A stretch of 37,694 nucleotides of DNA from Pseudomonas sp. Ga0074129 (lineage in GTDB: Bacteria > Pseudomonadota > Gammaproteobacteria > Pseudomonadales > Pseudomonadaceae): contig LNDO01000048.1 in NCBI GenBank assembly GCA_001465025.1, positions 1 to 37,694 on the forward strand, written 5' to 3'. Positions 1 to 37,694 of the stretch are shown here, in pieces (position 1 is the first letter of the stretch; the number at the start of each line of letters is the position of its first letter). Under the pieces are notes generated by a model that saw only the letters and a program-made list of their open reading frames with translations, had not been told where the DNA came from and made no database searches. The translations under genes and the position numbers were made by a program.

Positions 1-96
1 TGCGCTTGAATCCTTTGGTGTGAGAGCCTGGATTCTACCGGTGGCTGGCCCTCTGCCTATCGTTTCAAGCGTTGCACTTATTCTATGAATTCAGGT
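1..96 (+). repeat. 96-bp inverted repeat, left copy
   Basis: Bases 1-96 are identical to the reverse complement of 37597-37692. The match breaks at base 97, about 97 bases before the sthA start, and its outer end cannot be seen because the window begins here. Inside, CGCTTGAA (3-10) and TTCAAGCG (64-71) form 8-bp arms 53 bases apart, with a second weaker arm pair between them. It may be the end of another copy of the element found at the right edge, or a dispersed intergenic repeat. I do not recognise it as an IS end or a tRNA. Confidence 0.9.
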
Positions 97-192
97 AGGC
101 TGCCATTAATTAAATTTTGCTTGCCAGGCGTGTGCGCCTGTTTCAGCCGCAAGTGCAGCATAAGCACTTCGGCCTGTTCTGAAGGAGTAAAC

Positions 193-1587
193 ATGGCGGT
201 CTACAATTACGACGTAGTGGTGCTGGGTTCGGGCCCTGCGGGTGAAGGCGCGGCAATGAACGCGGCCAAGGCCGGACGTAAGGTGGCCGTGGTGGACAGT
301 CGCCGAGAAGTGGGTGGCAACTGTACGCACTTGGGGACTATCCCCTCTAAGGCACTGCGTCATTCAGTGCGGCAGATCATGCAGTTCAACACCAATCCGA
401 TGTTTCGCCAGATCGGTGAGCCGCGCTGGTTCTCCTTCCCCGATGTGCTTAAAAGCGCTGAGCGGGTAATCGCCAAGCAGGTTTCGTCACGCACCGGTTA
501 CTACGCACGCAACCGCATTGATGTATTTTTTGGCACCGGCAGTTTTGCCGATGAGCACACCATTGAAGTGGTCTGCGCCAATGGCGTGGTCGAAAAACTG
601 GTGGCTAAGCAAATCGTTATTGCCACGGGTTCGCGTCCTTACCGCCCGGTCGATGTGGACTTTCATCACCCGCGTGTATACGACAGCGACACTATCCTGA
701 GCCTCACACACACACCGCGCCGGATCATCATTTATGGCGCTGGCGTGATCGGTTCGGAATATGCCTCGATCTTCAGCGGTTTGGGTGTTCTGGTCGATTT
801 GATCGATAACCGTGACCAGTTACTCAGCTTTCTCGATGCTGAGATTTCCGATGCGCTGAGCTACCACTTGCGTAACAACAACGTACTGATTCGTCACAAC
901 GAAGAGTATGAGCGTGTTGAAGGGGTGGAAAACGGCGTTGTCCTGCACCTGAAGTCTGGCAAGAAGATTAAAGCGGATGCGTTTTTGTGGTGTAACGGCC
1001 GGACGGGTAATACCGATCAGCTTGGGCTTGAGAATATTGGCATCAAGGTCAATTCTCGCGGTCAAATTGACGTTGACCAGAATTACCGCACACCGGTGGC
1101 GAACGTCTATGCGGCAGGCGATGTAATTGGCTGGCCGAGCCTTGCCAGTGCTGCGTCTGACCAGGGTCGCTCAGCAGCCGGAAGCATTGTCGATAATGGA
1201 AGCTGGCGTTTTGTTGATGACGTGCCTACCGGTATTTACACCATTCCCGAGATCAGCTCGATTGGTAAAACTGAGCGCGAACTGACCCAGGCTAAGATCC
1301 CCTACGAAGTAGGTAAGGCGTTCTTCAAGGGCATGGCGCGCGCACAGATTTCCCATGAGCCGGTGGGTATGCTGAAGTTGTTGTTTCACCGCGAGACGTT
1401 GGAAGTGTTGGGCGTTCACTGCTTTGGTTATCAGGCGTCAGAGATTGTGCACATCGGGCAGGCGATCATGAGTCAGAAGGGCGAAGCCAACAGCATTAAG
1501 TACTTCGTGAACACTACCTTTAACTATCCGACCATGGCGGAAGCCTATCGCGTTGCCGCGTTCGATGGCTTAAACCGGCTTTTTTGA
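193..1587 (+). CDS. sthA: Soluble pyridine nucleotide transhydrogenase
   Basis: A 464-residue flavoprotein that moves reducing equivalents between NADPH and NAD+ in the cytoplasm, balancing the two pools. The N-terminus carries the FAD-binding GxGxxG (about residues 12-17), and a second Rossmann motif [10 protein letters not shown] lies near residue 180. The redox-active disulfide of lipoamide dehydrogenase relatives is absent: Cys44 is kept but the partner position is Thr49, which is characteristic of SthA. The C-terminal dimerisation domain is complete and length equals the family norm. The ATG at 193 is chosen over an upstream in-frame start because GAAGGAG lies at 181-187 and the protein then begins at the conserved N-terminus. 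Its upstream region is cut short by the inverted repeat. Confidence 0.95.
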
Positions 1588-1688
1588 GGGGCTCCGGCCG
1601 GTGGCCTGAGCCGGCCGGGGAGAACCCGCTCAGCGACTCCTGCGACTGGCGCTGGCCTAATCGCGAAAGTTTCTGACCAGGCTTAAAG

Positions 1689-1718
1689 AAAAACCGGCAC
1701 GAGTGGCCGGTTTTTTTC
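1689..1718 (+). terminator. Rho-independent terminator after sthA
   Basis: A GC-rich hairpin with arms AAACCGGC and GCCGGTTT and a short loop is followed by a run of T. It lies about 100 bases after the sthA stop and just beyond the end of the convergent GDPD gene. The A-run on the other side means it can serve both strands. Confidence 0.8.
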
Positions 1719-1732
1719 GTCTTCGATTTGCT

Positions 1733-2458
1733 TCAGGCAGTTTTCAGTAGCGTGTTGACCGCAAGGCCAGGGAAGTCGGTGATGATGCTGTCTACGCCAA
1801 AATCAGCCAGGCGGCGCATCAGTGCCGGCTCGTTGACTGTCCAGACAGAGACATGCAAGCCGGCTTTCTGTGCTTTGAGTAAACGCTCCGGTGTGCAAAG
1901 CGTCCAGTTCAACGCCAGCAGATGGCAGCCGTAATGCTGAGCCACTTTCAGTGGGTCGAGCCAGGCGTATTCAGCCACTAGGCCGCGTTGCAGGTGCGGG
2001 GCGTGTTGTTGTAGGGCACTGAGCACTTCGCGAGAGCTGGAGGTGACGGTGACTTTATCTATCAGGTTATAGCGCTCAGCCAATTCGGCTATGGCCTTGA
2101 CCATGCGCGCCGAGCGCACCTTGGAGGCGCTTTTCACTTCAAGCTGCCAGTGCTCAAAATCGCATTGCGCAAACAGCTCTTCCAAGCGCGGAATCGTGCA
2201 GGGTGAGACGGCACCAGGCCCGCCTTTACGCGCGTCGTAGGTCACCAGTTCAGCGGCGTCGTGCTCGACGACTTTTCCGCGACGTCCTGTGGTGCGCTTG
2301 AGGGTTGGGTCGTGAATCACCATCAGTTCGCCGTCGCGAGACAGGTGTAAGTCCAGCTCGCAGCGGCGTACGCCATGTGCAAGGCATTGTTGGAAGCTGG
2401 CCAAGGTGTTCTCAGGTGCTTCGCCTTTGGCCCCACGGTGTCCGTAGATAACTGTCAC
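1733..2458 (-). CDS. Glycerophosphodiester phosphodiesterase family protein
   Basis: A 241-residue GDPD-family TIM-barrel enzyme expected to hydrolyse glycerophosphodiesters to glycerol-3-phosphate and an alcohol. The N-terminus has the family motif HRG (residues 7-9) followed by PENT, then the metal-binding ELD near residue 35 and the catalytic HD near residue 50. There is no signal peptide, so it is cytoplasmic like UgpQ rather than periplasmic like GlpQ. The motif TVNEP and the closing SIITDFP segment near the C-terminus complete the barrel. It follows the small secreted protein gene by 2 bases and is probably cotranscribed with it and the PilZ gene. The exact substrate is not visible from sequence. 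Confidence 0.88.
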   Translation of the reverse strand: MTVIYGHRGAKGEAPENTLASFQQCLAHGVRRCELDLHLSRDGELMVIHDPTLKRTTGRRGKVVEHDAAELVTYDARKGGPGAVSPCTIPRLEELFAQCDFEHWQLEVKSASKVRSARMVKAIAELAERYNLIDKVTVTSSSREVLSALQQHAPHLQRGLVAEYAWLDPLKVAQHYGCHLLALNWTLCTPERLLKAQKAGLHVSVWTVNEPALMRRLADFGVDSIITDFPGLAVNTLLKTA

Positions 2459-2460
2459 GG

Positions 2461-2757
2461 TTACTCCTTGTCGATCTTGACTGCGCCGGGCTGATGATGA
2501 CGCACGCTGTTGATCACGTGTTTGTGTTCAAAATAGACCGTGAACTCACGGTAGTCCCAGCGTGTGATTGGCGGATTGCCGATGCTGGGGTGTTCTTCGT
2601 CAGCCAGGCCAAAGCGCTCCAGTACAGATCGTTGTGATTCACCGAACTGCGGCAGGCTTAAACTGCCTGCGCCTTGCTGACCAATCGGAATGAGCAAGGT
2701 TTCGGCAAAGCAAGCCGGCGGTAGCAGTAGGGCTAAAAGCAGGATCAGACGTGGCAT
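2461..2757 (-). CDS. Small exported protein of unknown function
   Basis: A 98-residue protein with a clear signal peptide: Arg near the N-terminus, a hydrophobic run LILLLALLLPP and a likely cleavage after CFA at about residue 18. The Cys lies at a lipobox-like place (PACFAE), but the pattern is poor for lipidation, so a soluble periplasmic protein is more likely. The mature part has ITRWDY and FTVYFEHKHV, resembling short Pseudomonas proteins often labelled phosphodiesterase only because they sit beside the GDPD gene. I see no catalytic motif. It lies between the PilZ gene and the GDPD gene, 2 bases upstream of the latter. Confidence 0.75.
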   Translation of the reverse strand: MPRLILLLALLLPPACFAETLLIPIGQQGAGSLSLPQFGESQRSVLERFGLADEEHPSIGNPPITRWDYREFTVYFEHKHVINSVRHHQPGAVKIDKE

Positions 2758-2769
2758 GCAGGCTCGAGG

Positions 2770-3351
2770 TCAGGGTTGTAAAGGTTGTTCGCGGGCTATG
2801 CGCCGTTCTAGCGCCTGGCGCTGCAGGATGTGCCGGGCGATAAGCTGGCGTTGAGTGTCGGTGAGTGTTTCAAACTCGGCGCCGATCTCAAACTGCTGGG
2901 ATGGCAAGGGCCTGCAATGTGCGACTTTGGCACGCAGCAGCAGGCCGAGCGCCTGCGGCATAAGCACCATTTTAAGCGCAATGTGAGCGCCCGCAGCAAT
3001 CGGCTGGGCATTGTTGAAGCTAAGGCCGCCTTCAGACAAGCTGACTTTACGTGGTGCACCGATGTCACGCAGTAGGCTTTGTGCAACCGCCTGTCCCAGC
3101 AAATCAATGCGCTTGTTAATCACCTTGAGGTAATTGGCCAGAGTGCGGTCGCGTTCGCTAATGTGGCGCAGCAGATGCTGCGACTCAAAGTCCATCAGGT
3201 GCAGGTCGCTGAGTAAATTGAACAACGGCGAGCCGTCGTGAAGCTCGTCACTGGCGAGGGCTTCAGCGCCCGAAAGCAGGGTGAATTCCAGTGCGATCGT
3301 ATCGTCTATACGATAGTATTCGCGGCGATCATCTTCATCTTGAGTCGGCAT
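2770..3351 (-). CDS. PilZ-domain protein (probable c-di-GMP receptor)
   Basis: A 193-residue cytoplasmic protein. The N-terminus carries RREYYRID (residues 9-16), which supplies the RxxxR half of a c-di-GMP-binding PilZ domain. The second half appears as SLSEGG near residue 105, where Ser replaces the usual Asp/Asn of the [D/N]xSxxG motif. About 90 residues separate the two, more than in a minimal PilZ domain, so this is the longer Pseudomonas PilZ type with an inserted helical segment. It is first in a leftward three-gene run and is divergent from lolC. Whether it binds c-di-GMP given the Ser substitution is open. Confidence 0.78.
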   Translation of the reverse strand: MPTQDEDDRREYYRIDDTIALEFTLLSGAEALASDELHDGSPLFNLLSDLHLMDFESQHLLRHISERDRTLANYLKVINKRIDLLGQAVAQSLLRDIGAPRKVSLSEGGLSFNNAQPIAAGAHIALKMVLMPQALGLLLRAKVAHCRPLPSQQFEIGAEFETLTDTQRQLIARHILQRQALERRIAREQPLQP

Positions 3352-3446
3352 GGCGAACCCATGGCAGCAGTAGTGGTCAGAGTGTAAGGCTGCAGGCCAA
3401 GCCCCGCCACAAGGACGTTTCCTTTTCCCTCGAATCAGCCCCCGAC

Positions 3447-4697
3447 ATGTTCAGACCTCTGTTCGTTTTTATCGGCACGCGTTACACGCGGGCCAAACGC
3501 CGTAACCACTTCGTTTCCTTTATATCCCTGACCTCCATGATCGGGCTGGCACTTGGCGTGCTCGTGATGATTCTGGTGTTGTCGGTGATGAATGGTTTCG
3601 ACCATGAGATGCGCACGCGTGTGCTGGGTATGGTGCCGCACGCCACGGTTGAAAGTGCCACGCCGATTAAAGATTGGCGCAGCCTGGCAAATCAGGCGCA
3701 AAGCAATCCGCGGGTGCTGGCGGTGGCGCCGTTCAGTCAAATGCAAGGCTTGCTGACCAATGACGGCAAGGTGCAAAAAGTGCTGATCAATGCGGTCGAT
3801 CCGCTTGAAGAAGCCAAGGTGTCGATCATTGATAATTTCTTCCAGCAAGGCCGCCTCCAAGCCTTGCAGCCCGGCGAGTTTGGCATGGTGCTGGGCGACA
3901 AGGCCGCCGCCAAGCTGGGTGTCGGCATGGGCGATAAAGTGACCTTTGTTGCCCCGGAAGTCACCGTGACGCCAGCGGGTATGTTTCCGCGTATTAAGCG
4001 ATTCACTGTGGTGGGTATTTTCCATGTTGGGGCGGGTGAGATTGATGGGCATCTGGTGATGACCCATGTGCAGGATCTGGCGCGCTTGCAACGTTGGAAC
4101 GTGGATCAAGTGCAGGGCATCCGTCTGAAATTCGCTGATCTGTTCGAAGCCCCGCGCACCGCTTGGGCGCTGGCGCAAACATTGGGTGAGGGCGATTACT
4201 ATGCCCGCGACTGGACCCGTACCCACGGCAACCTGTACCAGGCCATCCGCATGGAAAAAGCCATGATTGGTCTTTTGCTGCTGCTGATCGTCGCCGTCGC
4301 TGCTTTCAACATCATCTCCACCCTGGTGATGGTGGTGACTGACAAGAAAGGTGATATCGCCATTCTGCGTACGTTGGGTGCAACACCGGGCCAAATCATG
4401 GCGATTTTCATGGTGCAGGGTACGGTGATCGGGGTGCTGGGCACCGCCATTGGTGCGGTATTAGGTTGCCTTGCGGCCCTGAACATCAGCCGCGCCATTG
4501 CTGGCCTTGAGCGTTTACTGGGTATTCAGTTTCTTAACGCTGATGTGTATTTCATTGATTATCTGCCGTCGCAGCTCATGCTCGCTGATGTGGTCATGGT
4601 ATGCGCAGCGGCGTTGATTCTAAGTTTCTTTGCCACCCTCTATCCCGCTTGGCGCGCTGCGCGAACCCAGCCTGCTGAGGCGCTTCGTTATGAGTAA
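3447..4697 (+). CDS. lolC: Lipoprotein-releasing ABC transporter permease LolC
   Basis: A 416-residue inner-membrane permease of the LolC/LolE (FtsX/MacB-like) type. One transmembrane helix lies near residues 25-47, a large periplasmic domain follows, and three helices occupy the C-terminal third. With LolD and LolE it extracts outer-membrane lipoproteins from the inner membrane and passes them to LolA. The start at 3447 gives the conserved N-terminus [10 protein letters not shown]; a longer in-frame extension upstream overlaps the divergent PilZ gene and is not supported. It overlaps lolD by 8 bases. It is strongly similar to the third gene, so which is LolC and which LolE rests on order. 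Confidence 0.92.
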
Positions 4698-5397
4698 GTT
4701 GAGTAATCAGGCTATGCAAGATCGTGCCGTGTTGAGTTGCCGCAACCTGGGTAAAAGTTACGACGAGGGCCCGCAATCAGTGGTCGTTTTGCAGGATTTG
4801 CAGCTTGAGTTGCATCCCGGCGAGCGCGTGGCCATTGTTGGCAGTTCCGGATCGGGCAAGAGCACCTTGCTCAATATGCTCGGTGGTTTGGATACACCAA
4901 GCACTGGCAGCGTCTGGCTGGCTGGCGAGGAGTTGTCGGCGCTGAATGAAAAACAGCGTGGCCTACTGCGTAATCGCGCACTGGGGTTCGTTTATCAGTT
5001 CCACCACTTGCTGCCGGAATTCACCGCGCTGGAAAACGTCTGTATGCCTTTGTTGATTGGTCGAACGGCCATCAAAGAAGCACGTCAGCGCGCGACGGCG
5101 CTGCTGGAGCGCGTGGGGCTTGGGCATCGTTTGGCGCACAAACCGGCGGAACTGTCCGGGGGGGAACGCCAGCGTGTAGCGATTGCTCGGGCGTTGGTCA
5201 ATCAGCCAGGCCTGGTGCTGCTCGATGAGCCCACGGGTAACCTTGATCAGCACACGGCACAAGGTATTCAAGATCTGATGAAGGAACTCAGCCGTTCCTC
5301 GCAGACCGCCTTTCTGGTGGTGACCCACGACATGGATCTGGCGCAGCAAATGGATCGCATTCTGCGCCTGGAAGGCGGTAAGTTGGTGGCAGCCTGA
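4690..5397 (+). CDS. lolD: Lipoprotein-releasing system ATPase LolD
   Basis: A 235-residue cytoplasmic ABC ATPase that powers LolCE. Walker [10 protein letters not shown] is at residues 51-59, the signature LSGGERQRV and Walker [12 protein letters not shown] follow in order, and the H-loop is in VTHDMDLAQ. The start at 4690 overlaps the end of lolC, and the stop shares bases with the lolE ATG (TGATG at 5395), indicating translational coupling. A longer start inside lolC gives an N-terminus without homology and was not used. Confidence 0.95.
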
Positions 5398-6641
5398 TGT
5401 TTCGTCCGTTGAGTATCTTTATCGGTATTCGCTATACCGGGGCCAAACGGCGCAACCACTTTATTTCCTTTATCTCGATGACTTCGATGATCGGCCTGGC
5501 CCTCGGTGTGCTGGCGATGATTGTGGTGCTGTCGGTGATGAATGGTTTCCAGAAGGAAATGAGCACCCGCATCCTCGGCATGGTGCCGCACGCGAGCATC
5601 GCCGGCGCTCAGCCGCTGAATGATTGGCAGGTGGTGGCCGATGCCGCGCGGCAGCATCCTGAAGTGGTTGCTGCAGTGCCGTTTGCCGAACTAGAAGGCA
5701 TGTTGTCTGTGCGCGGGGCGATGCAGCCTGTGCAATTGCACGGTGTGGATCCTGCGCTCGAACCGCAGGTCTCAATCATCGATCAGCACATGCAGAAAGG
5801 CCGTTTGAGTGACCTGCGTGAAGGTGACTTTGGTGTGGTGATTGGTGAAATCACCGCGCGCCGTTTTCAGCTGGGCGTAGGCGACAAATTGGCGCTAATC
5901 GTGCCTGAGTTGAGCAGTGTGCCGGGTGGCATTAGCCCGCGTATGCAGCGGCTCAATGTGGTCGGCATCTTCAAGGTCGGTGCAGAACTGGACAGTTCGC
6001 TAGCCTTGATTCACGTGGCTGATGCCGCATATATCCAACGCATGCAACCCGGCCAGGTGCAAAGCGTGCGGTTAAAGCTAAAGGATTTGTATCAAGCACC
6101 GCAGGTGGCGGCACAGGTGGTCCGCGAGCTGGGGCAGGGCTATGTCAGCAGTGACTGGACATTGACCCAGGGCAGCCTGTTTAGCGCGATGAAAATGGAA
6201 AAAACCATGATCGGTCTGCTGCTGCTGCTGATCGTTGCGGTCGCCGCGTTTAACATCATCGCCACACTGATTATGGTGGTGGCAGACAAGGGGGCGGACA
6301 TTGCGATTCTACGCACCCTAGGCGCAACGCCGGGCCAAATCATGGGCATCTTCATGGTGCAAGGTACTGTGATCGGTGTGATCGGTACGCTGGTTGGTGC
6401 GGTGCTTGGCATTTTTGCAGCACTGAATGTCAGTCAGTTGGTGGGCTGGATCGAGCGCTTGAGCGGTCAGCAAGTGATGAGCTCTGATGTGTATTTCATC
6501 AGCAATCTACCTTCAGAGCTGTTGCTCTCTGATGTTGTGCTGATCTGCGGTGCGGCTTTTACCCTGAGCTTTCTTGCGACGGTTTATCCGTCCTGGCGCG
6601 CGGCTCGCATTCAGCCAGCGGATGCCCTGCGCTACGAGTAG
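5397..6641 (+). CDS. lolE: Lipoprotein-releasing ABC transporter permease LolE
   Basis: A 414-residue paralogue of the lolC product with the same topology: an N-terminal helix in the [20 protein letters not shown] area, a periplasmic core and three C-terminal helices. It is the second half of the LolC/LolE heterodimer. Its N-terminus and the [20 protein letters not shown] helix are nearly the same as in LolC, both at protein and DNA level. Translation is coupled to lolD through TGATG. A shared bidirectional terminator follows at 6690. Confidence 0.93.
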   Translation: MFRPLSIFIGIRYTGAKRRNHFISFISMTSMIGLALGVLAMIVVLSVMNGFQKEMSTRILGMVPHASIAGAQPLNDWQVVADAARQHPEVVAAVPFAELEGMLSVRGAMQPVQLHGVDPALEPQVSIIDQHMQKGRLSDLREGDFGVVIGEITARRFQLGVGDKLALIVPELSSVPGGISPRMQRLNVVGIFKVGAELDSSLALIHVADAAYIQRMQPGQVQSVRLKLKDLYQAPQVAAQVVRELGQGYVSSDWTLTQGSLFSAMKMEKTMIGLLLLLIVAVAAFNIIATLIMVVADKGADIAILRTLGATPGQIMGIFMVQGTVIGVIGTLVGAVLGIFAALNVSQLVGWIERLSGQQVMSSDVYFISNLPSELLLSDVVLICGAAFTLSFLATVYPSWRAARIQPADALRYE

Positions 6642-6689
6642 TAGGCCGCATTCGAGGTGGGCTAAAGGCAGTACTAACCTGTCGAACAT

Positions 6690-6722
6690 AAAAAAGCCGT
6701 CATTATTTGACGGCTTTTTTAT
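6690..6722. terminator. Bidirectional terminator between lolE and DUF2062 gene
   Basis: The palindrome AAAAAGCCGTCA / TGACGGCTTTTTT with a loop of a few bases has A- and T-runs on either side. It lies between two convergent genes and can end transcription of both. Confidence 0.88.
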
Positions 6723-7246
6723 TACGGCTGGAGACGGCGTTTCTCCTGGCGCTTGCGCCAATTGTGACCCACCCACCAGCGCCAATAAGCATTCACGCCG
6801 AAGTAGCCAATCGCGGCCAGCAAGAGGCCGAGCACCAGCGACCCAAGGTAGAGCGGTTGCCAGTGAGTCTGTAATACATGCCCCACCCAGCCTAAGGTTA
6901 TGTGATCGGGCATTTGCAGGCTTGGTGTATTCATTAACCAGGCGCCGAACGTGTAACTGCAGTAAAAAACCGGAGGCATGGTGATCGGGTTTGTAAGCCA
7001 AACCAGACCTATAGAAATCGGCAGATTGGCACGTGCCGGGACGGCAATAGCGGCAGCGGCTAACATTTGCATGGGCATTGGAATCATTGCCCAAAACAGG
7101 CCGATGGCCATGGCGCGCGATACCGAGTGTCGGTTCAGATGCCAGAGGTTGGGGTCATGAATGAGGCTGCCCAGAAAACGCAGGGACTTGTTGTCCTTGA
7201 TACGGTCTGGGTGAGGCATGTAGCGCTTGAATAAACGACGCGGCAT
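6722..7246 (-). CDS. DUF2062 membrane protein
   Basis: A 174-residue protein of the DUF2062 family. After a basic N-terminus come hydrophobic segments around residues 45-70 (AIGLFWAMIPMPMQMLAAAA), 78-95 and 130-155, and a strongly basic C-terminal tail (RKRQEKRR). The PMPMQ and NPITMPP motifs are typical of the family. Function is not established; the family is an inner-membrane protein found beside comEC in Pseudomonas. The start at 7246 (MPRRLFKRY) is preferred to an upstream ATG because it matches the usual N-terminus. Confidence 0.82.
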   Translation of the reverse strand: MPRRLFKRYMPHPDRIKDNKSLRFLGSLIHDPNLWHLNRHSVSRAMAIGLFWAMIPMPMQMLAAAAIAVPARANLPISIGLVWLTNPITMPPVFYCSYTFGAWLMNTPSLQMPDHITLGWVGHVLQTHWQPLYLGSLVLGLLLAAIGYFGVNAYWRWWVGHNWRKRQEKRRLQP

Positions 7247-7378
7247 GAAGACTCTCTGGCAGGTAAAAGCGCCGACATTATGCACCCATCGCTGACCAGC
7301 TGCTTTCACACTTTGTGACAGCAGATAAGTACAGCGTAAGGCTTTAGCAAAAGGCTATCTGACTCAAGGAGCGAGTCC

Positions 7379-9604
7379 ATGCGAACTGCACTGTTGGCGT
7401 TGGTGGCCGGGATGTTGCTGCTACGTTTCCTCCCGAGCTTGCCCCCGCCTTGGGCTTTGTTGCTTATGCTAGTCGGCGGCATTCTCTTGTTGCCCTGGCG
7501 CAGTTATCCCATTGCCTTGTTTCTGTTTGGTTTCACCTGGGCCTGTTTTTCCGCTCAAACAGCGCTGGACGATCGACTGGCCCCTGAGCTGAACGGTCGC
7601 ACGCTCTGGTTGCAGGGGCGAGTGGTGGGGTTGCCGCAAGTCAGCCAAGGCGTGGTGCGTTTTGAGCTTGAACAGGCGATTTCACGCCGTGCCGAGTTGC
7701 CACAGCGACTACGTCTGGCTTGGTACGGCGGCCCCGCCATTCACGCCGGAGAACACTGGCGTTTGGCGGTCAAGCTTAAGCGAGCGCATGGCTTGGTCAA
7801 CCCGCAGGCATTTGATTACGAGGCTTGGCTGCTGGCGCAGCGCATCGGTGCCACTGGTTCGGTGAAAAGTGGGCAGTTGCTGTCGCCTGCCAGTGGTGTA
7901 GGGGCTTGGCGTGATCGTTTAAGGCAGCAGTTGCTGGTCACACCTGCGCATGGTCGCGAAGGTGGTTTGACGGCTTTGGTGTTGGGCGATGAGTCGGGGT
8001 TGTCGAGCGCCGATTGGCAGGTACTGCAAAATACCGGCACGGTGCACCTGATGGTGATTTCGGGTCAGCATATCGGGCTATTGGCGACGCTCTTGTATGG
8101 TTTGATTGCAGGGCTGGCGCGCTTGGGCTGGTGGCCTCGCGCATTTCCGTGGCTGCCTTGCGCCTGTTTGTTGGCATTCAGTGGGGCGCTTGCCTACGGC
8201 GGGTTAGCCGGTATGGATGTGCCGGTGCAACGCGCCTGTGTGATGGTCGGTCTGGTGCTGTTATGGCGCTGGCGCTTTCGTCAGCTTGGTCTGTGGTTGC
8301 CTGTGCTCGTCGCTCTTGTGGTTGTGCTGTTGGCAGAGCCACTGGCCAGTTTGCAGCCTGGGTTTTGGCTGTCGTTTGCTGCGGTGATGTTGCTGATCCT
8401 GATTTTCAGCGGCCGTCTGGGTGCCTGGTCCTGGTGGCGTTCATTGCTGCGCGCACAATGGGCGATGGCGGTTGGTTTGCTGCCCTTGCTTTTGGCGCTT
8501 GGCTTACCGGTAAGCAGCAGCGGGCCGTTGGCCAATCTTGTGGCAGTGCCCGTTGTGGGTTTAGTGGTGGTGCCGCTGGCGCTGCTGGGCACGTTGCTGT
8601 TGCCTGTACCCTGGCTCGGGGCGTTTCTATGGGGCATCGCCGGCTGGGTGCTTGATCTGCTGTTTTTACTGCTCGTACGTGTTGCGCAGTGGCTGCCTGC
8701 CTGGTTGCCCAGCGATCTGTCCGTTGGGGTTTGGTTGTTGATCGCGCTGGGGGCGTTGCTCCTATTGCTGCCTGCGGCGCTGCCAATGCGCAGTCTGGGT
8801 GTTCTGATGCTGTTGCCCTTAGTGTTCAGCCCACAGCAGCGTCCAGCACCGGGCCAGGCTGAGGTTTGGATGCTTGATGTGGGGCAGGGGCTGTCGGTGC
8901 TGGTGCGCACCCATAAACATAACCTCTTGTATGACGCCGGCCCACGGTTTGGCGAGTTCGATACCGGGGAGCGGGTGGTGCTGCCTTCACTGCGGGCGCT
9001 GGATGCGCGAGGGCTGGATCTGTTGTTGCTCAGCCATGCGGACAACGATCACGCCGGAGGGGCTGAGGCAATTGTGCGCGGGTTGCCGGTCAGTCATGTG
9101 CGCAGTGGTGAGCCTGGCCAGTTAGCAGCCAATCTGCGGGCCGAGGCGTGCGTCAGTGGTCAGCATTGGCAGTGGGATGGCGTTAGCTTTCAGACCTGGC
9201 ATTGGGCGCAGGCCCGCGATGGTAATCAGGCGTCCTGCGTGCTGTTGATCGAAGCTAACGGTGAGCGTTTGTGGTTGACCGGTGACATCGACAACCATGC
9301 CGAGCGCGCGTTGTTAGGCAGCGGTTTGCCCATGTCAGCGCAGTGGTTGTTTGCGCCTCATCATGGCAGCCGCAGTTCATCCTCGGCTGACCTGTTGGCG
9401 CGGGTCAGGCCACGTGCGGTGCTGGTCTCCCGTGGTGCGCACAACGCCTTTGGCCACCCGCATCCTGAGGTGCTTGCCCGTTATAGGGCGCTTGATGCTC
9501 AGGTGCTGGATACCGCCCAGCATGGTGCGGTGCGTATCCATCTGGGCGCATTTGAGCCTGCACAGAGTTTGCGTGATCAAGCGCGCTTTTGGCGGGAAAA
9601 ATGA
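7379..9604 (+). CDS. comEC: ComEC/Rec2-family DNA uptake channel protein
   Basis: A 741-residue polytopic inner-membrane protein. It has N-terminal helices and a soluble OB-like segment, then the Competence domain with many helices (about residues 190-480), then a C-terminal metallo-beta-lactamase-like domain. The last has the metal-site motif SHADNDHAGG near residue 558 and PHHGSRSS near 660. ComEC carries single-stranded DNA into the cytoplasm during natural transformation; the lactamase-like domain is thought to degrade the second strand. Length is usual. An AAGGAG ribosome site precedes the ATG. Its presence shows that the uptake channel is encoded, not that the strain is competent. Confidence 0.92.
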   Translation: MRTALLALVAGMLLLRFLPSLPPPWALLLMLVGGILLLPWRSYPIALFLFGFTWACFSAQTALDDRLAPELNGRTLWLQGRVVGLPQVSQGVVRFELEQAISRRAELPQRLRLAWYGGPAIHAGEHWRLAVKLKRAHGLVNPQAFDYEAWLLAQRIGATGSVKSGQLLSPASGVGAWRDRLRQQLLVTPAHGREGGLTALVLGDESGLSSADWQVLQNTGTVHLMVISGQHIGLLATLLYGLIAGLARLGWWPRAFPWLPCACLLAFSGALAYGGLAGMDVPVQRACVMVGLVLLWRWRFRQLGLWLPVLVALVVVLLAEPLASLQPGFWLSFAAVMLLILIFSGRLGAWSWWRSLLRAQWAMAVGLLPLLLALGLPVSSSGPLANLVAVPVVGLVVVPLALLGTLLLPVPWLGAFLWGIAGWVLDLLFLLLVRVAQWLPAWLPSDLSVGVWLLIALGALLLLLPAALPMRSLGVLMLLPLVFSPQQRPAPGQAEVWMLDVGQGLSVLVRTHKHNLLYDAGPRFGEFDTGERVVLPSLRALDARGLDLLLLSHADNDHAGGAEAIVRGLPVSHVRSGEPGQLAANLRAEACVSGQHWQWDGVSFQTWHWAQARDGNQASCVLLIEANGERLWLTGDIDNHAERALLGSGLPMSAQWLFAPHHGSRSSSSADLLARVRPRAVLVSRGAHNAFGHPHPEVLARYRALDAQVLDTAQHGAVRIHLGAFEPAQSLRDQARFWREK

Positions 9605-9626
9605 GAACGGCAGCGGTCGGCGGCAC

Positions 9627-9649
9627 CGTCACCCTATGCTAGAGTGACG
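9627..9649 (+). promoter_or_regulatory. Putative exbB promoter with flanking short palindrome
   Basis: CTATGCTA with hexamer TATGCT at 9635-9640 resembles a sigma-70 or RpoS -10 element, with no good -35. CGTCAC (9627-9632) and GTGACG (9644-9649) form a 6-bp inverted repeat around it, which could be an operator. The GTG start of exbB is about 30 bases downstream. Confidence 0.35.
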
Positions 9650-9676
9650 CCACTTTTGTGAGGGGGATCTGCCACC

Positions 9677-10309
9677 GTGTGGGAACTGGTCAAAGCTGGC
9701 GGCTGGATTATGCTGCCGATCATTCTGTGTTCTATCGCTGCTGCCGGCATCATCGCCGAGCGTTTGTGGACCCTGCGGCCAAGCCGCGTAACACCGCCGA
9801 ATCTGCTCGGGCAGGTGTGGAAGTGGATCAAAGACAAAAAGCTCAATAACCAGAAGCTCAAGGAACTCCGTGCCAGCTCGCCGCTGGGGGAGATTCTCGC
9901 TGCCGGCTTGGCCAACTCCAAGCATGGTCGCGAGATTATGAAGGAGTGCATTCAAGAGGCGGCCGGACGCGTTATTCATGATCTGGAACGCTACCTCAAT
10001 GCTCTGGGCACTATTGCCGGTATCGCGCCGCTGCTTGGTCTGCTCGGCACCGTACTGGGCATGATCGAGATTTTCAGTTCGTTTATGGGCTCAGGCATGG
10101 CCAATGCGGGCTTGCTCGCCAGTGGTATTTCCAAGGCACTGATCACCACGGCCGCAGGTCTGATGGTGGCCATCCCTGCGTTGTTCTTCCACCGTTACTT
10201 GCAGCGCCGTGTTGATGAGTTGGTGATCGGCATGGAGCAGGAAGCGATTCGCCTGGTGGAAGTGGTGCAGGGTGATCGTGACGTCGACATGGGCGAGGAC
10301 AAGGCGTGA
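9677..10309 (+). CDS. exbB: MotA/TolQ/ExbB proton channel protein
   Basis: A 210-residue inner-membrane protein of the TolQ/ExbB family. A first helix lies at about residues 8-30, a cytoplasmic loop follows, and two C-terminal helices contain the conserved GIAPLLGLLGTVLGMIEIF and ITTAAGLMVAIPALFFHRYL stretches. With ExbD it forms a proton-driven motor. No TonB gene is adjacent, so the partner system is not shown here. It starts with GTG at 9677 after AGGGGG; its stop overlaps the GTG of exbD. Confidence 0.9.
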   Translation: MWELVKAGGWIMLPIILCSIAAAGIIAERLWTLRPSRVTPPNLLGQVWKWIKDKKLNNQKLKELRASSPLGEILAAGLANSKHGREIMKECIQEAAGRVIHDLERYLNALGTIAGIAPLLGLLGTVLGMIEIFSSFMGSGMANAGLLASGISKALITTAAGLMVAIPALFFHRYLQRRVDELVIGMEQEAIRLVEVVQGDRDVDMGEDKA

Positions 10310-10734
10310 AATTCCGGCGTAAACCGCGGGAAAACGTCGAGATCAACCTGGCCTCGTTGATCGACGTGGTGTTTATCCTGCTGCTGTTTTTTGTGGTCAC
10401 CACCACCTTTACCCGTGAGACCCAGCTCAAGGTTGATCTGCCGGAGGCTGCCACTGGCACGCCGCCCGAGCAGACCGAACTGAAGCAGTTGGAGATCCTC
10501 ATTGCGGCTGATGGCACCTACTCGCTGAACGCCAAACAGTTGCTGAAAAGTGATCTGGACGGTTTGATGGCTGCATTGCAGAAAGAGTCGGATGGCGATA
10601 GCAGCCTGCCGCTGATCATCAGTGCCGACGCCAAGGCGCAACACCAAGCGGTGATTACTGCCATGGATGCGGCCGGCAAGTTAGGTTTTGCGCACTTGCG
10701 TATGACCACCGTCGAGGCGCAGGCCGCGCCTTGA
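10306..10734 (+). CDS. exbD: ExbD/TolR-family biopolymer transport protein
   Basis: A 142-residue protein with a short basic cytoplasmic N-terminus, a single helix ([18 protein letters not shown], about residues 17-34) containing the conserved proton-carrying Asp, and a periplasmic domain. It forms the ion-conducting complex with the ExbB encoded just upstream; the two genes overlap by 4 bases (GTGA), and both start with GTG. The downstream lpxK follows within 13 bases. Confidence 0.9.
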
Positions 10735-10747
10735 GGTGTGTTTGCCG

Positions 10748-11749
10748 ATGAGCCTGGCCGAACGCATCACGGCAGCCTGGTACGCCGATCACCCAGCGCT
10801 CGGTTTGCTGCGGCCACTTGAGTGGCTGTACCGCGCGGTGGTACAGCGCAAGCGCGCGCGCTTTCTGGCGGGTGATGGTCGTATCTACCGTGCCCCTGTG
10901 CCGGTGGTGGTGGTCGGTAATATCACCGTCGGCGGCACCGGCAAGACCCCCATGATTCTCTGGATGATCGAGCATTGTCGCCGTCAAGGCCTGCGCGTTG
11001 GCGTGGTTAGCCGTGGTTATGGCGCGCAGCCTCCGCACCTGCCTTGGCGTGTACAGGCGGATCAGCGCGCCGACGTGGCTGGCGACGAGCCCTTACTGAT
11101 CGTGCAGCGCAGCGGTGTGCCGCTTATGATTGACCCTGATCGCAGTCGCGCCGTGGCCGCGTTGCTGGCAGAGCAACCGCTGGACCTGATCCTCAGTGAC
11201 GACGGCCTGCAGCACTACCGCTTGGCCCGTGACCTTGAACTGGTGCTGATTGACGCCGCGCGTGGTTTGGGTAATCGCCATTGCCTGCCAGCTGGCCCGC
11301 TGCGTGAGCCAATCGAGCGTTTGCAAAGTGTCGATGCGCTGCTTTACAACGGCGCCGCCGCTGATCCGCAGGGTGGCTACGGCTTTACCCTGCAGCCGCA
11401 GAACTTGGTCAATTTGCGCAGTGGCGAGGCGCACGCGCTGACGCACTTCCCGCCTGGTCAGGCGCTGCACGCCGTGGCAGGTATTGGCAACCCACAGCGT
11501 TTCTTCAATACCCTCGAAGGGCTACACTGGCGGCCTGTTGCGCATGCCTTTGCTGATCACGCGCCGTACAGCGCCGAGTTGCTTAATTTCAGCCCGGCAC
11601 TGCCGGTGCTGATGACCGAAAAGGATGCGGTCAAGTGCCGAGCCTTTGCGGCTGACGATTGGTGGTACCTAGCGGTAAACGCTGCGCCTTCGGCTGCGTT
11701 TGTCGCCTGGTTTGATCAGCAATTGCAGCGTCTTGTGCCGCGCACCTGA
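10748..11749 (+). CDS. lpxK: Tetraacyldisaccharide 4'-kinase LpxK
   Basis: A 333-residue kinase that phosphorylates the 4' position of the lipid A disaccharide precursor, a late step of the Raetz pathway at the inner membrane. A hydrophobic/amphipathic N-terminus precedes the P-loop [12 protein letters not shown] (about residue 55), and the DDGLQH motif lies near residue 145. The ATG at 10748 gives MSLAERI, the typical N-terminus; an upstream GTG adds only four residues. Confidence 0.93.
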
Positions 11750-11811
11750 TTGTTCTGATCACTCGGCCAGCCCCGCTCGCCATTGCAGTTGCTTTCTACC
11801 AAGGACCTCCC

Positions 11812-11997
11812 ATGGACCCGAAACTACTCGATATTCTCGCCTGCCCACTGTGTAAGGGGCCGCTCAAGCTCAGTGCCGACAAAAGCGAGCTGATCTGCAA
11901 AGCCGATGCGTTGGCTTTTCCGGTGCGCGATGGCATCCCGGTAATGCTGGAGAGCGAAGCACGCACCCTCAACGTCGACGAACGCCTGGACAAGTAA
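11812..11997 (+). CDS. Trm112-family protein (YcaR-like)
   Basis: A 61-residue protein with a zinc-ribbon-like start, CPLCKGPL at residues 11-18, and the [11 protein letters not shown] segment of the Trm112/YcaR family. Only one CxxC and a later single Cys are visible, as usual in the proteobacterial forms. Its role in bacteria is poorly defined. It lies between lpxK and kdsB, the same place as in E. coli and other Pseudomonas, and its stop is immediately followed by the kdsB ATG. AAGGAC precedes the ATG. Confidence 0.9.
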
Positions 11998-12762
11998 ATG
12001 AGCACTGCTTTTACCGTTGTCATTCCAGCGCGTTTCGCCTCCAGCCGCCTGCCGGGTAAGCCGCTGCAAGACATTGCGGGCAAACCGATGATCCAGCATG
12101 TCTGGGAGCAAGCATGCAAAAGCAGCGCTCAACAGGTTGTGGTGGCGACCGACGATGCGCGCATCGTAGAGGCTTGTCAGGGCTTTGGCGCGCAGGTGCT
12201 GCTGACCCGCGTCGACCATAACTCCGGCACTGATCGTTTGGCTGAAGTGGCCACGGCGCTGGGTTTGGCAGCAGATGCCATTGTGGTCAATGTGCAGGGT
12301 GACGAGCCGCTGATTCCGCCCGCGATCATTGATCAGGTCGCCGCCAACCTGGCCGCTAACCCACAAGCCGCCATCGCCACCCTGGCTGAGCCGATTGAGG
12401 ATGTGCAGGCGCTGTTCAACCCTAATGTGGTCAAGGTGGTCAGTGACAAAACCGGCCTGGCCCTGACTTTCAGCCGTGCGCCGCTGGCCTGGGCGCGGGA
12501 TGCCTTCGCCAGCAGTCGTGACGAGTTGCCAGCTGGCGTGCCGTATCGTCGGCACATCGGCATCTACGCCTACCGTGCGCAGTTTCTGCATGACTTCGTT
12601 AGCTGGGGCCCTTGCTGGCTGGAAGACACCGAATGCCTGGAGCAGCTGCGCGCGCTCTGGCACGGCGTGCGTATCCATGTTGCCGATGCATTGGAGGCAC
12701 CGCCTGCTGGCGTTGATACACCGGAAGACCTGGCGCGGGTTCGTCGCCTGCTGGGGGCCTGA
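11998..12762 (+). CDS. kdsB: CMP-Kdo synthetase KdsB
   Basis: A 254-residue nucleotidyltransferase that activates Kdo with CTP for lipopolysaccharide inner-core synthesis. It has the N-terminal [15 protein letters not shown] motif at about residues 8-22, then ATDDARI and VNVQGDEPL for nucleotide and metal binding. Length is standard. It starts immediately after the preceding stop (TAAATG) and ends overlapping the next gene (TGATG). Confidence 0.95.
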
Positions 12763-13226
12763 TGCGCGTTTTGTTTGTCTGCCTGGGCAACATCTGCCGT
12801 TCGCCAACAGCTGAGGGTGTTTTACGCCACAAGCTGCGTGAAGCCGGACTGCAAGCGCGCGTCGAGGTCGACTCGGCTGGCACTGGCGACTGGCATGTGG
12901 GCAAGGCTGCGGATCTGCGCACGCGTCAAGCCGCGCAGCAGCGTGGTTATGACCTCTCGGCATTGCGCGGTCGGCAGGTTCAGGCGGCAGATTTCAATGC
13001 CTTTGACCTGATTCTGGCCATGGACAACAGTAACCTGCGTGATTTGCAGCAACTGCGCCCGGGCAATGCCACGGCTGAGTTGGATCTGTTTTTGCGGCGT
13101 TATCAGCTGCAACTCGATGAGGTGCCTGACCCTTATTACGGCGGCGCAGACGGTTTTGAGCAGGTGCTAGACCTGATCGAGCAGGCTTGCGAAGGCTTGC
13201 TACGTGAAATCAAGGGGCAGCTATGA
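12762..13226 (+). CDS. Low-molecular-weight protein-tyrosine phosphatase
   Basis: A 154-residue LMW-PTP. The P-loop CLGNICRS begins at Cys7 with Arg13 completing CX5R, and the general-acid Asp lies in DPYYGG near residue 123. The enzyme removes phosphate from protein tyrosines; in proteobacteria relatives often regulate polysaccharide export, but no kinase or export gene is nearby, so the substrate is unknown. It overlaps kdsB by one base and murB by four. Confidence 0.9.
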   Translation: MRVLFVCLGNICRSPTAEGVLRHKLREAGLQARVEVDSAGTGDWHVGKAADLRTRQAAQQRGYDLSALRGRQVQAADFNAFDLILAMDNSNLRDLQQLRPGNATAELDLFLRRYQLQLDEVPDPYYGGADGFEQVLDLIEQACEGLLREIKGQL

Positions 13227-14242
13227 GCCTGCAGGTGCGTACTCAGGTATCGCTAAAGCCGTACAACAGTTTTGCCGTTGAGGCGCAGGCCAGTCATTTT
13301 GCCGAGGCGCAAAACGACCAGCAGGTGCGTGAAGCGCTGGCCTATGCTCAGGCGCAACAACTGCCTGTGCTGGTGCTGGGCGGCGGCAGCAATCTGCTGC
13401 TCACGGCCGATGTGCAGGCGTTGGTATTGCGTATGGGCAGTCGCGGTATCCGCCTGCTCAGCGATGACGGCGAGCATGTGGTGATCGAGGCGGAAGCGGG
13501 CGAGCCCTGGCATCCCTTCGTGCTGTGGACGCTGGCGCAAGGGCTTGCCGGTCTGGAAAATCTTAGTCTGATCCCTGGCACTGTGGGCGCTGCACCGGTG
13601 CAGAACATCGGTGCCTACGGTGTTGAGCTTAAGGATGTGTTTGTTGGCCTGACCGCTTTGGACCGCCGGACTGGAGAGCTGCACGAACTCACGCTGCACG
13701 ATTGCGACTTCGCTTACCGCGATAGTCTGTTCAAGCGTGAAAATGGCCATTGGCTGATTTTGCGGGTGCGCTTTGCGCTTAGCCGCAAGGCCACGTTGCA
13801 CCTGGATTACGGCCCGGTGCGCCAATGGCTGACGGAGCAAGGCATTGCGGCTCCCACGGCGCTGAACGTCAGTCAGGCCATCTGCGCCATTCGTAGCGAA
13901 AAGCTGCCCGATCCTGCTGTGTTGGGGAATGCGGGGAGTTTCTTCAAAAATCCGTTGGTGTCGGCTGAGCAGGCGCAACGCTTGCGCATTGAACATGCTG
14001 ACTTGGTGGCTTATCCGCAGGCCAATGGTGAGGTCAAGCTGGCGGCTGGTTGGCTGATTGAGCGGGCTGGCTGGAAGGGTTTTCGTGAAGGCGATGCGGG
14101 TGTGCATCGTTTGCAGGCGCTGGTGCTGGTTAATTACGGCTCTGCTACGGGGAGCCAGTTATTGGCGCTGGCGCAACGTATTCAAGCAGATATCAAGCAG
14201 CGTTTTGCGGTTGATTTAGAGATCGAGCCAAACCTGCTTTAA
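13223..14242 (+). CDS. murB: UDP-N-acetylenolpyruvoylglucosamine reductase MurB
   Basis: A 339-residue FAD enzyme that reduces UDP-GlcNAc-enolpyruvate to UDP-MurNAc with NADPH in peptidoglycan precursor synthesis. The FAD-binding LGGGSNLLL is near residue 52, IPGTVGAAPVQNIGAYG near 115 and the catalytic Ser in GNAGSFFKNP near 238. It overlaps the phosphatase gene by 4 bases (ATGA) and is the last gene of the rightward run beginning near comEC or exbB. Confidence 0.95.
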   Translation: MSLQVRTQVSLKPYNSFAVEAQASHFAEAQNDQQVREALAYAQAQQLPVLVLGGGSNLLLTADVQALVLRMGSRGIRLLSDDGEHVVIEAEAGEPWHPFVLWTLAQGLAGLENLSLIPGTVGAAPVQNIGAYGVELKDVFVGLTALDRRTGELHELTLHDCDFAYRDSLFKRENGHWLILRVRFALSRKATLHLDYGPVRQWLTEQGIAAPTALNVSQAICAIRSEKLPDPAVLGNAGSFFKNPLVSAEQAQRLRIEHADLVAYPQANGEVKLAAGWLIERAGWKGFREGDAGVHRLQALVLVNYGSATGSQLLALAQRIQADIKQRFAVDLEIEPNLL

Positions 14243-14301
14243 ACACGCTGCCGCTAGTAATAAACAGCGGATTGACCGCGTTTTTAAACGACCATAAACG
14301 C

Positions 14302-14331
14302 AAAAGGGGATGCCGAAGCATCCCCTTTTTT
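14302..14331. terminator. Bidirectional terminator between murB and rne
   Basis: AAAAGGGGATGC and GCATCCCCTTTT pair perfectly around a CGAA tetraloop, with A/T runs on each side. It lies between the convergent ends of murB and rne. Confidence 0.92.
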
Positions 14332-14344
14332 ATGGCGAGGCGAA

Positions 14345-17300
14345 TCAGGCTTGTGGCTTGACTGCTTCTGCTTCGTGCTGCGGTGCTTCAGTTTCAGTTT
14401 CAGTTTCAGTAAACAGTGAGCTTTGCGGCTCAGGGCTTACTTCGGCTTCTGCTGGCGCGGCATCAGCTTTCGCTTCGGCTGCGTCAGTCTCGGCAGGTTC
14501 CTGGGCTGCAGTTTCAGCCACAGCTTCGGCTACAGGCTCTGCAATCACCGGTTCAGCAGCCTCAACGGGTGCGGCAGCGGCGGGTGCTTCAGCAGCTTCA
14601 CGGGCCAGGCGTTCGGCTTCACGCTGACGACGACGCACTTCGCGCGGATCGTTCGGCGCGCGACCGTTGCTGCTAACGGCGACTGCTGGTGCAGCGTCGG
14701 CAGCTGCAACTTCAGCCACTACGGCTTCGGCAACCGGCTCGGCAGCAGCGACCACTGCGGCTTCTTCAACAAACTCTGCGACAGAGGCTGGCGCCTCTAC
14801 TGCAGCAGGTGCTGGTGCAGCTTCGGCGGCAAATACAGGCGCTTCACTGGCTTCGACAACCGGGCTGCTTACCGCTTCTACAGCAACAGCTTCAGCGGCG
14901 GTTTCAACAACTGCTGATGGCGCTTCAGTGGCAGCGACTTCACGTGGTTGCTCTTGCTCGGCAACTGCCGGTGCTACTTCAGCGGCCGTTTGCACGGCTT
15001 CTTCTGCGCCAGTGATAACGGCGGCAGTGACTGCTGCTGCAACGACTGCGTTATTGGCATCGACTGGGGCTTCTGCGGTTTCTTCGCTGCCTTCAATCGG
15101 ATTACCGTTGGCATCGCTCTGACGCTCACGGCGATTGCTGCGGCGACGCTGGCCACGCGAGCGGCGACGTGGACGGTCACCACCTTCGCTGCCTTCCTGT
15201 TCATCGTCCTGCAGGGCTTCTTCAGTGTTCAGCGCCTCTTCATCGCCGGCCACAGCGGCCTGTTCGGCACGTGGTTGGCGCTCTTCACGCGGTGCGCGCG
15301 GCTGACGCGGTTCGCGTTGCGGGCGCTCAGCGCGTGCTTCTTCGCTAACGGTTGCGCTATCACCTGGCGCGGCATCCAGCGGCTCACGCAGTTCGCGTGG
15401 CTGGCGCTCTTCGCGTGGCTTACGGTCACGTGGCTGGCGCTCTTCACGCGGTGGACGCGATTGGCGCACTTCCTGCGGCTCGCGAACTTCTACGACGTCA
15501 CGCGGGCTGCGTTCTTCACGTGGCGCACGTTCCTCGCGCGGTGCGCGCTCCTCACGTGGTGCACGCTCTTCGCGGGCCACGCGTGGCTGGCGTTCTTCAC
15601 GCGGTGCACGTTCTTCACGTGGGCCACGCTCCTCACGAGGTGCGCGGTCTTCGCGCGGTTTGCGCTCTTCACTGCGACCACCACGGTTGCGATTTTGCTG
15701 ACGACCGTTGCGGCGGTCATCGCTGCGCTGCGGGCGCTCGCTGGTTTTCTGCTCGACAACGGCAGGCTTTTCTTCTTCCTTGCTGGCGAACAGGCTGACC
15801 AGTGATTTCACCAGGCCTTTGAACAGGCTGGGTTCGGCAGCAGCTACTGGCTGCGCAGCAACGCTTTCAACCGGTGTTGGCGCGGTGCGCTGTGGCGCGG
15901 TCTTGATCGCGGCTTCCTGGCGAACCAGGGTGCGCGTGGCGGCGGCCTGTTTTTCTTCTTCCACTTCAATGGTCGCCATTTCATAGCTGGATTGAATGGA
16001 TTGGGCTTCCGGGCTGTCGTCACGGATGCGCGTTACTTCGAAGTGCGGTGTTTCCAGATGGTCATTCGGAATGATCACGATGCGTGCACGAGTACGCAGC
16101 TCGGTTTTGGTGATCGAGTTGCGTTTTTCGTTGAGCAGGAAGGCGGCAACTGGAATTGGCACTTGCGCGCGTACTTCGGCGGTGCGGTCTTTCAGGGCTT
16201 CTTCTTCAATCAGGCGCAGGATCGCCAGCGACAACGACTCGACATCACGAATGATGCCCTGGCCGTTGCAACGTGGGCAGACGATACCGCTGCTTTCGCC
16301 CAGGGATGGACGCAGGCGCTGACGCGACATTTCCAGCAGGCCAAAGCGCGAGATGCGCCCGACTTGCACGCGTGCACGGTCTGCTTCCAGGCTTTCGCGG
16401 ACTTTTTCTTCAACAGCGCGTTGGTTCTTCGCTGGCGTCATGTCGATGAAATCGATCACGATCAGGCCGCCGATATCACGCAGACGCAACTGGCGGGCGA
16501 TTTCTTCAGCCGCTTCCAAGTTGGTCTGCAGGGCGGTTTCTTCGATGTCGCTGCCTTTGGTCGCACGCGCCGAGTTGATGTCGATGGACACCAGGGCTTC
16601 GGTCGGGTCGATGACGATGGAGCCACCGGACGGCAGTTTCACTTCGCGCTGGAAGGCAGTTTCGATCTGGCTTTCGATCTGGAAACGGTTGAACAACGGC
16701 ACGCTGTCTTCATACAGCTTGATCTTGCTGGCGTACTGCGGCATCACCTGGTTGATGAAACTCAGGGCTTCCTGCTGCGCTTCGATGCTGTCGACCAGCA
16801 CTTCGCCGATGTCCTGGCGCAGGTAGTCACGGATGGCGCGGATGATGACGTTGCTTTCCTGATAAATCAGGAAGGGTGCGGCGCGGTCCAGTGAAGCTTC
16901 TTTGATCGCGGTCCAGAGTTGCAGCAGGTAATCCAAGTCCCACTGCATTTCTTCGCTGGAGCGGCCTAGGCCGGCGGTGCGCACGATCAAGCCCATGTCG
17001 CTTGGCGCAACCAGGCCATTCAGCGCTTCACGCAGTTCATTACGCTCTTCGCCTTCGATACGGCGTGAGATGCCACCGGCGCGCGGGTTATTTGGCATCA
17101 GCACCAAATAACGACCGGCGAGGCTGATAAAGGTGGTGAGGGCTGCGCCTTTGTTGCCGCGCTCTTCTTTCTCGACCTGAACGATGACTTCCTGGCCTTC
17201 CTTGAGCACGTCTTTGATATTGACGCGGCCTTCTGGAGCCTTGCTGAAGTATTCGCGGGAGATTTCTTTGAGCGGGAGAAAACCATGGCGCTCTGAGCCG

Positions 17301-17479
17301 AAGTCAACGAAAGCGGCTTCGAGGCTTGGTTCTACGCGGGTGATTTTCCCTTTATAGATGTTGGATTTTTTCTGCTCACGGGCGCCGGACTCGATGTCCA
17401 GGTCGTAGAGTTTCTGCCCATCTACTAGGGCAACACGCAACTCTTCGGGTTGAGTTGCGTTAATCAGCATTCTTTTCAT
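14345..17479 (-). CDS. rne: Ribonuclease E
   Basis: A 1044-residue endoribonuclease, core of the RNA degradosome and of rRNA/tRNA processing. The N-terminal half has the S1 domain (about residues 35-120), the 5'-sensor region, the DNase I-like catalytic part with the two metal-binding Asp in [13 protein letters not shown] and VIDFIDM (about residues 300 and 345), and the Zn-link CPRCNGQG near 404. The C-terminal half is disordered: an Arg/Glu-rich stretch with many REER-type repeats (DNA about 15280-15700), a basic [15 protein letters not shown] patch, then a long Ala/Glu/Val-rich tail ending in [12 protein letters not shown]. The start [10 protein letters not shown] at 17479 is the conserved one; a longer upstream ATG is not. 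It has a long leader from a strong promoter (see below), which fits known autoregulation of rne in other bacteria. Confidence 0.96.
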
Positions 17480-18056
17480 GTAGTACCGTCGGTTTCCGGT
17501 GCTGGCGGAAGCGGCGTTCGGCACACACGACTTCAGGGTCGGTGTCAGGTGCGTCAGGAACGGTCGTAAAGCGTTCCAGTGTCTAGCGGCGATCAGCCAA
17601 TTGTGCTGGACCGCGACGGACGTCTCCTGCTCGCTGTGATAACAGAAAGCACTAAGTCAGGAGGAGGAATCAGCTGTCGGTAGCGGACGAGATAAAGCGT
17701 CTTGGTAAAGCGAGCTGCTACGCGGACCAACAGTTGTACATCTCCACCCTACACGTATCGCTGAAACTCGGGTGCCGCTCGCGAAAATCCGCAGCGGGTT
17801 AACTATTAACGCAACTGTCCAGAGGGGCAGGTTGCGCATCATGGCTTAAAGGCTTTATTTCCGAGTTATTCTCAGCCTTGCAGGCTTTCATTCGTTGAAT
17901 AACCCGTCGGACGGCCTCACGTCCCGAATGGATTGCGTTGGTTGGGGATGGCAGTTTTGGCGATCATCCGCTAACCAGGCCGCTTTTGGCGGCTTTGCGA
18001 CTATAGCAGCAATGATTAAGTGCTTCAATTCCATAAAAAATTGTTATGATTGCGCG
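17480..18056. other. Divergent intergenic region with long rne leader
   Basis: These 577 bases separate rne and rluC. Most are the predicted rne 5' untranslated region, about 514 nt if transcription starts near 17993. I see no convincing gene in it. There is no strong Shine-Dalgarno sequence right before the rne ATG. In E. coli the rne leader (about 360 nt) mediates feedback by RNase E; the same role here is inferred from position and length. Confidence 0.6.
18000..18028 (-). promoter_or_regulatory. Sigma-70 promoter for rne
   Basis: Read on the minus strand, TTGAAG (18028-18023) and TATAGT (18005-18000) are separated by exactly 17 bases. The start is expected near 17993. This is the best promoter match in the gap. 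Confidence 0.75.
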
Positions 18057-19010
18057 ATGACTAATCCTTCCCCTCCAACCTCCGGCGTTCAGCTGCTCGA
18101 GGTTGCGCCGGAACTTGCCGGCCAACGCATTGATAACTTTCTGCGCACCCAGCTCAAAGGTGTGCCCAAGACTCTGATTTACCGGATTTTGCGTAAAGGC
18201 GAAGTGCGCGTAAACAAAGGTCGGATCAAGCCCGAGTATAAATTGCAGGCTGGCGACATTATTCGTGTGCCACCACTGCGTTTGGCTGAGCGCGATGAGC
18301 CTGAGCCACTGGCGCAGGGTCTTCTGCAGCGTCTCGAGGCTGCAATCGTCTACGAAGACAAGGCGCTGATCGTGCTCAACAAGCCTGCGGGTATTGCCGT
18401 GCATGGTGGTAGCGGTCTGAATTACGGGGTGATTGAAGCCTTCCGTCAGTTGCGTCCAGATGCAAAAGACCTGGAGCTGGTGCATCGCCTGGATCGTGAT
18501 ACTTCCGGTCTGTTGATGATTGCCAAGAAGCGCAGCATGTTGCGTCACCTACATGAAGCCTTGCGTGGTGATGGTGTAGATAAGCGCTATATGGCGCTGG
18601 TTCGCGGGCATTGGGCGACTGCCAAGAAGCAAGTTAATGCGCCGCTACTGAAGAGTAATCTGCGTTCGGGTGAGCGCATGGTTGAGGTCAATCCTGAAGG
18701 TAAGGAGGCGCTGACCATCTTCCGTGTGCTGCGTCGCTTCGGTGAGTTCGCAACCTTGGTCGAGGCCAAGCCGGTGACCGGTCGTACCCATCAGATTCGT
18801 GTGCATGCGCAGCATGCCGGTCACTGCATTGCCGGTGACAGTAAGTACGGCGATGACGATTTCACCAAGGAAATTCGCGATTTAGGCGGCAAGCGTCTGT
18901 TTCTTCATGCTTATGAGTTAGTCGTGCCGCTGCCCGAGGGTGGGCAGCTCAAGCTTGAGGCTCCGGTCGATGAGGTGTGGGCGCGGACTATGGAGCGTCT
19001 TGGTGCGTGA
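18057..19010 (+). CDS. rluC: 23S rRNA pseudouridine synthase RluC
   Basis: A 317-residue RsuA/RluA-family synthase expected to convert U955, U2504 and U2580 of 23S rRNA (E. coli numbering) to pseudouridine. An S4 RNA-binding domain lies at about residues 17-75 ([10 protein letters not shown] and [16 protein letters not shown]). The catalytic motif [11 protein letters not shown] with its essential Asp is near 142-152, and the GRTHQIRVH motif near 242. The ATG at 18057 has no clear ribosome site; TATGAT at 18045-18050 could be a -10 that would make the mRNA nearly leaderless. Divergence from rne is the E. coli arrangement too. Confidence 0.94.
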
Positions 19011-19713
19011 CTGTCCGGAGCTTGGCTACCAACTGCTGATCTTTGATTGGGACGGCACGCTGGTTGATTCTATTGGTCGGATTGTCATGGCCATGCATCT
19101 TGCTGCGGATGCGTGCGAATTGCCTCGCTGCACGGACGAGCAAGTGCGCGGCATTATTGGCCTGGGGTTGCCTGAGGCCATTCGCAGTTTGTACCCGCAT
19201 TTAGATGATGTCGATCTTGCCAAGCGTCTGCGTCAAAGTTACAGCGACAACTATCTGATGCTGGAGGCTGAGCCTTCTGCCTTGTTTCGGGGTGTGGCAG
19301 AAGGCTTGGCGTCGTTTCGTGCGCAAGGTTATCGTCTGGCGGTGGCTACGGGCAAAGGCCGGCATGGTTTGCAGCGGGTTTTAGCGGATCGTGGTTGGCT
19401 TGATTACTTCGATTACAGCCGCTGCGCCGATGAAACGGCCAGCAAGCCTGACCCGTTAATGTTGCACGAAATTCTGGCGCAGAGTGGTGTTGCTGCAAAT
19501 CGAGCCCTTATGGTTGGAGATTCCTCCTTCGATTTGTTGATGGCGCAGCGTGCTGGAATGGATTGTGTGGCGGTGGGCTATGGCGCGCAGCCGTTGCAGG
19601 CGCTGCGTAAGTGTCAGCCAACGCTGGCCATTGAATGTTTTACCGAGTTGCATGCCTGGCTAGACGGGCGTGCGTCTAATCAGTCAGTTGGGGTGGTATT
19701 GCATGACAGATGA
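19003..19713 (+). CDS. HAD-superfamily hydrolase (phosphoglycolate phosphatase-like)
   Basis: A 236-residue HAD phosphatase. Motif I is [10 protein letters not shown] near residue 12, motif II is [10 protein letters not shown], the Lys is in SKPDPLML and motif IV is [12 protein letters not shown]. The cap is helical, of the Gph/PGP type. The substrate is unknown. The GTG at 19003 is the likely start because GGAG lies about 8 bases before it; it overlaps the end of rluC by 8 bases, and the gene end overlaps the peptidase start by 11 bases, so the three are cotranscribed. A TTG three bases earlier is an alternative. Confidence 0.85.
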
Positions 19714-20680
19714 ATGGAAGGCGTCGGCAGCGGCTGATGGTGACGGTAAAAGTTGGCAGTTGCTGGAGAAAACGCTGCTGGCTGGTGTGCAAGAGCAGCG
19801 TCGAGCAAGGCGTTGGGGGATTTTCTTCAAGCTGCTCACGTTTACTTATATCTTTGGCGCGCTGGCTCTTTTCTCGCCCATGCTGGCGATGAAAACGAGC
19901 GCGACTACAGGCAGCCACACTGCTGTGATCGAAGTGCGTGGGATGATTGCGGACCAGGAAATGGCCAGCGCTGACAATATTGTAAGCAGCCTGCGCGCGG
20001 CGTTTGAAGACGCAGGGACCAAGGGCGTTATTCTGCGTATCAATAGTCCTGGTGGTAGTCCGGTGCAGTCGGGTTATATCTACGATGAGATTCTTCGCCT
20101 GCGTGCTGAGTATCCGGCGGTAAAACTCTATGCCGTGATTACGGATCTGGGGGCGTCAGGTGCCTATTACATTGCCAGTGCGGCAGATCAAATTTATGCC
20201 GATAAGGCCAGTTTGGTTGGCTCGATTGGTGTGACGGCGGCGACTTTTGGATTTGTCGGTGTGATGGAGAAGCTGGGTGTTGATCGCCGGGTTTATACCT
20301 CGGGTGAGCACAAGGCGTTCCTTGATCCATTCCAGCCGCAAAAGGAAGAGGAAACCAAGTTCTGGCAGGGAGTTCTGGAAACAACGCATCGCCAGTTCAT
20401 CGCCAGCGTCAAGCAGGGTCGTGGTGACCGCCTGAAGACTGCCGAACATCCAGAGTTGTTTTCCGGTTTGGTCTGGTCGGGCGAGCAGGCGCTGCAGTTG
20501 GGCTTGATTGATGCGCTGGGTAGTACAAGCTATGTAGCGCGTGAGGTGATTGGCGAGAAGGAGATCGTCGATTTCACATTGCAGGAGTCGCCTTTTGATC
20601 GCTTCGCCAAAACCCTTGGCGCAAGCATGGCTGAGCGAATTGCGTTGTGGATGGGTTTCCAAGGCCCTGTTATTCGCTAA
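19703..20680 (+). CDS. sppA: S49-family signal peptide peptidase (SppA-like)
   Basis: A 325-residue membrane-anchored serine protease of the short SppA/SohB type. One transmembrane helix lies at about residues 33-55 (FFKLLTFTYIFGALALF) and the protease domain is on the outer side of it. The nucleophile is in DLGASGAYYIA near residue 155, and the catalytic Lys is expected further on, near SGEHKAFLDP. It is thought to degrade leftover signal peptides in the membrane. The 5' end overlaps the HAD gene; a bidirectional terminator follows. Confidence 0.88.
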   Translation: MTDEWKASAAADGDGKSWQLLEKTLLAGVQEQRRARRWGIFFKLLTFTYIFGALALFSPMLAMKTSATTGSHTAVIEVRGMIADQEMASADNIVSSLRAAFEDAGTKGVILRINSPGGSPVQSGYIYDEILRLRAEYPAVKLYAVITDLGASGAYYIASAADQIYADKASLVGSIGVTAATFGFVGVMEKLGVDRRVYTSGEHKAFLDPFQPQKEEETKFWQGVLETTHRQFIASVKQGRGDRLKTAEHPELFSGLVWSGEQALQLGLIDALGSTSYVAREVIGEKEIVDFTLQESPFDRFAKTLGASMAERIALWMGFQGPVIR

Positions 20681-20696
20681 GGCTTTAACTGCCCGT

Positions 20697-20726
20697 AAAA
20701 AAGCCCGGCCATTCGCCGGGCTTTTG
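20697..20726. terminator. Bidirectional terminator between sppA and maf
   Basis: AAAAGCCCGGC and GCCGGGCTTTT form a strong hairpin with a CATTC loop, flanked by A/T runs, between convergent genes. Confidence 0.9.
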
Positions 20727-20728
20727 CA

Positions 20729-21313
20729 TTATGGGATATCGATGCCATTGACCAGTAGCATGTCGACAAGTCGAATCAGTGGTAGCCCGATCAGGCTGTT
20801 GCTGTCACTGCCCTCTGTGCTGCGAAAAAGGCTGATGCCCAATCCTTCAGACTTGAAGCTGCCTGCGCAGTCAAAGGGTTGCTCGGCTTCCAGGTAGCGT
20901 GTGATTTGTGCTTCGCTAAGTGGGCGGAAGTGCACGATAAATGGCACGCAGTCGGTTTGTAGCAGGCCGGTGGCTGTGTTTAAAACCGTCAATCCGGTCA
21001 TAAATGTCACGCTATTGCCGCTGGCGGCGCGCAATTGCTCGCAGGCACGCTCGAAAGTGTGCGGTTTGCCGAGGATCTCTGTGCCAAGCACCGCGACCTG
21101 ATCTGAGCCGATGATCAGGTGGTGCGGGTGGCTGCTGCTCAGTGCGTGTGCTTTTTCCTGTGAAAGGCGGCGAACCAGTGCTTCAGCACTTTCGTTTGCC
21201 TGGCGAGATTCGTCGATTTGCGGCGCGATTGATGAAAAAGGCAGGCGCAGGCGGCTGAGTAGTTCGCGCCGGTAAGGTGAGCTGGAAGCCAGTACCAGAG
21301 GCAGCACGGTCAA
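20729..21313 (-). CDS. maf: Maf-family nucleotide pyrophosphatase (YceF-like)
   Basis: A 194-residue Maf/Ham1-fold pyrophosphatase. The N-terminal ASSSPYRRELL motif, the DESR motif near residue 34 and GSDQVAVLG near 70 define the family. Position beside yceD-rpmF, and the length, point to the YceF subgroup, which hydrolyses 7-methyl-GTP as a house-cleaning step; this is by homology. It is divergent from yceD and ends at the shared terminator. Confidence 0.9.
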   Translation of the reverse strand: MTVLPLVLASSSPYRRELLSRLRLPFSSIAPQIDESRQANESAEALVRRLSQEKAHALSSSHPHHLIIGSDQVAVLGTEILGKPHTFERACEQLRAASGNSVTFMTGLTVLNTATGLLQTDCVPFIVHFRPLSEAQITRYLEAEQPFDCAGSFKSEGLGISLFRSTEGSDSNSLIGLPLIRLVDMLLVNGIDIP

Positions 21314-21384
21314 ATTCCTTCTGGGGATTTAAGTGGTGGGCGATTCTAGCGGTCGGTTCGGGTGCTGGACAGGCCGAATTTCCT

Positions 21385-21413
21385 TTGACAGGGGCGGGTT
21401 GCATCCCTAGAAT
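21385..21413 (+). promoter_or_regulatory. Sigma-70 promoter for yceD-rpmF-plsX
   Basis: A perfect -35 TTGACA (21385-21390) and a near-perfect -10 TAGAAT (21408-21413) are spaced by 17 bases. The predicted start, near 21420, is only about 3 bases before the yceD ATG at 21423. Confidence 0.82.
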
Positions 21414-21422
21414 GCGCCGCCT

Positions 21423-21950
21423 ATGTCAAATGGCCCGATTCCACCTCACGTTGATCCGCGCAAATTAGCCGATCGCAGTGCCACCCTCGAAGGTGAACTG
21501 CAACTCGCAGATTTGCAGCGTCTCTGCGGCCCGCTTGCCGATAACCAAGGCATGGTGCGTACGAAGTTCTTCTTCGAGCGCGACGAGCGCAATGCTGTGG
21601 TTTTTCACAGCGAGCTTGAGGTTGAAGTCAAGATGGTTTGCCAGCGTTGTCTTGAGCTGGTTGCTTTGCCGATCTACAGCGCGTGTGATTACGCTGTGGT
21701 TAAGGAAGGCGGAAACACCCAGTCAGTGCCGCAAGGCTATGACGTGATTGAGTTGGGTGAAGACCCATTGGATCTGCTGGCGTTGGTTGAAGAAGAGCTG
21801 TTGCTCGCTTTGCCCATTGTCCCGGCTCATGACCCTAAAGATTGCCAGCAGCCGGCCGGCCTCGATGAGCCCGAGTCGAGCGTGGACGAGGTAACGCGGT
21901 CCAACCCGTTCAATGTATTGGCGCAGTTAAAGCGTGACCCAAACGTTTAG
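21423..21950 (+). CDS. yceD: YceD/DUF177 family protein, 23S rRNA accumulation protein
   Basis: A 175-residue DUF177 protein. It starts with the Pseudomonas-typical SNGPIPPHVDPRKLADR, has CQRCLELV near residue 77 and ends with NPFNVLAQLKRD, the family signature. The conserved partner of rpmF, it is linked to 23S rRNA levels in E. coli and plants; the mechanism is not settled. The ATG at 21423 lies almost at the predicted transcription start, so the mRNA may be leaderless. rpmF follows by 13 bases. Confidence 0.9.
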   Translation: MSNGPIPPHVDPRKLADRSATLEGELQLADLQRLCGPLADNQGMVRTKFFFERDERNAVVFHSELEVEVKMVCQRCLELVALPIYSACDYAVVKEGGNTQSVPQGYDVIELGEDPLDLLALVEEELLLALPIVPAHDPKDCQQPAGLDEPESSVDEVTRSNPFNVLAQLKRDPNV

Positions 21951-21963
21951 GAGTTAATTAGTT

Positions 21964-22146
21964 ATGGCTGTTCAGCAGAACAAAAAATCCCGTTCCGCCC
22001 GTGACATGCGTCGTTCGCACGATGCTCTCGACGCAAGCACCCTATCGGTTGAGAAAAGCACCGGTGAAATTCACCTGCGTCACCACGTATCGCCAGAAGG
22101 CGTTTATCGTGGTCGCAAAGTGATCGACAAAGGCGCTGACGAGTAA
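21964..22146 (+). CDS. rpmF: 50S ribosomal protein bL32
   Basis: A 60-residue basic ribosomal protein with the start [19 protein letters not shown] and [15 protein letters not shown]. The zinc-binding Cys residues of some bL32 proteins are absent, as in other pseudomonads. A strong AGGAG lies upstream. plsX follows 3 bases after the stop. Confidence 0.97.
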
Positions 22147-22149
22147 TCC

Positions 22150-23160
22150 TTGTCCGCCTCGATCATCGCGATTGATGCAATGGGTGGGGACTTCGGTCCC
22201 CACTGCATTGTTCCAGCCAGCATTGCATGCTTGGCTGAATTCCCTTCGTTACACCTGGTCCTTGTAGGCCAATCCTCTTTGCTAGAACCGTTGATTGCAC
22301 GCCATCCAGGTGTCGATCGTACTCGTCTGCGTGTTGAGCAAGCGGCCGAAGTCATCACGATGGACGAGCGTCCTGCTCAGGCCCTACGTGGCAAGCCCAA
22401 TTCATCAATGCGCGTGAGCCTCGAATTGCTTCGCAATGGCGCCGTGCAAGCCTGTGTCAGTGCCGGTAATACGGGCGCGTTGATGGCGTTGTCGCGTTAT
22501 GTGCTGAAAACCCTCCCGGGTATTGATCGGCCGGCCATGGTGACAGCCATTCCAACTCAGTCTGGTTTTTGCCATCTGCTGGACCTAGGTGCGAATGTTG
22601 ATTGCAGCGCTGAGCATTTGCATCAGTTCGCCGTGATGGGCTCGGTGACAGCGGAAGTGCTTGGCATGAGTCGTCCTCGTGTGGCGTTGCTCAATGTCGG
22701 TACCGAAGACATTAAGGGCAATCAGCAGGTCAAACTGGCGGCCAGTTTGTTGCAGCAGGCCAGCGGCCTTAATTACATTGGTTTTATTGAGGGCGATGGT
22801 CTCTACCGTGGTGAGGCCGACGTGGTGGTGTGCGACGGTTTTGTCGGCAACATCGTGCTCAAGTCCAGTGAAGGGCTGGCAAGCATGATTGCGGCTCGCA
22901 TCGAGACCATATTTACGTCGAGTTTTACTGCGCGAGCGGTCGGTTTGCTGGCATTGCCGCTGCTGCGACGGCTGCAGGGGGAATTGGCTCCTGCGCAGCA
23001 TAATGGCGCGAGCTTTGTGGGCCTGCAGGGTATCGTGGTCAAAAGTCACGGATCCGCAGGGCCCGAAGGCTTCAAAAGCGCAATTCGACGAGCTTTGCGG
23101 GAGATTGAAGAGAATCTGCCTCAGCGTTTGCATGGCCGCCTGAGCGAACACCTGCTTTAG
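22150..23160 (+). CDS. plsX: Phosphate acyltransferase PlsX
   Basis: A 336-residue enzyme that makes acyl-phosphate from acyl-ACP for phospholipid synthesis. It has the N-terminal [11 protein letters not shown] motif, [10 protein letters not shown] near residue 103 and the [13 protein letters not shown] motif near 228. The start appears to be TTG at 22150 just after the rpmF stop; no ATG is placed well upstream. It belongs to the yceD-rpmF-plsX transcript and precedes fabD by about 100 bases. Confidence 0.93.
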
Positions 23161-23264
23161 AATGTGACCGCACAGGCAGGCTCGTCATCCAACTGTCAGC
23201 TTGTTGCGCTTGGCTATGGCTGACGCGTATTACCGACGATCACGATAATTAGGAACCGGTTTCC

Positions 23265-24203
23265 ATGTCTGCATCTCTCGCATTCGTCTTCCCAGGTCAG
23301 GGTTCCCAGTCGCTGAACATGCTCGCCGAGCATGGTGCGCAGCGACCTGTGATTCTTGAAACCTTCGCCGAGGCTTCCGAGGCTCTCGGTTATGACCTCT
23401 GGGCTTTGACCCAGCAGGGTCCCGAAGAACAACTCAATCAAACCGACAAAACTCAGCCGGCGATTCTTACCGCCTCTGTAGCCCTATGGCGTGCCTGGCT
23501 TGCCGAGAGCGATGCGCGCCCGGCTTTTGTTGCCGGGCATAGCTTGGGTGAATATTCAGCGTTGGTCGCGGCGGGCAGCCTGTCTTTGGCGGCAGCCGTC
23601 AAGTTGGTTGAGCACCGTGGCCAGTTGATGCAGCAGGCAGTGCCAGCCGGGCAGGGTGGTATGGCCGCGATCCTGGGTTTGGAAGATGCTGATGTGTTGG
23701 CAGCTTGCGCCGAAGCGGCGCAGGGTGAAGTGGTCAGTGCAGTGAATTTTAACGCGCCGGGTCAGGTGGTCATTGCAGGTGGTGGTGCTGCTGTTGAGCG
23801 CGCCATTGAGGCGTGTAAGGCGCGTGGCGCGAAACGAGCGCTGCCATTGCCGGTTAGCGTGCCATCGCACTGTGCATTGATGCGCCCAGCGGCTGAGCGC
23901 TTTGCTGAAGCCGTTTCGATCATCGATTGGCAGGCCCCACAGATTGCCCTCGTGCAAAATGTCAGTGCGACCGCCGTCACCGATCTTGAAGGTCTTAAGC
24001 GTGATCTGTTGGCGCAGCTCTACAGTCCGGTACGCTGGGTCGAGATCATCGTATGTCTTTCGGCGCAGGGTGTGACGGACCTGGTTGAGTGCGGTCCTGG
24101 CAAGGTTTTGTCGGGGCTTAACAAGCGCTGTGTGAAAGGCATCAATACCCATAACCTGGATACCCCGGACGCATTCGCGGCTGCGCGCGCGAGCCTGGTT
24201 TGA
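23265..24203 (+). CDS. fabD: Malonyl-CoA:ACP transacylase FabD
   Basis: A 312-residue enzyme that loads malonate onto ACP for fatty acid elongation. FPGQGSQ is near residue 7, the nucleophile Ser93 is in GHSLGEYSALVAAG, and the catalytic His202 is in VPSHCALM. AGGAACC precedes the ATG. fabG follows by 15 bases. Confidence 0.95.
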   Translation: MSASLAFVFPGQGSQSLNMLAEHGAQRPVILETFAEASEALGYDLWALTQQGPEEQLNQTDKTQPAILTASVALWRAWLAESDARPAFVAGHSLGEYSALVAAGSLSLAAAVKLVEHRGQLMQQAVPAGQGGMAAILGLEDADVLAACAEAAQGEVVSAVNFNAPGQVVIAGGGAAVERAIEACKARGAKRALPLPVSVPSHCALMRPAAERFAEAVSIIDWQAPQIALVQNVSATAVTDLEGLKRDLLAQLYSPVRWVEIIVCLSAQGVTDLVECGPGKVLSGLNKRCVKGINTHNLDTPDAFAAARASLV

Positions 24204-24218
24204 TTAAGGAGAAACGAG

Positions 24219-24962
24219 ATGAGCCTGCAAGGTAAGGTTGCACTGGTCACTGGCGCGAGCCGTGGTATTGGTCAGGCGATTGCCCTGGAGTTGGGGCGTC
24301 AGGGTGCCATCGTGATTGGCACTGCCACATCCACTTCAGGTGCCGAGCGTATTGCAGAAACCCTCAAGGCCAATGGTATTGAGGGTGCGGGCTTGGTGCT
24401 GGATGTAAGCAACGATGAGTCGGTGGCGAGCACGCTGGAACATATCCAGCAACACCTTGGTCAGCCGCTGATCTTGGTCAATAACGCCGGTATTACTCGC
24501 GATAACCTGATGCTGCGAATGAAGGATGACGAGTGGTTTGATGTCATCAATACCAACCTGAGCAGCTTGTACCGTCTGACTAAAGCCGTACTGCGCGGTA
24601 TGACCAAAGCGCGTTATGGTCGCATCATCAACATAGGCTCCGTGGTCGGTGCTATGGGCAATGCGGGGCAGGTTAACTATGCCGCTGCCAAGGCCGGTCT
24701 TGAAGGTTTTGGTCGTGCGCTGGCGCGTGAAGTGGGTTCGCGCTCGATTACCGTGAACGCCGTCGCGCCGGGCTTTATCGACACCGATATGACCCGCGAA
24801 TTGCCGGATGCGCAACGTGATGCGTTGCTGACGCAAATTCCGCTGGGCCGCTTGGGGCAAGCCGAAGAGATCGCGAAAGTGGTCGCTTTCCTCGCTTCTG
24901 ATGGCGCGGCTTACGTCACAGGCGCTACTATCCCTGTGAACGGCGGGATGTACATGAGCTGA
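24219..24962 (+). CDS. fabG: 3-oxoacyl-ACP reductase FabG
   Basis: A 247-residue NADPH-dependent short-chain dehydrogenase that reduces beta-ketoacyl-ACP. It has TGASRGIGQA at residues 11-20, NNAGIT, the catalytic Ser in INIGSVVGAMGN, and YAAAKAG (Tyr and Lys). AAGGAG precedes the ATG. It ends 195 bases before acpP, which has its own promoter. Confidence 0.96.
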   Translation: MSLQGKVALVTGASRGIGQAIALELGRQGAIVIGTATSTSGAERIAETLKANGIEGAGLVLDVSNDESVASTLEHIQQHLGQPLILVNNAGITRDNLMLRMKDDEWFDVINTNLSSLYRLTKAVLRGMTKARYGRIINIGSVVGAMGNAGQVNYAAAKAGLEGFGRALAREVGSRSITVNAVAPGFIDTDMTRELPDAQRDALLTQIPLGRLGQAEEIAKVVAFLASDGAAYVTGATIPVNGGMYMS

Positions 24963-25076
24963 ATGTGACGGATGGCTTCAGAAAACTGTCATAGATGCTG
25001 TCTAAAATCCGTTATAAAGCTGCAACAGGTTTGTAGGCAGGTCGTTGAAGTGTTTTGAGGCGCCCCAGCATTACGC

Positions 25077-25104
25077 TTGAAATGCTAAAAACCCTTTCTA
25101 TACA
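25077..25104 (+). promoter_or_regulatory. Sigma-70 promoter for acpP
   Basis: TTGAAA (25077-25082) and TATACA (25099-25104) are spaced by 16 bases. The start is expected near 25111, giving a leader of about 47 nt that contains the CCATTAGGAGT segment complementary to the RgsA-like RNA. Confidence 0.75.
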
Positions 25105-25135
25105 CTTGGCCTCATATCAGTGGCCAAGATTTGTC

Positions 25136-25146
25136 CCATTAGGAGT
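25136..25146 (+). promoter_or_regulatory. acpP ribosome binding region matching RgsA
   Basis: CCATTAGGAGT includes the acpP Shine-Dalgarno sequence (AGGAG, 12 bases before the ATG). The same 11 bases occur on the plus strand at 31720-31730 inside the leftward RgsA-like gene, so that RNA is perfectly complementary here. With G-U pairs, pairing continues over GAG to 14 bp. Confidence 0.7.
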
Positions 25147-25157
25147 GAGAACAACGT

Positions 25158-25391
25158 ATGAGCACCATCGAAGAACGCGTCAAGAAAATCGTTGCCGAGC
25201 AACTGGGCGTCAAAGAAGAGGAAGTAACCAACAGCGCTTCCTTCGTTGAAGACCTGGGTGCCGACTCTCTTGACACCGTTGAGCTGGTGATGGCTCTCGA
25301 AGAAGAATTCGAGACTGAAATCCCGGACGAGCAAGCTGAAAAAATCACCACCGTTCAGGAAGCGATCGACTACGTTACCGCTCACGCGTAA
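25158..25391 (+). CDS. acpP: Acyl carrier protein
   Basis: A 77-residue acidic protein that carries growing acyl chains on 4'-phosphopantetheine. The attachment Ser37 is in [11 protein letters not shown]. It lies between fabG and fabF, has its own promoter and is followed by a terminator, allowing high expression. Its ribosome binding region is a candidate RgsA target. Confidence 0.98.
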
Positions 25392-25416
25392 GACGTATTC
25401 GTCGGATCCCGACTCG

Positions 25417-25455
25417 GAAAAGCCGCACTCCCTTACAGGTGTGCGGCTTTTCTTT
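25417..25455 (+). terminator. Terminator after acpP
   Basis: GAAAAGCCGCAC and GTGCGGCTTTTC pair perfectly, followed by a short T-rich end. It lies between acpP and fabF and should reduce read-through into fabF. Confidence 0.85.
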
Positions 25456-25496
25456 AAGCGCATTCCAAGCGTTGAAAACTAGAAAAGGAGATTGCT

Positions 25497-26741
25497 GTGT
25501 CGCGTAGACGCGTCGTGGTTACCGGTATGGGTATGCTGTCGCCATTGGGTAACGATGTGCCGAGTAGCTGGCAGGGCATTTTGGCCGGGCGCAGTGGCAT
25601 CGGCCTGCTTGAGCATATGGACCTTTCCGCTTTTTCCACTCGCTTTGGTGGTGCGGTAAAGGGCTTTAATGTTGAGGAATACTTGTCCGCCAAAGAGGCG
25701 CGCAAGCTCGATCTGTTTATTCAATATGGTCTGGCGGCTAGCTTTCAGGCCATGCGCAGTTGTGGTCTTGAGGTCACCGATGCCAACCGTGAACGCATTG
25801 GTGTGGCCATGGGCTCCGGTATCGGCGGCCTGACCAATATCGAGAACAACTGTAAATCTCTGCATGAGCAGGGGCCGCGGCGTATCTCGCCGTTCTTCGT
25901 GCCTGGCTCGATCATCAATATGATTTCCGGGTTTCTGTCGATCCACTTGGGTTTACAGGGGCCTAACTACGCCATTGCTACGGCATGCACCACGGGTACG
26001 CATTGCATCGGCATGGCGGCTCGCAACATTGCCTATGGCGAAGCCGATGTGATGGTGGCCGGTGGCGCTGAGATGGCTGCCTGCGGTCTCGGTATGGGTG
26101 GCTTTGGTGCCGCCCGTGCGTTGTCCACGCGCAACGATGAACCCACCCAGGCCAGTCGTCCGTGGGATAAAGACCGTGATGGTTTTGTCTTGTCGGACGG
26201 CGCGGGCGCGTTGGTGCTCGAAGAACTCGAACATGCCAAGGCGCGCGGTGCGACTATTCATGCTGAGTTGATCGGTTTCGGCATGAGTGGCGATGCCTAT
26301 CATATGACCTCGCCACCGGAAGACGGCGCTGGCGCAGCGCGTTGCATGGTCAATGCCCTGCGTGATGCCGGTATCACCCCGGATCAGGTGCAGTACATCA
26401 ATGCCCACGGTACGTCGACATCGGCTGGCGATAAGGCTGAGGTGGCGGCTATCAAGGCCGTGTTTGGTGAGCATGCGTATAAATTGGCGGTCAGCTCGAC
26501 CAAATCCATGACCGGGCATTTGCTAGGCGCGGCCGGTGCCGTCGAGGCAATTTTCAGTATTCTGGCGCTGCGTGATCAAGTAGCCCCGCCGACCATCAAC
26601 CTCGACACGCCGGACGAAGGCTGTGACCTCGACTTTGTTGCGCATCAGGCCAAAGCCATGCCGATTGATGTCGTGCTGTCCAACTCCTTCGGGTTTGGCG
26701 GTACCAACGGCTCGCTGGTGTTCCGCCGGTTTGTCGATTGA
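25497..26741 (+). CDS. fabF: 3-oxoacyl-ACP synthase II FabF
   Basis: A 414-residue condensing enzyme for fatty acid elongation, needed for temperature control of unsaturated chains in E. coli. The catalytic triad is Cys164 (ATACTTGTH), His304 ([11 protein letters not shown]) and His341 ([10 protein letters not shown]). It starts with GTG at 25497 after AAGGAG. The stop overlaps the pabC ATG (TGATG). Confidence 0.96.
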
Positions 26742-27556
26742 TGTTGTGTTGGGTGGATGGTCAGCCGGCAGAATCGCTGTCCATCAAGGATCGCGGCCTG
26801 GCCTATGGCGATGGGCTGTTTGAGACCATCGCTGTCAGTGCCGGCCTTCCTGTGTTGCTTGATCGGCACTTGGCGCGACTGGCTGACGGTTGTGTTCGCT
26901 TAAAAATCCCCGTTGATCTCGCTGCTGTGCGCACGCAGTTGCTGGTATTCAGTCAGCAGCTCGGCGAGGGCGTAGCCAAGCTGATACTGACCCGTGGTGA
27001 CGGTCAGCGTGGCTATGCACCACCGTGCCCAGCACAGCCGCGTTTGTTGCTGCAGGGTGCCGCCAGGCCGGTTTATCCGAAGGCCAATGCTGAGCAGGGT
27101 GTGCGCTTGTTTGCGTGTGTGACCCGTTTGGCTGAGCAGCCCTTGTTGGCGGGGATGAAACACCTTAACCGTCTTGAGCAGGTCATGGCGCGCGGCGAGT
27201 GGCAAGACAGCGAGCATGCCGAAGGGTTGATGCTGGATGTCAGTGGGCGGGTGATCGAAGGTGTGTACAGCAATCTGCTGCTAGGCAGCGGCGGTGTACT
27301 GATCACGGCCGACTTATCGCGCTGTGGGGTTGCCGGCGTGATGCGGGCTGAGTTGTTGGCCCAGGCGGCGGAGTTGGGTATTGATTGCCAAGTGCGCGAT
27401 ATCAGTGTTGATGAACTGTTGGCCGCTGATGAGGTGATGCTGTGCAACAGCGTCTATGGTGTGTGGCCGGTGCGTGCATTGCGCACCCACGACTGGTCGG
27501 TCGGCCCGCTCACCCGTAAACTGCAGGCCATTGCTCGCGACCTACTGGACTGCTGA
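26741..27556 (+). CDS. pabC: Aminodeoxychorismate lyase PabC
   Basis: A 271-residue PLP enzyme of the branched-chain aminotransferase fold. It makes 4-aminobenzoate from aminodeoxychorismate in folate synthesis. YGDGLFETI is near residue 28, the PLP Lys in GMKHLNRLEQ near 139, and the EGVYSNLLL motif follows. It overlaps fabF by one base; mltG follows by 3 bases. The fabF-pabC-mltG-tmk-holB order is conserved in gammaproteobacteria. Confidence 0.93.
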   Translation: MLCWVDGQPAESLSIKDRGLAYGDGLFETIAVSAGLPVLLDRHLARLADGCVRLKIPVDLAAVRTQLLVFSQQLGEGVAKLILTRGDGQRGYAPPCPAQPRLLLQGAARPVYPKANAEQGVRLFACVTRLAEQPLLAGMKHLNRLEQVMARGEWQDSEHAEGLMLDVSGRVIEGVYSNLLLGSGGVLITADLSRCGVAGVMRAELLAQAAELGIDCQVRDISVDELLAADEVMLCNSVYGVWPVRALRTHDWSVGPLTRKLQAIARDLLDC

Positions 27557-27559
27557 TTT

Positions 27560-28612
27560 GTGATTCGCAAAATTCTGTTGCTGCTGGAAGGCGGCATCTT
27601 GGTGGCTGCTTTGCTGATTGCGCTGGCCGCGTGGCAGCAGCACCGTGTACTGCATAAGCCGCTCAACCTGACCGAAGAATATCTGGTCGACGTACCCGCT
27701 GGAGCAACGCCCGGTGGCGTGCTCAATCGTCTGGAAGCAGAAGGTGTGCTTGATCAGGCATTTTGGGTTCGTCTGTACTGGCGTTTTAATCTGCGCAACC
27801 AAGCCTTGCACAGTGGCGAGTACCGCCTGACGCCCGGCACTACAGCGCTCGACATGCTGGGGCAGTGGCGGCGTGGTGAGGTGGTGCAGTACAGCCTGAC
27901 GCTGGTTGAGGGCTGGAACTTCCGTCAAGTGCGCGCAGCGCTGGCCCGTGAAGAGCGCCTTGAGCAGAGACTGGGCGGGTTGAGTGATGCCGACTTGATG
28001 AAAGCGCTCGATTTGCTAGGTTTGAATCCTGAAGGTCGCTTCTTCCCTGATACCTACAGTTTTGTGCGCGGCATGAGTGATTATGACCTGCTCAAGCAGG
28101 CGTATGCTCGTCTGGAGCAGGTGCTGGCCGAAGAGTGGGCCGCGCGCGCCAAGGGCCTGCCTTACAAAGAGCCCTATGACGCACTGATCATGGCATCCAT
28201 GATTGAGAAGGAAACTGGCGTGGCCTATGAACGTGCTGAAATAGCCGGGGTGTTTGTGCGTCGCCTGCGCATTGGTATGCGCCTGCAAACCGACCCTACG
28301 GTGATTTACGGCATGGGCGAGCGTTACAAGGGCCGCATTACGCGAGCTGACTTGCGCGAGCCGACACCCTATAACACCTACACCATTGATGGCATGCCGC
28401 CGACGCCGATAGCCCTGGTTGGGCGTGAAGCTATTCATGCTGCGCTCAACCCGCTGGATGGCACCACGTTGTATTTCGTGGCCCGTGGCGACGGCACGCA
28501 TGTGTTTTCTAATACCCTGGAGCAGCACAATCGCGCCGTGCGAGAGTTCCAACTCAAGCGCCGTGCAGATTACCGCTCCAGTCCCGCTCCGGCGAAACCC
28601 AACAACGATTAA
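27560..28612 (+). CDS. mltG: Endolytic murein transglycosylase MltG
   Basis: A 350-residue YceG-family protein with one N-terminal transmembrane helix (about residues 7-25) and a periplasmic catalytic domain. The catalytic Glu lies in MASMIEKETGVAYER near residue 217, followed by RRLRIGMRLQTDPTVIYG. It cuts nascent glycan strands and may set their length. It starts with GTG 3 bases after the pabC stop. Confidence 0.94.
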   Translation: MIRKILLLLEGGILVAALLIALAAWQQHRVLHKPLNLTEEYLVDVPAGATPGGVLNRLEAEGVLDQAFWVRLYWRFNLRNQALHSGEYRLTPGTTALDMLGQWRRGEVVQYSLTLVEGWNFRQVRAALAREERLEQRLGGLSDADLMKALDLLGLNPEGRFFPDTYSFVRGMSDYDLLKQAYARLEQVLAEEWAARAKGLPYKEPYDALIMASMIEKETGVAYERAEIAGVFVRRLRIGMRLQTDPTVIYGMGERYKGRITRADLREPTPYNTYTIDGMPPTPIALVGREAIHAALNPLDGTTLYFVARGDGTHVFSNTLEQHNRAVREFQLKRRADYRSSPAPAKPNND

Positions 28613-30233
<1,621 letters not shown>

Positions 30234-30269
30234 AATCGGCCATTAAGTGAATAAAATCAGGAATGCCGC

Positions 30270-30626
30270 ATGAGTCTGCCTCCTAACTTGGGCCCGCGTA
30301 ACGGAATTTTGTCGCTGACAATCAAAGACAAATCCGTGCTCTATGCCGCTTACATGCCCTTTATCAAAAATGGCGGCCTGTTTATTCCTACCAACAAGAA
30401 TTACAAAATCGGCGATGAAGTTTTCATGCTGCTCAACCTGATGGATGAGCCAGAGAAGATTCCCGTGGCTGGCAAGGTGGTCTGGATTACCCCAAAAGGT
30501 GCTCAAGGCAACCGTGCAGCCGGTGTCGGCGTGCAGTTCAACGACGGTGACAACACCGCGCGCAACAAGATTGAAACCTACCTGGCGGGTGCGCTGACAT
30601 CCGATCGTCCTACCCACACCATGTGA
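30270..30626 (+). CDS. pilZ: Type IV pilus assembly protein PilZ
   Basis: A 118-residue protein needed for type IV pilus assembly. It has LYAAYMPFIKNGGLFIPT and the AGVGVQF motif of the PilZ fold but lacks the RxxxR motif, so it is the founding PilZ type that does not bind c-di-GMP. The position directly after holB is conserved. The ATG at 30270 is the family start. Confidence 0.95.
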   Translation: MSLPPNLGPRNGILSLTIKDKSVLYAAYMPFIKNGGLFIPTNKNYKIGDEVFMLLNLMDEPEKIPVAGKVVWITPKGAQGNRAAGVGVQFNDGDNTARNKIETYLAGALTSDRPTHTM

Positions 30627-30636
30627 TGGCAGCCCG

Positions 30637-30700
30637 AAGCTGCAAGCCGCAAGCGACAAAAAGCGCTGGCGTTAACGCGTTTATGTGTGGCTTGAAGCTT
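30637..30700 (+). repeat. REP-like inverted repeat between pilZ and tatD
   Basis: AAGCTGCAAGCC (30637-30648) and GGCTTGAAGCTT (30689-30700) pair at 11 of 12 positions around a 40-base loop that contains the palindrome GCGTTAACGC. Such AGCT/GCAAGC-rich intergenic palindromes are common dispersed repeats in Pseudomonas. It may also slow transcription after pilZ. Confidence 0.6.
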
Positions 30701-30718
30701 GCCGTCTGAGGCTTAGCT

Positions 30719-31501
30719 ATGTTGATTGACTCTCACTGCCACCTCGATCGCCTTGATCTGAGCGCCTACGCAGGTTCTCTCGATACCGCGCTGGATGCGG
30801 CGCGTGCGCGAGGTGTTGGTCATTTTTTGTGCATTGGCGTAAGTGCTGACAATGCGGGCGCTGTTAAAGGCTTGGCAGAGCGGTATGCCGATGTTGATTG
30901 TTCGGTGGGCGTTCACCCGCTGGACCTTGAGCCCGGTGCCGCGCCAGCGTTGGAGTGGCTGCTGGATGAACTGAATCATCCACATGTTGTGGCCATCGGC
31001 GAAACGGGGCTGGATTACCACTACGAGCCGGAATCGGCCGCGCTGCAACAGGCGTCTTTTAGGCTGCACCTGCAGGCCGCGCGCATCACCGGCAAACCGG
31101 TAATCGTGCACACCCGTGAAGCGCGCGCGGACACCTTGGCTCTCTTGCGCGAAGCGGCGCTGCCTCAGGCCGGTGTGCTGCACTGTTTTACCGAAGACTG
31201 GGACATGGCCAAGGCCGCGCTGGATCTCGGCTTCTATATCTCGCTCTCGGGTATCGTCACCTTCCGCAATGCCGATGCCCTGCGCGAGGTGGCGCGGCAA
31301 GTACCGCTTGACCGCCTGTTAGTGGAAACCGACGCACCTTACCTCGCCCCTGTACCGCACCGTGGTAAGCCAAATGTGCCGGAGTATGTGCGTGATGTGG
31401 CCGAGTACCTGGCAGTGCTGCGCGGCGTGAGCCTTGAGCAGTTGGCTGAGCAGACCACAAACAACTTCAAACGCTTGTTTCCCCTGGCTCGCGTGAGCTG
31501 A
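30719..31501 (+). CDS. tatD: TatD-family metal-dependent deoxyribonuclease
   Basis: A 260-residue TIM-barrel metal hydrolase. Metal ligands are visible in SHCHLD (residues 5-10), GETGLDYHYE near 95, VHTREA near 130, HCFTED near 155 and ETDAPYL near 204. Family members act as 3'-5' DNA exonucleases in quality control. Gene order pilZ-tatD is conserved in Pseudomonas. Confidence 0.93.
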   Translation: MLIDSHCHLDRLDLSAYAGSLDTALDAARARGVGHFLCIGVSADNAGAVKGLAERYADVDCSVGVHPLDLEPGAAPALEWLLDELNHPHVVAIGETGLDYHYEPESAALQQASFRLHLQAARITGKPVIVHTREARADTLALLREAALPQAGVLHCFTEDWDMAKAALDLGFYISLSGIVTFRNADALREVARQVPLDRLLVETDAPYLAPVPHRGKPNVPEYVRDVAEYLAVLRGVSLEQLAEQTTNNFKRLFPLARVS

Positions 31502-31679
31502 GTCGAGTAGCTGAAGGTTGAAATCTGAGGTGGCGTTTCTGGCCTCGTGCAGGCACAGGTTGATCTGGCGAGCGTAGGCGGCCTGTCTGGGGTAGGCGTC
31601 GCTTAAGTATCTCGCCCGTGCTTTGCAGTGGGGCTCAACGCAAACCCAGTGGTTGCGTGCAAGCGTCAGACGCAGAGCC

Positions 31680-31797
31680 AAAAAAAACCCGGACTCTGGG
31701 GGATGAGTCCGGGTTAAGACCATTAGGAGTAAATCAAGGCACGCGGTCCACGGTACCTTGCCTGATGGGACGCTTGGGGGGTACGTCGCACATCAGT
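31680..31797 (-). ncRNA. rgsA: RgsA small RNA
   Basis: A leftward transcript of about 118 nt bounded by an RpoS-like promoter and a strong terminator. P. aeruginosa has the RpoS-dependent, Gac-linked sRNA RgsA (about 120 nt) beside tatD, so position, size and promoter type agree. The hairpin AACCCGGACTC / GAGTCCGGGTT (31686-31715) is followed on this strand by eight U. At about nt 68-78 it carries ACUCCUAAUGG, an exact complement of the acpP ribosome binding region at 25136-25146; to my recollection acpP and fis are reported RgsA targets. Identification is by synteny and structure, not by alignment. Confidence 0.8.
31686..31715 (-). terminator. Terminator of RgsA-like RNA
   Basis: An 11-bp perfect stem with an 8-base loop. 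The A-run at 31680-31687 gives the U-run only on the minus strand, which fixes the direction of the RNA. Confidence 0.88.
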
Positions 31798-31804
31798 ACC
31801 CATC

Positions 31805-31811
31805 AGTATTG
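31805..31811 (-). promoter_or_regulatory. RpoS-type -10 element of RgsA-like RNA
   Basis: On the minus strand CAATACT matches the RpoS-preferred CTATACT at 6 of 7 places, including the -13 C. The start is expected near 31797. Confidence 0.55.
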
Positions 31812-32110
31812 GTGAAGATTGCGTATCGTCCAGGCCATTTGGCGGCATTTTTAAACGGATTTGGAATACGCGACGCGCTGCTGAGTCCTCAAGCAGTGGC
31901 CAGCGGGTGTGGTAGAGCCGAAACGGCTGCGGATAACCACGCGCAGATTGCAAACAGGTGGGAGGCACGAGTCCGGCGTGGTTCCGGCGTCGCGATCCGG
32001 GAGGGTGGGGAAACTCGGCATGAGCGGCGTACATGGTCGGATGATCCGTGCAATTTGTCGCTAGTTAGGCATAATACGCGCCTTCGATTTTTTGACCCCT
32101 TAGTCCCTTT

Positions 32111-32749
32111 ATGCATAAAGAACCCCGCAAGGTCCGTGAGTTTCGCCGCCGCGAACAGGAAATTCTCGACACAGCCCTGAAGCTCTTCCTCGAACAGGGT
32201 GAAGACAGTGTGACTGTGGAAATGATTGCCGACACGGTTGGTATCGGCAAAGGCACCATCTACAAGCACTTCAAATCCAAGGCGGAGATTTACCTGCGCC
32301 TGATGCTGGATTACGAGCGCGATCTCAACGAGTTGCTGCACTCGGCTGATGTGGATCGGGACAAGGAAGCGCTGTCGCGCGCCTACTTTGAGTTTCGCAT
32401 GCGTGATCCGCAGCGTTACCGCCTGTTTGACCGCCTTGAAGAAAAAGTGGTCAAGGGCAATCAAGTCCCGGAGATGGTCGAGCAACTGCACAAGATTCGT
32501 GCCTCCAACTTCGAGCGTCTGACCCAGCTGATCAAAGGCCGTATCGCCGAAGGCAAGCTGGAAGACGTGCCGCCGTACTTCCACTACTGCGCAGCCTGGG
32601 CGCTGGTGCACGGCGCGGTGGCGCTGTATCACTCGCCATTCTGGAGCAACGTGCTGGAAGATCAGGAAGGCTTCTTCCAGTTCCTTATGGACATCGGCGT
32701 GCGCATGGGCAACAAGCGCAAGCGCGAGGGCGATACACCGGCCAGCTGA
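32111..32749 (+). CDS. TetR-family transcriptional regulator
   Basis: A 212-residue regulator with an N-terminal TetR helix-turn-helix (about residues 15-60), including VTVEMIADTVGIGKGTIYKHFKSK split across helices 2-3. The ligand domain has many aromatic and charged residues (YFEFRMRDPQRYRLFDRLEE). The ligand and targets are unknown. It follows the RgsA region and lies 79 bases before the MoaA-like gene, so it may be cotranscribed with or control that gene. P. aeruginosa has a similar regulator (PA2957) near tatD by my recollection. The start ATG has a weak ribosome site. Confidence 0.88.
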   Translation: MHKEPRKVREFRRREQEILDTALKLFLEQGEDSVTVEMIADTVGIGKGTIYKHFKSKAEIYLRLMLDYERDLNELLHSADVDRDKEALSRAYFEFRMRDPQRYRLFDRLEEKVVKGNQVPEMVEQLHKIRASNFERLTQLIKGRIAEGKLEDVPPYFHYCAAWALVHGAVALYHSPFWSNVLEDQEGFFQFLMDIGVRMGNKRKREGDTPAS

Positions 32750-32784
32750 GGTATTCAGCCGGTGGATAAACACGCTGAGGCAGG

Positions 32785-32813
32785 GGGTGTGCCCTTATAC
32801 TCGGCGCACACCC
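32785..32813 (+). promoter_or_regulatory. Palindrome over the promoter of the MoaA-like gene
   Basis: GGGTGTGC (32785-32792) and GCACACCC (32806-32813) are perfect 8-bp arms flanking a 13-base centre that contains TATACT (32796-32801), a good -10. Transcription would start near 32808, with GGAG and the ATG at 32829 following. The layout suits an operator, perhaps for the TetR protein encoded just upstream. Confidence 0.5.
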
Positions 32814-32828
32814 TCGCTGGAGTTCCGC

Positions 32829-33797
32829 ATGATCGTTGATCGCCAGGGCAGGCGCTTTCGTAACCTGCGCATCAGCCTGACCGCCGCCTGCAACTATGCC
32901 TGTACCTACTGCGTACCCGACGGCAAACGTCTGGTCGCCGCGCAGAATGAATTGTCAGCCGACGCCATGCTGCGCGGCGTGGCCTATCTGATCGAAGCCG
33001 CCGGTATTGAGCGTTTGCGTATTACCGGCGGTGAGCCGCTGGTCAGCCCCAAGTTCGATACGCTTTTGCGCGGTGTAAGCCAGTTGGGCTTGGCGGACAT
33101 CAGCTTGACCAGCAACGGTCAGTTACTGACGCGCAAGCTGCCCTTGTTGCTGGAATGCGGCATCCGCCGCTTGAATATTTCTCTCGATACCCTGGATGCG
33201 GCCGCTTTTAGCAGCATTGCCCGTGGCGGCGACTTGGCCAGTGTGCTCCAAGGTCTGGGGGAGGCGCGCGCCGCTGGGATGCAGATCAAGGTCAATATGG
33301 TGCCGCTGCGCGGGCAAAACCTTGATCAGGTGCTGCCGATGCTTGATTACTGCCTGGCCAATGGCTTCGAGTTGCGTTTTATCGAGTTGATGCGCATGGG
33401 CCATTTGGCCCGCGACAATCAGACGTTTCAGCGTCAGTTTATCGGCATGCCGGAGTTGCTGACCCTGATTGGCAGCCGTTATGACTATGTGCAGGCCGAT
33501 GCGCCTGTGGATGCCACGGCGCTACGCTACGCCATTCCAGGTGTTGGGCATTTTGGCGTTATCGCCAACGAAAGTGTGCCGTTCTGCCGGACGTGCTCGC
33601 GTTTACGTTTGTCGTCCACAGGCTGGCTGCATGGCTGTTTGTCATCGAGTAACCGCCACTATGTGGGCGATCTGCTCGACAAGCCGCGTCATCAAGCCCT
33701 GCCAGCGCTCCAGGGGCTGTTGGTCAAAGCCTTGGCTGATAAGCAGGATGTGGCGTTTTCCGGTGGCGTGACCGTGATGAAAATTATCGGCGGCTAA
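32829..33797 (+). CDS. moaA: MoaA-like GTP 3',8-cyclase (radical SAM)
   Basis: A 322-residue radical SAM enzyme of the MoaA type, which starts molybdenum cofactor synthesis by rearranging GTP. The SAM cluster Cys21, Cys25 and Cys28 (CNYACTYC) and the second cluster Cys253, Cys256 and Cys270 are both complete, and the chain ends in Gly-Gly as required in MoaA. RITGGEPL is also present. No other moa gene is near, and pseudomonads usually carry more than one moaA copy, so it may be a specialised paralogue. The ATG at 32829 follows GGAG; an upstream extension overlaps the promoter. Confidence 0.78.
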   Translation: MIVDRQGRRFRNLRISLTAACNYACTYCVPDGKRLVAAQNELSADAMLRGVAYLIEAAGIERLRITGGEPLVSPKFDTLLRGVSQLGLADISLTSNGQLLTRKLPLLLECGIRRLNISLDTLDAAAFSSIARGGDLASVLQGLGEARAAGMQIKVNMVPLRGQNLDQVLPMLDYCLANGFELRFIELMRMGHLARDNQTFQRQFIGMPELLTLIGSRYDYVQADAPVDATALRYAIPGVGHFGVIANESVPFCRTCSRLRLSSTGWLHGCLSSSNRHYVGDLLDKPRHQALPALQGLLVKALADKQDVAFSGGVTVMKIIGG

Positions 33798-33822
33798 GGT
33801 CGCCCGTGGTGTGAGCTAAAGC

Positions 33823-33942
33823 ATGCAAACGTTTCCCATCAGTTACATCGAACCGGTGTTCAGGCCGCCCAGTGAAGCCCATTCGCTGATCTTGCCGGTT
33901 ACCAACGGCTGCTCGTGGAACAAGTGCACGTTCTGTGATTAG
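33823..33942 (+). pseudogene. Radical SAM gene interrupted after its Cys motif
   Basis: Only the first 39 codons remain, from ATG 33823 to a TAG at 33940. The chain begins [20 protein letters not shown] and reaches [11 protein letters not shown], with Cys30, Cys35 and Cys38 of the cluster motif; the reading frame then stops and base composition changes. Intact relatives in Pseudomonas are, to my memory, several hundred residues long and continue with Met-Tyr after this Asp. The missing part is not in the window. I infer insertion of the recombinase element at about 33937-33942. Confidence 0.8.
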
Positions 33943-34384
33943 TTATCCCTAAGTGAGCCCCTAGAAATCACCGAAAAACCCTAGTTCCTTGCGGTTTTGA
34001 GGTTAATCATTGACCCCATGGTCATTTGGCCCGCTCTCCCCCTGTAGTAGTTACCCCAGAAAAGTACACGTTTTCCCAAATCGCATGAGCACAAAGTCAT
34101 AGCGTAGGAACCAGGTCGCATCAGAGTCGGCCAGGAGCGATAGACCTCAGAGGCAGCATCGCCTGACAGTGCTGCCGGTCGCGGTTGTCCTATCGCTGAC
34201 CATCTGATCCGGCTTACGCACAATTAGTGCAGCCTATATAGGTGAGCAAATTGCTTAGGACTGACCTGGGCTGGAATCTCGAGTAAACGCCACTCTGCTA
34301 GGTGGTAGTAACTGCATTGAGTTGAGTTGCGGCGCTAGGGGCGTCCTCATCATTCTGGTTGAGTCACTAACCAGAGTTCACATT
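33943..34384. other. Left non-coding segment of the element
   Basis: No convincing gene is seen; the one leftward reading frame of 80 codons (33981-34223) has no ribosome site or recognisable product. CCCTA occurs three times close to the junction (33947, 33959, 33979), the last as AAAACCCTAG, which recurs at the end of the repeat gene (37514-37523). These could be recombinase arm sites. The segment probably also holds the promoter of the recombinase genes. Confidence 0.45.
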
Positions 34385-34528
34385 ATGCCCAATCCACTCA
34401 ACCTCTTCGATGTCATTAAACACAACGTCGCCTCACACTTCGCCGCTCAGAGAACGCGGTGCTTTCATGGCTTTCGAGAGGATGCTTTACAAAAGATATC
34501 GTCCTACGTTCAAGGTTTGGGGGAGTGA
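34385..34528 (+). CDS. Small 47-residue protein upstream of recombinase
   Basis: MPNPLNLFDVIKHN is the start of a 47-residue frame whose TGA ends 3 bases before the recombinase ATG, with GGGGGAG inside its last codons serving the next gene. That spacing suggests translational coupling. The frame is open further up to a TTG at 34322. The product has no domain I recognise. It could be a leader peptide, a small excision-type factor, or chance. Confidence 0.4.
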   Translation: MPNPLNLFDVIKHNVASHFAAQRTRCFHGFREDALQKISSYVQGLGE

Positions 34529-34531
34529 TCA

Positions 34532-35911
34532 ATGCCAACAATCCTTGAGTCGTCCCACCGAGAATTCAGATCTTTTTTGGTCGATGCAACTGGCCAACAG
34601 CATGTCCTGCCAGTCATCGTGACCGAGCACGGAGTTCTGGAACAGTTTGCTCGATACATGCATTTGAATCACCGAAAGAGCCGTTCTTGGCAGGATTCTT
34701 CGGTTTTTGCAGTGCGGCTGCTGTTGGAATTCATGGAGGCCAACCATGCTTTCTATGACGAGCCGCGCATGCTGTTCACTGCGTTTTCCGATGCATTGTT
34801 CACGGGTACTGTCTCGAACATCGGCGATCCTTCTGGTCTGTTGTGGCAGCCCAGACAGCCGGATGACGCTGGTAGGCTGATCGGCCATATCACGAAGTTC
34901 ACCGATTGGCTGGCGCTCGTCACTGAGGACGCAATGCTTCAGCTTAATCCCTGGCGACAAGCGACTTGGCATGAAGAACGGCTGAATTGGGCTGCGTATT
35001 CGCATCGTAGGGACAACGCATTCCTGTCACACCTTTGGCGCTCCAAACCGCAGACGAGCCAGTCCAGAGCAGTGCGCTCAAGAACGCTGCCGGTGGAGCG
35101 GCAAACGCCCGCCAAGGCATTTCCAGAGGGATATTTTGAACTGTTGGTATCCGAGGGTTTCCGCAGGCGGACGCGAGATTCACGAGGGCCGACAGACCTT
35201 CGCAATGTCCTGATTACCTACCTCATGCACTATGGCGGAGTGAGGCTGTCCGAAGCGCTGTCGCTATGGATCGATGACGTTAGCGTAGAGGACGGGGAGG
35301 TCATCGTCCGTATCTATCACCCTGAGTACGGGCTGACACCTGGCGGTAAAACCAACCGAGCTGCTTGCCTGCAAAGCCAATACGGGCTGCAACCCCGCAA
35401 TAGGCTGGTGAAGGCGACAGATCCACTGTTTCTCGGCTGGAAGAACGGACTGATTACCGACCCGCAACGTCGCTGTTTCGAGATGTTCTTTTATCCCTAT
35501 GATGCTGGGCAGGTTTTTGCTGGCCTGTGGCGTGACTACCATCTTAAACAGCGGGTGAAGCCGAAGGTTGGCGAAGCTCACCCTTATGCCTTCACCAACA
35601 GGGCCGGCCAGCCATATTCGCACCGGATGTTTCGCAAGGCTCACAAGTTGGCTGTTAAGCGGATCGGGTTGGTGTACGAGAAGATGGAAGGCACCACCCC
35701 GCACGGTCACCGCCATGCATTTGGTCAGCGTTTGGCACGTGATGGAGCTTCGCAACTCACGATTAGGAACGCCATGCACCACGTTTCGCTCGAATCAAGT
35801 CTGATCTATACGCAGCCTACGGCGAAACAGATGCGTGAAGAACTCCGCGATTTGGAGTGCCGAATGCGCTTGCGGCATGCACAGGCCGACTGCTTAGTGA
35901 GCAAGGACTGA
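34532..35911 (+). CDS. Tyrosine recombinase/integrase of the element
   Basis: A 459-residue site-specific recombinase. The N-terminal part (about 1-175) contains a SAM-like core-binding region. The catalytic domain carries Arg238 (GGVRLSEAL), His391 and Arg394 (PHGHRHAFG), His416 or His417 (AMHHVSLES) and the nucleophile Tyr426 (SLIYTQP), so the set is complete. An insertion of about 80 residues between the first Arg and the HxxR box makes it longer than phage-lambda-type integrases and like the long recombinases of multi-gene tyrosine-recombinase islands such as GmtY. GGGGGAG at 34519 gives a strong ribosome site. Its base composition is lower in GC than the host genes. The 5-base gap to the next ATG indicates an operon. 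Confidence 0.88.
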   Translation: MPTILESSHREFRSFLVDATGQQHVLPVIVTEHGVLEQFARYMHLNHRKSRSWQDSSVFAVRLLLEFMEANHAFYDEPRMLFTAFSDALFTGTVSNIGDPSGLLWQPRQPDDAGRLIGHITKFTDWLALVTEDAMLQLNPWRQATWHEERLNWAAYSHRRDNAFLSHLWRSKPQTSQSRAVRSRTLPVERQTPAKAFPEGYFELLVSEGFRRRTRDSRGPTDLRNVLITYLMHYGGVRLSEALSLWIDDVSVEDGEVIVRIYHPEYGLTPGGKTNRAACLQSQYGLQPRNRLVKATDPLFLGWKNGLITDPQRRCFEMFFYPYDAGQVFAGLWRDYHLKQRVKPKVGEAHPYAFTNRAGQPYSHRMFRKAHKLAVKRIGLVYEKMEGTTPHGHRHAFGQRLARDGASQLTIRNAMHHVSLESSLIYTQPTAKQMREELRDLECRMRLRHAQADCLVSKD

Positions 35912-35916
35912 AGCTA

Positions 35917-37602
35917 ATGCCAGCCAAGAAGAATTTTTATACCTACCCCGAGGCCCAAGCCGCCGCTCAGGCGCTGTGCATCAATAGTTTTTCTGAATAC
36001 AACAAGCGCTACCGCGAAGACCCGAGGCTGCCGGCCCAACCCAATATGGCCTATGCCGACGCCGGCTGGATCGACTGGTACGACTTCCTCGGCAATAAAC
36101 GGCCCGATTTCTACCCGACCTACTCCGAGGCCCAAGTCGCCGCTCAGGTGCTGAGCATCAAGAGTCGTTCTGAATACAAAAAGCGCTTTCGCGAAGCCCC
36201 GAGGCTGCCGGCCAGCCCAAATTACTCCTATGCCGACGCCGGCTGGATCGACTGGTACGACTACCTCGGCAATGAACGGCCCGACCTTTACCCGACCTAC
36301 GCCGAGACCCAAGCCGCCGCTCAGGCGTTGGGCATTAAGAACCAGCCTGACTACAACAAGCGCTATCGCGAAGACCCGAGGCTTCCGGCCCAACCCAATA
36401 AGGCCTATGTCGACGCTGGCTGGATCGACTGGTACGAACTCCTCGGCAATGAACGGCCCGCCCGCTACAAGACATACGCCGAGGCCCAGGCGGCAGCCCA
36501 GGCACTGGGCATTAAGAGCTATCCTGACTACAACAAGCGCTACCGCGAAGACCCGAGGCTGCCGTCCAACCCCAATCAGGCTTATGTCGACGCCGGCTGG
36601 ATCGACTGGTACGACTTCCTCGGCAATAAACGGCCCGATTTCTACCCGACCTACGCCGAGGCTCAAGCCGCCGCTCAGGCGTTGGGCATTAAAAATCAGC
36701 CTGACTACAGCAAGCGCTACCGCATAGCCCCGAGGCTGCCGGCCAACCCCAATCAGGCCTATGCCGACACAGGCTGGATCGACTGGTACGACTTCCTTGG
36801 CAATGAACGGCGAGACGCCTACCCGACCTACGCCGGGGCCCAAGCCGCGGCTCAGGCGCTGTGCATCAAGAGTTTTTCTGAATACAACAAGCGCTACCGC
36901 GAAGACCCGAGGCTGCCGGCCCAACCCAATAGGGCCTATGCCGACGCCGGCTGGATCGACAGGTACGACTTCCTCGGTAATGAGCGGCCAGATCTCTACC
37001 CGACCTACGCCGAGACCCAAGCCGTCGCTCAGGCGTTGGGCATTAAGAACCAGCCTGACTACAACAAGCGCTACCGCGAAGACCCGAGGCTGCCGGCCAG
37101 CCCCAATCAGGCCTATGCCGACGCCGGCTGGATCGACTGGTACGACTTCCTCGGCAATGAACGGCCAGACCCCTACCTGACCTACGCCGAGGCCCAGGCG
37201 GCAGCCCAGGCACTGGGCATTAAGAACTATCCTGACTACAACAAGCGCTACCGCGAAGACCCGAGGCTGTCGGCCCAACCTTATAAGGCCTATGCCGACG
37301 CCGGCTGGATCGACTGGTACGACTTCCTCGGCAATGAACGGCCAGATCTCTACCCGACCTACGCCGAGGCCCAGGTGGCAGCCCAGGTGCTGGGCATTAA
37401 GAACCAGTCTGACTACAACAAGCGCTACCGCAATGACCCGAGGCTGCCGGCCACCCCCCACACAGTCTATGCCGTCACCGGCTGGATCGACTGGTACGAC
37501 TTCCTCGGCAATGAAAACCCTAGCGCTGCGCTAGCGGACTACCCGCTCATGTGGGCAAATGTTGGGCGGTGGCTGAAGACCCAAACGAACATCACCACCT
37601 GA
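35917..37602 (+). CDS. Nine-repeat phage-integrase-repeat protein
   Basis: A 561-residue protein made of nine copies of a 59-residue unit. Conserved points in each unit are TYAEAQAAAQALGIK, Y-x-KRYREDPRLPA, then AGWIDWYDFLGNERP. This matches what I recall of the phage-integrase repeat family (PF14882, INT_rpt), normally found with or within integrases. A short tail without repeat character (DYPLMWANVGRWLKTQ) closes it; no catalytic domain is present. It likely binds DNA or the recombinase in a modular way, but that is inference. The ATG at 35917 is chosen because AAGGA lies 9 bases before it; a GTG at 35857 would overlap the recombinase by 55 bases. The stop lies inside the right inverted repeat. 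Confidence 0.8.
   Translation: MPAKKNFYTYPEAQAAAQALCINSFSEYNKRYREDPRLPAQPNMAYADAGWIDWYDFLGNKRPDFYPTYSEAQVAAQVLSIKSRSEYKKRFREAPRLPASPNYSYADAGWIDWYDYLGNERPDLYPTYAETQAAAQALGIKNQPDYNKRYREDPRLPAQPNKAYVDAGWIDWYELLGNERPARYKTYAEAQAAAQALGIKSYPDYNKRYREDPRLPSNPNQAYVDAGWIDWYDFLGNKRPDFYPTYAEAQAAAQALGIKNQPDYSKRYRIAPRLPANPNQAYADTGWIDWYDFLGNERRDAYPTYAGAQAAAQALCIKSFSEYNKRYREDPRLPAQPNRAYADAGWIDRYDFLGNERPDLYPTYAETQAVAQALGIKNQPDYNKRYREDPRLPASPNQAYADAGWIDWYDFLGNERPDPYLTYAEAQAAAQALGIKNYPDYNKRYREDPRLSAQPYKAYADAGWIDWYDFLGNERPDLYPTYAEAQVAAQVLGIKNQSDYNKRYRNDPRLPATPHTVYAVTGWIDWYDFLGNENPSAALADYPLMWANVGRWLKTQTNITT
35935..37520 (+). repeat. Nine tandem 177-bp coding repeats
   Basis: The DNA unit is 177 bp and is repeated nine times with high similarity, for example GGCTGGATCGACTGGTACGA in nearly every copy. 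The last unit departs from the consensus after GGCAATGAA near 37516. Such an array can change copy number by slippage or recombination. Confidence 0.92.
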
Positions 37603-37692
37603 ATTCATAGAATAAGTGCAACGCTTGAAACGATAGGCAGAGGGCCAGCCACCGGTAGAATCCAGGCTCTCACACCAAAGGATTCAAGCGCA
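37597..37692 (-). repeat. 96-bp inverted repeat, right copy
   Basis: Exact reverse complement of 1-96. Its inner edge covers the last six bases of the repeat-protein gene, and its outer edge is 2 bases from the window end. Two arm pairs can form a hairpin: CGCTTGAA (37622-37629) with TTCAAGCG (37683-37690), and GAGGGCC (37640-37646) with GGCTCTC (37665-37671, one G-T pair), separated by unpaired 10- and 11-base stretches and an 18-base loop. This is a candidate recombination site or structured RNA. Confidence 0.85.
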
Positions 37693-37694
37693 GA

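Follow-up and report, generated by a model that had tools for sequence, protein, structure and literature searches.

The recombinase gene and the repeat gene at the right end of contig LNDO01000048.1 (C48) of Pseudomonas sp. Ga0074129 almost certainly belong, as judged from sequence comparisons, to the left segment of a gamma-mobile-trio (GMT) island whose gmtZ gene is split by an IS30-family element and which continues on another contig, C32. The window, meaning the whole stretch of DNA that was analyzed, is 37,694 nt long, and positions 33,823 to 37,692 of it are shown above. The island lies inside a radical-SAM gene from 33939 onward and carries gmtY, gmtZ, gmtX, and cargo, the gmtZ product having nine INT_rpt units at its N-terminus. 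A copy of the IS30-family element, with a 3-bp target duplication (CCA), has entered gmtZ just after the array, and the assembly stops within this multi-copy element. The third gene and the cargo are missing from the window because of the contig break. The kind of system is already known, and the island is a further gamma-mobile-trio member, ordinary as a finding. The features on which the argument draws are as follows.

1 to 97 (match at 1 to 96), minus strand: the same IS30 end as at 37598, at the left edge of the window, from a sequence match in its own genome
33823 to 33942, plus strand: 5′ part of the island-split radical-SAM gene, its 39 codons extending as far as the CxxxCxxCD motif
33933 to 33938, no strand: CTGTGA, the 6 bp of target sequence retained on the left side, from comparison with intact sites and three other same-site islands
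33939 to 37597, plus strand: the 3,659 bp of the GMT island that lie left of the inserted IS30, from junction comparisons
34532 to 35911, plus strand: gmtY, tyrosine recombinase, 459 aa, from NF040693, PF00589, and motif residues
35917 to 37597, plus strand: gmtZ, the first 560 codons as far as the intervening IS30, from alignment to an open 1286-aa frame in genome G567
35941 to 37527, plus strand: nine tandem INT_rpt units with a period of exactly 59 codons, from nine PF14882 stretches
37595 to 37597, no strand: CCA, one copy of the 3-bp IS30 target duplication, the other copy of which opens the C32 flank
37598 to 37694, plus strand: left end of an ISPpu17-like IS30-family element that runs off the contig

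The right edge of the window is the contig end and falls inside the ISPpu17-like element. Its assignment to the IS30 family follows from the terminal sequence match together with short target duplications: the visible end, about 97 bp, matches at 94 to 97% identity in 20 plasmid records, those listed out of 27 and mostly annotated as ISPpu17, and the target duplications are 3 bp long. An IS30-type transposase is present in the plasmid reference copy, and its place in the C48 copy lies beyond the contig end. Within the Ga0074129 genome, a search in which 40 of 55 candidates were scored returned at least 22 matches to this end, all 22 of which touch contig ends, both ends of the window included. 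The 96-bp structured repeat that the initial annotation had taken for the terminal hairpin of a module is thus the first 97 bp of a multi-copy IS30. Its fold, an 8-bp stem at −22.7 kcal/mol, is not exceptional (z −1.14; 26 of 200 shuffles as good). At gathering thresholds, Rfam matched only rne-II and RgsA in the window and nothing at the recombinase and repeat locus, and a tRNA scan of the window found none.

The target duplications point to C32 as the continuation. Among 22 left and 20 right IS flanks, CCA is shared only by the right end of C48 and C32. The flanking triplet could be paired with a left one for 16 of the 20 right flanks, where 5000 random draws averaged 5.4 and never exceeded 12; a matching left triplet is absent for the other four. 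Contig C123, a first guess from a small ORF, was ruled out by its target duplication, which is TGA and not CCA. The protein alignments agree with the C32 link: residues 127 to 559 of the repeat ORF align to residues 66 to 498 of an open 1286-aa frame in G567, and the C32 piece aligns to residues 500 to 1286 of the same frame, so that the halves are contiguous. The C32 half is 80 to 92% identical to G567, G549, and G559. No assembled contig spans the IS30 between C48 and C32, and one could suppose that an IS end was wrongly joined to gmtZ, the gene being intact in the cell; the contigs do end in about 95 to 100 bp of the IS, an overlap typical of assemblers at repeats. We regard such an artefact as very unlikely, since the 3-bp duplication flanks the IS on both C48 and C32, as it does at the paired right flanks elsewhere in the genome, and since, on the homologue, the two halves meet at neighbouring residues.

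The genes that the window lacks are found on C32. The C32 half alone scores 604.8 bits against the GmtZ profile NF047926 (model positions 47 to 784), only just above the cutoff of 600; of five relatives scanned, four score above it and one, G031, below at 585.6. The same half gives 237 bits for Integrase_2. A GmtX match on C32 reaches 158 bits with NF040692, whose cutoff is 40, and downstream of gmtX lie hsdM, hsdS, and hsdR, a type I restriction-modification (R-M) system. The GmtZ and GmtX profiles had no match in the window itself. Given the C48–C32 link provided by the target duplication, the order is gmtY-gmtZ-gmtX at one end, followed by cargo. The suggestions that the locus had no third gene, no cargo in view, and a minimal or divergent form therefore do not hold. 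What was found instead is the situation that the initial annotation had named as its own refutation, namely gmtX just past the right edge and a known system cut by the window.

The claim of a complete tyrosine recombinase was borne out. The product of gmtY scores 494.8 bits against the GmtY profile NF040693 (cutoff 340) and 61.2 bits against PF00589, which also confirms the suspected kinship to the gamma-mobile-trio by the profile check that had been asked for. Its R, HxxR, H, and Y residues, which we take to be the catalytic residues of a tyrosine recombinase, are invariant in 10 of 10 aligned GmtY proteins.

The second gene, described at first as a repeat-only protein without a catalytic domain, starts at 35917, 5 bases after gmtY, and the array itself is real: nine 59-aa units, in nine PF14882 stretches scoring 293.6 bits in total and over the curated cutoff, are far beyond chance. 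The ORF is truncated, however. It extends to 37602, and its stop codon, TGA at 37600 to 37602, is supplied by the IS30, which inserted within gmtZ just past the array. Because the frame resumes on C32 as the catalytic half, the supposed repeat-only protein is the N-terminal array of the large recombinase GmtZ, and on these alignments the INT_rpt repeats belong to the GmtZ N-terminus. In a sample of the class, PF14882 was found in 1 of 274 genomes, Ga0074129 only; one table entry in PMC8078820 concerns INT_rpt/PF14882, and a literature search on GmtY/GmtZ returned nothing on the subject, as judged by title.

Taken within the window alone, where the ORF stops and nothing comes after, the locus could pass for a real minimal two-gene module composed of a recombinase, a stand-alone repeat protein, and a terminal hairpin, with neither third gene nor cargo. 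A survey of 80 related GmtY loci might seem to offer parallels, as four of them (L181, L182, L200, and L208) have neither gmtZ nor gmtX in the following 5.4 to 8.0 kb; yet these four are without the repeat gene too. At all 47 loci that encode the array and the GmtZ core as a single fused ORF, the array lies on the N-terminal side, and the six loci of 80 with a repeat ORF lacking the core all have a contig end within 160 bp of it, three (L167, L170, and L180) running off the contig and three (L193, L209, and L242) stopping 77 to 156 bp before its end; an IS cut is demonstrated only for L193. With the stop and the hairpin being parts of a multi-copy IS30, and with the reading frame, gmtX, and cargo resuming on C32, we consider the minimal module ruled out for practical purposes. 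Its removal shows that seemingly novel gene arrangements can arise where contigs terminate in a multi-copy IS. A short repeat-only ORF also precedes the fused ORF at three of the 80 loci (L168, L169, and L241), and the G559 array is spread over two overlapping frames; judging from such cases, arrays are often broken or frameshifted. In G506, a repeat ORF stands at a contig end, and no gmtY was found within the 18 kb taken.

It is also conceivable that the IS split made a new working protein, the 560 GmtZ residues serving as a free DNA-binding repeat protein, for example a dominant inhibitor or a domesticated binder. The ORF is open, begins 5 bases after gmtY, and ends cleanly at the IS stop, and an AlphaFold model of two units is confident (pLDDT 90.5). 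We saw no indication that the truncated form has been retained, and in another genome (L193) the same IS interrupts the array at another point, a pattern suggestive of recurrent damage, so we think this unlikely. Under the preferred reading of a GMT island with an interrupted gmtZ, the break in gmtZ probably leaves this copy immobile.

The island boundaries identify the target. Host sequence ends at about 33938, and the stop codon TAG at 33940 to 33942 is island sequence. The 5′ part of the radical-SAM gene is 81 to 82% identical over 37 to 39 aa to two intact relatives, the remainder (query residues 38 to 301) lies on contig C67 at the island far end, and the intact insertion site occurs in 10 of 398 genomes of the genus. 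The alternative that the initial annotation had left open, one end of a larger island, was the apt one. At the right junction on C67, the 6-bp footprint CGCAGA stands in place of CTGTGA. Across four of four islands examined at the radical-SAM site, the left junction reads CTGYGA and the right footprints differ (CGCAGA, TGACCA, GCCCGA, and CGACCA). The two ends of the island, TTAGTTATCCC on the left and GGGTAACTAC on the right, are imperfect inverted repeats of each other; across the islands at this site, the terminal repeats read TTAGTTAYCCC on the left and GTAACTAC on the right. When the genome was searched for further copies of the left end, allowing as many as 3 mismatches, only the window copy came up. 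Contig C13, which links to C67, carries an ABC-3C system, and its linkage to C32 is presumed; if the two contigs do lie in one island, it would measure some 22.1 kb or more. The iron-sulfur motif of the radical-SAM gene is a recurrent GMT insertion site.

GMT islands were reportedly defined by Mahata et al. in 2024. The present island shares with them the gmtY-gmtZ-gmtX order, with all three genes above curated NCBIfam cutoffs, and defence-type cargo (type I R-M on C32 and, by its presumed linkage, ABC-3C on C13); it differs in that nine N-terminal INT_rpt units precede the part covered by the 784-position GmtZ model and in that gmtZ is split by IS30. GMT islands are described in PMC12715929. 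Tn554 and the strand-biased circularizing elements (SEs) keep a 6-bp target on the left and leave a different 6-bp footprint on the right, the same pattern as in our four islands, so that junction-level evidence now places GMT islands beside them; the imperfect inverted terminal repeats likewise agree with this type of movement, and the likeness to Tn554 is one of junctions. The SE core of intA-tfp-intB-srap is absent: with only 5 bp separating gmtY from gmtZ, there is no room for a tfp gene between the two recombinases, and this sets the island apart from SEs. By analogy with Tn554 and SEs, movement would leave 6 target bp on the left and 6 bp from the previous site at the right junction, with GmtY and GmtZ jointly carrying out strand exchange and GmtX in an accessory role. 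GInt islands, as described in PMC5385486, likewise have a 5′-end recombinase operon with cargo behind it, insert into a protein-coding gene, and count Pseudomonas among their hosts; they differ in having four gin genes (three integrases and GinD).

The INT_rpt array may form a helical module and assist GmtZ in holding or selecting DNA. A more specific proposal, that it is a modular, expandable DNA reader helping to set which conserved coding motif the island enters, is unlikely. Depending on the island, arrays have 2 to 16 units by our own HMM, the units of one island resemble each other more than they resemble those of other islands, and variation per 59-aa unit falls mainly at positions 3, 16 to 18, 33, and 35 to 37, as in a repeat-based recognition code. 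Variable positions tend weakly to coincide in three arrays (Spearman 0.31, 0.41, and 0.54), and two positions are common to all three top-ten variability lists, also a weak signal (567 of 20000 random draws as good). Against a code, arrays at the same radical-SAM site have 9 and 7 units and, by eye, differing residues at the variable positions; with neither unit number nor variable residues shared, we set the target-code idea aside. Foldseek returned six PDB matches to the two-unit model, none at E ≤ 0.001. Separately, the survey showed that GMT islands adjoining a broken greB in most cases contain a spare copy of that gene, an observation that is directly testable.

The compact module at the right end of the window is the left-hand end of a gamma-mobile-trio (GMT) island (gmtY-gmtZ-gmtX plus cargo) of the INT_rpt-GmtZ type, standard in other respects, cut by an ISPpu17-like IS30-family element (IS30) and by the end of the contig. 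The window is the whole of contig C48 (37,694 bp), one of 124 in a draft genome that its relatives and Rfam matches assign to Pseudomonas. What the initial annotation had described as a compact unit is real but incomplete. The features concerned, with two Rfam matches elsewhere in the window that are consistent with Pseudomonas, are as follows.

34532-35911, gmtY, tyrosine recombinase of 459 aa, NF040693 match
35917-37602, ORF of nine INT_rpt units of 59 aa each, 5 bases after gmtY
37598, start of IS30, by match to the IS end
17489-17758 and 31689-31883, minus strand, rne-II element and RgsA sRNA

The annotated recombinase is confirmed as GmtY by profile search (NF040693, 494.8 bits, cutoff 340), as is the ORF of integrase-type repeats 5 bases past it. 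Residues R238, H391, R394, H417, and Y426, which we take to be catalytic, are invariant in all 10 aligned GmtY sequences.

The last 97 bases of the window correspond to one terminus of an IS30-family element, at 94-97% identity in the 20 listed of 27 plasmid records, most of them annotated ISPpu17. The 96-bp structured repeat noted directly after the repeat ORF is this IS end; its stem is part of the IS and its fold is ordinary (z -1.14, 26 of 200 shuffles equally good). Because IS30 begins at 37598, the stop codon of the repeat ORF (TGA, 37600-37602) is IS sequence. The same end lies at both ends of the window and occurs in at least 22 copies in the source genome (40 of 55 candidates scored, hence a lower bound), all 22 listed at contig ends; the opposite end has at least 20 copies (40 of 63 candidates scored). 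When these 22 left and 20 right flanks were compared, 16 of the 20 right-flank triplets paired with a left-flank triplet, above the random expectation (mean 5.4, maximum 12 in 5000 draws of triplets from the same flanks), and therefore IS30 makes 3-bp target duplications. The window triplet, CCA, is found on only one other flank among those listed, that of contig C32 of the same genome. Immediately after another IS30 copy, on C123 (L080:95-565), lies a small ORF of 156 aa that, by eye, presumably resembles TnpC-like coiled-coil proteins.

Read away from IS30, the C32 frame stays open over 791 codons. The window half, over its residues 127-559, aligns to residues 66-498 of an uninterrupted 1286-aa frame from a second Pseudomonas genome, G567, at 72% identity, the array there being two units shorter. 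To residues 500-1286 of that frame aligns the C32 half (80% identical), so that IS30 lies inside one gene. The C32 half, which two more genomes match at 88% and 92% identity, is GmtZ, scoring just over cutoff (NF047926, 604.8 bits, cutoff 600; four of five relatives scanned also pass, with G031 under at 585.6), and it also matches Pfam Integrase_2 (237 bits); PHSLR, GH, and IYY are present in its tyrosine-recombinase tail. By sequence, then, the window ORF is the N-terminal array of the recombinase GmtZ, and the catalytic half that the repeat protein was said to lack is on C32. There too are the third gene and the cargo reported as missing: gmtZ is followed by GmtX (NF040692, 158 bits, cutoff 40), and then by hsdM, hsdS, and hsdR, a type I restriction-modification system. 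The proposal of a minimal or divergent form accordingly gives way to its alternative, one end of a larger island, and gmtX lies beyond the right edge, as foreseen for a known system cut by the window.

The other end of the island is on contig C67. Upstream of gmtY, the window holds codons 1-39 of a radical-SAM gene; the remainder (query residues 38-301) is on C67, where it abuts about 0.6 kb of island DNA and then another IS30 copy. Among the IS30 flanks listed, the triplet of that copy, ATT, pairs only with C13, which begins with a DDE transposase and continues with genes that are probably cargo of the same island.

L107:2181-8039 (C13), metallo-beta-lactamase-fold gene, then an ABC-three-component system (CTD4 with trypsin, MComp1, AAA_23)

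The C13 ATPase gene is likewise interrupted by IS30. The pieces measure 3,659 bp (window), 9.8 kb (C32), 8.0 kb (C13), and 0.6 kb (C67), or about 22.1 kb without IS copies and any DNA between C32 and C13, if those two contigs are wholly island and their order and linkage are as assumed. The low end of C32 (L095:1-200) is 82% identical to part of C76 (L108:695-864), where the gene after the shared stretch resembles, by eye, one upstream of gmtY in G190; C76 may hold another such island.

The radical-SAM gene is split at the same codon in the window genome, G567, G559, and G549. Of 398 Pseudomonas genomes, 10 have the intact site, TTCTGYGA followed by RATGTACAC. At the left junction, TTCTGYGA is joined to TTAGTTAYCCC in all four islands; the right junction of each consists of GTAACTAC, six differing bases (CGCAGA, TGACCA, GCCCGA, CGACCA), and RATGTACAC. 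These six bases correspond to the 6-bp footprint known for strand-biased circularizing elements and Tn554, as described in PMC10214605. Gene order, split gene, IS insertion, and junctions are read directly from the DNA; as to mechanism, we infer that GmtY and GmtZ would exchange strands at the island ends with the assistance of GmtX, and that six bases from the previous site would be left as a footprint at each insertion. The window copy is probably stuck, because its gmtZ is split. In G507, a related island that shares this left end is inserted in another gene, presumably nicotinate phosphoribosyltransferase, whose split peptide ends GLRHD. At L097:1480-1620, in a Pseudomonas genome without GmtY over cutoff, the radical-SAM gene has a frameshift exactly at the insertion site, which might be a trace left by an earlier insertion or an error in sequencing.

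Of 199 Pseudomonas genomes, 11 have GmtY above its cutoff, and of 398, 15 have INT_rpt, the window's counted in each. Among the other 14 INT_rpt genomes, 11 have gmtY, array and GmtZ core in one ORF, and gmtX on a single contig (G031 with an additional short repeat ORF ahead of the fused one); in G559 and G549 a contig end interrupts the array, which in G559 is spread over two overlapping frames, and in G506 a repeat ORF lies at the end of a contig, with no gmtY in the 18 kb taken. We also surveyed the best 80 of 193 confirmed GmtY loci, at least 8 of whose contigs match contigs of the genus surveys in length, so that the surveys overlap; eight of the 80 occupy the radical-SAM site. Both gmtZ core and gmtX were seen in 64. 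In 47 loci the core shares one ORF with the array or a shortened version of it, the array being N-terminal in every case, and core-less repeat ORFs (6/80) occur only near contig ends, three running off the contig (L167, L170, L180) and three stopping 77-156 bp short of its end (L193, L209, L242). Fused arrays have 2 to 16 units, 23 of the 47 having 2, as counted with our own HMM without Pfam cross-check. Short repeat-only ORFs in front of three fused ORFs (L168, L169, L241) suggest frameshifts. In three loci the core runs off the contig, without gmtX, and seven have neither core nor gmtX; in three of these no more than 240 bp separate gmtY from the contig end, and the other four (L181, L182, L200, L208), which lack gmtZ and gmtX over the 5.4-8.0 kb after gmtY, are possibly decayed or displaced trios. 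At L193:10300-10485 (Stutzerimonas), the opposite end of this IS30 interrupts the gmtZ array and the contig stops at that point, which reproduces the window's situation independently at another array position. In a Pseudomonas oleovorans contig (L171:11244-12704), the gmtZ core is split by a stretch of other DNA about 1.5 kb long.

A two-unit array is modeled confidently as all-helical, with four helices per unit (pLDDT 90.5, pTM 0.64), and had no significant match in the PDB; we infer that the array may bind DNA. Within an island, units resemble each other more closely than they resemble units of other islands (window 35941-37527, L136, L142); they vary mainly at positions 3, 16-18, 33, and 35-37, partly common to the three arrays compared. 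A simple array code for the radical-SAM site is not supported, because islands at that site differ in unit number (9 and 7) and in the residues at variable positions.

A greB fragment without a start lies upstream of gmtY in 32 of the 80 loci (e.g., L194, L207, L237, L241), within 123 bp in 30, and begins at query codon 48 in 31 and codon 44 in one; L055 and L056 are further examples of such islands. With gmtX in view in 28 of them, a full-length greB, 45-93% identical to the fragment, lies downstream in 23, within 76 bp of gmtX in 20; L186, L188, L205, L216, and L225 have gmtX and no spare greB. No spare radical-SAM copy was found in the four genomes, where matches besides the two halves are distant (22-27% identity). 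PMC12486829 mentions a "target-gene-like" gene in tnpABC-bearing Tn552-II. At greB, the GMT island apparently carries in a spare copy of the gene that it disrupts.
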